A stretch of DNA of 64,000 nt from Gallionella sp. (GTDB lineage Bacteria > Pseudomonadota > Gammaproteobacteria > Burkholderiales > Gallionellaceae): assembly GCA_028710525.1 (NCBI GenBank), contig JAQTTY010000014.1, positions 1 to 64,000 of the forward strand. Direction: 5' to 3'. Shown in pieces: positions 1-64,000 of this stretch. Under the pieces are notes generated by a model, which ran no database searches, had not been told where the DNA came from, and saw only the letters and a list, made by a program, of their open reading frames with translations. A program made the position numbers and the translations under genes. The first letter of the stretch is position 1. The number at the start of each line of letters is the position of its first letter.

Positions 1-107
1 CTAGAATTTACATCTCTTTTTCCTATCAACACGCTTTACAATATGCAATCAACTTGTTGATTATTCTCGGTTTTACCCGAAGCATCTTGCCCGCCGTGCG
101 TCGAAGA

Positions 108-165
108 GGTGCGCATTCTACAGACCAAATATCCTGCGTCAATCCTTTTTTGAAATATTTTCTTA
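108..165 (-). promoter_or_regulatory. Strong stable-RNA-type sigma70 promoter reading out of the window
   Basis: On the minus strand a TTGACG -35 box (137-142) and a TAGAAT -10 box (115-120) are separated by 16 bp. An A/T-rich, UP-element-like tract lies just upstream (about 143-165), and the segment after the -10 is GC-rich (GCGC), like stringently controlled promoters. The expected start is near 108. The transcript would run through bases 107-1, which hold no ORF but do hold two short inverted repeats (CTCGG/CCGAG around 66-82, and a 16-base palindrome at 46-61). This pattern fits an rRNA or tRNA operon leader. The RNA itself lies outside the window, so its identity is inference. Confidence 0.6.
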
Positions 166-187
166 ACAGGACTAAGAGTGGTGCGGA

Positions 188-1654
188 TTAGGACGTGCCG
201 CCTACCGTCAACCCGTCTATTTTTACGGTCGGCTGACCCACGCCCACAGGCACGCTTTGACCTTCTTTACCGCAAGTGCCGACCCCGGGATCTAGTGACA
301 AGTCGTTACCAATCATAGAGATGCGTGTGAGCACATCAGGGCCATTGCCAATCAGCGTCGCTCCCTTTACGGGGTAGGTGATTTTACCGTTCTCTATCAT
401 GTAGGCTTCAGTCGTAGAAAACACGAACTTGCCACTAGTGATATCCACCTGCCCGCCACCGAAGTTCGCAGCATATAAACCATGCTTTACCGATGCAATA
501 ATCTCGTCTCGAGTCTTGTCACCATTGAGCATCATAGTATTAGTCATGCGCGGCATGGTGATGTGCGCATAAGATTCGCGACGACCATTCCCAGTCACCG
601 GCACGCCCATCAGACGCGCATTCAAGCTGTCCTGCAGATAGCCCTTGAGGATGCCGTCTTCTATGAGGGTCGTGCATTGAGTAGGGTTGCCTTCGTCATC
701 CATTTGCAGCGATCCGCGTCTATGCGGGATAGTGCCGTCATCGACCACGGTCACCCCTGGCGCAGCGACACGCTCACCGATACGCCCCGAAAATGCTGAG
801 CTGCCCTTACGATTGAAGTCACCCTCCAAACCATGTCCTATCGCTTCGTGCAACAAGATACCCGGCCAACCGTTGCCCAAGACCACGGTCATGTTGCCCG
901 CAGGTGCAGGAGCCGCATCAAAGTTGACTACAGCCTGATGTACCGCCTCAGCAGCGTAACGACGCAACACCTCATCATCGAAATAAGCATAATCAAAACG
1001 ACCGCCACCGCCAGCCGATCCTTGCTCGCGCCGACCACCGCTCTCTATGATGACTTGCAGTGACAGTCGCACCAAAGGGCGAATATCCGCATTCATCAGC
1101 CCATCGTTGCGCGCCACCATAACAACTTCATACTCGCCTGCTAGGCTGGCCATCACTTGAACCACACGCGTATCTAATGCCCAGGCATAACCCTCTAAGC
1201 GCTCTAGCAGTGTGACTTTGTCAGCATCTTTAAGGCTGGCGATAGGATCATGCGGAAGATAGATATCGCGACGTGAACCTTGACGCAACATAGGCACAGA
1301 CTGCGTGCCGCCTTGCCTTGCGATCGCACGGGTAGCCTGCGCCGCACTTTCTAGCGCATTCAGACTGATGTCGTCCGAATAGGCAAAAGCAGTCTTTTCA
1401 CCACTGATGGCGCGCACCCCCACGCCCTGATCTATGCTGAAGTTACCCGACTTGACGATACCTTCTTCCAGAGACCAACTCTCGGCACGACTATATTGAA
1501 AATACAGATCTGCATAATCCAGCTTGTGCACCATCATGCTACCGAACACTTGTTCGATGCGATGGTTATCGAGTGCGTAAGGGGTGAGTAGCGTCTGACT
1601 AGCGGTGTCGAACAATGCACTCAAGGAAGGGTCGAGCTTGGCTGAGGACTTCAT
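188..1654 (-). CDS. tldD: TldD metalloprotease (with TldE: peptide/antitoxin processing)
   Basis: TldD of the PmbA/TldD family. With TldE it forms a zinc protease that degrades unfolded peptides and is known in E. coli for microcin B17 maturation and CcdA turnover. The HEAIGH zinc-site motif is at about residues 269-274 and is followed by GLEGD. The conserved glycine-rich C-terminus ([13 protein letters not shown]) is present. Length is about 488 residues, normal for the family. The ATG at 1654 shares one base with the nitrilase stop (TAATG), suggesting translational coupling; an in-frame ATG at 1660 is the alternative start. No tldE/pmbA partner is seen in the window. It is the last gene of the yhdP-nitrilase-tldD operon. 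Confidence 0.95.
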
Positions 1655-2508
1655 TAGCATTGGTACAAAGTACGGTGCGACAGGGCCGGAAGGCTGGCGC
1701 GTAAACTCGCCTTATAAGCTGGATTAACTTCTGCCATCACCACACCTGAGCCGCGAGGCAACCTATCTAACACGCGCCCCCATGGGTCGACCACCATGGT
1801 ATTGCCATGGGTCTCTCTGCCATTCACATGGTAGCCACCTTGCGCAGAAGCGATGACATAGGCCAGATTTTCAACGGCGCGCGCGCGCACCAATACTTCC
1901 CAATGCATCTTGCCGGTAGTCTCAGTGAATGCGGAAGGTAATACGATGATGTCCACATTTTTCATAGCCCTGAACAACTCAGGGAAGCGCAGGTCATAGC
2001 AGATACCCAGCCCTATGCGGCCAAAAGGGCTGTCCACGACCACGACTTGGTTGCCAGGTTCTATGGTATTTGCTTCGTGATAGTTCTCATTTCCCAACTC
2101 AAGATTGAACAGATGTATCTTGTCGTAGCGAGCTACTTGCTCACCGTGCTCGTCATAGACTAAGCAACTATTACGGACTTTATCTGGCGAACTCCCCGCC
2201 AAAGGAATGGATCCACCGACCAGCCATATCTTGAAATGGCGAGCCGTCTCACTCAGAAAATCCTGTATCTGACCTTGTCCCGGCTGTTCGCGGACCTTTA
2301 CTTTATCAGTGTCACTCATACCCATGATGGCAAAGAACTCCGGCAACACCACCAAGCGAGCGCCTTGCTCGACTGCTTTGGCGATGAGTCTGCGCGCCTC
2401 GCCCAAGTTGCCCGTGACATTGGGGCCGGAAGCCATCTGAATGGCAGCCACTTTGAATGCATTCACTTGTGCGGCGATACGTTGCTGTGTTGAATTACCT
2501 TCTGACAT
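1654..2508 (-). CDS. Carbon-nitrogen hydrolase, deaminated-glutathione amidase (NIT1/YbeM) type
   Basis: Nitrilase-superfamily amidase of 284 residues. The catalytic triad is visible: Glu57 in LPEFF, Lys130 in RYDKIHLF and Cys170 in [12 protein letters not shown]. The NIT1/YbeM subfamily hydrolyses deaminated glutathione, a metabolite-repair task; that assignment comes from overall similarity and is less certain than the fold. The gene follows yhdP by 10 bp and runs into tldD, an arrangement common in Betaproteobacteria. The first 17 residues precede the conserved core, so a slightly later start is possible. Confidence 0.9.
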
Positions 2509-2518
2509 GGTGTGCTTT

Positions 2519-5500
2519 CTATTTTGCAGTTGGTTGTTGTGATTTGACCGACCCTATCGCCTCTACACCGGAGACAGGATAGCTAGTTTCATTAGCATGA
2601 TGCAAAGGGGGTACCGGTTTCTCGCCCAATTTAACCACACTCGGGTCCGCCCAAGTACCGTTTATATTGTATTCAAACGAAACCAACTTATCGAGTGGAT
2701 TTCCCAAGATTTTATCGACCACAAAGGCCGATAGACCGACGATGGGATTGATTGCGAAAGCACTGATCAAAGAGACGCCACTACCGATGCTGGGCAATAT
2801 CTCCACCTTCAGGTCCTGTGTTTCGCGATTTAAGTCTACGCTGCCCTTCATCGTTACTTTGGCCGCGGACCCATCGATATGAAAGTCTTGCGTGGACATC
2901 AATCCATTGCGGATGTTGGCCGTACCGTTGATGTTGTCGAACTGAAAACCGCTGCTGAATACGTCGGTGAAGTCCAGCGCGATGTGTTTAGGCAAGGCTT
3001 GTAGGCTCAACACGCTCAACAGCTTACCCACCCCGGGATCGACTTTAAGAAACTGTCCCTTGCCAGTATCGAGCTTCAGCGTACCTTCTAAGGTCTGAAG
3101 ATTAAAGGTCTCAGGTGCACCTGCCCAAGAAAGGTTGGCAGCCAACTTCCCGCTGCCATCCTTAACTGAATTTGGGAAGCCGGATCTATCCAATATCTTG
3201 CCTGCATTGCTAATCTGCAACAGCAGATTGATCTGGGTCTTAGGCGTGCCATCACCGCCATGCCAAACGCCATCGCCACTGAGACTACCATCGGTATTGG
3301 TCAACAGAATGCGGCGCAAGCGCCAACTGTCTCCATCAGGGTGGCCAACCAACTCCAGCCTGCCGAGCTTCTTTCCTGAAGACTGAAGCTGATCGATGGC
3401 GATTTCCAAAGCGGGCAAGGAACCCGGCTTAAGGACTGCAGGGGTGGTGTGCTCGGAGATCACCGCGCTTGCTGCTGACACTTCTGGGAGCACTTGCGTC
3501 TCCGTGTCTTTCATCCAGTTGAAATCACTCAAACGGGCGACCAATTTGCCACTCTGCTGGAACCCCTTAGGTAACCAAGTTAACTCCCCATTCAAGGACT
3601 TGCTACTTAGCTGTGCCACCACGCCCTCACCACGCCTACTGGCATGTATATTCAGTCCAGCGATGCTATGGCCATAGCCAGACAATTTGGAAATGTGCAG
3701 ATCAGCCCCATCTATATATGGCGGCGTTAGAGAAGCACTGGCAGACTGTTGATCGGTCTGCAACCCGTCCCATCCTTGCATAGAAACCTCAGGCAGTTCA
3801 CCGGACAACCAGATGCCTTCTCGTGTAGGGCTAACAGCCTGCCCCCCAAAAACAATCGCTGCACGTTTGACCGCCGGCGTGCCGTCCTTGCTTTGCAGTA
3901 GCACGGAAGCACCAAGCAGATTGCCGACTTGCACAGTCGTATAAGTCTGCCCTTCGCCCAACGGAACCTTACGGTCGGGCGATATTCCGCTCACGATGTT
4001 CACCGTCAATGGCAGAGCGTCATGCTGAGATTTATTGAAAGGGGTGGGCAGAGTCGAACTCAATCCTTGCAAAGTAGAGTTGATCTGAACATGCATAGTC
4101 TTACTATCGGCAACGATTTGCGCTTTCCAAGGTGCTCCACCATGCACGCGCTGCAAGCCTGGGTAAGGATGGTCTTTACGCCAGACATCGACATTATTCG
4201 TTCCGCTCAACTTGGCGATCGCCCCGCCCTCCGGCGTGGTTTTGACATCTATCTGGGCGGGGCCACCCAATATCTCAGCCGTGAGGCTGTCGGTCTGAAG
4301 ACCGGATTGGGTGAATTGCAAAGTGCCGTTCACTTTGCTCATGATCGGTATGCTGCCGCCAAGATCGACCTGATTATTCAAGATGCGGTATGCACCTTGT
4401 AGTTCGACGCTCTCTTCACCTAGACGCGGCACACGCAAGGCTAAGTCCAATTCACCCAGGCCTTGCGTTACAACAGGATCGGTAAATCCATTTATATATC
4501 CACGCACTGGGCTCTGTTGTATGTACTGCAAAAAGCCGGCGGTCACTCCCGCCGCCTTGAGTTGAACATCAAGACTAGGGACAGGTTCTTGAATATCAGG
4601 CACCGTTACCACCACATCATGCAGGGGGACATTCACACTGGTCGCTGCACTGCATGTGACTGCAACACGCTTGCCACTCATCGCGAGCATGCCACGTGCA
4701 TGTTCGACGATGGGCCAGTCGCTAGCGTAGCGCACCGTGGCATCACTGAAATGCGCATTGATCTCAAACTGTCCTGTATCTCTGTGTTCGAAAGGGAAAT
4801 CATTCAAGTTGCCCAATAGGCGTAAGTGAAAATCATCACTGCTGCCTACCAATAATGCATCGTGCAACCAATTATTGACCTTGCGATTGACCGCGATCAA
4901 AGGTGTATAACGCGCCGCTTTGCTGATATCCGCACGCTTCAATTCCACACTTAAGTCGAGCACACCCGGAGTGTCTTGCACTGTGCGGAAGCCACCGTGT
5001 GCAACACCTTCAATATCGTCGTTTGACACGGTCAAACGATCGACATCGACAATCAGCTCTCCGCCCTGATGGCGCCAACTCGCGTCACTATTCAGACTGT
5101 CAAACTGCAGCGGCTCGCGCAAGATCTCCGGCGCATCGACTAAAAGTTGTTTGGAACGTACATGCACAGTGCCATGATCCTGGTCACCACTGACATCCGC
5201 AGTTAAGGACGAGAAGCCAGGCAGCTTGCCCACCTGCCGCAATGAGATGTCATGAAACTTTCCCTTGATGGAGAAACCACTGAGGTGCTCTGGACTACCT
5301 TGCCATTTCGCTCGTAAAGCATCGACCTTGCCGCTCGGCGCAAACGCATCCATCTCTGTGCGCAGATCGGTGGGGATAGGCACAAAATTGGCCAAACTCA
5401 CTAGCGTCTCTAGTTGCAACATGTTCGCGCGTATCTCACCTGCGGCGGGTTGTTTGCCCTGTGGCTCCAATATGCGCAGATAAAGATCGGTGGTGGGGAG

Positions 5501-6505
5501 ACTCACCCCGCTCTCCAGCTGCATGGTCAACTCTTTGGTCTCCAATTCAAAACCGCGCGCCAAACCATGCCAATTCACGCGCCCCTGCAAGCGCCGCATT
5601 ATCATCTCAGGCACATCATCGGCAAGCTTGGTGGCAACATCGCGAACCGCAAGATCGACTTGTAGACGCGACAGCCGCCCGGCCTCCACATCCATCCAAG
5701 CACGGAAAGCGCCATGCCCGCGACTGAACTGTTTGGGCATATCCAGCCATGCGCGCCAGGCCGTTATGTCTGCATATTGCAGTTGCGTAAAGACCTGTCC
5801 GCGCCAACTCGTCAGATCGGTGAAACTGCTGCCACGAAAATCTCCTCGCACATCCAATGGACTGGCAAGTTCTGATGGGACGACTGCGCGCAGTGCGAAT
5901 CTATGATGCTTGAATGAACTCTCGATGCGGACATCCACGTTCTCCAGCACCAATGGTGGCGCACCGCGTTGCTCATCCACCCACACGATCAGCGCATTCC
6001 TCGCTACCATGCGCGACTGCAACAACAACCAGTCAGCGAGCTTGAAGTCATCGCCGCCTCGATTCGCGACCGGCACCCCACCCACGAACATCGCACCGCT
6101 TGCGTCACGACGTATCAGCAATTCCGGCCTGTCGATTTCCAGACTAGCAAAGCGCAATTCTGCGGACAGCAAAGTCAACCATGAGATACTGACATGGACT
6201 TCAGGGAGCACCAGAGCAGGTTGTTTATTTTGATCTAAGATACTGAGATTCTCCATGCCCAGACGGGGCCGAATCCCCTGCCAATCACCTGATATCTTGT
6301 CTATGGTGACCGTGCGACCAATACTCTTGGAGACAGAGCTGATAATCTGATCGTGATAACGCTCGATATTGGGCAACAACCAGTAACGTAATCCGATAAT
6401 ACTGACCGCCAACAGCAAGACACCCACAAACGACGCGACGATGGCGACTCGGGTCAGCCAGTTGAAGCTGTGCCAAAGGATACGGACGGGGCGTGAATTC
6501 CACAT
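2519..6505 (-). CDS. yhdP: YhdP family AsmA-like envelope protein
   Basis: Very large (1328-residue) AsmA/TamB-like protein of the YhdP family. One N-terminal membrane segment (about residues 18-42) is followed by a long, beta-rich periplasmic body ending in an AsmA-like C-terminal domain. In E. coli YhdP is one of the bridge-like proteins that move phospholipid between inner and outer membrane; that role is family knowledge. Length matches the family. It is first in an operon with the nitrilase and tldD and divergent from glnE. No internal disruption is visible. Confidence 0.92.
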   Translation of the reverse strand: MWNSRPVRILWHSFNWLTRVAIVASFVGVLLLAVSIIGLRYWLLPNIERYHDQIISSVSKSIGRTVTIDKISGDWQGIRPRLGMENLSILDQNKQPALVLPEVHVSISWLTLLSAELRFASLEIDRPELLIRRDASGAMFVGGVPVANRGGDDFKLADWLLLQSRMVARNALIVWVDEQRGAPPLVLENVDVRIESSFKHHRFALRAVVPSELASPLDVRGDFRGSSFTDLTSWRGQVFTQLQYADITAWRAWLDMPKQFSRGHGAFRAWMDVEAGRLSRLQVDLAVRDVATKLADDVPEMIMRRLQGRVNWHGLARGFELETKELTMQLESGVSLPTTDLYLRILEPQGKQPAAGEIRANMLQLETLVSLANFVPIPTDLRTEMDAFAPSGKVDALRAKWQGSPEHLSGFSIKGKFHDISLRQVGKLPGFSSLTADVSGDQDHGTVHVRSKQLLVDAPEILREPLQFDSLNSDASWRHQGGELIVDVDRLTVSNDDIEGVAHGGFRTVQDTPGVLDLSVELKRADISKAARYTPLIAVNRKVNNWLHDALLVGSSDDFHLRLLGNLNDFPFEHRDTGQFEINAHFSDATVRYASDWPIVEHARGMLAMSGKRVAVTCSAATSVNVPLHDVVVTVPDIQEPVPSLDVQLKAAGVTAGFLQYIQQSPVRGYINGFTDPVVTQGLGELDLALRVPRLGEESVELQGAYRILNNQVDLGGSIPIMSKVNGTLQFTQSGLQTDSLTAEILGGPAQIDVKTTPEGGAIAKLSGTNNVDVWRKDHPYPGLQRVHGGAPWKAQIVADSKTMHVQINSTLQGLSSTLPTPFNKSQHDALPLTVNIVSGISPDRKVPLGEGQTYTTVQVGNLLGASVLLQSKDGTPAVKRAAIVFGGQAVSPTREGIWLSGELPEVSMQGWDGLQTDQQSASASLTPPYIDGADLHISKLSGYGHSIAGLNIHASRRGEGVVAQLSSKSLNGELTWLPKGFQQSGKLVARLSDFNWMKDTETQVLPEVSAASAVISEHTTPAVLKPGSLPALEIAIDQLQSSGKKLGRLELVGHPDGDSWRLRRILLTNTDGSLSGDGVWHGGDGTPKTQINLLLQISNAGKILDRSGFPNSVKDGSGKLAANLSWAGAPETFNLQTLEGTLKLDTGKGQFLKVDPGVGKLLSVLSLQALPKHIALDFTDVFSSGFQFDNINGTANIRNGLMSTQDFHIDGSAAKVTMKGSVDLNRETQDLKVEILPSIGSGVSLISAFAINPIVGLSAFVVDKILGNPLDKLVSFEYNINGTWADPSVVKLGEKPVPPLHHANETSYPVSGVEAIGSVKSQQPTAK

Positions 6506-6593
6506 GGGTCGATTACTAAACTAAGCGCTCTGCGCTGCGGCAGAGTCTCTATAATTGTTGGGGTCGCGCATTCTATCTTGATAGCCTCATGCC
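6506..6593. promoter_or_regulatory. Divergent promoter region yhdP / glnE
   Basis: This 88-bp gap separates two divergent genes. Facing glnE there is a perfect TATAAT at 6550-6555, but the hexamer 17 bp upstream is a poor -35. Facing yhdP there is TAGAAT on the minus strand (6570-6575), also without a good -35. Both are inferred from sequence only. Confidence 0.4.
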
Positions 6594-9323
6594 ATGAACA
6601 CTTTAAGCACACATCCAACTATTTTTGCCAGCCTGCTGGAAAAGACCCGTCGCTGCAGCCGTTATGCCCACAGATTACTGGATGCCGAACCGGCATTGCT
6701 CGTTTGGCTAGAGAGCAGCTACGCAACGCCCTGCGACCGGAACGAGATAACAGCGCTGCTACATCAGACCGAAGTAGATCTTGAGGATGAAGTGCAACTG
6801 AGTAAAGCGGTGCGCACCCTGCGCAAGCAGGTCATGCTCAAGCTCATACTGCGCGATCTCAACGGGCTGGCCGACCTGAACGAGGTCATGCGCTGCATGA
6901 CGGCGCTTGCAGAGACCTGTGTACAACAAGCGCAACACTGCCTGATGCTCGCCTTGCAAAAACAATTTGGCACGCCTATGGGCGCACAGAGCAAGACTCC
7001 CCAACAACTATTAATCATAGGCATGGGCAAGCTGGGCGGGGGTGAACTCAACGTTTCCTCTGACATCGACCTGATCTTTAGTTACGCCGAAGATGGCGAT
7101 ACTGAGCCGCTTGCCGGACAGAGCGGGACACGCAGCCTGAGCAACAACGAATTCTTCTCACGTCTAGGACGTCGCCTGATCAATATCATCAATGAAGCCA
7201 CCGGTGACGGCTATGTATTCCGCGTGGACATGCGCTTACGCCCTTATGGGGACAGCGGTCCACTGGTGATGAGCTTCGCTGCTTTGGAGGAGTATCTGAT
7301 CACTCAGGGACGCGAGTGGGAACGCTATGCTTGGATCAAGGCCCGTGTGATATCACCGATGCACGCGACAGCCGAGATAGACGAATTGATGCACCTCACA
7401 CAGCCTTTCATCTTCCGCAAATATCTGGATTTTGGCGCTATCGATTCGATGCGAAAGTTGCATGCACAGATACGTCAAGAAGTACAAAGACGCGATCGCA
7501 AGAACAACATCAAACTAGGGCCGGGCGGGATACGTGAGATCGAATTCACCGCACAAGTTTTTCAACTTATACGTGGGGGCCGCGATGCACAGTTGCGCAT
7601 ACGCCCCACGGTCGCGGTTTTGAATCAACTGGCTGCAGAAAAGGAGCTACCGCAACAGACCGTCAATGAGCTGCAAGCCGCTTATATATTCTTGCGCAAC
7701 CTAGAACATCGCTTGCAATACCTCGACGATCAGCAGACTCAAGACATACCAGAAACATCTGAAGAGCGCGCCCTTCTCGCAACAAGCATGGGCTATACCG
7801 ACTACGGCAGCATGCTGGAACAATTGGATCGACACCGTGACATCGTCAGTCGGCAGTTCGATGCGATCTTTCGTGCTCAAGCCAGCGAACCTGACGATGG
7901 AACGATATGGAGTAACAACTTGAGCGCGACAGAACTCACGCAACGACTTCAGGCACTGGGCTATGGCCAGAGCGATGTGAGCGCAGAGCGCCTATTGCAG
8001 TTGCGCACGGGGAATCGCTACCAGCAACTTCAGGACTCCAGCCGTGAGCGCGTCGATCAACTAGTGCCGCGCTTCATCAGACTCTGCGCCGAGACTGCAG
8101 CCCCCGACACCACGTTGACTCGTATGATGTCCCTACTCGACGGCATTATGCGGCGCTCCGCCTATCTATCTTTCCTGCTGGAGTATCCCATCGCCCTGCA
8201 ACGCTTGTGCCGCCTGATATCTGCCAGCAGTTGGGCAGGCGAGTACCTGACCTTGCATCCCGCCCTGTTTGATGAGTTGCTGGATGCACGCGAGATATAC
8301 CAGATACCCGATTGGGAGATGTTAGACGCGGAAATCGGTAGGCGCTTAACCGATTGCGGCGAGGATATGGAAAGGCAGATGGACAGTCTGCGCCATATCC
8401 AGCAGGAGCAGATCTTTCACCTGCTCGCGATGGACCTGCAAGACCTACTGCCACTGGAAACGCTGAGCGACCATCTAAGCTTTCTGGCCGACTTGATATT
8501 GCGTCATGTGCTGGCTCTGTGCTGGAGTAACGCACGCAAAAGACATATCGATACACCCCGTTTCGCCATCATCGCGTATGGCAAGCTAGGCGGTAAAGAG
8601 CTGGGCTATGAATCCGACCTCGATCTGATCTTCATCTATGACGACAAGCACCCTGATGCGCCCGAAAACTACGCGCGTCTGGCGCAGCGCATCAATACTG
8701 TATTGGGCAGCTATACCTCGGCAGGCCGTTTGTACGAGACGGATCTACGCCTGCGCCCCAACGGCGCCAGCGGACTATTGGTCACCAGTATGGAAGCCTT
8801 CGCGGACTATCAGCAAAACCATGCTTGGGTTTGGGAACATCAGGCCCTCACCCGTGCCCGTTACTGTGCAGGCGATGCCGATATAGGGGCGGCTTTCGAA
8901 AAGATACGTCAGGAATTGCTGTGTAAGCAACGCGACACAGCGACCCTGCGTAGCGAGGTAACGGAGATGCGGCAAAAGATGCACGACGGGCACGTCAACG
9001 ACAGCACGCTGTTCGACATCAAGCACGACAAGGGGGGCATGGTGGACATTGAATTCATCGTGCAGTATCTGGTGCTGGCGCATGCCAATCTACATCCGCG
9101 CCTGACCGGCAACATCGGCAACCTCGCATTACTGAAACTATCTGGGGAGCTGGGATTGATTCCTATGGAATTAGCACTACAGGTTTGCGACCTTTACCGT
9201 AGCTTGCGCAAAACCCAGCACAGCATGCGACTCAACCACCAAACTCCTTGTAGAGTAGCGCCGGACAGCATAGATGCACGCCCCAGCTTGACGCTGTGGG
9301 CGCTGGTATTCGGTAACTCTTGA
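6594..9323 (+). CDS. glnE: Glutamine synthetase adenylyltransferase/adenylyl-removing enzyme
   Basis: GlnE (909 residues) attaches AMP to glutamine synthetase under nitrogen excess and removes it under limitation, under PII control. Both nucleotidyltransferase domains are visible. The N-terminal, deadenylylating one has GMGKLGGGELNVSSDIDLIF around residues 143-162. The C-terminal, adenylylating one has GKLGGKELGYESDLDLIF around 662-680. The metal-binding DxD pairs are intact in both. It is slightly shorter at the N-terminus than the E. coli enzyme. It is transcribed alone and converges with the adenylate cyclase gene, with only 3 bp between the stop codons and no room for a terminator. Confidence 0.97.
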   Translation: MNTLSTHPTIFASLLEKTRRCSRYAHRLLDAEPALLVWLESSYATPCDRNEITALLHQTEVDLEDEVQLSKAVRTLRKQVMLKLILRDLNGLADLNEVMRCMTALAETCVQQAQHCLMLALQKQFGTPMGAQSKTPQQLLIIGMGKLGGGELNVSSDIDLIFSYAEDGDTEPLAGQSGTRSLSNNEFFSRLGRRLINIINEATGDGYVFRVDMRLRPYGDSGPLVMSFAALEEYLITQGREWERYAWIKARVISPMHATAEIDELMHLTQPFIFRKYLDFGAIDSMRKLHAQIRQEVQRRDRKNNIKLGPGGIREIEFTAQVFQLIRGGRDAQLRIRPTVAVLNQLAAEKELPQQTVNELQAAYIFLRNLEHRLQYLDDQQTQDIPETSEERALLATSMGYTDYGSMLEQLDRHRDIVSRQFDAIFRAQASEPDDGTIWSNNLSATELTQRLQALGYGQSDVSAERLLQLRTGNRYQQLQDSSRERVDQLVPRFIRLCAETAAPDTTLTRMMSLLDGIMRRSAYLSFLLEYPIALQRLCRLISASSWAGEYLTLHPALFDELLDAREIYQIPDWEMLDAEIGRRLTDCGEDMERQMDSLRHIQQEQIFHLLAMDLQDLLPLETLSDHLSFLADLILRHVLALCWSNARKRHIDTPRFAIIAYGKLGGKELGYESDLDLIFIYDDKHPDAPENYARLAQRINTVLGSYTSAGRLYETDLRLRPNGASGLLVTSMEAFADYQQNHAWVWEHQALTRARYCAGDADIGAAFEKIRQELLCKQRDTATLRSEVTEMRQKMHDGHVNDSTLFDIKHDKGGMVDIEFIVQYLVLAHANLHPRLTGNIGNLALLKLSGELGLIPMELALQVCDLYRSLRKTQHSMRLNHQTPCRVAPDSIDARPSLTLWALVFGNS

Positions 9324-9326
9324 GGT

Positions 9327-10652
9327 TTAGATAGAGGGCGCGGCGGAAGGTGTTGATGGCATAAAGGTGGCGTGTGAACCCGAGTTTGCGCCATGCCCCA
9401 CACCCAATCGTGAGTTCAAACGATACATCGCCATCTCGCCTTTACCTTTGATGTTCACCGTCGCACGTGGCTCGAAGGCGAAGGTATCGCGCAAACGGTT
9501 GTAAGTCATTTTGTCCACTTGAATCACGCCGAAGGTCGCCTCATCGGTCAAGCGACTAGCGATATTCACCGTGTCTCCCCACAGGTCATATATAAAGCGC
9601 TTGGTGCCGATTACGCCTGCCACTACTGGACCGGTCGCGATACCTGTGTGTACGTTTAGATGATATTTGGCGAATTCAGGATTGTTTGCCACAAAGTCAC
9701 GCATCTCCATGGCCATATCAGCGATGTCGCTGGTATAAGCGTTACTGCTGCGATCGAAACCACCAACGACCATATAGGCATCTCCCATGGTCTTGATCTT
9801 CTCCACTCCATACTTCTCGCTCAACACATCGAAACCGGAGAATATCTTGTTCAGCAGTCCAACCATTTCGGTCGGGGCCAACATTTCGGTAAGTTGAGTA
9901 AAGTTCACTAGATCCACGAACATCACAGTGACGTCAGCATAGCCATCCGCAATCAAGCCCTGATCGTTTTTCAAGCGCTCAGCGATGGCGCCTGGCAACA
10001 CATTCAACAGCACGCGTTCTGATTTCTTCTGCTCTTCTTCTAGGAGTTGATGCTGCATATCCAACTGTGTCTTGATGCGCTCCATCTCCACCACGAAATG
10101 GCGCACTAAGAAATAGATGATGGATGACATCGCGACGAAGTTCAGTGCAAAGAACACACCTATGGTCTTCATCGACATGGAGCCCTCGTTGCCAGCCCCC
10201 AAGAAATAATCGAACACACCCGAGGTGATGGTCATGACGATATAGGCGAAGAACCAAGGCACAGACTCGCGCCAGTTGGAAACAACCAGCGCACCTATAG
10301 GTGCAAGTAAGGCCCATAACATGACACCACTGGAAGTGACCGAGCTGCCTATGCTCCATTGCATGATAAATGGCGCGAACAGGAACAGACTGAGCTGCAC
10401 GAAGCGAAACACTTCGAAGTTCTTGGTCTTCATGTAGAACACCAAAGAGCCGATAGAGATCAACTGATATCCCAGCGGCACATTGGATGAGAAGTTCAAT
10501 CCCATCATCCAATAAATCGCCAGCCACAAGACGACGGCGAGATTCATAAAAGCGCAAGCAAAGATCAATAGACTCTTGCGTAGCTTATCTTCTGGACTAT
10601 CGATCATTTCTTTCGTGATGGAGGGCAGTCTTTTCATAAGTATAGGATTCAT
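9327..10652 (-). CDS. Membrane-bound class III adenylate cyclase
   Basis: 441 residues. About six hydrophobic segments (residues about 28-185) are followed by a short helix and a class III cyclase domain (about 240-415). Metal-binding Asp247 (MFVDLVNFT) and Asp291 (TMGDAYMVVGG) are present. Substrate-selecting Lys285 (EKIKTMGD) and Asp356 (YDLWGDTVNIASR) are the pair that specifies ATP over GTP, and transition-state Asn363 and Arg367 are present. It is therefore predicted to make cAMP; what the membrane part senses is unknown. The ATG at 10652 lacks a well-spaced ribosome site, and the ATG at 10637 is an alternative. Confidence 0.9.
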   Translation of the reverse strand: MNPILMKRLPSITKEMIDSPEDKLRKSLLIFACAFMNLAVVLWLAIYWMMGLNFSSNVPLGYQLISIGSLVFYMKTKNFEVFRFVQLSLFLFAPFIMQWSIGSSVTSSGVMLWALLAPIGALVVSNWRESVPWFFAYIVMTITSGVFDYFLGAGNEGSMSMKTIGVFFALNFVAMSSIIYFLVRHFVVEMERIKTQLDMQHQLLEEEQKKSERVLLNVLPGAIAERLKNDQGLIADGYADVTVMFVDLVNFTQLTEMLAPTEMVGLLNKIFSGFDVLSEKYGVEKIKTMGDAYMVVGGFDRSSNAYTSDIADMAMEMRDFVANNPEFAKYHLNVHTGIATGPVVAGVIGTKRFIYDLWGDTVNIASRLTDEATFGVIQVDKMTYNRLRDTFAFEPRATVNIKGKGEMAMYRLNSRLGVGHGANSGSHATFMPSTPSAAPSI

Positions 10653-10873
10653 CCCTTAAGTTAACGCATCCTGCCATTTGGTATACAGAGCCTTCATCAT
10701 ACCGAATTTATCCCCCAAATAAATATACCTAAATGACTAGACAATTCAGCGTTGTCTGGCAGCGCCCACTTTGCTTCGCAATAGTTGCACTGCAAAGCTC
10801 TTACACAGCAGTTCCTTAAGTTTCAGGAAACGGCTAAAATCCGCGTCTTGAAAATTTTCCTAAGGATTTCCCC
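10653..10873. promoter_or_regulatory. Intergenic region upstream of ilvE and the cyclase gene
   Basis: This 221-bp divergent gap contains no ORF. Facing ilvE there is TAAAAT at 10835-10840, 17 bp after TTCCTT (10812-10817), giving a start near 10847; a ribosome site (AAGGA) lies before the ATG. An inverted repeat AGACAA-N7-TTGTCT (10739-10757) is a possible operator. No riboswitch or attenuator leader peptide was recognised. Confidence 0.4.
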
Positions 10874-11794
10874 ATGTCAATGTCCGACCGCGACGGCTTC
10901 ATCTGGCACGATGGCAAGCTTGTGCCTTGGCGCGATGCCACCACTCATGTCCTGACTCATACTCTACATTACGGCATGGGCGTATTTGAGGGTGTGCGTG
11001 CTTACAAGGCAGCCAAAGGCACAGCGATCTTCCGTCTGCAGGAGCACACTGACCGCTTATTCAATTCAGCGCATATCTTCCAAATGAAGATGCCCTTTGA
11101 TAAAGAGACCGTGATGGAAGCGCATCGCGAAGTCGTTCGTTCGAACAAACTGGAATCCTGTTACATCCGTCCTATCTGCTTCTATGGTTCTGAAGCCATG
11201 GGCATCGCGGCAACAACTTTGTCGACCCACGTTGCCATCGCGGCATGGCCTTGGGGCGCCTACCTAGGCGATGAAGGCATGCAGAAAGGCATACGCGTCA
11301 AGACTTCCAGCTTCACCCGCCATCACGTCAACGTAAACATGTGCCGCGCAAAGTCCGTCACCACCTACGCAAATTCTATCCTCGCACATCAGGAAGTGGC
11401 CAACGACAACTACGACGAGGCCTTGCTGCTGGACGTGGACGGCTATGTCGCCGAAGGTGCGGGCGAGAACATCTTCATTGTGAAGAAGGGCAAACTCTAC
11501 ACACCAGACCTGACCTCCTGCTTGGAAGGTATCACCCGTGACTCCGTCATCACGCTGGCCAAGGAAATGGGCATAGAGGTTATCGAAAAACGCATCACAC
11601 GTGATGAGATCTATTGTGCAGAAGAGGCTTTCTTTACCGGCACCGCAGCCGAAGTCACCCCTATACGGGAACTGGACAAGCGCATGATAGGAAAGGGTGT
11701 ACGCGGTCCAATCACGACCAAGTTACAACAAGCTTTCTTTGACTGCGTGGCGGGCAAACATCCGCAGCACACTGACTGGCTGGACTACGTTTAA
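10874..11794 (+). CDS. ilvE: Branched-chain amino acid aminotransferase
   Basis: Class IV PLP aminotransferase (306 residues) for the last step of leucine, isoleucine and valine synthesis. The PLP lysine is Lys160 in [19 protein letters not shown] and GITRDSVI, typical cofactor-phosphate segments, follow. The length is normal. The ATG at 10874 has an AAGGA site upstream; an alternative ATG lies two codons in. It starts a plus-strand run with the zinc-finger gene, waaF and the phosphomannomutase gene, and connects to the cimA/leuCDB genes further along. Confidence 0.95.
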
Positions 11795-11818
11795 TCGCCA
11801 ATATTTTAGGAGTAGCTC

Positions 11819-12019
11819 GTGAGCGAACAAAATATCACCCAACGTTATCTTGAAGTCACCGCCAGCGATCTACCGCTGGTTTGCCCTATGCCCGGCATGA
11901 GCGTTTGGAACGCCCACCCCAAGGTGGTCATTCCCCTCAACCATGGTGGCGAAGCACGCTGTCCTTACTGTGGTACCTTGTATAAATTCAAGGGCGAGTT
12001 ACCTAAGGGACATCACTAG
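11819..12019 (+). CDS. Small zinc-finger protein, CHCC (NDUFS6-like) type
   Basis: 66-residue protein starting with GTG and preceded by a good AGGAG site. Residues Cys22, His33, Cys48 and Cys51 (the last two in ARCPYCGTLYKF) match the CHCC zinc-finger domain also found in the complex I subunit NDUFS6. Bacterial members are small stand-alone proteins of unclear function, often next to ilvE in Betaproteobacteria. It lies 24 bp after ilvE and is probably co-transcribed with it. Confidence 0.85.
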   Translation: MSEQNITQRYLEVTASDLPLVCPMPGMSVWNAHPKVVIPLNHGGEARCPYCGTLYKFKGELPKGHH

Positions 12020-12079
12020 GCTGCGCAGCGTGCTACAGACACTCTGTTCGTAGCCGTCGCTCACAACTCAACTCAACAT

Positions 12080-13102
12080 ATGTACAAAATCCTGGTGGTC
12101 GCCCCAAGCTGGGTCGGTGATGCCATGCTGATGCAGCCTATGCTGGCACGCCTCAAGCAACGTCATGCCGACTGCCGCATCGATATTCTGGCACCGCCTT
12201 GGACGGCAGGCTTGTTGCATGCCCTGCCTGAAGTCGACCACATCATCACCAACCCGTTTCCGCATGGCGCACTGCAACTCAAAGCACGCTTTAAGCTGGG
12301 ACGCGAACTACGTGCGGCAGGCTATGACCAAGCCGTGGTACTACCAAATTCACTCAAGTCCGCATTAGTGCCTTTTTTCGCCGGCATTCCTTTGCGGACT
12401 GGCTTCGTCGGCGAATCGCGCTACGGCTTGCTCAACGATGCACGCAAACTGGACAAGACCGTACTTCCCTTTATGGTCGAGCGCTTTGCCTTTCTAGCGG
12501 AAACTGCGGACGGCCAGATACCTCGCTCATTGGCCGACCCCAAGCTATCTATCAGCCCTGCTCAGCGCGACCTCACTCTGCAAAAGTTGGGGCTCACACT
12601 AGACCGACCTGTCGCGGCCTTCTGCCCGGGTGCCGAATACGGCCCTGCCAAACGTTGGCCCGAAAGCTATTACGCACAATTAGCGCAACGCTTCCACGCG
12701 CAGGGATATGTAATATGGCTGATCGGTTCCGGGAAAGACAGTGATGTCGCGACAGAGATAGATCAGTTGAGCGGCGGACTGTGCACCAATCTGTGTGGCA
12801 AGACCGATCTGGCTGATGCCATCGCGATGCTAGGCTGTGCCTCGGTGGTGGTGAGTAACGACTCGGGACTGATGCATCTGGCTGCCGCACAAGACCGCCC
12901 CATGCTCGCACTGTTCGGCTCTAGTAGCCCACAGTTCACACCACCGCTTTCACCACAGGCACGTGTCATTAAGATCGACATAGCATGCAGCCCGTGCTTC
13001 AAACGCGTCTGTCCGCTTGGGCATTTCAACTGCATGATACAACTCACCCCAGAGCGGGTCTGGCAGGACTTCGAGAAACTACAGTCAGAGACACATATCT
13101 GA
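12080..13102 (+). CDS. waaF: ADP-heptose:LPS heptosyltransferase II
   Basis: Family 9 glycosyltransferase (340 residues) that adds the second heptose to the lipopolysaccharide inner core. The N-terminus KILVVAPSWVGDAMLMQP, the central CPGAEYGPAKRWP and the C-terminal VVSNDSGLMHLAAA are the classic WaaF signatures. It implies a Gram-negative envelope with heptose-containing LPS. Its stop TGA overlaps the ATG of the next gene (TGATG at 13100-13104). The start at 12080 has no obvious ribosome site. Confidence 0.95.
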   Translation: MYKILVVAPSWVGDAMLMQPMLARLKQRHADCRIDILAPPWTAGLLHALPEVDHIITNPFPHGALQLKARFKLGRELRAAGYDQAVVLPNSLKSALVPFFAGIPLRTGFVGESRYGLLNDARKLDKTVLPFMVERFAFLAETADGQIPRSLADPKLSISPAQRDLTLQKLGLTLDRPVAAFCPGAEYGPAKRWPESYYAQLAQRFHAQGYVIWLIGSGKDSDVATEIDQLSGGLCTNLCGKTDLADAIAMLGCASVVVSNDSGLMHLAAAQDRPMLALFGSSSPQFTPPLSPQARVIKIDIACSPCFKRVCPLGHFNCMIQLTPERVWQDFEKLQSETHI

Positions 13103-14478
13103 TGGAAACCATCGCTGCGGATATCTTCAAGGCATACGATATACGTGGCATCGTCGATCAGACACTGACCGCAGAAGCCGTCTGTGCAATAGGTCAAGCG
13201 ATAGGTACGCAGACACTTGCGGCTGGGCATAAGCGTATCGTCATAGGCAGAGACGGACGACTTTCTGGCCCCAAACTGATAGTCGCACTTGCGAGCGGTT
13301 TACAGATGAGTGGCTGCGACGTCATCGATATAGGCTGCGTAACCACCCCCATGGTGTATTTCGCAGCTTTTCATCTGAACACGCAGTGCGCCGTCGTGCT
13401 CACCGGCAGTCACAATCCCTCCAACTACAACGGACTGAAGATGGTGATCGCAGGCGTAACTCTGTATGGCGACGCTATACAGGAACTGCGACAACTCATA
13501 GAACGGAACGAACTGGCTGTTGGGATGGGGGCTTACGAGCAGCAAGACGTAAGTGCGGCATATATGGCCCGCATCGTCTCCGATATCAGCTTGGCCAGAC
13601 CCATGAAGATTGCGGTGGATTGCGGCAACGGCGTGGCTGGCGCCTATGTTGCCGAGCTATATCGTCAACTGGGCTGTACCGTCGAAGAGCTACATTGCAC
13701 GGTGGACGGACACTTTCCCAACCACCATCCTGACCCATCCAAGCCCGAGAATCTGCGCGACCTTATCGTTGCACTACGCGATGGAGACAGTGAGATAGGC
13801 TTGGCCTATGACGGTGACGGTGATCGACTGGGCGTGGTGAGCAAGCAAGGCAAAATCATCTATCCCGACCGATTGCTGATGCTATATGCGGCCGATGTGC
13901 TGACACGCAATCCCGGCGCCGAAATCATTTTCGATATCAAATCTACTGGCAAACTATACGACTGGATACGCGTACACGGCGGCAAGCCTGTCTTATGGAA
14001 GACCGGACACTCGTTGATGAAAGCCAAGATGCAAGAGACGGGCTCTTTACTCGCAGGTGAGTTAAGTGGACACATCTTCTTCAAGGAAAGATGGTACGGC
14101 TTTGACGATGGTCTATATGCGGGGGCACGATTGCTGGAGATACTCAGTCGAGTCGGGGATATAGACTCAGTCCTACATAACTTGCCAGACACCTGCTGCA
14201 CTCCTGAGTTGCATGTGAAAACTGGCGAAGGTGAGCAACATCGTTTGATGCAAGTGCTTGCGAATACGGCGAGATTCACCAATGCGCTGGAAATCATCAC
14301 CCTAGATGGTGTGCGAGTGGAATATGCCGACGGTTTTGGTCTTGCGCGCGCCAGCAACACCACACCGACGATAGTGCTGCGCTTCGAGGCTGATAGTGAA
14401 GAGGGCTTGCTGCGGATACAGACTGATTTTCGTCGCGTGTTACTAGACGCCGAGCCTAAATTAAATCTGCCAATCTGA
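13102..14478 (+). CDS. Phosphomannomutase/phosphoglucomutase (AlgC/ManB type)
   Basis: Alpha-D-phosphohexomutase of 458 residues converting hexose 6-phosphates to 1-phosphates for LPS and nucleotide-sugar synthesis. Catalytic Ser103 is in TGSHNPSNYNG, and the metal-binding loop DGDGDR is at residues 237-242. The start is set at the ATG that overlaps the waaF stop, where the conserved N-terminus (IAADIFKAYDIRGIVD) begins; a longer frame upstream lies inside waaF. The 3' end overlaps the convergent GGDEF gene by 18 bp. Confidence 0.93.
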   Translation: METIAADIFKAYDIRGIVDQTLTAEAVCAIGQAIGTQTLAAGHKRIVIGRDGRLSGPKLIVALASGLQMSGCDVIDIGCVTTPMVYFAAFHLNTQCAVVLTGSHNPSNYNGLKMVIAGVTLYGDAIQELRQLIERNELAVGMGAYEQQDVSAAYMARIVSDISLARPMKIAVDCGNGVAGAYVAELYRQLGCTVEELHCTVDGHFPNHHPDPSKPENLRDLIVALRDGDSEIGLAYDGDGDRLGVVSKQGKIIYPDRLLMLYAADVLTRNPGAEIIFDIKSTGKLYDWIRVHGGKPVLWKTGHSLMKAKMQETGSLLAGELSGHIFFKERWYGFDDGLYAGARLLEILSRVGDIDSVLHNLPDTCCTPELHVKTGEGEQHRLMQVLANTARFTNALEIITLDGVRVEYADGFGLARASNTTPTIVLRFEADSEEGLLRIQTDFRRVLLDAEPKLNLPI

Positions 14479-16266
14479 ATATTCTTCTTCTGGCGCAGAG
14501 CTGTCCCACAAGGCATAGCGATTCTTACCTGCATGCTTAGCGATATACATGGCTTCGTCGGCGCAACTTAACAAGCGCTCCGCCAACTGGGCATCACGTG
14601 GATAGCGACTGATACCGACACTGGCGGTGACATACGCCAAGTCCTCGCCCAACTCATATTTCTCTGCGATGCGCTCTATGATCTTCTGAGTGATATTGGT
14701 CAGCCCCACAGAGCTGGATACATCACGCAACAGCACGATGAACTCATCACCACCCAAACGCGCCACCGTATCCCCTTCACGTACACAAGATCGCAGGCGC
14801 TCCGCAACCATCTGCAACAACTGGTCACCGGCTCCATGCCCCAAGGTGTCATTTACCTCTTTAAATCCATCGAGATCGATGAAAAGTAATGAGAACTGAC
14901 CCTGATCGCGCTTGGCTTGAGTGATGGCCTGATTCATACGATCATTGAACAGAGTACGGTTGGGCAGTCCCGTCAGCATGTCGTGATATGCCAGATAAGC
15001 AATCTTCTGCTCCAATTCTTTCTTCTCTGAAACATCCTGTTGCAGGCAAAGAAAATGCGTGATGTCGCCGGCCTCGTCATACAACGGCGTGATGCTCTGC
15101 AGCACACTGTAGAGCGAACCATCTTTGCGCCGGTTCAGCACATCACCGTTCCACAACTTACCCTGCAGAATGTCACGCCACATATCTTCCCAGAAGACGG
15201 GCTCATAGCTGCCGGAGCTGAATAGATGCGGTGTGCTATCCATGATCTCTTGAGCCGAGTAACCGCTAATCACACTGAGCGCATGATTGAACCAGACGAT
15301 CTTGCCATCCTGCTTGGTGATGAATATGGCCTGAGTCGCGTTATTGATCGCGACACTTAACAGCCGGAACTGCTGGTGCTCCTGCGTCAGCATCAATGTG
15401 ATAGCCAACTTATCAGCGAATTTTGCATAACGTTTAATATTGGCAGCATCGAAAGCATCACTGCATACCGTATACATGCACAACACACCTATGATCTCAT
15501 CTCGAACCACCATAGGTACAGCCAGCGCACTGCCTATCCCGTGCTGTATTGCCAGCTCACGCCAAGGAGCAAAGCTGGGATCGTCCACCTTAACCAACAC
15601 AGCTTTGCGCTTGTTCATGGCAATGCCAACAGGACCTTGCGCATAGGGCCCTTGATCCCAGCGCACTTCTATCTTATTTAGATAGTCCATATCACCGGCT
15701 GCAGCGACCACACCCACCGAACCGTCCGCTTGCTTTCCTCCTATCCAAGCGAGTTTGAGTTCACACAGGGTCATGGCTTGTTCACATATGTGGCGTGCAA
15801 TGGGCGCCACATCCCAGCCGGCCAACATCAACCCGTCTATCTCCTGTTGCAGTGCATCAATCTGCTCTTCTTTGCGTATCGTATTGCGCTGTTTGACGGC
15901 AGCGAGTTCACGTTTGACCGCAGATGCGAGACGCTGAGGATTTTGGCTGGTGATGAAGTCATGTGCACCCGCTTTCATCGCGGTGACGATGACCCCTTCG
16001 TCACTGGCACTAGAGTAGACCAGCACCGGTATATCCAAATCCTTTTGCCGCATCGATTTGAATATCGTTTCGATCAATTCAGGATGCAGTGCCAGCGAGT
16101 CGACCATTAGCAGATCGAAGCGCTCATTGAGCATATCTGGTAATTGCTGTGGTTGATCCATTAATTCGGATTTGAACTCGTAACCACCTTTGCGCAGCAC
16201 CCTACTCAGCACTTCTACTTCGGTTGGCGACATACAAACGAACAGAATACGCAATTGGGTAGCCAT
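14461..16266 (-). CDS. Diguanylate cyclase with receiver-like, GAF and PAS domains
   Basis: 601 residues: a receiver-like domain (about 1-120), GAF (about 170-310), PAS (about 315-430) and GGDEF (about 440-595). The catalytic motif RLGGDEF (about residue 505) is intact and is preceded by RxxD (REGD), the product-inhibition I-site, so it is predicted to make c-di-GMP. In the receiver part the phosphoacceptor Asp56 is present, but the conserved lysine is replaced (FITSQNP), so it may not switch normally. It begins one base after the receiver-only gene stop, with no ribosome site of its own, implying coupling. It has no EAL domain. Confidence 0.92.
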   Translation of the reverse strand: MATQLRILFVCMSPTEVEVLSRVLRKGGYEFKSELMDQPQQLPDMLNERFDLLMVDSLALHPELIETIFKSMRQKDLDIPVLVYSSASDEGVIVTAMKAGAHDFITSQNPQRLASAVKRELAAVKQRNTIRKEEQIDALQQEIDGLMLAGWDVAPIARHICEQAMTLCELKLAWIGGKQADGSVGVVAAAGDMDYLNKIEVRWDQGPYAQGPVGIAMNKRKAVLVKVDDPSFAPWRELAIQHGIGSALAVPMVVRDEIIGVLCMYTVCSDAFDAANIKRYAKFADKLAITLMLTQEHQQFRLLSVAINNATQAIFITKQDGKIVWFNHALSVISGYSAQEIMDSTPHLFSSGSYEPVFWEDMWRDILQGKLWNGDVLNRRKDGSLYSVLQSITPLYDEAGDITHFLCLQQDVSEKKELEQKIAYLAYHDMLTGLPNRTLFNDRMNQAITQAKRDQGQFSLLFIDLDGFKEVNDTLGHGAGDQLLQMVAERLRSCVREGDTVARLGGDEFIVLLRDVSSSVGLTNITQKIIERIAEKYELGEDLAYVTASVGISRYPRDAQLAERLLSCADEAMYIAKHAGKNRYALWDSSAPEEEYSDWQI

Positions 16267-16267
16267 A

Positions 16268-16705
16268 TCAAAGGGTGGCGTAAACGCTCTGCTGTCGGGC
16301 CGAGGTCAACCAGTAACTTAACTGGCTGCCATAAAGATCGAGGAACTGAGCTTCATCTTGTGGTTTGGCGATAAAGCTGTTCGCGCCAGCTTGATAACTG
16401 AGCAGGACATCCGCTTGAGTATATTCTGACGAATACACCAGCACTGGGAGATCAGCGGTGACGTGATTCAAGCGCATCTTCCTTAGCACAGCCCAGCTGT
16501 CCAACTTGGGTAATTGAAGATCCATCAATACTAGACAGGGCAGTTGACCGTGTCTTGCCCTATCCAGCCAGTCCAGCGCTGCATCTACATTGGAAAGTAC
16601 TTCCAATTCACAAGCCATATCACTGCAATTTGCGGCGATACGTGCCGCATCGATGTGATTGGGGTCGCTTGCTAATAACAATATGGTGTGGCAGGTTTGT
16701 TGCAC
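16268..16705 (-). CDS. Receiver-domain-only response regulator
   Basis: Single receiver domain of about 145 residues with phosphoacceptor Asp62 (LVLMDLQLPKLD) and conserved Lys114 (SFIAKPQD); no output domain. I place the start at the GTG at 16705, which has a GGGAG site 6 bp upstream and sits just before the domain. An ATG in frame at 16816 would add 37 residues with no resemblance to the family. It is directly followed by the GGDEF gene, so it may be a phosphorelay partner of that protein (inference). Confidence 0.8.
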   Translation of the reverse strand: MQQTCHTILLLASDPNHIDAARIAANCSDMACELEVLSNVDAALDWLDRARHGQLPCLVLMDLQLPKLDSWAVLRKMRLNHVTADLPVLVYSSEYTQADVLLSYQAGANSFIAKPQDEAQFLDLYGSQLSYWLTSARQQSVYATL

Positions 16706-16844
16706 CTTGGTCTCCCAACGGGGACGGCACCTCGCAGTGCCATCAACAAACTCTCCTCGTGCCCGACTCGTCTTTTGCTTTACTAGCGTGTCTAGAGGAG
16801 AACAGTACCTGTGCACCCCACAATTGGCAAGCCTTTCAGACTGC

Positions 16845-16866
16845 TTACCTATCTGACGATAGGTAA
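16845..16866. repeat. Perfect 9-bp inverted repeat after alaS
   Basis: TTACCTATC-TGAC-GATAGGTAA lies immediately downstream of the alaS stop codon. There is no T-run after it on the minus strand, so it is not a textbook terminator. It could be an RNA 3' end stabiliser or an operator for the receiver gene downstream. Confidence 0.6.
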
Positions 16867-16870
16867 CTGA

Positions 16871-19492
<2,622 letters not shown>

Positions 19493-19608
19493 TGCGCACC
19501 TTAGGGATAGGATTCATGGCTTTAACAAGGCGCGCATCATATCACGGCGGCCCATTGTGCTATAGCGTACGGGGTGTCAAGTCGAGACGTTTCAGCAGGG
19601 CTGGCCGC

Positions 19609-20931
19609 CTATTTTTGCAATAGCAATATCTGCATATCCATCACATTGGTGCCGGTCGGACCTGGCTTGAAATGCGACTGTCCACCACTCATCTCATCCA
19701 ACTTCTGAAAATACCCATAAGAGTCGTTATCTGCTAGATAGCGATGAGCAGCTAGCCCGTCCACCTTAGAGACGGTAGTGCCATTCACATACGCACCAGC
19801 GGCATCATTCGGTCCATCCGTACCATCTGTGCCAGCCGAAAACAGACTCACACCGCACATGCCGGCGATCGCTATGGCGAAAGCCAGCGCGAGTTCTTGA
19901 TTGCGGCCGCCCTGCCCTTTGCCGCTGACCGTGACGGTTGTTTCGCCCCCACTCAACAGACAGCGCCGCTCCCCGCTTTGCATCTGCGCGAGTTCCTGGC
20001 GTGCCAGATCAGCCAGTTGCAGAGCAACCTCGCGAGCTTCGCCGCTGACAGCGTCATCGACGATACGACTTTCAAAACCCAGCTGCTGAGCTTTATCCAG
20101 CGCGGCATGCAGAGCCAATCGCAGATTTGCCACCACCACGTTCTGCGTCTTAGCCCAGCAAGGCGCATCGCGTTTTACCGACTCAGCGACCAAACCCTGC
20201 TGTCCCGCTAGTAGATGACGCAACACCGCTTGCGGCAGCTGTGTTTCCAATTTATATCGTCTGATCACTTGCATGGCCTCGGCGTAAGTCGAGTCGTCCG
20301 GAGCGGTGGGGCCGGAGGCGATCACATCCAAGGGATCGCCGATGACATCAGACAGGATCAAGGTCAGTAACTGCGCGGGATATACCGCCTGCGCTAAACG
20401 ACCTCCCTTGATAGCGGAGAGATGTTTACGCACTGCATTCAACTCACGAATGTCGGCACCTGCATGCAGCAACAAACGCGTCGTTTGCTGTTTATCTTTT
20501 AGTGTGATGCCTTCTGTTGGTGCGACTAACAAGGCCGACGCGCCGCCCGACAACAGCGTGATGACTAATGAGCGTTCATCCGCATCATAGGCAAGCTGCA
20601 AGATATGACGTGTCGCCACCACGCCCGCTTGGTCTGGCACTGGGTGAGCGGCTTCTAACTGTTTTATATGACTTAGCGGTACACAATGTCCGTACTTGAC
20701 TACGATGGCGCCAGAGACGATACGAGCACCCAATTGAGATTCAACAGCCAAAGCCATACGCGCTGTGGCTTTGCCAGCGCCAAGCACATAGATGTTATCG
20801 AACGCAGTAAGGTCGTAGCGCCTGTCGGCGATCTGCAGGGTGTCGTCGCTGATACTTAAGGCCGCCATGACGGCGTAATAGGGGGCGACCGCAGCCAGAC
20901 CAGCGTTAAAGATCGCCAGCGCTGGATTCAT
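19609..20931 (-). CDS. Glycerate 2-kinase (GckA/TtuD, MOFRL family)
   Basis: 440 residues: DUF4147 N-terminal domain (GAGKA at about 52-56, LLSGGASALL at about 128-137) and a C-terminal MOFRL domain (GGRNQELALAFA, AGTDGTDGPNDAAGA). Family members phosphorylate D-glycerate to 2-phosphoglycerate, or act in hydroxypyruvate/tartrate use. The ATG overlaps the end of recX by 26 bp, so a metabolic gene is translationally tied to a recombination gene. No neighbouring glyoxylate or tartrate genes are present to define the pathway. Confidence 0.9.
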   Translation of the reverse strand: MNPALAIFNAGLAAVAPYYAVMAALSISDDTLQIADRRYDLTAFDNIYVLGAGKATARMALAVESQLGARIVSGAIVVKYGHCVPLSHIKQLEAAHPVPDQAGVVATRHILQLAYDADERSLVITLLSGGASALLVAPTEGITLKDKQQTTRLLLHAGADIRELNAVRKHLSAIKGGRLAQAVYPAQLLTLILSDVIGDPLDVIASGPTAPDDSTYAEAMQVIRRYKLETQLPQAVLRHLLAGQQGLVAESVKRDAPCWAKTQNVVVANLRLALHAALDKAQQLGFESRIVDDAVSGEAREVALQLADLARQELAQMQSGERRCLLSGGETTVTVSGKGQGGRNQELALAFAIAIAGMCGVSLFSAGTDGTDGPNDAAGAYVNGTTVSKVDGLAAHRYLADNDSYGYFQKLDEMSGGQSHFKPGPTGTNVMDMQILLLQK

Positions 20932-21400
20932 CGGTAGTTTGCAGCACTTTGAATATCACATCAAAACCAAATCCGCGCGATTGCATAAAGCGCATCTGCT
21001 TGGCTTTTTCCTTTGCGTCTTGGGGGAGTTGACCGAACTTTCTTTGCCACACTGAACGGGCGGCTTCCAGTTCGCTTTCTTTAAGGGAAAACAATTCAGC
21101 GCATATCAGCTCGTCGCTTATACCGCGCTGTTTAAGTTCATGTGTGATACGTTGTGTGCCGAAACGGCTACGTTTGCTATGGATGAACAGTGCGGTGGCA
21201 CGTTCATCGGATAGCCAACCGCGCGCTGTCAGATCGTCCAGCAAGCCATCAAGGTCGACCGACTGGGTCTGCTCGAATTCATCTTCAGCCTGCACATAGG
21301 GCAACAGCTTGGCGCGCAACTCAGCGCGGCTATGCTCGCGACGTGCCAGATACTGCAAGGCACGCGCGCGTAAACTAAGCTCAGGCTTGCGCCTCATCAT
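20906..21400 (-). CDS. recX: Regulatory protein RecX
   Basis: 164-residue RecX, which binds RecA filaments and limits recombinase activity. The N-terminus [21 protein letters not shown] and the helical repeats are typical. Two adjacent ATG codons (21400, 21397) lie inside the end of recA, so the genes overlap by about 20 bp and no start exists after the recA stop. Its 3' end overlaps the glycerate kinase gene. Confidence 0.93.
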
Positions 21401-22469
21401 CTTTGGCCTCTAGCTTGGCATCAGCCTTACTGGCTTTTGTCCCAGCTTTGGCTTTGGTCTTTTCAGTAGCGACCAATAAAGCCACGCCCAACGCTTCGCG
21501 CACTTTGTTCTCTATCTCGAAGGCGATGTCGGGATTGTTGCGCAGATATTCGCGCGCGTTGTCCTTACCCTGCCCGATCTTGTCACCCTTGTAGGCATAC
21601 CAAGCGCCGGCTTTTTCCACCAACTTGTGCTGTACGCCCAAATCGATGATCTCACCCTCACGCGAGATACCCTCGCCGTACAAGATGTCGAACAGGGCCT
21701 CGCGGAACGGCGGAGCGACCTTATTCTTCACTACTTTCACGCGGGTCTCGTTACCGATGACCTCGTCACCTTTCTTGATCGCGCCGATACGACGAATATC
21801 CATACGCACTGAGGCGTAGAACTTCAACGCATTACCGCCGGTGGTGGTCTCTGGGTTGCCAAACATCACACCGATCTTCATACGGATCTGGTTGATGAAG
21901 ATCACCATAGTGTTGGAGCGATTGATATTGCCGGTCAATTTACGCAAGGCTTGTGACATCAGACGTGCATGTAAGCCCATCTGTGAATCCCCCATCTCGC
22001 CTTCGATCTCGGCCTTAGGCGTGAGTGCAGCGACAGAGTCGACCACCACAACGTCTACCGAACCCGAGCGCACCAACATATCCACGATCTCCAATGCCTG
22101 TTCGCCGTTGTCTGGCTGAGAAATGAGCAAGTCTTCTACCTTGACGCCCAGCTTCTTTGCGTACTGAGGATCAAGCGCGTGTTCGGCATCGATAAAGGCA
22201 GCTGTGCCGCCTAATTTCTGCATCTCTGCGATGACTTGCAGGGTCAGTGTGGTCTTACCGGAAGACTCAGGACCGTAGATCTCAATGACACGACCACGTG
22301 GCAGACCGCCCACGCCCAGCGCAATGTCCAGACCCAAAGAGCCGGTGGACACTACCTGGATATCCTTAGTTACATCGTTCTCGCCCAGTCGCATGATCGA
22401 ACCTTTACCGAATTGCTTCTCGATCTGTGCAAGTGCGGCTGAGAGGGCTTTGCTTTTGTTTTCATCCAT
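21381..22469 (-). CDS. recA: Recombinase RecA
   Basis: RecA, about 362 residues. Walker [10 protein letters not shown] is near residues 66-74 and the [20 protein letters not shown] loop region is intact. The C-terminus is lysine/alanine/acid rich. The start is taken as the ATG at 22469, with a GGAG site 8 bp upstream; a GTG at 22478 would lie within that site. It drives homologous recombination and LexA cleavage, and is likely DNA-damage controlled through the palindrome described separately. It is followed by overlapping recX. Confidence 0.97.
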
Positions 22470-22524
22470 GATGGTCACTCCGAATAATTGATGGCGGATT
22501 GTTGCATAACAGTCCGCAGTTGTA

Positions 22525-22538
22525 CAGAACGTTCGTTC
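22525..22538. promoter_or_regulatory. Palindrome in the recA promoter, candidate LexA operator
   Basis: AGAAC-GTTC-GTTCT lies 55 bp upstream of the recA start. Its core is GAAC-N4-GTTC, the layout of Gram-positive LexA boxes, whereas most studied Betaproteobacteria use CTGT-N8-ACAG. No copy of that box is present in this gap. The role is inferred from location and symmetry only. Confidence 0.45.
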
Positions 22539-22569
22539 TTTTTATTTAAATGGGATAGATACGAAGAGA

Positions 22570-23061
22570 CTAGGCTTGCTCAGCACGCCCTGACAAGAGT
22601 TCGACCACACCACGCAGGGCGATGGCCACGGCTTGTGCCCTGACCTCGGCTCGGCTGCCCTGTAGATGATGGACTCGCGCCGTGCACGCGCCCTGTTTGT
22701 AGCCCCAGGCGAACCATACTGTGCCCACCGGTTTTTCAATCGAGCCACCGTCCGGTCCAGCAACACCACTGACTGCCAATGCTACCTGAGCGTTGCTATG
22801 CACCAGTGCACCGCTCACCATCTCGCGCACCGTTGCTTCGCTCACTGCGCCGTGTAGTTCCAATGTCGCAATGGGCACATCCAGCATCTGCTGCTTGGAC
22901 AGATTGGAATAGGTAACAAAGCCGCGCTCGAACCAAGCAGAACTACCCGCGACATCGGTGATGAGTTGGGCCACCCCGCCGCCGGTGCAGGACTCGGCTG
23001 TGGCCAACATAAGACCGTGGGCTTTAAGCAGGGCACCAACTTGGGCAGAAAGTATATTCAT
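22570..23061 (-). CDS. pncC: Nicotinamide-nucleotide amidase (CinA C-terminal domain)
   Basis: 163-residue stand-alone CinA C-terminal domain. It deamidates nicotinamide mononucleotide to nicotinate mononucleotide in NAD salvage. ATAESCTGGGVAQLITDVAGSS at about residues 19-40 and ALAVSGVAGPDGGSIEKPVGTV are the family motifs. No N-terminal CinA domain is fused. It lies upstream of recA on the same strand, a common neighbourhood, with a 91-bp gap that contains the recA promoter. Confidence 0.93.
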   Translation of the reverse strand: MNILSAQVGALLKAHGLMLATAESCTGGGVAQLITDVAGSSAWFERGFVTYSNLSKQQMLDVPIATLELHGAVSEATVREMVSGALVHSNAQVALAVSGVAGPDGGSIEKPVGTVWFAWGYKQGACTARVHHLQGSRAEVRAQAVAIALRGVVELLSGRAEQA

Positions 23062-23095
23062 CGTTTCTCAATCAAAAGAACACTCAAAAACTTAT

Positions 23096-23205
23096 CCACG
23101 AAAAACACGAACTAAAGCCAAACTGTAAACATTCTTGTCTCAAAATCCAGTTTCCATCGACTATCAGTGGCTATGATTTTTTCGTGCCTTTCGTGTTTTT
23201 CGTGG
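23096..23205. repeat. Long-spaced inverted repeat with TTCGTG units
   Basis: Two perfect 16-bp arms (23096-23111 and 23190-23205, CCACGAAAAACACGAA and its complement) flank 78 bp between metZ and pncC. The right end reads as three TTTCGTG units spaced 9-10 bp (about 23179-23205). Similar 'TTCGTG...TTCGTG...TTCGTGG' sequences occur as dispersed intergenic repeats in many environmental bacteria (recollection, not checked). The arms could fold into a long hairpin at the 3' end of metZ mRNA. Confidence 0.7.
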
Positions 23206-23222
23206 AAGATGTATTTTGCTTT

Positions 23223-24392
23223 TTACAGCCCGCGTGCCAAGTCGTTCTGAATATCAATCACGGCTTCCAGTCCCACTGCGATGCGAATCAAGCCATCGCT
23301 GATGCCGGCTGCCGCACGTGCCTCTGGGGTGATACGCGCATGCGTGGTCGTGGCCGGATGCGTGATGGTGGATTTGGTATCGCCCAGATTCGCAGTGATG
23401 GACAGCAGCTTGGTGTTGTCGATGAGACGCCATGCTGCATCTTTGCCCCCCTTGACCTCAAACGACACGATGCCGCCACCGGTCTTCTGCTGCTTCATCG
23501 CCAGAGCATGTTGCGGATGCGAAGGCAGTCCTGGATAGAACACGCGCGCCACATTGGGCTGTTGCTCCAGCCATTTCGCCAACTCCAATGCATTGGCACT
23601 GTGCGCATCCATACGCAACTTAAGTGTCTCCAAGCCTTTCAGGAACACCCAAGCATTGAATGCACTCATGGTCGGCCCAGTGGTACGCAAGAATCCGTAT
23701 ACCGGCTCCATCAATTTCTTGCTCCCCAGCACTGCGCCGCCAAGTACTCGACCTTGGCCGTCTATGTATTTAGTGGCGGAATGGATGACGATGTCCGCAC
23801 CTAACTCTAAAGGGCGTTGCAAGATTGGCGTACAAAAACAGTTGTCCACCGCCAGCAGTGCGCCACAATCCTTGGCGACCTTGGCAAGCGCCGCAATGTC
23901 GGAGATCTCGGTGAGCGGGTTGGACGGTGTCTCCAAGAAAAACAGCTTGGTATTGGGGCGCACTGCCGCCTGCCAAGCAGACACATCTGTAGCCGACACA
24001 AAGGTGGTATCCACACCGAATTTCTTGAACACGTTGTTGAACATATTCACGGTCGAACCGAACAGACTCTGAGACGAGACAATATGGTCGCCCGCCTTGA
24101 GCAAGCCCATCACGCAGGCCAAGATGGCCGACATTCCAGACGATGTGGCCACACACTGTTCTGCACCTTCCAGCGCGGCGAGGCGCTCCTCGAACATGCT
24201 CACGGTGGGATTGGTAAAACGTGAATAGATATTGCCAGGCTGTTCACCTATAAAGCGCGCCGCCGCTTGCGCCGCACTAGGAAACACGAAACTGGAAGTG
24301 AGGAACATCGCCTCGCTGTGTTCGCCGAATTGACTGCGTTGTGTGCCTGCGCGCACCGCCAAGGTCTCAAGCTGATACTTTTCTTCTGACAT
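23223..24392 (-). CDS. metZ: O-succinylhomoserine sulfhydrylase
   Basis: Cys/Met-metabolism PLP enzyme of 389 residues that makes homocysteine directly from O-succinylhomoserine and sulfide. PLP lysine Lys208 lies in HSATKYIDGQGRVLGG, typical of MetZ rather than MetB. It starts 2 bp after the paiB-like gene stop and has an AAGGAAA site inside that gene. Both genes follow a SAM-II riboswitch, which supports the methionine assignment. Confidence 0.93.
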   Translation of the reverse strand: MSEEKYQLETLAVRAGTQRSQFGEHSEAMFLTSSFVFPSAAQAAARFIGEQPGNIYSRFTNPTVSMFEERLAALEGAEQCVATSSGMSAILACVMGLLKAGDHIVSSQSLFGSTVNMFNNVFKKFGVDTTFVSATDVSAWQAAVRPNTKLFFLETPSNPLTEISDIAALAKVAKDCGALLAVDNCFCTPILQRPLELGADIVIHSATKYIDGQGRVLGGAVLGSKKLMEPVYGFLRTTGPTMSAFNAWVFLKGLETLKLRMDAHSANALELAKWLEQQPNVARVFYPGLPSHPQHALAMKQQKTGGGIVSFEVKGGKDAAWRLIDNTKLLSITANLGDTKSTITHPATTTHARITPEARAAAGISDGLIRIAVGLEAVIDIQNDLARGL

Positions 24393-24394
24393 AT

Positions 24395-25015
24395 TTATTT
24401 CCTTTCTAAATTCTTAAGCATGCTCTGCGCGACATCTCGCCCAAATTCGCTTTGCGTTAATTTTGAAATCACATTGCGCTGATCCTGCTCGCTGCGATTC
24501 TGGCTGAGTTTGAACTTACCTTCGATACGAGTCAGCTTGATTTCAAAACCTACGATGGCGCTTAACATGCGCTCGCGCATCACTGGAGTCAGCGCAAGTT
24601 TCCAAGGTTTTGGATACGCTTTCTCATGCTCATCCACAAGTATGTGCAAGGTTGCTTCTAACTCTGCTTCCGGCAAAATTCGCGCCTTCCCATACGCATG
24701 CACTGCTGAAAAATTCCAAGTCGGAACAGTCATAGGATTAGGCTCATACCAATTCGGCGACACATAAGCATGCGCGCCATTGAATATCACTAATATTTCC
24801 ATACCCGCAGCGAAATCCTGCCATTGCGGATTGTTACGCGCCATGTGTCCAAGCAGGCCACCTTGTGAGCCAATACGGCTATCCAACATGAGCGGCAAAT
24901 GACTCGCAAAAGGGACAGCGTCGTGCGTGGTGACTAACGTTGCAAAACTGTGCGCACGCATGAAATCCTGCAATGTATGCGAATCCGCCTCTATAAATTC
25001 CTTCGGGATATACAT
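24395..25015 (-). CDS. PaiB-like FMN-binding protein (annotated as negative transcriptional regulator)
   Basis: 206-residue protein of the PaiB family, a split-barrel flavin-binding fold named after a Bacillus sporulation/protease repressor. The N-terminus MYIPKEFIEAD and the segments THDAVPFASHLPLML and NGAHAYVSPNWYE are family hallmarks. Its biochemical role in proteobacteria is not established. It is the first gene after a SAM-II riboswitch and terminator and is tightly joined to metZ, so it probably belongs to the methionine regulon. Confidence 0.88.
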   Translation of the reverse strand: MYIPKEFIEADSHTLQDFMRAHSFATLVTTHDAVPFASHLPLMLDSRIGSQGGLLGHMARNNPQWQDFAAGMEILVIFNGAHAYVSPNWYEPNPMTVPTWNFSAVHAYGKARILPEAELEATLHILVDEHEKAYPKPWKLALTPVMRERMLSAIVGFEIKLTRIEGKFKLSQNRSEQDQRNVISKLTQSEFGRDVAQSMLKNLERK

Positions 25016-25032
25016 ATGGCGCCTCGCCCAAT

Positions 25033-25064
25033 AAAAAACCCGGATAGCTTAAGCTAAACCGGGT
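25033..25064 (-). terminator. Riboswitch-controlled intrinsic terminator
   Basis: On the minus strand ACCCGG (25059-25064) and CCGGGT (25038-25043) enclose the palindrome TAGCTTAAGCTA and are followed by six T residues (25033-25038). The 5' half, TTTAGCT (25052-25058), can instead pair with AGCTAAA of the upstream aptamer (25074-25080). Terminator and antiterminator are therefore mutually exclusive. Confidence 0.88.
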
Positions 25065-25066
25065 CT

Positions 25067-25122
25067 CCCCCGCTTTAGCTGTATTTGTAATGCGCCCGCA
25101 AGCTGTTCCTCAAATCGGCGCA
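25067..25122 (-). promoter_or_regulatory. SAM-II riboswitch aptamer upstream of paiB-like/metZ
   Basis: The minus strand matches the SAM-II aptamer element by element: P1 arm TGCGCC, then GATTT, a variable loop, TTGCG, P1 partner GGCGCA, then CAAAT and the 3' pseudoknot strand AGCTAAAGC. The known SAM-II order is GCGC(U)GAUUU..UUGCA..GCGCG..AAAU..AGCUAAA. SAM-II is an H-type pseudoknot that binds S-adenosylmethionine, mostly in Alphaproteobacteria. SAM binding would hold AGCTAAA in the pseudoknot and free the downstream terminator, switching the operon off. The methionine gene metZ is in the controlled unit. Confidence 0.9.
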
Positions 25123-25128
25123 GGTGCA

Positions 25129-25157
25129 AAGTAACATCGCCCTGTATTGTCCGTCAA
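25129..25157 (-). promoter_or_regulatory. Promoter of the riboswitch-controlled paiB-metZ operon
   Basis: On the minus strand TTGACG (25152-25157) and TTACTT (25129-25134) are separated by 17 bp, with a TG two bases before the -10 box. The expected start, near 25122, coincides with the first base of the SAM-II aptamer. The upstream rest of the purF-paiB gap (25158-25290) contains nothing I can identify. Confidence 0.65.
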
Positions 25158-25290
25158 CTCGTAGCGATTTCGGTTTCAATGCGAAGGCGAGACAAGGCGG
25201 CAACGAGCACACGACGAAACAGTGCATACAGCTCGGCAAAGGAGTGTGCGAGGAGGCCAACACAGTATCGCCGATGCAGTGGAAGCGAAA

Positions 25291-26817
25291 CTACATTGAA
25301 GAAGCACTCATCGCTAGATTCAATTCCATCTGGTCGTCGTCGGTAGGTTTGACATCCTTTTCGCCGTTGCGACGGGCTTCTACACGATCCAGATATTCCG
25401 GTGTGATGTCGCCGGTGATGTACTGTCCATCGAAACAGGAGGCATCAAAATCGACGATGTTAGGATTGGCTTTACGCACCGCCGCCTTCAGATCTTCCAA
25501 GTCCTGATAGATGACGCCGTCAGCACCGATCTCGAAACAGATCTCTTCGTCAGTGCGACCGGTGGCAATCAGTTCGGTGCGGCTGGGCATATCGATGCCG
25601 TAGACGTTCGGGAAGCGCACTGGCGGAGCTGCCGAGGCGAAATACACCTTGAGCGCGCCGGCATCACGTGCCATCTGCACGATCTCACGACTGGTCGTGC
25701 CACGCACGATGGAGTCATCCACCAGCAACACGTTCTTGCCTTTGAACTCCACACCGATGGCATTGAGCTTTTGGCGCACAGATTTCTTGCGCATCGCCTG
25801 TCCTGGCATGATGAAGGTACGGCCTATATAGCGATTTTTGACAAAGCCTTCGCGGAAACGGATGTTGAGATGATTAGCCAGCTGTAGAGCACTAGGACGA
25901 CTGGAATCAGGGATGGGGATGACCACGTCGATCTGCACATTCACCCACTCGCGTTTAAGCTTTTCGGCCAGATATTCGCCCATATAGAGACGTGTCTCAT
26001 AGACTGATACACCATCGATGACAGAATCGGGACGCGCGAAATAGACGTATTCGAAGATGCAGGAATTCAGTTTGGCTTTATCGCTGCACAGCTTGGTTTG
26101 CATCTTACCGTTGAAGTCTATGTATACCGCCTCACCCGGCGCGATGTCGCGCAAAAAGGTGAAGCCCAACGTATCAAGCGCTACGCTCTCAGAAGCAACC
26201 AGATACTCGGGGCCATTAGCGGTCTCATTGACACCTACTACCAGCGGACGGATACCGTAGATGTCGCGGAACGCCACCAAGCCGTAACCCGCGATCATCG
26301 CCACCACCGCATAAGCACCACGGCAACGCTGATGTACTCCAGCCACTGCAGCGAAGATGGCCGCTGCATCCAAACGTACACCCTTGGACTTTGCCTGCAA
26401 CTCATGCGCGAACACATTGAGCAGCACTTCAGAGTCAGAATTGGTATTCACATGGCGCAGATCGTCCACGAACAACTGCTTCTGTAACTCTTCGGTATTA
26501 GTCAGATTGCCGTTGTGGCCGAGTACTATACCGAACGGTGAATTGACATAGAAAGGCTGCGCTTCGTTGTGATCCACCGCCGAGCCCGCTGTCGGATAGC
26601 GCACATGGGCTATACCGGCATTTCCAGTGAGTGCACGCATATTGCGGGTGCGGAACACGTCACGCACCATGCCATTGCCTTTATGCAGATGGAAAGTACG
26701 TCCGTCCAGTGTCGCAATGCCGGCAGCATCTTGACCGCGATGCTGCAGAACTTGCAAACCGTCGTACAACAACTGATTAGCCGGTGTCTGAGACACCACT
26801 CCGAGAATGCCACACAT
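25291..26817 (-). CDS. purF: Amidophosphoribosyltransferase
   Basis: PurF (508 residues) makes 5-phosphoribosylamine, the first committed step of purine synthesis. The N-terminal nucleophile Cys2 (MCGILGVV) of the Ntn glutaminase domain is intact, and the PRPP loop [15 protein letters not shown] is present. No propeptide is encoded. It follows cvpA by 32 bp, the same cvpA-purF order as in E. coli. It ends before the SAM-II-controlled unit. Confidence 0.97.
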
Positions 26818-26849
26818 AATCTCTATCCCAAATAATGAATCTTAAAAAA

Positions 26850-27344
26850 TCAACTCTTGGCGCGATACACAATGCGCTGCGCGATATTGTCTGGTAACCA
26901 TAGTTTGGTCTTGAGCGCCATCGCTTCGGCGGCGCTGCTGAACTTGGCTTCACGCCAGAAATTCTGCTCTGGAATATGTGTCATGCCCGCTGTCCACACC
27001 AGCGCAATCACCACCAGCACACCACGCGCCACCCCGAACACCGCACCTAACACGCCATCTATCAGACCTAACCCGACTGCCTTGGCCAGCTTGGACAGCA
27101 ACCACGCCAGCATCGCCCAGACTAACAGCACTGCGATGAACACACCCACATAGGACAATGCCACCCGAGTCTGCTCGTTCGCTATAGGCAGAGCCGTCGC
27201 CAACTGCGGCGCCACATAACGGCTCACCAGAAACGCCAGCGGCCAACCCATGATGGACAACACTTCGTATACCGCGCCCCGCCACAATCCAACCAGTACC
27301 GAGATCGACACGATGCCGATCAGGGCGTAGTCAAATTCTGTCAT
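26850..27344 (-). CDS. cvpA: CvpA family membrane protein
   Basis: 164-residue protein with four hydrophobic segments (about residues 5-25, 30-48, 64-85, 100-120). It is related to E. coli CvpA, required for colicin V production and implicated in envelope tolerance; its molecular function is not settled. Position between the SPOR gene (4-bp ATGA overlap) and purF is the standard context and supports the call. Confidence 0.9.
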   Translation of the reverse strand: MTEFDYALIGIVSISVLVGLWRGAVYEVLSIMGWPLAFLVSRYVAPQLATALPIANEQTRVALSYVGVFIAVLLVWAMLAWLLSKLAKAVGLGLIDGVLGAVFGVARGVLVVIALVWTAGMTHIPEQNFWREAKFSSAAEAMALKTKLWLPDNIAQRIVYRAKS

Positions 27345-28036
27345 TTCGCACTCGTCACCACCGGATGCAAACCGTGCTTTTCTAGCAACACACGAACCTT
27401 TTCAGCTTTTTCGCGCTCGGGATAAGGCCCCACTCGCACCCGTATGGTGTTACCTGATTTTTCGGTATACGCCTTAAAGCCCCAAGCTTTGAGTTGGGCG
27501 AGTTCGCGTTTGGCCGTATCGGCACTGCTATAAGCGCCAACCTGTGCAACAAAACTATCTTCGGTTGCAGTAGCCTTAGTGGGCGCTGGCTTGGCTACAA
27601 CTGTATTTTTGGCTGAAGAAGCGACCGTCTTGGCTGGTTCGATTTTTTTGATAGGAGCCGGTGCAGCTTGCGCCACGACAGGTGATGATTTTTCAGTGGC
27701 GACGACGGTGGCACTTGCTGGCGCTGCGACCGTGATGGGCAGCGAAGGAGTAGCTTGCACTGCAACAGGCGAGATAGTCTCATCGGGGCTGGCAGCACTC
27801 ACCGCACTTGCGGGATTATCGTAAACCTCTTCGGTAGCCTTGCCTGGTACGAAGTCACCCACCTTATCGGCTGCTGGGATGCGAAGTTCGATATCGCCGC
27901 CATTACTTTTGGGTTCGCTATCCAACACCATAGGCAGGATAACGACCACGGCCAGCGTCAGAGCGGCGGCACCGATCAGGCGACGACGCAGCTTGCGCCG
28001 CAGGTTCAACTCTTCCTCTGTGTACTGTTTAGCCAT
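27341..28036 (-). CDS. SPOR-domain membrane protein (DedD-like)
   Basis: 231 residues: short cytoplasmic N-terminus, one membrane segment (about 17-38), a long Ala/Pro/Lys/Val-rich linker, and a C-terminal SPOR domain (about 155-231, FVAQVGAYSSADTAKRELAQL..RVRVGPYPEREKAE). SPOR domains bind denuded septal peptidoglycan, so a division-site role like E. coli DedD is expected. It lies between folC and cvpA as dedD does in E. coli. The 48-bp gap from folC contains a short hairpin TCGCGC-ACGA-GCGCGA (28066-28081). Confidence 0.88.
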   Translation of the reverse strand: MAKQYTEEELNLRRKLRRRLIGAAALTLAVVVILPMVLDSEPKSNGGDIELRIPAADKVGDFVPGKATEEVYDNPASAVSAASPDETISPVAVQATPSLPITVAAPASATVVATEKSSPVVAQAAPAPIKKIEPAKTVASSAKNTVVAKPAPTKATATEDSFVAQVGAYSSADTAKRELAQLKAWGFKAYTEKSGNTIRVRVGPYPEREKAEKVRVLLEKHGLHPVVTSAK

Positions 28037-28084
28037 AGCCTGTACTCGTGTGTGATTTTGTCCGTTCGCGCACGAGCGCGAGCG

Positions 28085-29350
28085 TCATGTAGTTCGCAGT
28101 CCCTGCTCTTGCATCACTGCGGCGACCGTGTAGAACGATCCGAAGGCGGCGATTCTATCATTTTCACCTGCTGCGTTATAGGCAAAACGCACTGCTGCGG
28201 GCACATCTTCCAGACACACGACCTCACCCCGTACTGACGCATCTTGCAACACCTGCGCCAACTCGGACGTACTAGCGCCGCGTGGCGCGTCTATAGCGGC
28301 TATCAGCCACACGTCGATGTGCGGATCCAGCAGCCGCACCACGCCCGCCATATCCTTGTCCTTGAGCATGGCGAAGATGGCATAGGTCTTAGCGGGGGGG
28401 AGATTGGCAAAGTTCTGCGCCAAGGTGCGCGCAGCATGCGGATTGTGTGCCACATCTAAGATGAGTTGCGGCTTACCTGGTACAAACTGGAAACGTGCTG
28501 TCAGTTCCACCTCGGTCAGTCCGCGTCGCACCGCGGCCATACTGACCGGCACACGGTCTTGCATCACATCGAGTACCGCCAGCACCACACTGGCATTGTT
28601 CAACTGGAATGCCCCGCGCAGCGCAGGATGCGGCAAGGCGTTGCGCGCACCGACTTTGCTGCGGTAATCCCATTGCCCCTGATGTGGCGTGCAACCAAAG
28701 TCCGCACCTATGCGCCACAGCTCCGTGCCTATTGCTTGTGCATGATCCAGCAAAGGTTGCGGGATATTGGCGTCCGAACATATCCCCACCTTGCCGGCGC
28801 GGAAGATGCCCGCCTTCTCGTAGGCGATCTGCTCGCGGGTGTCACCCAGATAGTCGGTATGGTCGATATCCACATTGGTCACCACCGCACAATCGCTGTC
28901 GAACACATTGACCGCATCCAAGCGACCGCCCAGCCCCACCTCCAATATCGCGACCTCTACATTATGTGCGATGAAGCTTTGCATGGCGGCAAGCGTGCCA
29001 AACTCGAAATATGTCAACGCGATATCGCCACGTGCATGCTCGATCTGCTCGAAGGAAGCGCAGAGCTCAGCATCGCTCACTTGCTGCTTGGCGATACGCA
29101 CCCGTTCGTTGTATCGCAGGATGTGCGGCGAGGTGTAACAGCCTACTTTATAGCCTGCCGCATATAAGATGCTTTCCAACATGGCGCAGACCGAGCCTTT
29201 ACCATTGGTGCCACCCACCACGATGACCGGAAAATCCGGATCAAGTGCTAGGCGATGCTTGACCTCGGCGACGCGCTCAAGTCCAAGCGCGATGGTCTTG
29301 GGATGCAAGGATTCTAGGTGTGTGAGCCATTCGGCCAGATTCTTGGGCAT
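28085..29350 (-). CDS. folC: Bifunctional folylpolyglutamate/dihydrofolate synthase
   Basis: FolC (421 residues) of the Mur ligase family adds glutamate to dihydropteroate and folates. The ATP-binding loop VVGGTNGKGSV is at about residues 45-54, followed by YTSPHILRYNERVRI. DIDHTDYLGDT and LDVAHNPHAARTL are the other family motifs. It is full length. It precedes the dedD-like, cvpA and purF genes. Confidence 0.95.
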   Translation of the reverse strand: MPKNLAEWLTHLESLHPKTIALGLERVAEVKHRLALDPDFPVIVVGGTNGKGSVCAMLESILYAAGYKVGCYTSPHILRYNERVRIAKQQVSDAELCASFEQIEHARGDIALTYFEFGTLAAMQSFIAHNVEVAILEVGLGGRLDAVNVFDSDCAVVTNVDIDHTDYLGDTREQIAYEKAGIFRAGKVGICSDANIPQPLLDHAQAIGTELWRIGADFGCTPHQGQWDYRSKVGARNALPHPALRGAFQLNNASVVLAVLDVMQDRVPVSMAAVRRGLTEVELTARFQFVPGKPQLILDVAHNPHAARTLAQNFANLPPAKTYAIFAMLKDKDMAGVVRLLDPHIDVWLIAAIDAPRGASTSELAQVLQDASVRGEVVCLEDVPAAVRFAYNAAGENDRIAAFGSFYTVAAVMQEQGLRTT

Positions 29351-29396
29351 AACTAGGGACGAATTCCTGTCATTTACACAATACCGATGGGTATTG

Positions 29397-29416
29397 AAAA
29401 GCGGGCCTGAGCCCGC
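29397..29416 (-). terminator. Terminator after the EamA gene
   Basis: On the minus strand GCGGGC-TCAG-GCCCGC is followed by TTTT, 10 bp after the EamA stop codon. It would separate the accD/EamA transcript from folC, though the T-run is short. Confidence 0.7.
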
Positions 29417-29425
29417 CTCATGAGA

Positions 29426-29848
29426 TCATTTTTTTGCGACAACGAGCAAACCCAGCAGAACTAATCCTACGCCCAGCAAGGTACGCAAAGTGATCGCTTC
29501 TTTGAGTATTAGCCACGCCAACAAAATCGCGACCAGCACACTGCCCTTGTCTATCAAAGCCACCGTCGCCACATCGCCCACCTTGAGCGCTTTGTAGTAG
29601 AACACCCAAGACAATGCGGTCGCTATACCAGACGCGCCCAGCCACACATAGTTATCTTTGCGCAGCCCTGAGAATTCAGCTGGGGACACCGCCCAAACGG
29701 CGAACAACAGCACGAACACCACCACGAACAAAGTTCGGACGGTAAGCCCCAGCTCACTGGAGATACCGATCATGCCTTGTTTGGCGATCACAGCTGTGAA
29801 GCCCGCGAAGAACATGGACAGAAAAGCGTAGATCACCCAACGTTCCAT
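29426..29848 (-). CDS. Single-domain EamA (DMT) transporter
   Basis: 140-residue membrane protein with about five hydrophobic segments, equal to one EamA repeat. Most drug/metabolite transporters carry two such repeats; single-repeat members are thought to work as antiparallel dimers. DKGSVLVAILLAWLILKEAIT is typical of the repeat end. The substrate is unknown. It follows accD by 22 bp and ends at an intrinsic terminator. Confidence 0.85.
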   Translation of the reverse strand: MERWVIYAFLSMFFAGFTAVIAKQGMIGISSELGLTVRTLFVVVFVLLFAVWAVSPAEFSGLRKDNYVWLGASGIATALSWVFYYKALKVGDVATVALIDKGSVLVAILLAWLILKEAITLRTLLGVGLVLLGLLVVAKK

Positions 29849-29870
29849 GTTTTACTCCCGGGCTAATCGA

Positions 29871-30752
29871 TCAGGCAGCTACGCTCTCCGTTACTGCCGG
29901 CTGCTTGGTCAACAAGGTGATCAGAGTCGCCAGTTGTGCACGCATCTCACGACGGTCGATGATCATGTCCACTGCACCGTGCTCCAGCAGGAACTCGGCA
30001 CGCTGGAAGCCTTCCGGCAAAGTCTCACGTACGGTCTGCTGAATCACGCGCGCACCAGCGAAGCCAATCAGCGCGCCAGGTTCGGCGATGACCACGTCGC
30101 CCATAAAGGCGAAGCTAGCAGATACACCGCCCATAGTAGGGTCGGTCAGCACCGATATAAAAGGCAGCTTTTCTTCAGACAATTGCGTCAATGCCGCACA
30201 AGTCTTGGCCATTTGCATCAAAGACAACAAGCCCTCCTGCATACGCGCACCACCGCTGGCCGCAAAGCAGATGAACGGGCTCTTCTGTTCGATGGCATCA
30301 CGCACACCGCGCACGAAGCGCTCGCCCACTACCGAGCCCATAGAGCCGCCCATGAAGCTAAACTCAAACACGGCAACCACGACGGGCACGTTATGGATAC
30401 TGCCTTGCATCACGACCAGCGCATCATCCTCACCTGTGCTGCTCTTGGAGGCGACTAGGCGTTCCGAATATTTCTTCTGGTCCTTGAACTTCAGGGTATC
30501 GACTGGCAATACCTCAGTACCGATCTCGAAGCGCCCTTCACTATCCAACAGCCAATCCAGACGGGTGCGTGCCGTGACACGATGATGGTGATCGCACTTG
30601 GTGCAGACACTATGGTTCTTTTCCAAGTCGGAGTAATACAACACCGCCTGACAGGAAGGACATTTGGTCCACAGACCTTCAGGAACGTTCTTTTTCAGAT
30701 CGCCTTCGCGGCGCTTGATCTTGGGTGGTAGTAGTTTTTGAAACCAGCTCAT
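29871..30752 (-). CDS. accD: Acetyl-CoA carboxylase carboxyltransferase subunit beta
   Basis: AccD (293 residues) forms the carboxyltransferase of acetyl-CoA carboxylase with AccA, making malonyl-CoA. The zinc ribbon Cys31, Cys34, Cys50, Cys53 ([21 protein letters not shown]) is complete. The crotonase-type core with [15 protein letters not shown] and [10 protein letters not shown] follows. It is 22 bp downstream of trpA, an order common in Betaproteobacteria. Confidence 0.96.
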
Positions 30753-30774
30753 GTAGTTCTCCCGTTGTTGCTTT

Positions 30775-31566
30775 TTATATAGCCTGTCTTAACTCTTTAA
30801 CTAGGCGACCGACATTCTCCACCACATTCTGCGCGGTGGAATCTTCAATCTCTTGCACGATGCGACTACCGACCACCACACCGTCGCACAATTTGGCCAC
30901 TGCTTTTGCTGTGACTGCATCGCGTATCCCAAAGCCCACCCCTATAGGTAACTTGATATGTTTGCGCAACTGCGGCATCTTTTCCTCGATTGCGGACAGA
31001 TCGATGCTACCTGAACCTGTCACGCCTTTGAGCGACACATAGTATACGTAGCCGCGCGCCAATTTGGCGACTTGCTGGATACGAGCCTCATTGGTTGTCG
31101 GCGCGAGTAGGAAGATAGGCGCGATATTGTGGCGCTGCAGATGCTCGAAAGCGTCATGACTCTCTTCCGGCGGAAAGTCCACTGTTAACACACCGTCCAC
31201 ACCGACATCAGCACAGCGTTGCGCAAACACATCCCAACCCATGGCTTCGATCGGATTTCCGTAGCCCATCAACACCACAGGAGTGTTCGCATCCTGCTTA
31301 CGGAACTCGGCGACTAGAGCCAGCACCGAACGCAGTGTCACGCCTTTTTTGAGGGCGCGCTCCGAAGCACGCTGTATGGTCGGGCCATCGGCCATCGGAT
31401 CGGAAAAAGGAACTCCCAGCTCCAACACATCAGCACCCGCCGCCACCAAAGCGTGCAGCAATGGCACGGTCTGTTCGGGCGATGGATCGCCAGCGGTGAT
31501 AAAGGGGATAAGCGCTTTGCGATTGTGCTGCTTTAATTTTGCAAAAGTGATATCGATGCGGCTCAT
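30775..31566 (-). CDS. trpA: Tryptophan synthase alpha chain
   Basis: TrpA (263 residues), a TIM barrel cleaving indole-3-glycerol phosphate. Catalytic Glu49 (ELGVPFSDP) and Asp60 (DGPTIQ) align in position with the E. coli enzyme, and the phosphate-binding GFGIRD segment is present. It overlaps the end of trpB by 4 bp, consistent with the coupled alpha2-beta2 complex. Confidence 0.97.
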
Positions 31567-32759
31567 AGCGTGATTCCTTTGATGCGCGCTACGGTATTCA
31601 TGTCTTTATCGCCACGACCGGAGAGATTGACCAGCAATACTTTATCTTTGTCCATGCCGGGTGCTATTTTCATCGCATGAGCCAGCGCGTGGCTGGATTC
31701 CAATGCAGGGATGATGCCTTCAAAGCGACACAACGCATCGAATGCAGCAATCGCTTCGTCGTCATTGCTGGCAACATATTGGGCGCGGCCAATCTCATTC
31801 AACAGACAATGTTCAGGACCGACGCCGGGGTAATCCAGACCGGCGGATATGGAATGCGTCTCGATAATCTGGCCGTCCTCGTCCTGCATCAGATTGACCC
31901 TGTTACCGTGCAACACACCAACCTTAGCATTGGCTGTCAACGGTGCGGCGTGCTTGCCGCTTGCGATGCCATAACCGCCAGCCTCGACACCGATGATCTG
32001 CACTTCAGGCACTTCGATATAAGGATGGAACAGACCGATTGCATTGGAACCGCCACCTACGCAGGCAATCACCGCATCCGGCTGACGTCCTATCATCTCT
32101 GGCATCTGCACTTTAGCCTCTTTACCGATGATGCTTTGGAAGTCCCGCACCATCATGGGGTAAGGGTGTGGACCTGCAGCGGTACCGAAGATGTAGAAGG
32201 TGTCTTCCACGTTGGTGACCCAATCGCGTATCGCCTCGTTGCAAGCGTCTTTAAGCGTCTTGGAACCGCTTTCCACTGGCACCACCTTCGCCCCCAACAA
32301 CTTCATACGGAAAACATTAGGCGCTTGGCGCTGAATATCTTCCGCACCCATATAAACGATGCACTCCATGCCGAAACGCGCTGCCACAGTTGCCGTCGCT
32401 ACACCGTGCATGCCGGCACCGGTTTCGGCGATGACACGTTTCTTGCCCATGCGCTTGGCCAGCAGGGCCTGTCCCATCGCGCTGTTGATTTTGTGCGCGC
32501 CGGTATGGTTCAAGTCTTCACGTTTAAGATAGATCTGCGCACCGCCCAGATGCTCGGACAATCGCTTGGCATGGTAGACAGGACTGGGGCGCCCCACGTA
32601 ATGCTTCAGCTCGTATGCCAACTCGGCTTTAAATTCTGGATCATCTTTGAAACGCAAATATTGTGCGGTCAGTTCCTCCACGGCCGGAATCAGCGTCTCG
32701 GCCATATAGACGCCGCCGAACTGGCCGAAATGACCGGTGTTATCGGGAAAGTTATACAT
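31563..32759 (-). CDS. trpB: Tryptophan synthase beta chain
   Basis: TrpB (398 residues) joins indole and serine using PLP. Lys90 in [10 protein letters not shown] is the PLP lysine, and GGGSNAIG binds the phosphate. The start [16 protein letters not shown] is typical of proteobacterial TrpB. trpF lies 72 bp upstream on the same strand, so trpF-trpB-trpA-accD probably form one transcript. No trp leader peptide was seen. Confidence 0.97.
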
Positions 32760-32831
32760 CAGTTGTGAACTCCGTTATCTATTTGCTGCGCGTCATCCTA
32801 AGCTGCCGCACAGTACTATCAATCTCTTGTT

Positions 32832-33476
32832 TTAATTCAGACTGCCACGCCCGATGAGAGAGTCCATGTGCCTAACTTCATGCATGAAACGCGCGACCTT
32901 CGCTGCGTCCTTGATACCTTTACTAGCTTCCACACCGCTAGACACATCTACCGCATATGGATGCACCAACTCTATCGCAGCAGCGACGTTTTCAACATCC
33001 AATCCACCGGAAAGGATCACTGGCATCCCCAAACTCTTGGGTATCAAAGCCCAATCGAACTTCGCTCCAGTGCCACCAGGTATACCTTCCACATAGGCAT
33101 CCAGCAACAAGCCACTGGCGGTGGAAAAATCAGTCGCGCATTGTAGCAAATCCACTCCGGCTTTGACGCGTATCGCTTTGAGATAGGGACGCCCGAACTG
33201 CACACAGTATTCGGGACTCTCGTTACCGTGGAACTGCAACACATCCAGCGGCACTGCTGCCAGCACTTCACGCACAAACTCAGGGGTCGCATCGACAAAC
33301 AGGCCAACGCTGCTGACGAAGGGAGGCAACATACGCGTCAAGTGCACAGCCTGTGCGATGCTCACATGACGCGGACTACGCTCGTAGAACACCAAGCCTA
33401 TGGCGTCCGCACCGCTGCGCGCGACTGCTTGCACATCCTGTTCACGGGTCAATCCACATATCTTCACGCGCGTCAT
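32832..33476 (-). CDS. trpF: Phosphoribosylanthranilate isomerase
   Basis: TrpF (214 residues) for the third tryptophan step. The N-terminus MTRVKICGLTREQD contains the catalytic cysteine, and the general-acid Asp lies near GLFVDATPE. The start is placed at the ATG overlapping the truA stop (ATGA, 33473-33476). An in-frame ATG at 33518 lies inside truA and adds 14 residues with no family similarity. Confidence 0.94.
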   Translation of the reverse strand: MTRVKICGLTREQDVQAVARSGADAIGLVFYERSPRHVSIAQAVHLTRMLPPFVSSVGLFVDATPEFVREVLAAVPLDVLQFHGNESPEYCVQFGRPYLKAIRVKAGVDLLQCATDFSTASGLLLDAYVEGIPGGTGAKFDWALIPKSLGMPVILSGGLDVENVAAAIELVHPYAVDVSSGVEASKGIKDAAKVARFMHEVRHMDSLIGRGSLN

Positions 33477-34255
33477 TTGCTGGTATTCCATTCCTTTTCC
33501 AATTGTGGCAAGCCCCACCGAGCATCGTAACGAATGTGGCGCAAGTATAAGCCATCGGGTGCGAAGGTCGGTGCGGCCATGCGGCGATTGCGGCTGGCCA
33601 ATACTTCAGCTAGCCAGTGCGGAGGGTGCTTACCTTTTCCCACATAGACCAAACAGCCGACGATGTTGCGGACCATGTGGTGCAGAAAAGCGTCCGCGCT
33701 CACGTCGAACACCAACATATCGCCTTCGCGATGGATATCCAGACTGCGCATAGTCTTGATCGGCGATTTAGCCTGACACTCAGCGGCACGCAGAGCACTG
33801 AAGTCATGCGTACCTATCAGGTGCTGTGCTGCCATATGCATCGCATCTAAATCCAGAGGTAGGTGATACCAACCCACCTTTCCTGCATGTAAGGCGGTAC
33901 GCGTGGGGCGGTTCAACAGGAAATATCGGTAGCTGCGTCCCTCCGCAGAGAAGCGTGCATGAAACTCATTGGATACTGGATGTGCCCAGCGCACCACGAT
34001 ACTGCGTGGCAACACCGCATTCGCGCCGCGCACCCACGCTTGCAAGGGACGCTGCGCCTCGGTGTCGAAATGCACCACCTGTTCAAGTCCATGCACACCG
34101 GTATCGGTACGCCCTGCCGCACTCACTGCGATAGGACTTGCGGCAATTTCATTCAATGCGGCTTGCAACGCGTCTTGCACCGTTGCTACACCCGATTGGC
34201 TCTGCCAACCACAGTAGTGGCTGCCGTCGTACTCTACCCCTAAGGCAATTCTCAT
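33473..34255 (-). CDS. truA: tRNA pseudouridine synthase A
   Basis: TruA (260 residues) makes pseudouridine at positions 38-40 of tRNA anticodon stems. Catalytic Asp51 lies in AAGRTDTGVHG. The N-terminus IALGVEYDGSHYCGWQ is typical. It is coupled by 4-bp overlaps to both the EcfT-like gene upstream and trpF downstream. The fimV-truA-trpF order is frequent in Beta- and Gammaproteobacteria. Confidence 0.96.
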   Translation of the reverse strand: MRIALGVEYDGSHYCGWQSQSGVATVQDALQAALNEIAASPIAVSAAGRTDTGVHGLEQVVHFDTEAQRPLQAWVRGANAVLPRSIVVRWAHPVSNEFHARFSAEGRSYRYFLLNRPTRTALHAGKVGWYHLPLDLDAMHMAAQHLIGTHDFSALRAAECQAKSPIKTMRSLDIHREGDMLVFDVSADAFLHHMVRNIVGCLVYVGKGKHPPHWLAEVLASRNRRMAAPTFAPDGLYLRHIRYDARWGLPQLEKEWNTSK

Positions 34256-34869
34256 CTCAGTATCAGCCCCAATATCAATATTGCCAACAATATCGCTAGC
34301 GCGATGTCACGAGCTGCCCAGCGGTGTAACGGCAAAGCTATATGCTGCTGAGCGATTTCATGTGTCTCGAACAGTCCCTGCAAGGCATCCTGCCAGCGCG
34401 CATGACTGCGCAACATCGCCACTTCGGCATATTGCAGTGTCAGCGCCAGCCGTATCGCACAGCGCTCTCGTGACAAACCCATGTAACGCAACGGAGCAAA
34501 CAGACTGTAGAGGCCTGAAATCAATTGCAGCCTATGTAGTCCACCTAGCAACACGGCCAAACTTGCCAAGGCTGCAAGCAAACGCAGCAACTGCGTGGCC
34601 CCGTCTTGCAATCCTTCATAGACCGGACTCCAATTACCCAACTCCGGCATCACTGCCTGCCCAGGTGTGCTGTAAGCATAGATGAAGAGCAGTGACAGCA
34701 TGATCCAGCGTGTGCGTCTAAGCAGTTGCGCCAACTTACTTCCCGCCAACCACCATCCCAAGGCTAGCGTCAATGTAGCCAATATCAGCAGCGCGACAAA
34801 CGGCGCGCGCTGCATATAGGTAACGAACACGCACCATGTCAGGATGAGTAGGGCGGGATGTATGCGCAT
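34252..34869 (-). CDS. EcfT/CbiQ-like membrane protein
   Basis: 205 residues with several hydrophobic segments (about 5-22, 25-45, 54-68, 92-112, 185-203) and a cytoplasmic stretch RLALTLQYAEVAMLRSHARWQDAL that resembles the coupling region of energy-coupling-factor T components. No ATPase (EcfA) or substrate-binding S component lies nearby, so a transport role is unproven. It overlaps truA by 4 bp and follows the fimV terminator. The family call is tentative. Confidence 0.5.
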   Translation of the reverse strand: MRIHPALLILTWCVFVTYMQRAPFVALLILATLTLALGWWLAGSKLAQLLRRTRWIMLSLLFIYAYSTPGQAVMPELGNWSPVYEGLQDGATQLLRLLAALASLAVLLGGLHRLQLISGLYSLFAPLRYMGLSRERCAIRLALTLQYAEVAMLRSHARWQDALQGLFETHEIAQQHIALPLHRWAARDIALAILLAILILGLILR

Positions 34870-34879
34870 GGTCTACTCC

Positions 34880-34909
34880 AAAAAAAACGGCAGCCCATAC
34901 GAGCTGCCG
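34880..34909 (-). terminator. Intrinsic terminator after fimV
   Basis: On the minus strand a CGGCAGC/GCTGCCG stem (34888-34894 with 34903-34909) is followed by a run of eight T residues, 20 bp after the fimV stop codon. Confidence 0.9.
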
Positions 34910-34928
34910 CCGGTAAAGTACGACTATA

Positions 34929-37547
34929 TTAACCGAGCTGGTTCAATATCTCTTTCGCTGCGGCGCGTTGTTCTGCATCGCCTTCCTTCAAGACTTCGTC
35001 CAATATCTCCTTGGCACCACCAGAATCGCCCATCTCTTGGTAAGCCTTAGCCAAGTCCAGCTTGGTTGCCACTTCATGCCACTGTGCACTGTCTGCTGCG
35101 GGTTCGCCCGCTGCTGGTTTGTCATCATCCATATTCAGATTGATGGCGCCGAGATCAAACTCCGCCGGCTTGGGTGCTTCAACTTTCGGAGCCTTATCAA
35201 TAGGAAAGTCCAACGTGAATGGCATATCACTGTCATCCTTTTGAACTTCAGCCTTAGGTGTCACGATGGTTGCGTCACTCGCAGCAGGCATCTTGGGATG
35301 CGTTGCAGTGACATCGAACACCAGATCTTCCAAGCTAGGCAAACTCTCCGCCTTATCGCCTGCAACTTCCAGCTTGTCATGCGTGGCAGTGACATCGAAG
35401 TCCATGGTTGCTGGCGCGGCTGGCATAGATGGATTAGTCGCAGTTATATCAAAATCCATAACCGGATTCTTGGCTGCTGCCAATTCTTCAGGTGTAAACA
35501 CCACAGTCTTAGCATTCTCAGCAGTTTCCTGATTTGTTTTAGCTTCACCTTCCGGCTTGCGCGTCAGTGTCTTGGTGGTCAGATCTACGGGGGCAGACAA
35601 TGCAACTGTCTGCATGGTCGCACTATCTGAATCTTCAACTTTGGACTCGCCGCCATACAGACTATTCTTAGGATCAATCTTGCGACCCATTTCGGCGATC
35701 TGTAGCCAAGTCTGGTCATCACTGCCAGACTTCATCGGTGCGGCAATACCCTCAAACGATTTTGCATCTTTGCGTGAAGCATAAATCTCCAACAACTTCA
35801 TTTTAATCGCAGCTTTGTTGGCTGAGGTCTGCAGTGCTTCCTTAAGGATTTCTTCAGCCTGCACATCACGACCAAAACTCAGGAACAGATCGGCCTCGCT
35901 GATAGGATCATCATCACTTGCAGCCGTCGCCAAAGTCTGAGTACTGCCGGCTTGGATAGTAAAGTCGCCCGTATCAGGCGAAGGAATTACTGGTGCGGCA
36001 ATACGGCCAGTAGTCGAACCGAAATCCTCACCTTTAGAGGGCTTAGCTACTACCGCCTTAGGTTTATTCTTGCGACGTGATATAGCAAAAGCCAAACCGC
36101 CTAAGCCTAATAGAGCAGCAGCCCCGCCACCCAAATACAAAGGATCTGCTAAGAGATCATCGATCAGGGATGTTTCTACAACGACAGGCTGCGGTACGGG
36201 CTTGGCGACCGGTTTGACTGCACTCGCTGCTTCAACAGCAGAAACGGCGGCAACTTGAGATGCTGCGACTTCTGTTGCTGCGACTTCAGATGCGACAGCA
36301 ATGGGCGCACTTGCAGCATTCGCCAATGCGGCAGCCTCGGTCTTCAATTCAGCAAGTCGTTTCATGTCCTGCAGATTCTTTTCCAGTAAGGCGGCACGCG
36401 TTTGCTCGTCTGCTACTGCCTTAGCCTTGGCTATCGCTTCTTCCTGCGCGGCGTTCTTGCTGTCTTGACTAGTTGCTTTACCTGCAGCGGCGACCTTGTC
36501 GTTCACGGCATCACCCTTGGATAACTTCAGGACTTCCTTGGCACCCTCTTTGGCGACAGGCGTTTTATCGGCGACACTGCTGCTGATCTTGCCCGCACTG
36601 ACCTGCTGTGCTTCCTGATGTTCGGCACTGATGCTAGGTGCACTTGCCATCTTCTGGCGATAGGCGTTCCAATCACTGACCTGTGCGTGTATCTCTTTCC
36701 TTGCATCTGCTTGAGAGATGGCTTCAAGTTCCTGCGCGTCAGGCATACGCAATATCTTGCCGGTCTTGATGCGGTTCATATTCTTCGCGTCGAACTGATC
36801 AGCATTGGCGCGATAGAGGGCGACCAACATGCGCTCCAGACTCACGCCATCCACACTGTTCGCTGCAGCAATCTTGGTCAAGGTGTCACCACGCTGTACC
36901 TTGACCTCTCCAGCATTCATCGTCGCCGTGGCGACTTTTGCCGGCGCGACTTTAGCGGGCTTCTCTACAGCAGGTGCTTGCTCTATGGGCTGGCTGTTTA
37001 CCGGCTCGCTCTCTGGTACAGGCTCGGTAGCGATCTCCACCATCTGTTCTTCCGGAGGAGCTTCTGCTACCGGCGCTACTACTGGTGCGGCAACGACCGG
37101 CTCAACGGCAGGAGCAACCGCTTGCACAGGTGCTGGCGCGGGCTGTTGGGCCTCATAACCGACGGGGTCCAACAGGAAGGTGTATTCGCGCACCAATTTT
37201 CCTGAAGCCCAGCTCAGCTCTACCAACAAGCTCACGAAGGGATCATTGATCTCCTTACTGCTTGTCGCATGTATATAAGATGCGCCGTCGGCACGGCTCT
37301 CTATCGTGAATTTGAATTTATTTCCGTAAGGATAGTCCAGCCCCGCCTGTTTATATGCTTCAGGCGTAGCTAAGCGTGCCACCAAGCTGGACTTTTCGGA
37401 TTTATCGACTGAAAACAGCTCAATATCCGCTTTAAGGGGTTGACCCAAAGCAGAAACCACGTTGATTCCACCTATCCCCGCCGCAGACGCTTGCGCCGAC
37501 CAAGTTATCGCTGCGACCCCGAGTAGCTTCAATAGTGATTTATTCAC
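34929..37547 (-). CDS. fimV: FimV-like pilus/polar assembly protein
   Basis: 872 residues. Signal peptide (1-22, ending ASA-A), FimV N-terminal domain (GGINVVSALGQPLKADIEL), LysM peptidoglycan-binding domain (about 215-265, VQRGDTLTKIAA), Ala/Val-rich coiled region, one membrane segment (about 470-490), an acidic cytoplasmic part, and the C-terminal FimV motif (DLAKAYQEMGDSGGAKEIL). FimV supports type IV pili, twitching and polar cAMP signalling in Pseudomonas. The acidic part carries three near-repeats of FD(V/I)TAT followed by PxMPA-like text (about 695-750). The GTG start has an AAGGTGAT site upstream. Confidence 0.93.
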   Translation of the reverse strand: MNKSLLKLLGVAAITWSAQASAAGIGGINVVSALGQPLKADIELFSVDKSEKSSLVARLATPEAYKQAGLDYPYGNKFKFTIESRADGASYIHATSSKEINDPFVSLLVELSWASGKLVREYTFLLDPVGYEAQQPAPAPVQAVAPAVEPVVAAPVVAPVAEAPPEEQMVEIATEPVPESEPVNSQPIEQAPAVEKPAKVAPAKVATATMNAGEVKVQRGDTLTKIAAANSVDGVSLERMLVALYRANADQFDAKNMNRIKTGKILRMPDAQELEAISQADARKEIHAQVSDWNAYRQKMASAPSISAEHQEAQQVSAGKISSSVADKTPVAKEGAKEVLKLSKGDAVNDKVAAAGKATSQDSKNAAQEEAIAKAKAVADEQTRAALLEKNLQDMKRLAELKTEAAALANAASAPIAVASEVAATEVAASQVAAVSAVEAASAVKPVAKPVPQPVVVETSLIDDLLADPLYLGGGAAALLGLGGLAFAISRRKNKPKAVVAKPSKGEDFGSTTGRIAAPVIPSPDTGDFTIQAGSTQTLATAASDDDPISEADLFLSFGRDVQAEEILKEALQTSANKAAIKMKLLEIYASRKDAKSFEGIAAPMKSGSDDQTWLQIAEMGRKIDPKNSLYGGESKVEDSDSATMQTVALSAPVDLTTKTLTRKPEGEAKTNQETAENAKTVVFTPEELAAAKNPVMDFDITATNPSMPAAPATMDFDVTATHDKLEVAGDKAESLPSLEDLVFDVTATHPKMPAASDATIVTPKAEVQKDDSDMPFTLDFPIDKAPKVEAPKPAEFDLGAINLNMDDDKPAAGEPAADSAQWHEVATKLDLAKAYQEMGDSGGAKEILDEVLKEGDAEQRAAAKEILNQLG

Positions 37548-37657
37548 GCTATCACCTTCATCTTATTTGTTTGGACAATTAAATTAACATCAAAGAGTTA
37601 TCAGCACAAGCTAATAATCTTGTTTACCTGCAAGTTCAATCTAGGCAGAAAAGACCC

Positions 37658-38761
37658 TTATCGCTCTAGCAGAATACGTAACATACGACGCAAAGGCTCT
37701 GCAGCTCCCCATAACAATTGGTCGCCACACACGAAAGCGCTAATGTACTCAGGACCCAACTCCATCTTGCGCACACGACCCACTGCAATGTCCAGCTTTC
37801 CGGTCACTGCAACCGGAGTGAGCTCACGCACACTGATGCTGCGCTCATTAGGTACGAACTTAACCCAAGGATTACCACCTTTGATCAGCGCTTCGATCTC
37901 ACTCAGAGAAACATCTTTGTTGAGCTTGATTGTCAACGCCAAACTGTGGCAACGCATCGCACCGATACGCACACACAAACCATCCACCGGAATACGTATT
38001 GCAGTACCCAATATCTTGTTGACCTCGGCTTGTCCTTTCCACTCTTCTTTGGACTGACCATTATCGAGTTGCTTGTCTATCCAAGGGATCAAACTCCCTG
38101 CTAGAGGTGCACCAAAATTTTCTGTTGGCATATCGGACGAACGCATCTTCTCTGCCAAGCGACGATCGATCTCTAGAATCGGCGATTTTGGATCGGCCAA
38201 CAGATCGGCTACCGACGCATGAGCCACGCCCATCTGATTGAGCAGCTCGCGCATATTCTGCGCGCCGGCACCTGATGCGGCTTGATAAGTCATGGACGAA
38301 ACCCATTCCACCAAACCCGCATGGAACAAGCCACCTAAGCCCATCAACAAGATGCTATTGGTGCAATTCCCGCCGATAAAATTCTTCCCACCCTTAGCCA
38401 AAGATTTCTTGATCAGATCTTGATTGACTGGATCCAGGATGATCACTGCGTCATCTTCCATACGCAGTGTGGAAGCGGCATCTATCCAGTAACCGTTCCA
38501 TCCGGCCGCACGCAACTTAGGGAATATCTCAGTCGTGTAATCACCACCCTGACAAGAAATGATGGTATCCATTGCCTGCAATGCGGACAGATCATTCGCA
38601 TCTTTCAATGGAACGCCACGACCTTCTGCAGGCGCTACGCCGCCAACATTAGAGGTGGTGAAGAACACCGCATCGATGTGGTCAAAATCTTTCTCCTCAC
38701 GCATACGCTGCATGAGTACCGAACCTACCATCCCGCGCCAACCGATTAAACCTACCTTCAT
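37658..38761 (-). CDS. asd: Aspartate-semialdehyde dehydrogenase
   Basis: Asd (367 residues) reduces aspartyl phosphate to the semialdehyde for lysine, threonine, methionine and peptidoglycan diaminopimelate. Catalytic Cys133 lies in [15 protein letters not shown], with the NADP loop GWRGMVGS at residues 7-14. It is the Gram-negative type by length. It lies between leuB and fimV, the usual betaproteobacterial arrangement. Confidence 0.96.
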
Positions 38762-38776
38762 GACTCTTCCTTGTAT

Positions 38777-39841
38777 TTACAGTGCAGCGACGACTGCGGA
38801 GCCCATCGCTGCGCAACCGATCTTTTGCATACCCGCTTCGGCGATATCGCCGGTGCGCAGACCTTGCTGCAAAGTCTTGCGTACTGCGGCTTCGATACGC
38901 TGCGCAACATCCTCGCGTGCAAAAGTGTAACGCATCATCATTGCCACAGACAGGATAGTCGCCAAAGGATTGGCGATATCCTTACCCGCGATATCAGGTG
39001 CAGAGCCGTGACAGGGTTCGTACAAACCCTTGTTGTTAGAGTCCAGTGAAGCGGACGGCAGCATACCGATAGAGCCAGTCAACATAGAAGCTTCGTCAGA
39101 CAGAATGTCACCGAAGATATTGCCGGTGAGTATCACATCGAATTGTTTCGGTGCGCGTACCAACTGCATCGCGGCGTTATCGACATACATATGCGACAAC
39201 TCGACCTGCGGATATTCCTTAGCCACATCAGTGACGATCTCGCGCCAGAACATGCTGGTGTCAAGCACGTTAGCCTTGTCTACCGAACACATCTTCTTGC
39301 CACGCTTCATCGCGATGTTGAAACCCACATGCGCCACGCGGCGCACTTCAGATTCGCTGTAATGCATGGTATCGAAACCTTGACGCTCACCATTCTCCAG
39401 TGTGCGTATGCCGCGTGGTTGACCAAAGTAGATATCACCCGTCAATTCGCGCAAGATCATGATGTCCAGACCGGACACCAATTCAGGCTTCAAACTGGAT
39501 GAATTGACCAACTCGGGGTAGACCAAAGCAGGACGCAGATTGGCAAACAGACCCAAGCCCTTGCGGATGCGCAACAGACCTTGTTCAGGGCGCATAGGGC
39601 GAGGCAGGTTGTCGTATTGATAACCGCCTACAGCGCCCAGCAGCACTGCATCAGATTCCTTAGCGAGTTTCTCTGTCGCGGCGGGGAAAGGATCACCGGC
39701 TGCGTCGTAACCCGCACCGCCCAGATGACCATATTCCATCTCTAACTTCAAACCGTCGCTGCGCAACGCTTCTAATACCTTCACCGCCTGAGCGACGATC
39801 TCTGTGCCGATGCCATCACCGGGCAATACTGCGATCTTCAT
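38777..39841 (-). CDS. leuB: 3-isopropylmalate dehydrogenase
   Basis: LeuB (354 residues) oxidatively decarboxylates 3-isopropylmalate in leucine synthesis; it also acts on 3-methylmalate from citramalate. The start [16 protein letters not shown], substrate motif [13 protein letters not shown] and C-terminal [17 protein letters not shown] are all present. It is 15 bp upstream of asd. Confidence 0.96.
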
Positions 39842-39845
39842 ATCT

Positions 39846-39944
39846 AAATTCCTAACAAGTCAAAATAAGGCGAGTGGTAAGCATCAAGTAGCGAGTTTAA
39901 TATACCGCCACCCATCACTTACTAATCACCACTTACCATTACAA
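39846..39944. repeat. Low-complexity AGTGGTAAG-type repeat between leuD and leuB
   Basis: The 105-bp gap has degenerate copies of a GTGGTAAG/AAGTGGTGA/AAGTGATG motif on the minus strand, and TGGTAAG can pair with CTTACCA. It could fold into a weak hairpin between two leu genes. No ORF is present. I cannot tell whether it is a dispersed repeat or chance low complexity. Confidence 0.35.
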
Positions 39945-39946
39945 AA

Positions 39947-40579
39947 TCATAACCAGGGTTGTGCTGCGAGATGCTTGGCTTCATAGCTCTTGATATCCGA
40001 CACATGCTCCAAAGTCAGACCGATATCGTCCAGACCATTAAGCAGACAATGCTTGCGATGGCCGTCCACATCAAATGCATAGACCGTACCGTCAGGTGAG
40101 GTGATGCGCTGCCGTTCAAGATCGATTTGTAGTTTGTAACCGGGCGCTGCAACGACTGCTTTGAACAGTGCATCTACTTTGTCTGCATCTAACTTGATGG
40201 GCAACACGCCGTTCTTAAAACAGTTGTTGAAGAAGATGTCGGCATAGCTAGGTGCGATGATGACGCAGAAGCCAAAATCTTCCAGCGCCCAAGGTGCATG
40301 CTCGCGTGACGAACCACAGCCAAAGTTCTCACGCGCCAGCAATATCTGCGCGCCCTGATAGCGCGCTTGGTTCAGCACGAACTCAGGATTAAGTGGACGC
40401 TTGCTGTTGTCCATGCCAGGTTCACCATGATCCAGATAACGCCATTCATCAAACGCATTCGGGCCGAAACCGGAACGCTTGATGGACTTCAGAAACTGCT
40501 TGGGGATGATGGCGTCAGTATCTACGTTAGCTCTATCCAAAGGAGCGACCAGACCATCCAACAATGTGAATTTTTTCAT
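39947..40579 (-). CDS. leuD: 3-isopropylmalate dehydratase small subunit
   Basis: LeuD (210 residues) is the swivel subunit of the isomerase that also converts citramalate. [20 protein letters not shown] and the [13 protein letters not shown] loop (about residues 87-99) are the family motifs. Its ATG overlaps the entericidin stop (ATGA), so it is translated with leuC and the lipoprotein gene as one unit. Confidence 0.96.
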
Positions 40580-40701
40580 TTTGACTTCAAAACCTTTCCA
40601 ATTTCCTCGCCACCTTTACGCAGGTCCTTACCTAGACCCTCAACAGTATTGCAGGCCGAAAAAGCCATACACACCATGAGCAATAGCGCGAGCTTGTTCA
40701 T
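40576..40701 (-). CDS. Entericidin A/B-like small lipoprotein
   Basis: 41-residue precursor: Lys-containing start (MNKLALLL), hydrophobic core and a lipobox-type FSAC with Cys17, followed by [19 protein letters not shown], the classic entericidin core. E. coli entericidins are a small antidote/toxin lipoprotein pair; single members like this are common and of unclear function. It begins 4 bp after the leuC stop and overlaps leuD by 4 bp. A longer in-frame reading (to 40860) lies inside leuC and is rejected. Confidence 0.88.
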
Positions 40702-40705
40702 TTCT

Positions 40706-42109
40706 TTAGAGCTTGCTGACGTCGATAAAATGACCAGCGATTGCAGCAGCAGCAGCCATTTCCGGACTAACCAGATGCGTACGTCCGCCCTGCCCTTGAC
40801 GACCTTCGAAGTTACGATTCGAAGTTGAAGCGCAACGCTCACCCGCCGATAATCTATCATCGTTCATCGCCAGACACATCGAGCAACCTGGATCACGCCA
40901 TTCGAAACCAGCTGCGATGAATATCTTGTCCAAGCCTTCTTGCTCAGCTTGCAACTTCACCAAACCGGAGCCTGGCACTACCATCGCCAGCATCACGTTA
41001 GCAGCAACCTTCTTGCCCTTGGCGACCGTAGCCGCAGCGCGCATATCTTCGATACGGCCGTTGGTGCAGGAGCCGATGAACACCTTGTCTATCTTAATAT
41101 CGGTGATCGCAGTATTGGCCTGCAACCCCATATATGACAAGGCACGCTCCATGTCGCCACGCTTGCCAGCATCGCTTAGCTTGGCGGGATCGGGTACGTA
41201 ACCATCGATGTCCACCACCATCTCGGGTGAAGTACCCCAAGTCACTTGCGGCTTGATTTGTGCTGCATCCAATACGATGGTCGCGTCAAACTTCGCATCC
41301 GCATCACTATGCAAGGTGCGCCAGTAAGTGACCGCCTGATCCCATTGCGCGCCTTGTGGGGCGTAAGGACGGCCCTTTAAGTAAGTAAAGGTTACATCGT
41401 CAGCCGCAATCATGCCGGCGCGAGCACCTGCTTCGATCGCCATATTGCACAAGGTCATACGGCCTTCCATGCTCAGGGCTCGGATAGCTTCACCACCGAA
41501 CTCGATCGCGTAACCAGTACCACCCGCTGTGCCGATCTTGCCGATCACCGCCAAGGCGATGTCCTTAGCGGTCACACCCTTATGTAGCTTGCCGTCCACC
41601 TTGACCAACATCGATTTTGACTTCTTAGCAACCAGACATTGTGTCGCCATCACGTGTTCGACTTCGGATGTGCCTATGCCGTGCGCCAAGGCAGCGAACG
41701 CGCCATGAGTACTGGTATGCGAGTCACCACACACCACCGTCATGCCAGGCAGTGTCGCGCCTTGCTCGGGCCCCATCACATGCACCACGCCTTGACGGAT
41801 ATCGCCCATCTTGAATTCGGTGATGCCGTACTCGGTACAGTTCGCATCTAGGGTCTCGACTTGCAAGCGCGATATCGGATCGGTGATACCGGCCGCACGG
41901 TTTGCAGTCGGTACGTTGTGATCTGGCACAGCCAGCATGGAAGCGATGCGCCAAGGCTTGCGCTTAGCCAGCTTCAAGCCCTCAAAAGCTTGAGGACTAG
42001 TCACTTCATGTACTAATTGACGGTCGATATAAATCAATGCGGTGCCATCAGCTTCTTGGCGTACCACATGCGAATCCCATAGTTTGTCGTATAAGGTTTT
42101 TGTGCTCAT
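40706..42109 (-). CDS. leuC: 3-isopropylmalate dehydratase large subunit
   Basis: LeuC, 467 residues from the ATG at 42109 ([16 protein letters not shown]). It is an aconitase-family enzyme, and all three [4Fe-4S] cysteines are seen (GSCTNGR and DPGCSMC). The longer reading to 42160 adds 17 unrelated residues. It operates with LeuD on isopropylmalate and, after CimA, on citramalate. Confidence 0.95.
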
Positions 42110-42171
42110 TTTTAAGTATTTCCCAATTAAGCGCGCGATTATGCCACAGCAAGTCCCCACTCAGCCAAGCA
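42110..42171 (-). promoter_or_regulatory. Likely leuC-ecn-leuD promoter
   Basis: In the gap after cimA the minus strand has CATAAT (42138-42143) followed by a GC-rich CGCGCGC stretch; TTGGCT lies 19 bp upstream. A start near 42131 would give a short leader. No attenuator was recognised. Confidence 0.4.
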
Positions 42172-43746
42172 TCAGCCCGCCTGAGTTACCCCGACAGGCT
42201 CTACCAGCGCGTATTCCAAACTGTCTGCAAGTGCGTGCCAACTGGCTTCTATGATGTTGGCGCTCGCTCCCACGGTAGTCCATACCTTGCCACCACCCTG
42301 GAAGGTGATCAACACGCGTATCTGCGCCGAAGTGCCGTTGGCACTATCCAAGATGCGTACTTTATAGTCGATCAATCGCACCGACTTCAAGGCGGGATAC
42401 ACGCCCTCCAATGCGTTGCGCAAAGCACCAGACAAGGCGTTGACCGGCCCGTTACCCTCGGCAGCGACGAACTTCACTTCTCCGTTCACCTTGACCTTTA
42501 CGGTCGCTTCCGACAACAGACCGCGACTCTGACGACGTTCGGTGACTACAAAATAATCGATCAACTCGAAGGGCCGTACATAGTCACTGCGCAAACGGTG
42601 CAACATCAGCTCTACGCTTGCCTCGGCAGCCTCGAAGGTAAAACCCTCATGCTCCAGTTGCTTGATGTCATTGAGCACACGCTGGGCGTCATCGTTGTTC
42701 AGATCGATGCCCAGTGCTTGCGCGTTGAGCTGGATGTTGCCGCGCCCAGACAATTCCGAGACCACCGAGCGCATCTCGTTGCCAACCAATGCTGGGTCGA
42801 TATGCTGATAGGTATCAGGTGATTTCAAGATTGCTGCGACATGGATACCGCCCTTGTGCGCAAAGGCACTGTGGCCGATGTAAGGCGCGTGGTTGTAGTG
42901 TTTGAGATTGACCACCTCGGCGACGTAGTGCGACAAGGAAGTCAGCTCGCGCAACTGTTCTGCCGAGACCGCCTGCTTACCCATCTTGAGTTGCAGATTG
43001 GGAATGATGGTGGTGAGGTTGGCGTTACCGACACGCTCGCCGTAACCATTGATAGTGCCTTGTATCTGAGTGCAACCGCCGCGTACTGCGGACAGCGTGT
43101 TGGACACGCCGCAACCGCTGTCGTTGTGGCAATGTACGCCCAGCGGGGTAGCGATGTGCTTACCCACCTCGCGCACGATTTCCTCCACTTCCCAAGGCAG
43201 CTTGCCACCATTGGTCTCGCACAACACCAACCAGTCTGCACCTGCATCTGCCGCAGCACGTAAGGTTGCCAGTGCGTAATCGCGATTAGCGATAAAGCCG
43301 TCGAAGAAATGCTCGGCATCGAACACCACCTCGCGCCCTTTAGATTTCATATAAGCAACGCTGTCGCGGATCATCGCAAGGTTCTCTTCCAGCGTGGCAG
43401 TGAGTACCACTTTAACGTGATAGTCAGAACTCTTGCCCACCATGGTCACTACCGGAGTCTTGGCTTCCAATAAAGCCAATAGATTGCTGTCCTGCTCGCA
43501 GGTCTTAGTCTTCTGCCGCGTACGCCCGAATGCCGCCAACTTGGCTGCGCCTAGGTCCAGCTTGGCCGCACGAGCAAAGAACTCTGCATCCTTGGGGTTG
43601 GAGCCCGGCCAACCGCCCTCGATATAGTGGAAACCGAAATCAGCTAGGCGTTTAGCGATGACTAATTTGTCGTCGACCGACAGGGAGATATCTTCGCGCT
43701 GAGTGCCGTCACGCAGCGTGGTGTCGTATAGATAGACTTGATTCAT
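42172..43746 (-). CDS. cimA: (R)-citramalate synthase
   Basis: 524 residues. A LeuA-like TIM barrel (LYDTTLRDGTQREDISLSVDDK at the N-terminus; metal-binding HCHNDSG) is followed by a LeuA-type allosteric C-terminal domain (about 390-515). The LADFGFHYIEGGWPGSNPKDAEFF segment is typical of CimA-type enzymes, which condense pyruvate with acetyl-CoA, rather than LeuA. The product feeds LeuCD and LeuB to 2-oxobutyrate and then isoleucine. It lies directly upstream of leuC. A homocitrate-type function cannot be fully excluded. Confidence 0.88.
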   Translation of the reverse strand: MNQVYLYDTTLRDGTQREDISLSVDDKLVIAKRLADFGFHYIEGGWPGSNPKDAEFFARAAKLDLGAAKLAAFGRTRQKTKTCEQDSNLLALLEAKTPVVTMVGKSSDYHVKVVLTATLEENLAMIRDSVAYMKSKGREVVFDAEHFFDGFIANRDYALATLRAAADAGADWLVLCETNGGKLPWEVEEIVREVGKHIATPLGVHCHNDSGCGVSNTLSAVRGGCTQIQGTINGYGERVGNANLTTIIPNLQLKMGKQAVSAEQLRELTSLSHYVAEVVNLKHYNHAPYIGHSAFAHKGGIHVAAILKSPDTYQHIDPALVGNEMRSVVSELSGRGNIQLNAQALGIDLNNDDAQRVLNDIKQLEHEGFTFEAAEASVELMLHRLRSDYVRPFELIDYFVVTERRQSRGLLSEATVKVKVNGEVKFVAAEGNGPVNALSGALRNALEGVYPALKSVRLIDYKVRILDSANGTSAQIRVLITFQGGGKVWTTVGASANIIEASWHALADSLEYALVEPVGVTQAG

Positions 43747-43761
43747 GGTGAGTAATGGGAT

Positions 43762-44943
43762 TCAAACAGGGGTCGAGTTTAACATCTTAGTATCGCGCAA
43801 CTGACTACGCAGCTTCCATATCATCAACGCCAAGCCCATCAGGGCTGCAAGTGCGCTAGCGCTGAACATCATGGGAGCGCCCAGCCTTTCCCATAAGGGA
43901 CCGCTGGCCAGACCGCCTACCATGCCGCCCGCGCCATAGGTAAGACTGCCGAATAAGGCTTGACCCTTGGCCTGATGCCGTCCTTTGAAAAACTCGTGCA
44001 CCAAGCCCACCGAGGCGGCGTGATAAGCGCCAAAGGTCGCGGCATGCAAGACCTGCGCGATCAGCAAGATGAGCAGCATATCCACATACCAACCTATCAT
44101 CAGGAAGCGCACCACCGCACAGGCGAAACTCACTAGCAGGATGCGCGTGTAGCCGTAACGATTGGCCAACCATGGCATGACGAAGAACACAGCGATCTCG
44201 CAGATCACCCCCAATGCCCACAGTCCACCAATAGCGCTTTTGGAATAGCCATGATCGACTAGGTAGATGGAATAGAAAGTGTAGTAAGGGCCATGCGCCA
44301 TGGACATACAGAAGCATGCACCCAACAAGGCCAGCACTCGCGGCTTGAATACGATCTGCTTGATGGGCAAGGTATCGGTGTGATGCGCCGCGACTTCAGT
44401 GTGCGGTATCTGACGCGAGAACAGCAGGATGCCTACCTCGCACACCAGCCCAGCCCACAACAACCAAGCGATGGCGATATGATCGAAGGCGTAGCCCAAG
44501 CCCACCACTGTCATGATGAAACCTATCGAGCCCCACGAGCGTATGCGCCCGTAGCGTGTGCTGTGCTTGCCCAGATAGGACAAAGTGGTCGCTTCCACCA
44601 GCGGCATGGAAGCGCTCCAGAAAAAACTCATCAGCGCCAACACCGCCAACATGCCCCAAAAACTGGTGGTGAAGAACACCCCCATATAGAAGACCGCACT
44701 TAGGGTCGCAGCAATCTTAAGCACATAAAGACGCTTGCCCGTGTGATCGGCCAGCCAGCCCCACAGATTGGGCGCGATCATGCGCATCACCGGCTGCACC
44801 GAGAGCAGGATGGATATTTCTACGGCATCAAAATGAATGGACTTGAGATACAGACTCCAATACGGAGCGAACATCCCGATGAAGGCGTAATAGAAGAAGT
44901 AGAACCCGGCGATGCGCCAGTAGTAGTTTTTATTGGTGTGCAT
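43762..44943 (-). CDS. Major facilitator transporter, HcaT/PPP-like
   Basis: 393 residues with about 12 membrane segments. The start YYWRIAGFYFFYYAFIGMFAPYWSLYLKS and the WGWLADHTGKRLYVL loop are typical of the MFS_1-like (phenylpropionate permease, HcaT) group. The substrate is unknown. It precedes cimA by 15 bp and is divergent from the grpE-dnaK-dnaJ operon. Confidence 0.82.
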   Translation of the reverse strand: MHTNKNYYWRIAGFYFFYYAFIGMFAPYWSLYLKSIHFDAVEISILLSVQPVMRMIAPNLWGWLADHTGKRLYVLKIAATLSAVFYMGVFFTTSFWGMLAVLALMSFFWSASMPLVEATTLSYLGKHSTRYGRIRSWGSIGFIMTVVGLGYAFDHIAIAWLLWAGLVCEVGILLFSRQIPHTEVAAHHTDTLPIKQIVFKPRVLALLGACFCMSMAHGPYYTFYSIYLVDHGYSKSAIGGLWALGVICEIAVFFVMPWLANRYGYTRILLVSFACAVVRFLMIGWYVDMLLILLIAQVLHAATFGAYHAASVGLVHEFFKGRHQAKGQALFGSLTYGAGGMVGGLASGPLWERLGAPMMFSASALAALMGLALMIWKLRSQLRDTKMLNSTPV

Positions 44944-45003
44944 GACAGCTAGCCTGCTTAACGGCGCGCATTATCTCACGCGAAAAAAAATTCCGGCTAG
45001 ACA

Positions 45004-45029
45004 CTTGAAATGGTCAAGGTCGCCCCCAT
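45004..45029 (+). promoter_or_regulatory. Sigma32 (heat-shock) promoter of grpE
   Basis: CTTGAAA (45004-45010) and CCCCAT (45024-45029) match the sigma32 consensus exactly, with 13 bp between them. The start would be near 45036, about 25 bp before the ATG; an AAGGAG site follows. Confidence 0.9.
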
Positions 45030-45059
45030 AACTCAGCAATCGAATAAGGAGACCGTCTA

Positions 45060-45596
45060 ATGACACAAGCTGAAAATACCCCGCAAACCGAAGCACAGAC
45101 AGAAACGACCGGCGCTCAAACACCTGCCGACGTGATGCCCAGCATGGAAGAACAGCTACAGGCGGCCGAGCGCAAGGCGCAAGAACATTACGACGCTTGG
45201 ATGTACGCCAAGGCGGAAGGCGAGAACATCCGCCGTCGCGCTGCCGAAGATGTGAGCAAGGCGCAGAAGTTCGCGGTAGAACGTTTCTCCAACGAGATGC
45301 TGGCGGTGATGGATAGCCTGCAAGCGGCATTGGCGGTGGAGAACAGCACCATAGAAAACTTCAAGAGCGGCATGGAGTTGACCCAGAAACAACTGACCAA
45401 CGTGTTCGAGAAATTCAACATCACCGAGATCAACCCGGTTGGCGAGAAGCTGGATCCGCACAAACATCAGGCCATCAGCATGATAGACAGCGACCAAGCT
45501 GCTAACACCGTGGTTAGTGTCATGCAAAAAGGTTATGCGCTGAATGAGCGCGTCCTGCGCCCAGCTTTGGTACTGGTGAGCAAAGGCAAGAACTGA
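45060..45596 (+). CDS. grpE: Nucleotide exchange factor GrpE
   Basis: GrpE (178 residues) promotes ADP release from DnaK. The acidic N-terminus, long helix ([32 protein letters not shown]) and C-terminal beta domain with [19 protein letters not shown] are typical. It has a strong ribosome site and an exact sigma32 promoter. It is first of the chaperone set grpE-dnaK-dnaJ. Confidence 0.97.
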
Positions 45597-45599
45597 ACC

Positions 45600-45704
45600 A
45601 TCCCCTCCCCCATACAGGGGGAGGGCTAGGGTGGGGGTAGTAATGCGAGAGGTAACCACTCGTTTTCACCCCCATCCTAACCTTCCCGCTCAAAGGGTAA
45701 GGAA
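45600..45704. repeat. Palindromic GC-rich repeat, copy 1 (grpE-dnaK gap)
   Basis: About 105 bp. The left hairpin is CCCTCCCCC..GGGGGAGGG, then TAGGGTGGGGGTA; a middle part follows, then CACCCCCATCCTAACC and a weaker right hairpin (CTTCCC..GGGTAAGG). The outer halves are also complementary to each other. It is clearly related to the copy at 57724-57828, in the same orientation. It is intergenic here. Confidence 0.85.
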
Positions 45705-45726
45705 GCGAAATAAAAATTTAGCGCTA

Positions 45727-45752
45727 TTGAAATTTGTAACTAGCACCCCCAA
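45727..45752 (+). promoter_or_regulatory. Second sigma32-like promoter, in front of dnaK
   Basis: TTGAAA (45727-45732) and CCCCAA (45747-45752) are separated by 14 bp, one or two changes from the sigma32 consensus, after the repeat and 56 bp before the dnaK ATG. It would let dnaK-dnaJ be transcribed without grpE. Confidence 0.5.
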
Positions 45753-45807
45753 CTAGCGTAACAGCACAGACATTAGGCATTAACGACTTAACTTGAAAGG
45801 AAGCATC

Positions 45808-47733
45808 ATGGGAAAAATCATCGGTATCGACTTGGGCACGACGAACTCTTGCGTGGCCATCATGGAAAACGGCAAGACTAAGGTGATCGAGAACGCAGAA
45901 GGCGCGCGTACTACACCTTCTATCATCGCTTACATGGAAGACGGCGAAGTATTGGTAGGTGCGCCCGCCAAGCGTCAGGCTGTGACCAACCCTACCAACA
46001 CCCTGTACGGCGTGAAGCGTTTGATCGGTCGTAACTTCGACGAGAAGATGGTACAAAAAGACATCGGCATGGTGCCTTTCAAAATCGTCAAAGCTAAGAA
46101 CGGCGATGCATGGATCAAGGTGCGTGATAAAGAATTCTCTGCGCCAGAGATCTCTGCACAAGTACTGATGAAGATGAAGAAGACCGCCGAAGACTACTTG
46201 GGCGAGCCTGTCACCGAAGCCGTCATCACTGTTCCTGCTTACTTTAACGACGCACAGCGTCAAGCCACCAAAGACGCAGGCCGTATCGCTGGTCTGGACG
46301 TGAAGCGCATCATCAACGAGCCGACTGCAGCGGCCTTGGCATTCGGTATGGACAAGCAAGAAGGTGACCGCAAGATCGCCGTGTACGACTTGGGTGGCGG
46401 TACTTTCGATATCTCCATCATCGACATCGCCGAGTTGGATGGTGAGCACCAGTTCGAAGTGATGTCCACCAACGGTGACACCTTCTTGGGTGGTGAAGAC
46501 TTCGATATGCGTGTCATCGACTTCTTGGTTGAAGAGTTCCAAAAAGAAAGCGGCATCGACCTGCGCAAAGACGTGCTGGCCTTGCAACGCCTGAAAGACG
46601 CGGCAGAAAAGGCCAAGATCGAATTGTCTTCCGCACAACAGACAGAAGTGAATCTGCCTTACGTGACTGCTGATGCGACTGGTCCTAAGCACTTGGCGGT
46701 GAAGATCACTCGCGCCAAGTTGGAAAGCCTAGTTGACGACCTGATCGCTCGAACTATCGAGCCCTGCAAGATTGCAATGAAGGACGCAGGCGTTTCTGCT
46801 GCTGATATCGGCGATGTGATTTTGGTCGGTGGTCAGACTCGTATGCCTTTGGTACAAGAACGCGTTAAAGCCTTCTTTGGCAAAGAGCCACGTAAAGACG
46901 TGAACCCTGACGAAGCCGTTGCAGTCGGCGCTGCCATCCAAGGCGGCGTGTTGCAAGGTGAAGTTAAAGACGTGTTGCTGTTGGACGTAACGCCTTTGTC
47001 TCTGGGTATCGAAACCATGGGCAGCGTGATGACCAAGCTGATTAAGAAGAACACCACTATCCCTACCAAGGCATCGCAAGTGTTCTCTACAGCTGAAGAC
47101 AACCAAAGCGCCGTGACTATCCACGTGCTGCAAGGTGAACGCGAGATCGCTTCCGGCAACAAGAGCTTGGGCCAATTCAACCTGTCCGACATCCCGCCCT
47201 CACCACGCGGCATGCCGCAGATCGAAGTGTCCTTTAACATCGATGCGAACGGTATCTTGCACGTTTCGGCTAAAGATAAAGCGACTAACAAGGAAGCCAA
47301 CATCACCATCAAGGCGAGTTCCGGCTTGAGCGAAGAAGAAATTCAACGCATGGTGAACGATGCTGAAGCCAATGCTGAAGATGACCGCAAGGCAGTGGAA
47401 CTGGTGACTGCGCGCAACCAACTGGACGCACTGATCCACTCCACTAACAAGTCGATGAAAGAATACGGCGAACAACTGTCCGCTGATGAGAAGTCCGCTA
47501 TCGAAGCAGCAGTGAAAGAAGCAGAAGAAGTCGTGAAGGGTGATGACAAGGAAGCCATAGAAGCCAAAGCGGAAGCATTGGCGACTGCGGCACAGAAGCT
47601 GGGCGAGAAGATGTACGCCGCCGAGCAAGCTAAGTCTCAAGGTGCTGAAGGCGGCGCGCAACAGGCCGAGCCAGCCAAGCACGACGATAATGTCGTAGAT
47701 GCAGAGTTCACCGAAGTAAAAGACAAGAAGTAA
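45808..47733 (+). CDS. dnaK: Chaperone DnaK (Hsp70)
   Basis: DnaK, 641 residues from the ATG at 45808 ([17 protein letters not shown]), which has an AAAGGA site; an upstream in-frame ATG at 45793 lacks one. The ATPase domain (about 1-385, with [12 protein letters not shown]), linker [14 protein letters not shown], substrate domain and C-terminal tail [14 protein letters not shown] are all complete. Confidence 0.98.
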
Positions 47734-47762
47734 GTCTCGTTAACCAAGGTAGCGTTTTGCCG

Positions 47763-47795
47763 GTGGGAAGTGGAATTCAAATTCCCACTTCCCAC
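47763..47795. repeat. Stable hairpin between dnaK and dnaJ
   Basis: GTGGGAAGTGGAATT pairs with AATTCCCACTTCCCAC (one bulged base, 2-base loop), inside the 99-bp gap. It has no T-run, so it is not a full terminator. It may act as a partial attenuator or RNA-processing site setting DnaJ below DnaK (inference). The CCCACTTCCCAC part also resembles simple repeats. Confidence 0.65.
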
Positions 47796-47832
47796 TTGCT
47801 ACTTGTAAACCATAGAACTTCACAGAGACAAA

Positions 47833-48966
47833 ATGAGTAAAAAAGACTATTACGAAACGCTAGGCGTGAACCGCGATGCGTCCGAGGACGAGCTGAAGAA
47901 GGCCTATCGCAAGATGGCCATGAAGTATCACCCTGACCGCAATCCGGACAACCCCGCTGCCGAGGCGCACTTCAAAGAAGCCAAGGAAGCCTACGAGACC
48001 CTGAGCGACACGCAAAAGCGTGCTGCTTACGACCAGTATGGTCACGCGGCATTCGAAGCGGGTGGCATGGGTGGCGGCAATCCTTTCGGCGGTGGCGCGG
48101 GCGCACAAGGTTTCGATTTCTCCGACATCTTCGGCGACATCTTCGGCGGCGGTCGTGGTGGTGGCGGGCGCAGCAGCGCGCAACGCGGCTCTGACCTACG
48201 CTACAACTTGGAAATCACCCTAGAGGAAGCTGCACGCGGTGCCGACAAGCAGATTCGCATTCCCGTCATGGAAGAGTGCGAGACCTGCAATGGCTCAGGC
48301 GCCAAACCCGGCACCACCCCCACCACCTGCACCACCTGTGCGGGGCATGGTCAGGTGCGTATGCAGCAAGGCTTCTTCTCGGTACAACAAGCCTGTCCAC
48401 GCTGTCACGGTTCCGGCAAGATGATCAATTCACCGTGCAAACCCTGTAATGGCCAAGGACGTATCAAGAAGCAAAAGACGCTGGAGATCAAGATACCAGC
48501 TGGCATAGACACGGGCATGCGTTTGCGCCATACCGGCCACGGCGAGCCTGGTATGAACGGTGGACCTCATGGCGATCTGTATGTGGAAATCCATATCAAA
48601 GCGCACAGCGTATTCGAGCGTCAAGGTGACGATCTACATTGCGAGATGCCGATCAGCTTCTCTGTTGCAGCGCTGGGTGGTGAGATCGAGATTCCCACAC
48701 TAGACGGCAAAGCGAGCATCAAGATCCCTGCCGAAACACAAAGCGGCAAGCAATTCCGTCTGCGTGGCAAAGGTATCAAGGGCATGCGTAACCACGCCCA
48801 CGGCGATTTGCATTGCCATGTGATCGTGGAAACACCAGTGAACCTGACTGACAAGCAGAAGGAATTATTACGCGAGTTCGAAGCAATTAATGACAAGGAC
48901 AATGCGCGTCATAACCCGCGTGCGAAGTCTTGGATGAACAAGGTCAAAGATTTTTTCGCTGAGTAA
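47833..48966 (+). CDS. dnaJ: Chaperone DnaJ (Hsp40)
   Basis: Type I DnaJ, 377 residues. J domain with HPD (about residues 33-35), Gly/Phe-rich linker (about 75-120), four CxxCxGxG zinc repeats ([32 protein letters not shown]) and two C-terminal substrate domains. It stimulates DnaK ATPase. It ends at a strong bidirectional terminator. Confidence 0.98.
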
Positions 48967-48987
48967 TTCGGCTGAAGTTAGTGGTCA

Positions 48988-49018
48988 ATAAAAAACGCCC
49001 TTGCGGGCGTTTTTTATT
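48988..49018 (+). terminator. Bidirectional terminator between dnaJ and bacteriohemerythrin
   Basis: ACGCCC-TTGC-GGGCGT is flanked by AATAAAAA on the left and TTTTTTATT on the right. It works for plus-strand dnaJ and for the minus-strand hemerythrin gene that ends at 49047. Confidence 0.93.
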
Positions 49019-49046
49019 TGTACTGATTCAATTGCGACGTACATCA

Positions 49047-49550
49047 TCACGAAGACTTCCAGACTTCCCACCATTTCTTAGAGGTAGACATACGCGCGAA
49101 CTCAAGATTCGCCTCCTGCTCCCATGAAACGACGGAGAAGCCTGCCTTCTGTAGTGCCTCGCTGTACTTGGTATCCACACCTTGTATATGTTCTTTCAGC
49201 CAACTCTTCAAAAAGCTCAACATCTCGAAGTAGATAGGTTGCTCTTCCACCATGTGCTTTTTGCATAGCTGATCCAACTCACTCAACAACTTCTTGTGTT
49301 CGGCGATATGAGGTACCAAGTCTTTGTATTTGGCTTGGCTCATCAACCGTTCCTCAAGCGCGAAATGCGTCTGTGTGTAATTGATCAAGGCATCCAGTAT
49401 CGCCGCGATGACTAAGTCGCCCTCCCGTTTAGAGACCGCTACAAACAGCCGGTTGAGGATGTTGACCAACTCTTTATGCTGCTCATCGATCGCCTTGATA
49501 TTGACGCTATATTTTTCAGACCAAGCAAAGAAAACACCTGTGATAGACAT
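49047..49550 (-). CDS. Bacteriohemerythrin
   Basis: Hemerythrin-fold protein, 167 residues, that carries a di-iron O2-binding site. All seven ligands are visible: His25, His62, Glu66, His81, His85, His121 and Asp126. The start is set at the ATG at 49550, which has a strong GGAGG site; the in-frame upstream ATG at 49586 lacks one. The last ~35 residues (ending KKWWEVWKSS) extend past the core. Upstream is a c-di-GMP riboswitch, so expression should respond to that messenger. Likely roles are oxygen delivery, sensing or chemotaxis support. Confidence 0.93.
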   Translation of the reverse strand: MSITGVFFAWSEKYSVNIKAIDEQHKELVNILNRLFVAVSKREGDLVIAAILDALINYTQTHFALEERLMSQAKYKDLVPHIAEHKKLLSELDQLCKKHMVEEQPIYFEMLSFLKSWLKEHIQGVDTKYSEALQKAGFSVVSWEQEANLEFARMSTSKKWWEVWKSS

Positions 49551-49571
49551 GCACACCTCCGTAGAAAAGTT

Positions 49572-49692
49572 AAGTCCTTGCTGCACTTTGCAGCTAGGGA
49601 AGGACTACACACTGATCTCCTGAGCAACTAAGGAGATCGTTTCCAACGGCGTGAGGGAGGTTTTGGGCCGGACTAGGGAGAATTCCCGAGTC
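49572..49692 (-). promoter_or_regulatory. Structured leader / expression platform of the c-di-GMP riboswitch
   Basis: Between the aptamer and the hemerythrin ATG the minus strand can form three hairpins: GACTCGGGA/TCCCTAGTC (49671-49692), GATCTCCT/AGGAGATC (49614-49638, perfect 8 bp) and AGTCCTT-GCTGCA/TGCAGC-AAGGACT (49573-49606), the last followed by TTAACTTTT. The last one is terminator-like. Which one switches is not decided by sequence alone. Confidence 0.6.
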
Positions 49693-49772
49693 GCAGTCCC
49701 GCTACCATAGTTACCCTTAGGCCGGAGACTTTGCGTCCATACCTTTCAGTATGTTTGCCAAGTTGCCGGATG
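49690..49772 (-). promoter_or_regulatory. Cyclic di-GMP-I (GEMM) riboswitch aptamer
   Basis: On the minus strand GGCAAAC, the P2 hairpin ATAC-TGAAAG-GTAT with a GAAA tetraloop, GGACGCAAAG, then CTCCGGCCTAA and ATGGTAGCGGGA occur in the exact order and spacing of the GEMM-I consensus. The tetraloop receptor is intact. This class binds c-di-GMP. It sits 140 bp upstream of the bacteriohemerythrin start. Confidence 0.94.
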
Positions 49773-49798
49773 CTAAACCACATTAAAAGTAGGGTCAA
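49770..49798 (-). promoter_or_regulatory. Promoter of the riboswitch-hemerythrin transcript
   Basis: On the minus strand TTGACC (49793-49798) and TAGCAT (49770-49775) are 17 bp apart. The start would be near 49763, at the 5' edge of the aptamer. Confidence 0.65.
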
Positions 49799-49831
49799 AT
49801 GTAATATCATTAATGAAATATGACGGACGAG

Positions 49832-50641
49832 TTACTTTTTGACCTTCTTAGTGAACTCTTCTTTTAGGAATATCGTGGCCTGCTCCCATGAGTCCTTATC
49901 GGCAGCAGCGTTATAGGCCAGCGGTAGATTGAACTTCTTGCCCAATTCATCCGCATCGGGATTGGTGAAGCTATGTTTCACCCCTGGATAGGTGACCACA
50001 TGAAAATCAGCACCCGCCGCTTTCATCTCTTGCTTGAATGCAGCAACTTTGTCCGCGCCTATCATCGGATCATCCTCGCCAGTAAAGGACATGATGTGCG
50101 CCTTGACCTTGCCAGCTTGTGCTGGCGTGTCTGTGCCCAAAGAACCGTGGAAGCTGACCACCGCTTTGAGCGGCTCGCCCAGTCGCGCCATGTTCAGCAC
50201 CACGCCGCCGCCGAAGCAATAACCTATTGCAGCCATCTCCTTGGCATCCACATTGTTCTGCTTGCGCAATAACTTGATACCGGCCTCGAAACGCGCCTTG
50301 GCCATGGGCATGTTCTTGCTCACTTCGGCGGCGAACTTGCCCGCGTCATCGGGATGTTGCGCAACCTTGCCGTCACCGTACATATCCACCGCCAGCGCGG
50401 TATAGCCCTGCTGCGCCAGCATATCGGCACGGTGCCGCGCATAGGCGTTATGGCCCCACCACTCATGCACCACCAACACCGCGGGGCGCTTGCCCTTAAA
50501 GGCATCGTCGTAAGCGATATAACCTTTGAGCGTGGTGCCGTCGGCGCGATAACTCACTTCTTTGCCTATCACTTCGGCATAGGCCGCACTGATCGAGAAT
50601 ACCGCCAAGGAAACCAACAGTAATTTGCGTTTCATCTTCAC
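49832..50641 (-). CDS. Exported dienelactone hydrolase family protein
   Basis: 269 residues. Signal peptide 1-22 (cleavage after AAYA) and an alpha/beta-hydrolase of the dienelactone hydrolase family. Glu60 (HEWWG), nucleophile Cys142 (IGYCFGGG), an Asp near 190 (TGEDDP) and His223 (GVKHSF) form the catalytic set. The export signal argues against a classical cytoplasmic chlorocatechol role; the substrate is unknown. It lies 19 bp after the hybrid kinase gene. Confidence 0.9.
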   Translation of the reverse strand: MKMKRKLLLVSLAVFSISAAYAEVIGKEVSYRADGTTLKGYIAYDDAFKGKRPAVLVVHEWWGHNAYARHRADMLAQQGYTALAVDMYGDGKVAQHPDDAGKFAAEVSKNMPMAKARFEAGIKLLRKQNNVDAKEMAAIGYCFGGGVVLNMARLGEPLKAVVSFHGSLGTDTPAQAGKVKAHIMSFTGEDDPMIGADKVAAFKQEMKAAGADFHVVTYPGVKHSFTNPDADELGKKFNLPLAYNAAADKDSWEQATIFLKEEFTKKVKK

Positions 50642-50660
50642 TCCTCAGTCACTCAAAGTT

Positions 50661-53600
50661 TCACATCAAACTGTGCCGCTGGATCGCGCGCTGCAACTGT
50701 TGCGCCGCATCCGCCAAGTCTGCGGCGACCAATCTCCGCACCTCGTGCATATCTGCACGCGCTGCGGCCGTCTCTATAGCGAGGCATACCTGTTCTAACT
50801 GTACCGCGCCCATCATGCGGCTCGCACCTTTGATGCGATGCGCGGCAGACTTCACCGCTGCCGTATCGCTCTGCAACACCATGTCATTCAGATGTGCAAG
50901 GTCCGTCTTGTTCTGTTTGTCGAACTCGCGCAACAACTCAGCTTGCTGGGCGTGTTGTGAGGAGAACTGAGCAATGATTTTCATATCCAGCACTATCGGA
51001 ACATCCGCCGGGGCGATCGGTTTGCTCACGCTACCGTCAACAGTCTTGAGCTGCGGCAACCAATGCGCCAATTTTTGCCTGAGTTCGTTCAGGTCAGTAG
51101 GTTTGGTCAGGATGTCGTCCATACCGGCGATACGGCAATGTTCCTCTTCCTCGGCCAGCACATTGGCTGTCCAAGCGATGATGGGCACACGCCGCCCGCT
51201 ACCGACTTCACTGGCGCGGATATGAGCGGTCAAGGCGTAGCCATCCATCTCCGGCATATGGCAATCGGTTATGACTAGATCGAAGTTTTCCTCGCGCCAC
51301 AGCGCCAGTGCATCCACGCCATCCGTGGCGGCTTCTACCTGTAAGCCCAGTAATCCCAGTTGTTGTTTGAGCAGCAGACGATTGACAGGATGGTCATCCA
51401 CGATCAGCAGCTTGACCACCTGCCCAGTACCAACCAAGGGTATGAGCACCTTGGACTGATTAACGCTGGATGTTGGCAAGGTGACCGGTACATCTTCAGC
51501 CTGCGTCGCAACCACCTCCAGATCGAGCGTCAGACTAAAAGTTGAACCTTTGCCTATCGTGCTCTCCACATTGATAGTGGCTCCCATCAGATCAGCTAGG
51601 CTGCGACAGATAGACAAGCCCAAACCAGTGCCACCGTACATACGTGCGGTATCGGCGCTGGCCTGCTCATAGTGCTGGAACAAGCGCGCCTGATGCTGAA
51701 GGTCTATACCCGCTCCGCTATCGATCACGCTCAGTCGCACCGTCACCTGACCATTGTGGCGTTCCAACAACTGCGCAGTGATACGTACTGAACCTTGCAA
51801 GGTGAATTTGATTGCATTGCTAGTGAAGTTATTCAATATCTGCGAGATACGCAGCAGATCGAATGAATACAAACCCGTCAATTGCGGATCGACATGCTGG
51901 TGCAACATGATGTTCTTGGCGTTGGCCAATTGCGAATAGGTGTTCACCACTCCGTTCAACAACTGAGCGATGGAAGAAGGACGTGGTGCAAGTTCCAACT
52001 TGCCAGCCTCTATCTTGGACCAATCCAGAATGTCATCCACGATGCGCAGCAGGCTCTGGCCAGATTGACCTGCCACTTGCAAGGTGTCGCGTTGCTCCTG
52101 ATCCAGACGAGTAAGTCCAAGCAGCTCCAGCATACCCAGCAGCCCACCCAAGGGCGTACGTATCTCATGGCTCATCGTGGCGAGGAAAGAGTCCTTAGCA
52201 CGATTGGCATACTGTAACTGCGCAGTACGAGCTTGCACGCGTTGCTCCAATTCTATGTTGAGCTGTTTGAACGCATCCTCCGCCAGCTTACGTTCGGTGA
52301 TGTCTTGTATTGTTCCCAACATGCGAATCGGTTGATGAGTAGCATCGAACTCAACTCTGCCAGTTGCATTGCAATTAATCTCTATTCCGCTGGCAAGAAC
52401 GATCCTGCAGTCAAAGTTAAATGGCTTCTCGCCAGACATCGCTGCCTGAACAGCGCTTTGAAAAAGCCCCCTATCTTCAGGATGCACCAAACTCTGATAC
52501 AACTCCAATGTTGGTGTGATTGAGCCGGGAGCAAAACCCATAAGCCTGAATGTCTCATCGCTCCAGACCAACGCACCCGTAGCGGGGTTCCAATCCCAAG
52601 TTCCGATCTTGCCAACAGCTGTGGAGAAGTCATAGCGCTCCTTGGTCTGTTTCAATTCATTTTCGACCAACTTACGCTCAGTGATGTCTTGTATGGTTCC
52701 TAGCATTTTGCAAGGCACACCGTCCGCACCGAACTCCAATCTACCTAAGCCAGCCATCCATCGAACCGCATTGTCGGTACGACGCACGATGCGATATTCC
52801 TTGTCGAACATACGACCGCTGCCAAGGACTTCCTCAACGAAGTAGTCATGCATCATCTGCTGGTCCTCGGGGTGGATCAGAGCTTCCCAGCCCGCTACGT
52901 CGTGCACATAGTGCTCATCTATGCCTAGCAGTCTGTCTAGTAACTTAGAGCTACTCCAGATTCCGGTATGCAAGTCCAACACATAGTTACCCAGACCAGC
53001 GATGATCTGTGATTCGCGTAGCGCCGCTTCGCTCTCTTCCAAAGCTTGGGTGATGAGCTTGCGCTCGGTGATGTCCTGTGCGGTACCGATCACCTTGAGC
53101 GGATTACCTTGAGCGTCGTAGATGATGTCACCCCGATCTTCGGTCCAATACAGCTGGCCGTTTACAATCAAGCGGTAGACCGCCATGTAGGGAATGTGCT
53201 CACGTATGGCGCGACTCATCGCTTCCGGATAGATTTCTCTATCCTCGGGATGAACGATGGTGGCCAAATACTCTTTTAGCGAATCGACTCTGGATATTTG
53301 CATATGCTGCAAAATCTCGTCTGACCAATACAGTTCATGAGTTTTGAAGTTATATTCCCACACACCCATATGCGCGGCATCCAAAGCGAGATGCAGCCTC
53401 GTTTCGCTTTCTAGCAGCGAATCTTCGGTCAACTTCCGCGCAGTGATGTCTGTAGAAATGCCGCACAGCGCATAGATACGACCGTTCTCATCCCGCAGCG
53501 GTAATTTGGTGGAAAGATAAGTGGCAGTCACGCCCGTCACGGGGACGGTGTTGGTCTCTTCGGTACGCACGACTTCGCCATCCACTAGTACCTTGGCATC

Positions 53601-55952
53601 GTTGCGTTTGATGTTCTCCACCGTGGCCGCATCGAAGAAGCGGCTGTCGTCGCACCCCACTACCTCATCTATACCCACCTGCCACAAATCCAACACTGGA
53701 CGATTGGCAAATAGATAACGACCTTCCGTGTCCTTCAAATAAATATAGGCGTCTACGTTATCCAGCACCGCATTGAGTTTCCGTTCACTCGCGATCAATG
53801 CGGACTCGTAATGCTTGCGGTCAGTGACATCTTCGTAAAGTCCCAGCATGCCGATGATCTGATTATCAGCATCACGTAGCGGCACCTTGGAGGTACGCAA
53901 CCAGATGGTCTTACCTTCCGGCGTGCTCTGCGGTTCCTCAAAGCTGAGCTTGGGCACGCCAGATTCCATCACGCGCCTATCGTCCTCACGATACAACTCC
54001 GCCTGATCGCGCCAACCCATCTGAAAATCATCTTTACCTATCAGCTCTTGCGGATCATTCAAACCCGCATCATGGGCAAAGATGCTGTTGCAACCCATGT
54101 AGCGCAGGTCTTTATCCTTCCAAAAGATACGCACAGGTGCGGTATCGATGACCGCCTTGAGCAATTGGTTGGACTCACTCAGTGCAGACTCCATTTGTTT
54201 GCGATCAGTGATATCAGATACCAATGCCACTAGGTAGATATTTTCACGTAACTTTATGGGCTTGATGCTGACGCGCACGATGCGTTTGCTACCATCGCGA
54301 TGCCAATGCGCAGTTTCGAAAGACATAGAGCCCGTGTCGATGACTTGCTGATCTACCTTGTCTATCGTGGCTGCATCATGTTCAGCCTGTATGTCTTTGA
54401 TAGTGAGATGGGAAAATTCTTCACGGCTATAGCCTAAGTCCGCACAGGCGGCATCGTTGAACTCGACAAACTCGGTGGTCGTGGGGTCGATCAGCAAGAT
54501 GCCATCACTCGCCTGACTGAAGATACTGCGGAACATTTCCTCACGCTCGGCCAACGCATGTTGTGCCGACGTCTGCTCAGTGATGTCCTTGAAGCACCAG
54601 ATACGCCCGCGCTCCGCTCCTATCGCTAGCACGCGCGTATAACGTGCAAACACACGGCCATCTTTGAAATTCAAAACATCGCGCGCCTCCTCCTCACTGT
54701 CGTAAAGACGTTGCACTTGTGTGAGGAATTGCTGCGGATCGCTCAGTTGTTCCAACACATGGGCGAGTAACTGCTCATCATTGCCCGATGCAGCCAACTC
54801 TTCCGGCACACGCCAAAGTTCGCCGAAACGCTGGTTGGCTGATAGCACACGGCCGTCTTGGGCGACCATCAAAATGCCTTCGTCGGTAGACTCCAACGTG
54901 CTTCTTAATAAAATTTGACTGTTTTGCAACTCCGCTTCAGCACGCAACTGCTCAGTTACATCACGCACGGTACTGACGATATGCGGCACACCGTCTAATA
55001 AGATCACCACTGCCGAGATGGCACCGATGAATTGCTGACCGTCACGCGCGGTGAAGGTCGCCTGCAAGTCCCGACACTCCCTGTCACGCGAGAGTATCTC
55101 CGTCATGCGTCGCCGATCCTCGACATCGCGCCATACATGCAGCCCGATGGTGGTATTGCCGATTACTTCGTCGCGACTATATCCGCTGACTAGGAGCATA
55201 GCCTCGTTGACATGGGTGATATAGCCGTCCTGCAAGCGGCTGATCACCATCAGGTCGGGCGTGTGATTGAAGATCAGTTCGAAACGGCGCTTCTCTTCAA
55301 GTAGATTTTGTTCAGCCTGTTTGCGTGGGGTGGTGTTAATCGTAGTGCCGACTGCCAGGAGCGGTTGTCCACCCTGACCACGCTGTATCACCTTGCCTCG
55401 GGTATGTACCCAACAGAGTTGACCCTGAGCATGGAGCAGACGATATTCGTAATCAAACGAGCCATCAGATGAGGTTAATATTTGCTGGTACAACGCCACA
55501 AAACGCTCGCGATCCTCTTCATGTACCAGCGCTAGCCAAGATTGCAAATCACGCGCTACCGTGCCTTCAGGCATACCGAACAATCGCAACAACTCATCTT
55601 CGTAGCGCAGTTCATTGGTGAGGAAATCCATCTCCCACACGATCATCTCCGTATGCTCGATGGCGATGTTCAAACGACTGTTCGCGTGTTGCTCACTGAG
55701 CTGTATGGTGCGCCGCTCCGCCTTAGCGAACTCGCCCAACATGAACACCATGAAGAGCAGATGGGTGGGTTCGACGATGGCGGTGGCGACGAAGCCTTTG
55801 ATCATATCGTCCATGATGATATGACCATAGAAGAGGATATCTAACGTGGCGACGATGGCTTCAACCACCAATATCGTGATCAACACGACGCTAGACCACA
55901 GCTTCCAGCCATTGTTGCGCTGTAGCAACGCAACAAATTGCGCTCTATTCAT
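50661..55952 (-). CDS. Hybrid sensor histidine kinase with about nine PAS domains
   Basis: 1763 residues. Two membrane segments (about 18-40 and 48-72), then roughly nine consecutive PAS/PAC units (about 85-1235), HisKA (SHEIRTPLGG, His near 1260), HATPase, receiver (LLIVDDHPVNR; Asp in VITDCHMPEMDG near 1560) and a C-terminal HPt domain (AHRIKGASRMMG, His near 1704). It is a complete phosphorelay in one chain, but no DNA-binding partner is adjacent. The number of PAS units is unusually high. Signals are unknown; the chain is uninterrupted. Confidence 0.93.
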   Translation of the reverse strand: MNRAQFVALLQRNNGWKLWSSVVLITILVVEAIVATLDILFYGHIIMDDMIKGFVATAIVEPTHLLFMVFMLGEFAKAERRTIQLSEQHANSRLNIAIEHTEMIVWEMDFLTNELRYEDELLRLFGMPEGTVARDLQSWLALVHEEDRERFVALYQQILTSSDGSFDYEYRLLHAQGQLCWVHTRGKVIQRGQGGQPLLAVGTTINTTPRKQAEQNLLEEKRRFELIFNHTPDLMVISRLQDGYITHVNEAMLLVSGYSRDEVIGNTTIGLHVWRDVEDRRRMTEILSRDRECRDLQATFTARDGQQFIGAISAVVILLDGVPHIVSTVRDVTEQLRAEAELQNSQILLRSTLESTDEGILMVAQDGRVLSANQRFGELWRVPEELAASGNDEQLLAHVLEQLSDPQQFLTQVQRLYDSEEEARDVLNFKDGRVFARYTRVLAIGAERGRIWCFKDITEQTSAQHALAEREEMFRSIFSQASDGILLIDPTTTEFVEFNDAACADLGYSREEFSHLTIKDIQAEHDAATIDKVDQQVIDTGSMSFETAHWHRDGSKRIVRVSIKPIKLRENIYLVALVSDITDRKQMESALSESNQLLKAVIDTAPVRIFWKDKDLRYMGCNSIFAHDAGLNDPQELIGKDDFQMGWRDQAELYREDDRRVMESGVPKLSFEEPQSTPEGKTIWLRTSKVPLRDADNQIIGMLGLYEDVTDRKHYESALIASERKLNAVLDNVDAYIYLKDTEGRYLFANRPVLDLWQVGIDEVVGCDDSRFFDAATVENIKRNDAKVLVDGEVVRTEETNTVPVTGVTATYLSTKLPLRDENGRIYALCGISTDITARKLTEDSLLESETRLHLALDAAHMGVWEYNFKTHELYWSDEILQHMQISRVDSLKEYLATIVHPEDREIYPEAMSRAIREHIPYMAVYRLIVNGQLYWTEDRGDIIYDAQGNPLKVIGTAQDITERKLITQALEESEAALRESQIIAGLGNYVLDLHTGIWSSSKLLDRLLGIDEHYVHDVAGWEALIHPEDQQMMHDYFVEEVLGSGRMFDKEYRIVRRTDNAVRWMAGLGRLEFGADGVPCKMLGTIQDITERKLVENELKQTKERYDFSTAVGKIGTWDWNPATGALVWSDETFRLMGFAPGSITPTLELYQSLVHPEDRGLFQSAVQAAMSGEKPFNFDCRIVLASGIEINCNATGRVEFDATHQPIRMLGTIQDITERKLAEDAFKQLNIELEQRVQARTAQLQYANRAKDSFLATMSHEIRTPLGGLLGMLELLGLTRLDQEQRDTLQVAGQSGQSLLRIVDDILDWSKIEAGKLELAPRPSSIAQLLNGVVNTYSQLANAKNIMLHQHVDPQLTGLYSFDLLRISQILNNFTSNAIKFTLQGSVRITAQLLERHNGQVTVRLSVIDSGAGIDLQHQARLFQHYEQASADTARMYGGTGLGLSICRSLADLMGATINVESTIGKGSTFSLTLDLEVVATQAEDVPVTLPTSSVNQSKVLIPLVGTGQVVKLLIVDDHPVNRLLLKQQLGLLGLQVEAATDGVDALALWREENFDLVITDCHMPEMDGYALTAHIRASEVGSGRRVPIIAWTANVLAEEEEHCRIAGMDDILTKPTDLNELRQKLAHWLPQLKTVDGSVSKPIAPADVPIVLDMKIIAQFSSQHAQQAELLREFDKQNKTDLAHLNDMVLQSDTAAVKSAAHRIKGASRMMGAVQLEQVCLAIETAAARADMHEVRRLVAADLADAAQQLQRAIQRHSLM

Positions 55953-55982
55953 TTCTAAATTCCCTCACATGAAGTATCGCGG

Positions 55983-56288
55983 TTAGATCTGTGCGACCTC
56001 CACCTGCTGTCTTGTGTACATGATCTTAAGATCTTCCGCATGCAAGCTATCGAGTAGCTTCTCAGCATTGTCTTCGTCCACTACGAACTCGACCTTCACC
56101 GCCAATTCGCCTGCCAATTCGAAGAAGGTCTCTTCATGCATCTTGCCGTGCCGCCCGTATCCGGCGATGGCGCGGAATACCGAGCCGCCGCTGATACCCT
56201 GAGACTTAGCCCGCTCCAACAACCATTCATACAAAGGCATACCGGCATGATGCTGTTTCTCACTCACATAAAAGGCTAGCAGGTTCAT
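55983..56288 (-). CDS. DUF190 family protein
   Basis: 101-residue DUF190 protein with a ferredoxin-like, PII-resembling fold. FYVSEKQHHAGMPLYEWLLERAKSQGISGGSVFRAIAGYG is the family core. These proteins are often encoded next to the fluoride channel CrcB, as here (68 bp downstream of crcB), suggesting a link to fluoride export. Function is not established. Confidence 0.88.
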   Translation of the reverse strand: MNLLAFYVSEKQHHAGMPLYEWLLERAKSQGISGGSVFRAIAGYGRHGKMHEETFFELAGELAVKVEFVVDEDNAEKLLDSLHAEDLKIMYTRQQVEVAQI

Positions 56289-56356
56289 GGTGGGCTCCCT
56301 AGTGTCGGTATATTGGCAACAAACGTGGAATCTTCACTGCGGCACTCATACTACGC

Positions 56357-56740
56357 CTAGGCTTGCATCCATTTAAAGGTCTGTATACCTAGCAATGTCA
56401 TCATGAGTGAACCGCCCAGATGCGCCGCGATGATGCCCATGCCCCATGCGTATTGGCCGCGCATCAGCAGTGTGACGGTCTCGACTGAGAAGGTCGAGAA
56501 GGTGGTCAGTCCGCCGAGGAAACCCGTGATGATGAGCAAACGCCATTCGGCTGAGAGGCCGGGGTGCTGCATAAAGAAAGCGACGGCTAGGCCGATGAGA
56601 TAACCACCGATGAGATTCGCGGTGAGCGTGCCTATGGGTAACTCAGGTAGTGCGGGATTGAGCCACAATCCCAAGCCCCAGCGCAGCCAAGCCCCACAAG
56701 CCGCACCCACACCGATGGCAATAAAGGAAAAGATCAACAT
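56357..56740 (-). CDS. crcB: Fluoride ion channel CrcB/Fluc
   Basis: 127 residues with four membrane segments. [14 protein letters not shown] and [16 protein letters not shown] are the channel signatures, the latter holding the polar track and phenylalanine box. It exports fluoride as a dual-topology dimer. It starts 9 bp after the ATP-grasp-like gene stop. No fluoride riboswitch was found in the short gaps around it. Confidence 0.94.
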
Positions 56741-56749
56741 GGCTGCATT

Positions 56750-58054
56750 CTACCCGAGCACACGCACCATCGCGAAGCCGCCGCCTAGTGTTCTGAAATT
56801 GGTGGTCTGCCCCTGATAGAGTCGTGCCGCGACTAACTGGATATGGCCCTCATAGACATAGCAGCGCACATCGTATTTGAGTGGCTGCGGCTCGTCGTCC
56901 GCACCCAACACCATACGTTCACCCGGCGCTGCCAGACGCTGCGCCACATAGTCGGACTGCATGACTTCCTCGAAGACGCGCTTGGTCATCTTGTCACCGC
57001 GATACGCGCCCTTGCTACCGTAGCCGCTCACCGGCTTAAAGAACCATTGCTTGCGCTCCGTCCACCAGCTTTCCGCATCAGCACCATTCACCAACTGAGT
57101 CTGTGGCAATCCTGCTGACAATGCTGTGATGCTAGCGGACGACACACCTGCCGCCTGCAATGCTGCCGCATCACTGAGCACGACTAGATTGCGCTTGTCG
57201 GCATAACGCTGGTAATGCGCCGGATCGGGCGTAAGTACCACACGGTCTTGCTGATAGGCTCGCAGCAGATGTGGATAGGCTTGCAGTGAAAAATCGGTGA
57301 GGCGGTTGTAGAGCATATCTATCTTGTTTTCGGCCACATACAGACCGTCATCACGCGCTTGCAACTGCTCCGGTGACACGATGTGCGCAGCGATACCGGC
57401 GCGCTCGAATAGCGCTTGCACGAGGATAAATTCGGGATAGAGATATTGCGACTGCGGCTGCTCATCGACGATCGCGATATGACGCAAAGGCGCATCGCCG
57501 CGTGCTAACTGCCACTCCTTGCGGAACATCGCCAATAACACGCTATGCAGATCGTCATCCGCCGCTGCTTTGCCCGGCAGATTGCTCTGGCGTTGGCTGT
57601 CTAGCAACAGCGCATTGAGAAAAAGTCCGCCCGCATTGGTGTTGATCTCGATGAGATGCGCGCCCTCTTTATTGAGATGGAAATCGTAGCCGTAGCACAC
57701 GCCGTGTGCAGTGCTAATAACGACATCCCCTCCCCCATTTAGGGGGAGGGTTAGGGTGGGGGTAGAAATGCGACTATCACTTTGCTCCACCCCCATCCTA
57801 TCCTTCCCCCTAAGAGGGGGAAGGGACTGCAAAGCCACCACTTCTTCCACTGCAGCAATCACCGCCTGCATCTGCGCAAGTTGCGCGGTGGTGATATAGA
57901 GCGGTACATCAGCAAAAAGATGGCGATGTGTCTCAGACATCGCCTCTGTGAAAGTCTTACCTTGTGTTTTCAGGGCCTGTTCTAGTGCGGCCTTATCTAT
58001 CGGTGCAGCCAATATATTCAGTATCGCCGCACTACTCTCTTGCGTATCAACCAC
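56750..58054 (-). CDS. ATP-grasp-like protein with an in-frame palindromic repeat insertion
   Basis: About 434 residues. LIEINTNAGGLFLNALL (about 134) and WFFKPVSGYGSKGAYRGDK (about 350) suggest an ATP-grasp ligase fold; substrate and pathway are unknown. I chose the GTG at 58054, which has an AAGGA site 7 bp upstream; ATG codons at 58078 and 58216 lie further inside the preceding gene and lack one. Residues about 76-110 (QSLPPLRGKDRMGVEQ.. to ..LTLPLNGGGD) are encoded entirely by the ~105-bp GC-rich repeat and look foreign. The frame stays open through it. The gene may be functional or decaying. Confidence 0.6.
   Translation of the reverse strand: MVDTQESSAAILNILAAPIDKAALEQALKTQGKTFTEAMSETHRHLFADVPLYITTAQLAQMQAVIAAVEEVVALQSLPPLRGKDRMGVEQSDSRISTPTLTLPLNGGGDVVISTAHGVCYGYDFHLNKEGAHLIEINTNAGGLFLNALLLDSQRQSNLPGKAAADDDLHSVLLAMFRKEWQLARGDAPLRHIAIVDEQPQSQYLYPEFILVQALFERAGIAAHIVSPEQLQARDDGLYVAENKIDMLYNRLTDFSLQAYPHLLRAYQQDRVVLTPDPAHYQRYADKRNLVVLSDAAALQAAGVSSASITALSAGLPQTQLVNGADAESWWTERKQWFFKPVSGYGSKGAYRGDKMTKRVFEEVMQSDYVAQRLAAPGERMVLGADDEPQPLKYDVRCYVYEGHIQLVAARLYQGQTTNFRTLGGGFAMVRVLG
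57724..57828. repeat. Palindromic GC-rich repeat, copy 2 (inside a coding gene)
   Basis: About 105 bp: hairpin CCCTCCCCC-ATTTA-GGGGGAGGG, TTAGGGTGGGGGTA, a middle part, CCACCCCCATCCTATCC, and hairpin CTTCCCCC-TAAGA-GGGGGAAG. It matches copy 1 (45600-45704) along its length, with the middle diverged. Its length is a multiple of three, so the host reading frame is kept. Confidence 0.9.
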
Positions 58055-58610
58055 CCAGCAGTCCTTTCTTAAGATCATTTTGAACTGGCTTGTCACCCAA
58101 CCATATCTGCAACATCGCGCGATTGAATGCCGCACCGGCGATGGTGCCGTAGGCCTTGCCATTGACGCTGATCTGCGTCCCAGTCGCGGGCAGATAATCG
58201 AGATCGATAACGTCACCCGGTTTCACCTCGTGCACCGTATCAAAGATCTGGCGCATCTGCTTGAGCTGGCTAGTCAGCGCCGCTAATTCAGCGGGAGATT
58301 GGTTGCTCACGATCGCATCGTTGAAGGCGTTATAGAGCTTCTCGCTACCCAGCTCGTGCTTGATATGCAGCGCTAACCTATGCACATGCTCATCCGCCAT
58401 CACCGCCGCACCGTCGGTCTGTTTTTGCGTGAGATACAAGGCCGCGACATAGATCTTGAAGAAAAATTTAGTACGCAGACCCGCGCCATTGAATACCAGC
58501 TGCTGTCCATCCAACTGCACAGTGTCCGCCATCTTCACGCCAGCCAACTCTGCCGCAGCAACGTTCGCACTCAACAGCACACCTGCCAATATGCATACAA
58601 ATTTTTTCAT
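58047..58610 (-). CDS. Exported chalcone-isomerase-like protein
   Basis: 187 residues with a signal peptide (1-20, ending VAAA-E) and a chalcone-isomerase-like fold (LVFNGAGLRTKFFFKIYVAALYL). Bacterial members are periplasmic and not flavonoid enzymes; their role is unclear. Its stop overlaps the start of the ATP-grasp-like gene. No neighbour indicates a pathway. Confidence 0.88.
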   Translation of the reverse strand: MKKFVCILAGVLLSANVAAAELAGVKMADTVQLDGQQLVFNGAGLRTKFFFKIYVAALYLTQKQTDGAAVMADEHVHRLALHIKHELGSEKLYNAFNDAIVSNQSPAELAALTSQLKQMRQIFDTVHEVKPGDVIDLDYLPATGTQISVNGKAYGTIAGAAFNRAMLQIWLGDKPVQNDLKKGLLGG

Positions 58611-58656
58611 CTTATTCTCCCGAAGTAGTAAGACTAATCGCTCAATCTTGCGTGAC

Positions 58657-59856
58657 TCAAAGCGCCTCGAAGATACCTGCCGCGCCCATGCCTGTGCCTA
58701 TGCACATGGTCACCATGCCGTACTTCTGCTTGTTACGACGCAGACCATGCAACAAGGTCGCGGTACGTATCGCGCCAGTCGCACCGAGCGGATGACCTAG
58801 TGCGATTGCGCCACCCAGCGGATTGACCTTCGCCCTATCCAAACCGATGTCATGTATCACCGCCAGCGATTGTGCAGCGAAAGCTTCGTTGAGTTCTATC
58901 CAGTCCATTTGATCGAGCGTCAGGCCGGCCTGCTTCAAGGCACGCGGTATCGCTTCCTTGGGGCCTATACCCATGATTTCGGGCGGTACACCAGCCACAC
59001 TAAAGCTATGGAACTTGCCGATAGGCGTGAGGTTGTAACGCTTGAGTGCCGCCTCAGAACATAGCAATACCGCACCTGCACCATCCGACATCTGCGAACT
59101 ATTACCTGCGGTCACCGAGCCTTTTTGCGCGAACACAGTGCGCAATTTGGCCAACGCCTCAAGCGAGGTATCTGCGCGCGGGCCTTCGTCTTGACTCACA
59201 TTACGCTGCGCGATGCGCACCTCGCGGCGCTCAAGGTCAGGCACATGGTCAGCAATTTCGTAAGGAGAAATCTCGTCCTTAAATTCGCCCTTGGCGATAG
59301 CCGCGATTGCGCGCTGATGGCTGGTATAAGCAAACTCGTCCTGTGCCTCACGCGATATCTTCCAACGCTCGGCGACCTTCTCAGCTGTTATTCCCATGCC
59401 ATAAGCGATTGCAACGTGCTCGTTGCCAGTAAAGAAGGCGGGGTTCATAGCAATCTTGTTGCCCATCATGGGCACCATGCTCATGCTCTCCACCCCACCC
59501 GCCAGCATCACATCACACTCGCCAAGACGGATGCGATCCGCAGCCATCGCGACCGCCTGCAGACCGGACGAACAGAAACGGTTCACCGTCACGCCCGGCA
59601 CACCATTTGGCAGCCCAGCCAACAACAGCCCGATACGCGCCACGTTCATACCCTGCTCCGCCTCTGGCATCGCACAACCGATGATGACGTCACCTATGCT
59701 GGCCGGATCGAGCGACGGCGCCTGCGCCAACACCGCTTTGATAACATGCGCCAAGAGATCGTCCGGCCGAGTGTTGCGGAACATCCCGCGCGGTGCCTTG
59801 CCCACTGGGGTACGGGTCGCTGCGACGATATAGGCTTCTTGAACTTGTTTGCTCAT
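58657..59856 (-). CDS. fadA: Acetyl-CoA C-acyltransferase (3-ketoacyl-CoA thiolase)
   Basis: Thiolase of 399 residues. Nucleophile Cys95 (VNRFCSSGLQAVA), the GGAIALGHPLGATG histidine and the C-terminal CIGTGMGAAGIFE cysteine are intact. It performs the last step of fatty-acid beta-oxidation. The start is the ATG at 59856, 8 bp after an AAGGAG site; an in-frame ATG at 59889 is less likely. It is in line with fadB, separated by a DUF1016 gene. Confidence 0.93.
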   Translation of the reverse strand: MSKQVQEAYIVAATRTPVGKAPRGMFRNTRPDDLLAHVIKAVLAQAPSLDPASIGDVIIGCAMPEAEQGMNVARIGLLLAGLPNGVPGVTVNRFCSSGLQAVAMAADRIRLGECDVMLAGGVESMSMVPMMGNKIAMNPAFFTGNEHVAIAYGMGITAEKVAERWKISREAQDEFAYTSHQRAIAAIAKGEFKDEISPYEIADHVPDLERREVRIAQRNVSQDEGPRADTSLEALAKLRTVFAQKGSVTAGNSSQMSDGAGAVLLCSEAALKRYNLTPIGKFHSFSVAGVPPEIMGIGPKEAIPRALKQAGLTLDQMDWIELNEAFAAQSLAVIHDIGLDRAKVNPLGGAIALGHPLGATGAIRTATLLHGLRRNKQKYGMVTMCIGTGMGAAGIFEAL

Positions 59857-59937
59857 TTCCACATCTCCTTTGTGAATCTTGGATAACATCCGTTCGCGAT
59901 AAATTTTGAGCCCATCAATAACTGCCAGTACTCCGGC

Positions 59938-61053
59938 TTATAAGTCGTCCAGTTTAACTTGTACCAGTTGCTTTCCGTCATTCAAACGCGCGTCAGAAAC
60001 GGCATTCAAGTCCATGTCCTCGCACTTATCCGTCTGCATTGCATCCTTCATATTCTCGTCATTCACATTCTGCAAATAGAACTCATGCAACTTGGCTTGC
60101 AGCAACGCCTTGTCCGGCAACTGCGTTTGATACTCTGCAATCAGTGCAGGAGACAGACTGCGGCTCAGTGCATATTCCACCACCTCGTCATCTTTGCTGG
60201 CGCATAACAACACACCGATAGCGGTCTGCTCGTGCGGCTTTTTCACATCACGGTCTAACGCTTCGAGATAGAAACCCAGCTTGCCCAAATACTCCGGCTC
60301 AAAACGCCCCACCTTCAATTCAATAGCGACCAAACAATTCAAACCGCGATGGAAGAACAACAGGTCGAGCGCAAAGTCTCGCCCGCCCACTTGCAGCGGA
60401 TACTCGCTGCCCACAAAACAAAAATCTCGCCCCAACTCGATCAAGAAATCTTTGAGCCTCAGCAGCAAACCTTGATGCAAATCTGCCTCGCCATGACCTT
60501 GTGGCAAGTCGAGAAACTCCACCATGTAACTGTCTTTGAACACACTCATCGCATCAGCATGAGTGTGTGATACCAGTGGCGTCACTTTTAACGGATTCAG
60601 CACCGTGCGCTCGAATAAAGCAGCTTTCAACTGCCGCTCCAATTCGCGTTTGCTCCATTGCTCACGAACCGCAAGGTGCAGGTAGAACTCACGCTCCTCT
60701 GGTCTTTTGCTTTGATTGAGGATGATAAGGTTATGCGTCCACGGCAATTGTCTCACCAGTGGTGAGACAATTTCATCTCCTTGATACGCTTCATAAAACT
60801 GCTTCATCCGAAATAAGTTCGGACGAGTAAAGCCACGCAAATTTGGCTGTGTCTGCGCCAGATGCTCCGCCAGTTGCGCCACCACCCCATCACCCCATTC
60901 CGCCTGCGCAATCTTGTAGCTGATGAACTGCCCCACCTGCCAATACAACTCAATCAACATGACATTCACCGCCTGCACCGCGCGCTGCTTAGCAGCGGCG
61001 ATCAGTTGCGTGATCTCATTGAAGTCGGGTTGTGGGTTAAGTGGTGTTGTCAT
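59938..61053 (-). CDS. DUF1016/YhcG-type PDDEXK nuclease
   Basis: 371 residues: DUF1016 N-terminal domain (about 10-150; GFTRPNLFRMKQFYEAY, LPWTHNLIIL) and a C-terminal PDDEXK nuclease domain (about 165-330) with Glu218, Asp230 (ALDLLFF) and Glu245-x-Lys247 (AIELKVG). The catalytic residues appear intact. Such genes are accessory, seen near restriction-modification or mobile DNA, and their function is not well defined. Here it separates fadB from fadA with no restriction genes nearby, suggesting insertion. The last ~50 residues are acidic and low-complexity. Confidence 0.9.
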   Translation of the reverse strand: MTTPLNPQPDFNEITQLIAAAKQRAVQAVNVMLIELYWQVGQFISYKIAQAEWGDGVVAQLAEHLAQTQPNLRGFTRPNLFRMKQFYEAYQGDEIVSPLVRQLPWTHNLIILNQSKRPEEREFYLHLAVREQWSKRELERQLKAALFERTVLNPLKVTPLVSHTHADAMSVFKDSYMVEFLDLPQGHGEADLHQGLLLRLKDFLIELGRDFCFVGSEYPLQVGGRDFALDLLFFHRGLNCLVAIELKVGRFEPEYLGKLGFYLEALDRDVKKPHEQTAIGVLLCASKDDEVVEYALSRSLSPALIAEYQTQLPDKALLQAKLHEFYLQNVNDENMKDAMQTDKCEDMDLNAVSDARLNDGKQLVQVKLDDL

Positions 61054-61113
61054 GTGTTATCTGGTTCTTAAATCAAACCGTGGTGCATCTCCCAAATTAT
61101 TCAATGGAACATC

Positions 61114-61148
61114 GTAGGATGGATTGAGCGCCGCGATACCCATCCTAC
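61114..61148. repeat. REP-like palindrome upstream of the DUF1016 gene
   Basis: GTAGGATGG (61114-61122) and CCATCCTAC (61140-61148) form a perfect 9-bp stem around TTGAGCGCCGCG-type sequence. It closely resembles a dispersed element of many proteobacterial genomes (GTAGGATGGGT..GAGCG..ACCCATCCTAC). It lies between the fadB stop and the DUF1016 start. Recognition is from memory. Confidence 0.8.
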
Positions 61149-61152
61149 CTTG

Positions 61153-63633
61153 CTAGTTCCGCAACGGTTTCCCGTTCTTCAGCATATGTTCGATACGCGC
61201 TTGCGTCTTGTCGGTCGCGAGCAGGGCCATGAAGTGTTTACGCTCCAGATCCAGCAGCCATTGCTCATCCACCATGCTGCCCGCATCCACATCGCCACCA
61301 CACAAGGTGTCAGCTACGGCGCAGCCAACTTTGTAGTCATGCTCGGAGATGAAACCGCCTTCCAACATATTGACCATGGAGGCTTGGAAAGTAGCGATGC
61401 CTGGTCGGCCCGCTACTGCGATTTGGTTCTGCGGCAATGGTGGACGGTAAGCAGTTGCGTTCATCGCGCGTGCTTCGGCTTTGGCCACGTGCAGTAACTC
61501 GAAGCGGTTCAGCACGATGCGGTCAGCACTGCGCAAGTAGCCCATGTCACGCGCCATCTCGGCACTCTTGGCGACTTCTCCCATAGCGATCTGTTGGAAG
61601 TAACGTTTGAGGAAAGGGAAGATGTCGCCGCCTCTTGCTTCAGCAGCCGCACGTTGGGCCATCTCTTTGCAACCCGCACCAGCGGGTATCAGTCCCACGC
61701 CCACTTCGACTAAGCCGATATACGTTTCCAAGGTGGCGACGATACGTGCGCAATGGATGGTGAACTCACAGCCGCCGCCTAATGCCAAGCCATCCACTGC
61801 AGCGATGGTAGGCACTTGCGCATATTTTAGGCGTTGCGAGACTTGCTGGAATTTGGCGACCACGGCTTCAACCTTGGGCACGTTGCCGGTTGCGGCATTG
61901 AACAGATCGCCCATGCCACCGCCGCCTGCGGCCGTGTACTTGACGCGATTCACTGCGCCTTTGAGTTTGCCCAACATGCCACTCTCTGCGGGCGCTTCCT
62001 GCATGCCCTGCATCAGTTGCAGCAGATTGGCACCTGCCGAGAAAGGTGGCTCGGTCTGCCATAACACCAACGCGGAGAAATGCGCTTCGGCTTCATCCAC
62101 CGCGCGCAAGATGCCGTCCAGCACATCGTTGTCCACCGTGTGCATCTTGCTCTTGAAGCTCAAGATGGCGATGTCGTCTCCGGTGTGCCACATGCGTATA
62201 GATTCGTTCTCGAATACCGTCTCGCCAAAGTGCACAGTCTCACCCAACAAGCGCTCGGGATAAGCCTGACGGCTGTACACCGAGAGCTTGGAGCGCCCTT
62301 GATAGGACTTGTCAGCGGGTGCATACGAACCTTGTGCGTTGTGCACACCAGCACGCGAGGACTCCGTCACCCAAGCCGGCAGCGGCGCTTTACTCATGGT
62401 CTTGCCAGCAGCGATGTCCTCATTTATCCAACCCGCCACTTGTTGCCAACCGGCCGCTTGCCAGATCTCGAACGGGCCGCTGTCCCAACCAAAACCCCAG
62501 CGCACTGCCAGATCGAGATCGCGTGCGTTGTTGGCGATTGAGTCCAGCTGCACGCCGCAGTAATGGAACACGTCACGGAACACACACCATACGAACTGCG
62601 CCTGCGGATCGCTGCTAGCGCGTAGCTTGCCCAGCTTCACAGACCAATCTCGCTCGCGCAGGATTTCTTTCACGCTATCATCGGCCTTGCCGTCTGCAAC
62701 GCGATAGGACTGCGTACCCAGATCGAGTACCTGTATCTCTTTGCCGACTTTTTGATACACGCCACGCTTGGACTTCTGTCCTAACGCGCCCTGAGCGATC
62801 AACCCTGACAGCCATTCAGGTACAGCGAAGAAACTATGCCAAGGGTCTTCGGTAAGATTTTCGCGCATGGTATTGACCACATGGGCGAAGGTATCCAGCC
62901 CGACCACATCCAAGGTGCGGAAAGTCGCGCTCTTGGGACGACCGAGATAACGTCCGGTCAACGCGTCTACGACATCGAAGCCCAGATTCAAACGCTGCGC
63001 GTGATACACCGTTGCCAACATGGAGAACACACCGATGCGGTTGGCGATAAAGTTGGGCGTATCTTTGGCACGCACCACGCCTTTACCCAGCGTCGATACA
63101 AGGAAGGCTTCCAACTGATCCAATAGCGGCGCATCTGTACCTGCACAAGGAATCAACTCGACCAGATGCATATAGCGCGGCGGGTTGAAGAAATGGATGC
63201 CGCAGAAACGATGGCGCAGATTTTCCGGGAAAGCTTCCGCCAACTTATTGATGGAAAGCCCTGAGGTATTGGTGGCGAAGATCGCGTCAGCGCCGATAAA
63301 GGGCGCGACCTTGTGATAAAGATCGGACTTCCAGTCCATGCGCTCGGCGATGGCTTCTATGACCAGATCGCAACCACGCAACAATTCCAGATTCTGACCA
63401 TAGTTAGCTGCACTGATGTATTGCAACTTGTTTGGACTCGCCAGCGGGCTGGGATCTAGCTTTTTCAATCCTTCCAGCGCTTTGTTGACGATACCGTTGG
63501 CCGCGCCCTCTTTGGCGGGTAGATCGAACAGGATGGTGGGGACATTGGCGTTGACTAGATGCGCAGCGATCTGCGCGCCCATCACACCTGCGCCGAGTAC
63601 GGCGACTTTGCGTATCTGAAAATTGCTGCTCAT
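61153..63633 (-). CDS. fadB: 3-hydroxyacyl-CoA dehydrogenase / enoyl-CoA hydratase fusion
   Basis: 826 residues. The NAD-binding HCDH domain comes first (VLGAGVMGAQIAAHL at about 12-26), then the HCDH C-terminal domains, then an enoyl-CoA hydratase domain (about 480-720; ALGGGCEFTIHCARIVA). This order is the reverse of E. coli FadB and matches the FadB/FadN-like proteins of Betaproteobacteria. It carries out two middle steps of beta-oxidation. A strong GGAGG site precedes the ATG. Confidence 0.93.
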   Translation of the reverse strand: MSSNFQIRKVAVLGAGVMGAQIAAHLVNANVPTILFDLPAKEGAANGIVNKALEGLKKLDPSPLASPNKLQYISAANYGQNLELLRGCDLVIEAIAERMDWKSDLYHKVAPFIGADAIFATNTSGLSINKLAEAFPENLRHRFCGIHFFNPPRYMHLVELIPCAGTDAPLLDQLEAFLVSTLGKGVVRAKDTPNFIANRIGVFSMLATVYHAQRLNLGFDVVDALTGRYLGRPKSATFRTLDVVGLDTFAHVVNTMRENLTEDPWHSFFAVPEWLSGLIAQGALGQKSKRGVYQKVGKEIQVLDLGTQSYRVADGKADDSVKEILRERDWSVKLGKLRASSDPQAQFVWCVFRDVFHYCGVQLDSIANNARDLDLAVRWGFGWDSGPFEIWQAAGWQQVAGWINEDIAAGKTMSKAPLPAWVTESSRAGVHNAQGSYAPADKSYQGRSKLSVYSRQAYPERLLGETVHFGETVFENESIRMWHTGDDIAILSFKSKMHTVDNDVLDGILRAVDEAEAHFSALVLWQTEPPFSAGANLLQLMQGMQEAPAESGMLGKLKGAVNRVKYTAAGGGGMGDLFNAATGNVPKVEAVVAKFQQVSQRLKYAQVPTIAAVDGLALGGGCEFTIHCARIVATLETYIGLVEVGVGLIPAGAGCKEMAQRAAAEARGGDIFPFLKRYFQQIAMGEVAKSAEMARDMGYLRSADRIVLNRFELLHVAKAEARAMNATAYRPPLPQNQIAVAGRPGIATFQASMVNMLEGGFISEHDYKVGCAVADTLCGGDVDAGSMVDEQWLLDLERKHFMALLATDKTQARIEHMLKNGKPLRN

Positions 63634-63691
63634 CGCAATCCTCCAAGAAATTGGTAGAGGTATGACCCTCAGATGCTACTAAAGTTGAAAC

Positions 63692-63718
63692 AAAAAACGG
63701 GAAGGCGGACCTTCCCGT
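63692..63718 (-). terminator. Terminator after the fadL-like gene
   Basis: On the minus strand ACGGGAAGG-TCCG-CCTTCCCGT (perfect 9-bp stem) is followed by a run of T residues (63692-63697). It lies 17 bp after the fadL-like stop and before fadB. Confidence 0.93.
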
Positions 63719-63735
63719 CATCACTACGATACTAC

Positions 63736-64000
63736 TTAGAAGCTATAAGTGTATTGCGCACTTACGATGTCTACGCTGTTCTTGTAAGTACCCACCAGAG
63801 CCGGTGCGGGATTAGTCCCGTTGATAGCCGAGTCTTTAACAAAGAGGTGCGCATAACCAACGTCGATCGCACCCGCAGCAGAGACCTTGTACTGCCCACC
63901 AAACGCCAACCAGATACGGTTGTTGTCTGGAATACGTGCGGTACGGAATGCATCGGTCACCGGTGCTTGGTCATATGCCACACCACCGCGCGAGGTCCAT
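63736..64000 (-). CDS. FadL/OmpP1-like outer-membrane fatty-acid porin, C-terminal fragment
   Basis: Only the last ~88 codons are in the window; the frame continues open through position 64000. IPDNNRIWLAFGGQYK and IDVGYAHLFVKDSAINGT, ending in SAQYTYSF with the terminal Phe of outer-membrane barrels, are typical of FadL/OmpP1/TodX long-chain fatty-acid transporters. It lies upstream of fadB and fadA, so uptake and degradation are encoded together. The ATG at 63981 is internal, not the start. Confidence 0.88.
   Translation of the reverse strand, partial: WTSRGGVAYDQAPVTDAFRTARIPDNNRIWLAFGGQYKVSAAGAIDVGYAHLFVKDSAINGTNPAPALVGTYKNSVDIVSAQYTYSF

Follow-up and report, generated by a model that had tools for sequence, protein, structure and literature searches.

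The question raised by this locus is how a palindromic repeat with copies throughout a genome can lie inside a conserved protein-coding gene and leave its reading frame open. The window, i.e. the whole 64,000-nt stretch of Gallionella sp. DNA that was analysed, carries a 105-nt palindromic element at 57724..57828 (no strand assigned), whose in-frame reading on the minus strand is QSLPPLRGKDRMGVEQSDSRISTPTLTLPLNGGGDV. The host gene (56750..58078, minus strand) encodes a 442-aa protein that is ATP-grasp-like by a weak family match, and its open reading frame is uninterrupted at 57724-57828, in agreement with the first-pass annotation, which had described the element as an in-frame segment of this protein. 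That description holds, while the residue numbers given there (76-110) do not; if translation starts at the ATG at 58078, the insert comprises residues 84-119, within a length-variable loop preceding GVCYGYDFHLN. Upstream, a chalcone isomerase-like gene (PF16036; 58047..58610, minus strand) shares 32 nt with the start of the host gene, and crcB (PF02537; 56357..56740, minus strand) lies downstream. The host protein was matched in 66 of the 73 genus genomes examined, own included. Pfam matches among 29 family members were weak (ATP-grasp_3 in 12, best 4.3e-4; CP_ATPgrasp_2 in 6, best 3.5e-5), and searches for a solved relative returned one chance-level match by sequence (E 0.6) and none by profile.

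The element itself is the double hairpin of about 105 bp that had been proposed at 57724-57828, an imperfect palindrome with 41-nt arms (57726-57766 and 57786-57826) that are 83% complementary and with a predicted RNA fold at z = -6.8, equalled by 0 of 200 shuffles. Each half consists of a hairpin followed by a mirror-like third strand, so that two G/C-rich motifs stand head-on: the left half (57728..57762, plus strand) reads CCCTCCCCC-ATTTA-GGGGGAGGG-TTA-GGGTGGGGG, with TTA as its second loop, and the right half (57790..57824, minus strand) reads CCTTCCCCC-TCTTA-GGGGGAAGG-ATA-GGATGGGGG. This layout was compared with that of the TM/PIT class of intrastrand-triplex motifs, defined by three consecutive strands forming C-G*G / T-A*A,T triads with a stem of 6-15 nt and loops of 1-6 nt; by sequence, both halves have 9 of 9 purine-motif triads and loops of 5 and 3 nt. 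Shuffled left halves (n = 120) gave a mean of 3.0 triads and a maximum of 5, and an E. coli motif, taken from Table 1 of PMC4666352 and put through the same triad test, scored the same as the window halves. Given these full and equal scores, and the many similar genomic copies, some as inverted pairs (46 places, 24 full-length pairs aligned), that also characterise TM/PIT repeats, the element is a dispersed repeat of two PIT/TM-like, predicted intrastrand-triplex motifs placed head to head. At least 7 of 9 triads were found in 18 left and 19 right halves among the 24 full-length copies, the remainder having decayed to 3-6. A GTAG follows the left-half third strand in 15 of the 24 copies as judged by eye, positioned inside the dimer and not at its outer end; GTAG/CGTC REPs are defined by an unpaired GTAG or CGTC tetranucleotide at one palindrome end. 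An Rfam scan of the window at gathering thresholds found nothing at the element and two riboswitches elsewhere, one a c-di-GMP-I riboswitch above its gathering score (49689-49769, minus strand) and the other a SAM_alpha match (25054-25131, minus strand) that scores 39.1 bits, the cut-off being 36, although the host belongs to the Gallionellaceae and the name of the family refers to alphaproteobacteria.

Within the window, the 22-mer core of the element occurs four times at ≤3 mismatches, with 0 expected from 100 shuffles. The copy placed by the first-pass annotation in the grpE-dnaK gap was located at 45599-45697 (no strand assigned), is 80% identical to the window copy and is intergenic, lying after the end of a plus-strand ORF at 45060..45596 and before a plus-strand ORF at 45793..47733 (45793 being its first listed start), which we take from their translations to be grpE and dnaK, respectively. 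Across the 2.83 Mb genome (33 contigs) there are at least 58 BLAST matches to the element (40 of 48 candidates scored), and an 18-nt one-arm pattern has 43 matches at ≤2 mismatches, its reversed control having 0. The genome-wide search for copies that had been suggested at the outset resolved these, at E ≤1 and with halves included, into 46 clustered places within 41 loci, most of them intergenic. Thirteen places are in frame in 11 genes; most remaining copies have a neighbouring gene on one side or both no more than a few tens of bases away, and the copy at locus L024 is upstream of purH.

The 11 genes encode the ATP-grasp-like protein of the window, a formate-hydrogenlyase-type large subunit, an FtsX-like permease, an RlmN relative (two places), HemD, PepD, RecG, MetG, CusA (two places), NnrD and HsdR, the first CusA copy and the HsdR copy (2 of the 13 places) having been found by peptide search alone. 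A clear length excess over solved homologues was seen for HemD, PepD, RecG, the hydrogenase subunit, the RlmN relative at its C-terminal place and CusA at its second copy, while the net gain in MetG and NnrD is no more than 12-13 residues, with alignment gaps partly away from the insert. For the first CusA copy and HsdR the lengthening was read from Pfam spans (979 residues for the 942 positions of ACR_tran and 250 residues for the 196 positions of HSDR_N); the FtsX-like case is based on an open frame together with FtsX matches at the C-terminus, and for the N-terminal RlmN place the basis is an open frame. In the hydrogenase subunit the insert falls between the 30-kDa and 49-kDa parts, and in MetG it falls in a linker. 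The insert peptides are rich in proline and glycine (30% over 12 inserts) and mildly hydrophilic, a composition that suits loops. In PepD (L030 903-2657) there is additionally a repeat of the RPELVEG type described below, and a third repeat is nested inside the element; a nested in-frame repeat with a peptide like TTSHSTKxASGQVAGYL occurs both in this PepD and in the ATP-grasp loops of relatives (L035, L085).

Across the 24 copies, open frames are concentrated in one reading per orientation (+2 in 12 and -2 in 14, the others in 1-3), with five full-length intragenic copies using the -2 frame and the HsdR reading resembling +2. Because the intragenic copies were detected by way of open ORFs, the sample is biased towards in-frame cases, and the sole counter-check is a flank test of 24 distinct co-directional neighbour pairs, from which the co-directional loci L003, L024, L025, L028 and L071 and pairs of other orientation were left out. 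Among the 19 pairs named with Pfam, 17 have different families on the two sides and none is a gene split around the element; L007 and L013 each have one nameless side.

In the wider genus, where the named relatives are Gallionellaceae (Gallionella, Sideroxydans), the insert peptide was matched in 33 of 76 genomes. Ten peptide-match loci in relatives were inspected and seven were scanned with Pfam, which assigned a family to the host protein of each: two hybrid histidine kinases (with the insert between the REC and Hpt domains), RecG, an aminotransferase-fold enzyme, a UvrD-like helicase-nuclease, PurL (in genome G053) and a 4Fe-4S protein. The other three, outside the Pfam scan, appear to be short or spurious (L131, L137, L148). 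In genome G013, ten copies among the matches listed have the same E-value (9.5e-8), a frame of 50 aa and a single TGA, as would be seen if one variant had spread recently. Separately, GTAGGGGCGTATGGCAATACGCCC palindromes resembling GTAG-type REPs have 40, 45 and 29 matches in genomes G008, G017 and G043, and 0 in the genome of the window.

This distribution suggests that the element moves, and head-to-head pairs of short palindromes near gene ends resemble REP dimers, as would be expected of a classical REP/BIME mobilised by a RAYT transposase. The Y1_Tnp profile (PF01797) is present in 63 of the 76 genus genomes, including 30 of the 33 that bear the peptide, which would fit that origin. However, the profile has 0 matches in the genome of the window, with 5 of 14 control genomes positive in the same search, and 0 in genome G063 despite its 25 peptide matches, and its association with the element over the 76 genomes is not significant (30/33 versus 33/43, p = 0.13). 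A RAYT-driven REP is accordingly an unlikely identity for the element and was not adopted. Direct repeats flanking the 21 of the 24 copies whose ends are clear, though placed approximately, have a mean of 1.67 nt against 1.26 nt when re-paired, and 70 of 500 re-pairings are as high. With no Y1_Tnp in the genome and no excess of target duplication, transposition is unproven, and no mover was found. The copies might stem from template switching or replication slippage where the DNA is prone to form triplexes, since PMC4666352 ties the intrastrand triplex motif to local instability.

The loop that holds the window insert was aligned across 74 rows (30 protein-match loci, four named contigs and 40 further stretches), among which some are paralogues, one is a duplicate and five come from other families of the order; genomes G038, G056 and G070 and the named loci L061, L062, L067 and L068 were left out. 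The insert-bearing segment ranges from 9 to 76 aa (SD 13.7, n = 73), against an SD of 0-7.2 for the 12 other inter-anchor segments, and five orthologues have loops of 9 aa. Loops without the segment exist, and none of the 71 other orthologous loops carries the insert peptide; the first-pass annotation had named the same peptide in orthologues free of the DNA repeat as the outcome that would contradict an insertion. Its central claim, in-frame insertion of a dispersed palindrome, is thus borne out by orthologues lacking the segment together with the further in-frame copies. An empty site in a close strain was not found, and the insertion event is reconstructed from orthologues.

Other repeats occupy the same loop. 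After removal of the duplicate L118 and one empty-loop row, a repeat of one of five types is present in 22 of the 72 remaining orthologous loops, compared with a mean of 0.1 and a maximum of 1 for shuffled loops (20 rounds), the patterns having been derived from these same loops with six of the 22 members as founders. Two of the types, that of the window and the CTCTCCC type, are related, with a common layout and three loops that match both. The remaining 50 loops are without any tested type, L042 and loops of short near-tandem repeats being scored as no match. Every type has dispersed copies in one or more of its host genomes: the VIPAQAG type has 95 matches in G050 and 57 in G048, the CTCTCCC type 33 in G017 and 27 in G043, the RPELVEG type 23 in G072 and 19 in G071, and the GTAGGGGCG type 14 in G066, with 0 for every reversed control. 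Among the hosts that bear it in the loop, the CTCTCCC pattern ranges from 1 (G035, G058) and 2 (G007) to 36 matches (G057). On a tree of 70 rows (L106, L114, L118 and L121 dropped), the types require 15 changes over all groups against 20.5 with shuffled labels, a clustering which indicates that inheritance plays a part. The forced changes number at least seven for the CTCTCCC type, two for the VIPAQAG type and two for the RPELVEG type, some of which could be losses or recombination mimicking gains. Supported sister pairs carry different types (L046 with VIPAQAG and L082 with CTCTCCC; L050 with CTCTCCC and L059 with RPELVEG), and in the sister pair L037/L057 the CTCTCCC type is read in different frames. 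The ATP-grasp loop is therefore a hotspot and a recurrent target of several repeat types.

Six of the 74 rows, or five once the duplicate L118 is removed, have insert runs of at least 8 aa outside the main loop, and some of these runs resemble repeats. The ATP-grasp-like gene at L064 (Gallionella sp. GL140_2, G030:C266) has an extra 25 and 44 aa at two sites besides the main loop, the 44-aa stretch looking like a CTCTCCC repeat. The ATP-grasp loops of L054, L064, L083, L086, L087 and L093 resemble, by eye, short near-tandem repeats (GTGGTGAGTGG, GGATTGAGGATTC and similar) more than palindromes.

RecG, picked for having inserts at one place in both the genome of the window and G062, offers a second loop of this kind. 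It was matched in 67 of the 76 genomes, and the 30 loci compared are the top of the list from an insert-bearing query and hence a biased sample. In all 30 the loop is open, with a length of 8-67 aa, while the upstream segment is 92 aa in 30 of 30 and the downstream segment 111-132 aa in 29. Eleven of the 30 loops carry a repeat (window type in 5, RPELVEG type in 6), with 0 among shuffles. Four RecG loops (L161, L170, L171, L173) have in common, in part, a peptide SKVKQGG.E.ATQ...EEANAVSPMK lying outside all the patterns, which is perhaps a further repeat type or a trace of common ancestry.

Taken together, these observations are very probably explained by neutral insertion into tolerant loops, recurrent and from several repeat types, with copies surviving where they are in frame and open. 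A copy of the element would have entered a length-tolerant loop of the conserved ATP-grasp-like gene; with 105 nt equal to 35 codons and one commonly open frame per orientation, the gene would have stayed open and the predicted protein gained about 36 Pro/Gly-rich residues. Insertions of this sort recur within the Gallionellaceae and come from four or more repeat types seemingly unrelated in sequence. Copies that break genes would be removed by selection, so that tolerant loops such as those of the ATP-grasp-like protein and RecG would be refilled repeatedly.

That different repeats fill the same two loops in many species could also be expected if the insert were a selected, functional linker, with longer Pro/Gly-rich linkers tuning the enzyme or its partners. 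This seems improbable, as the sequence, length and repeat type of the ATP-grasp loop vary freely among orthologues and the 9-aa loops among them fit tolerance better than a common function. The arrival of several repeat types at one spot might alternatively reflect a preference of the element or its mover for the DNA at these loops, and not tolerance of the product; this is more doubtful again, given that the types sharing the spot are seemingly unrelated and that other window-type copies have neither an obvious common flank past the element ends nor excess duplication. That the insert is a harmless scar in a decaying host gene, whose protein is after all a predicted product, is scarcely credible in view of an ORF intact on both sides with its conserved residues kept, and of other insert-bearing hosts that include MetG, RecG, HemD and the PurL of G053. 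Neutral insertion into tolerant loops is therefore retained as the preferred reading.

Several known systems resemble the one described here. PMC10969869 describes RPEs, palindromes of about 150 bp in frame in unrelated genes, and PMC4224334 describes WPE-like in-frame stretches in addA, addB and priA; the likeness, a palindromic repeat in frame in unrelated conserved genes, extends to the present element. Compared by description, the differences are that the host belongs to the Gallionellaceae and is not an obligate intracellular alphaproteobacterium, that the repeat is a triplex-type pair, and that several types reuse one loop. Coxiella QMITE1/2 are short elements with inverted repeats, some copies of which form in-frame fusions with ORFs; again by description and within the portion of PMC5896051 available, they differ in that the in-frame cases are in hypothetical proteins or at a gene 3' end. 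REPs are reported within the ORFs of several bacteria, Opitutus, Thauera and Thioalkalivibrio among them; over half of these REPs come as dimers or groups and encode 20-30 residues, and different REPs occupy about the same recB site in two Xanthomonas species (PMC3733652). Those intragenic GTAG/CGTC REPs share with the present element a location within ORFs. They are of another element type, the GTAG-type being associated with a RAYT/TnpA_REP transposase for which the genome of the window has no PF01797 match, and the present case concerns one loop with several types over a genus, assessed with tree and length controls, with RecG as a second case. In structure the element is like the TM/PIT repeats of PMC4666352, with the same CCCTC..-loop-GGGAG..-TTA-GGGTG.. 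layout, 9-nt strands, a type A second loop and inverted pairs. However, the 23 copies in E. coli K-12 MG1655 are described there as always intergenic, whereas 13 places here are in frame inside genes.

In-frame REPs in free-living bacteria, Thauera included, are therefore already in print (PMC3733652), and the suggestion that a case in a betaproteobacterium would be notable is weakened as to novelty, the in-frame case itself being real. Among the titles and opening abstract lines listed by a literature search that reached few subscription journals, there was no report of in-frame repeats in Gallionellaceae, nor of a loop that different repeat types have in common throughout a genus. What is new is that several repeat types have repeatedly used one loop in this genus and that triplex-type motifs lie inside genes.

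Since several repeat types have recurrently targeted this loop, the finding extends beyond a single gene. More tentatively, a genus-wide process may be at work in the Gallionellaceae, by which repeats of several types, four or more of them unrelated in sequence, keep lengthening the same few loops of conserved enzymes, those of the ATP-grasp-like protein and RecG and probably others, possibly with adaptive as well as tolerated outcomes. If true, this would be a multi-type, repeat-driven process of protein lengthening outside the Rickettsiales. The family is also a free-living one in which to test the old question of whether new protein sequence arises from selfish palindromes: a single site offers many events that are apparently independent, with empty-loop, one-repeat and other-repeat orthologues as natural replicates. 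Triplex-type motifs can occur within genes, even though those of E. coli K-12 are described as intergenic without exception. For annotators and modellers, recurrent peptides such as PPLRGKxRMGVE..STPTLTLPLxGGG and PLPNPLPxAGEG are a warning, being repeat DNA and not domains. In this family, dispersed repeat DNA seems to have been repeatedly converted into extra protein sequence at tolerant spots.
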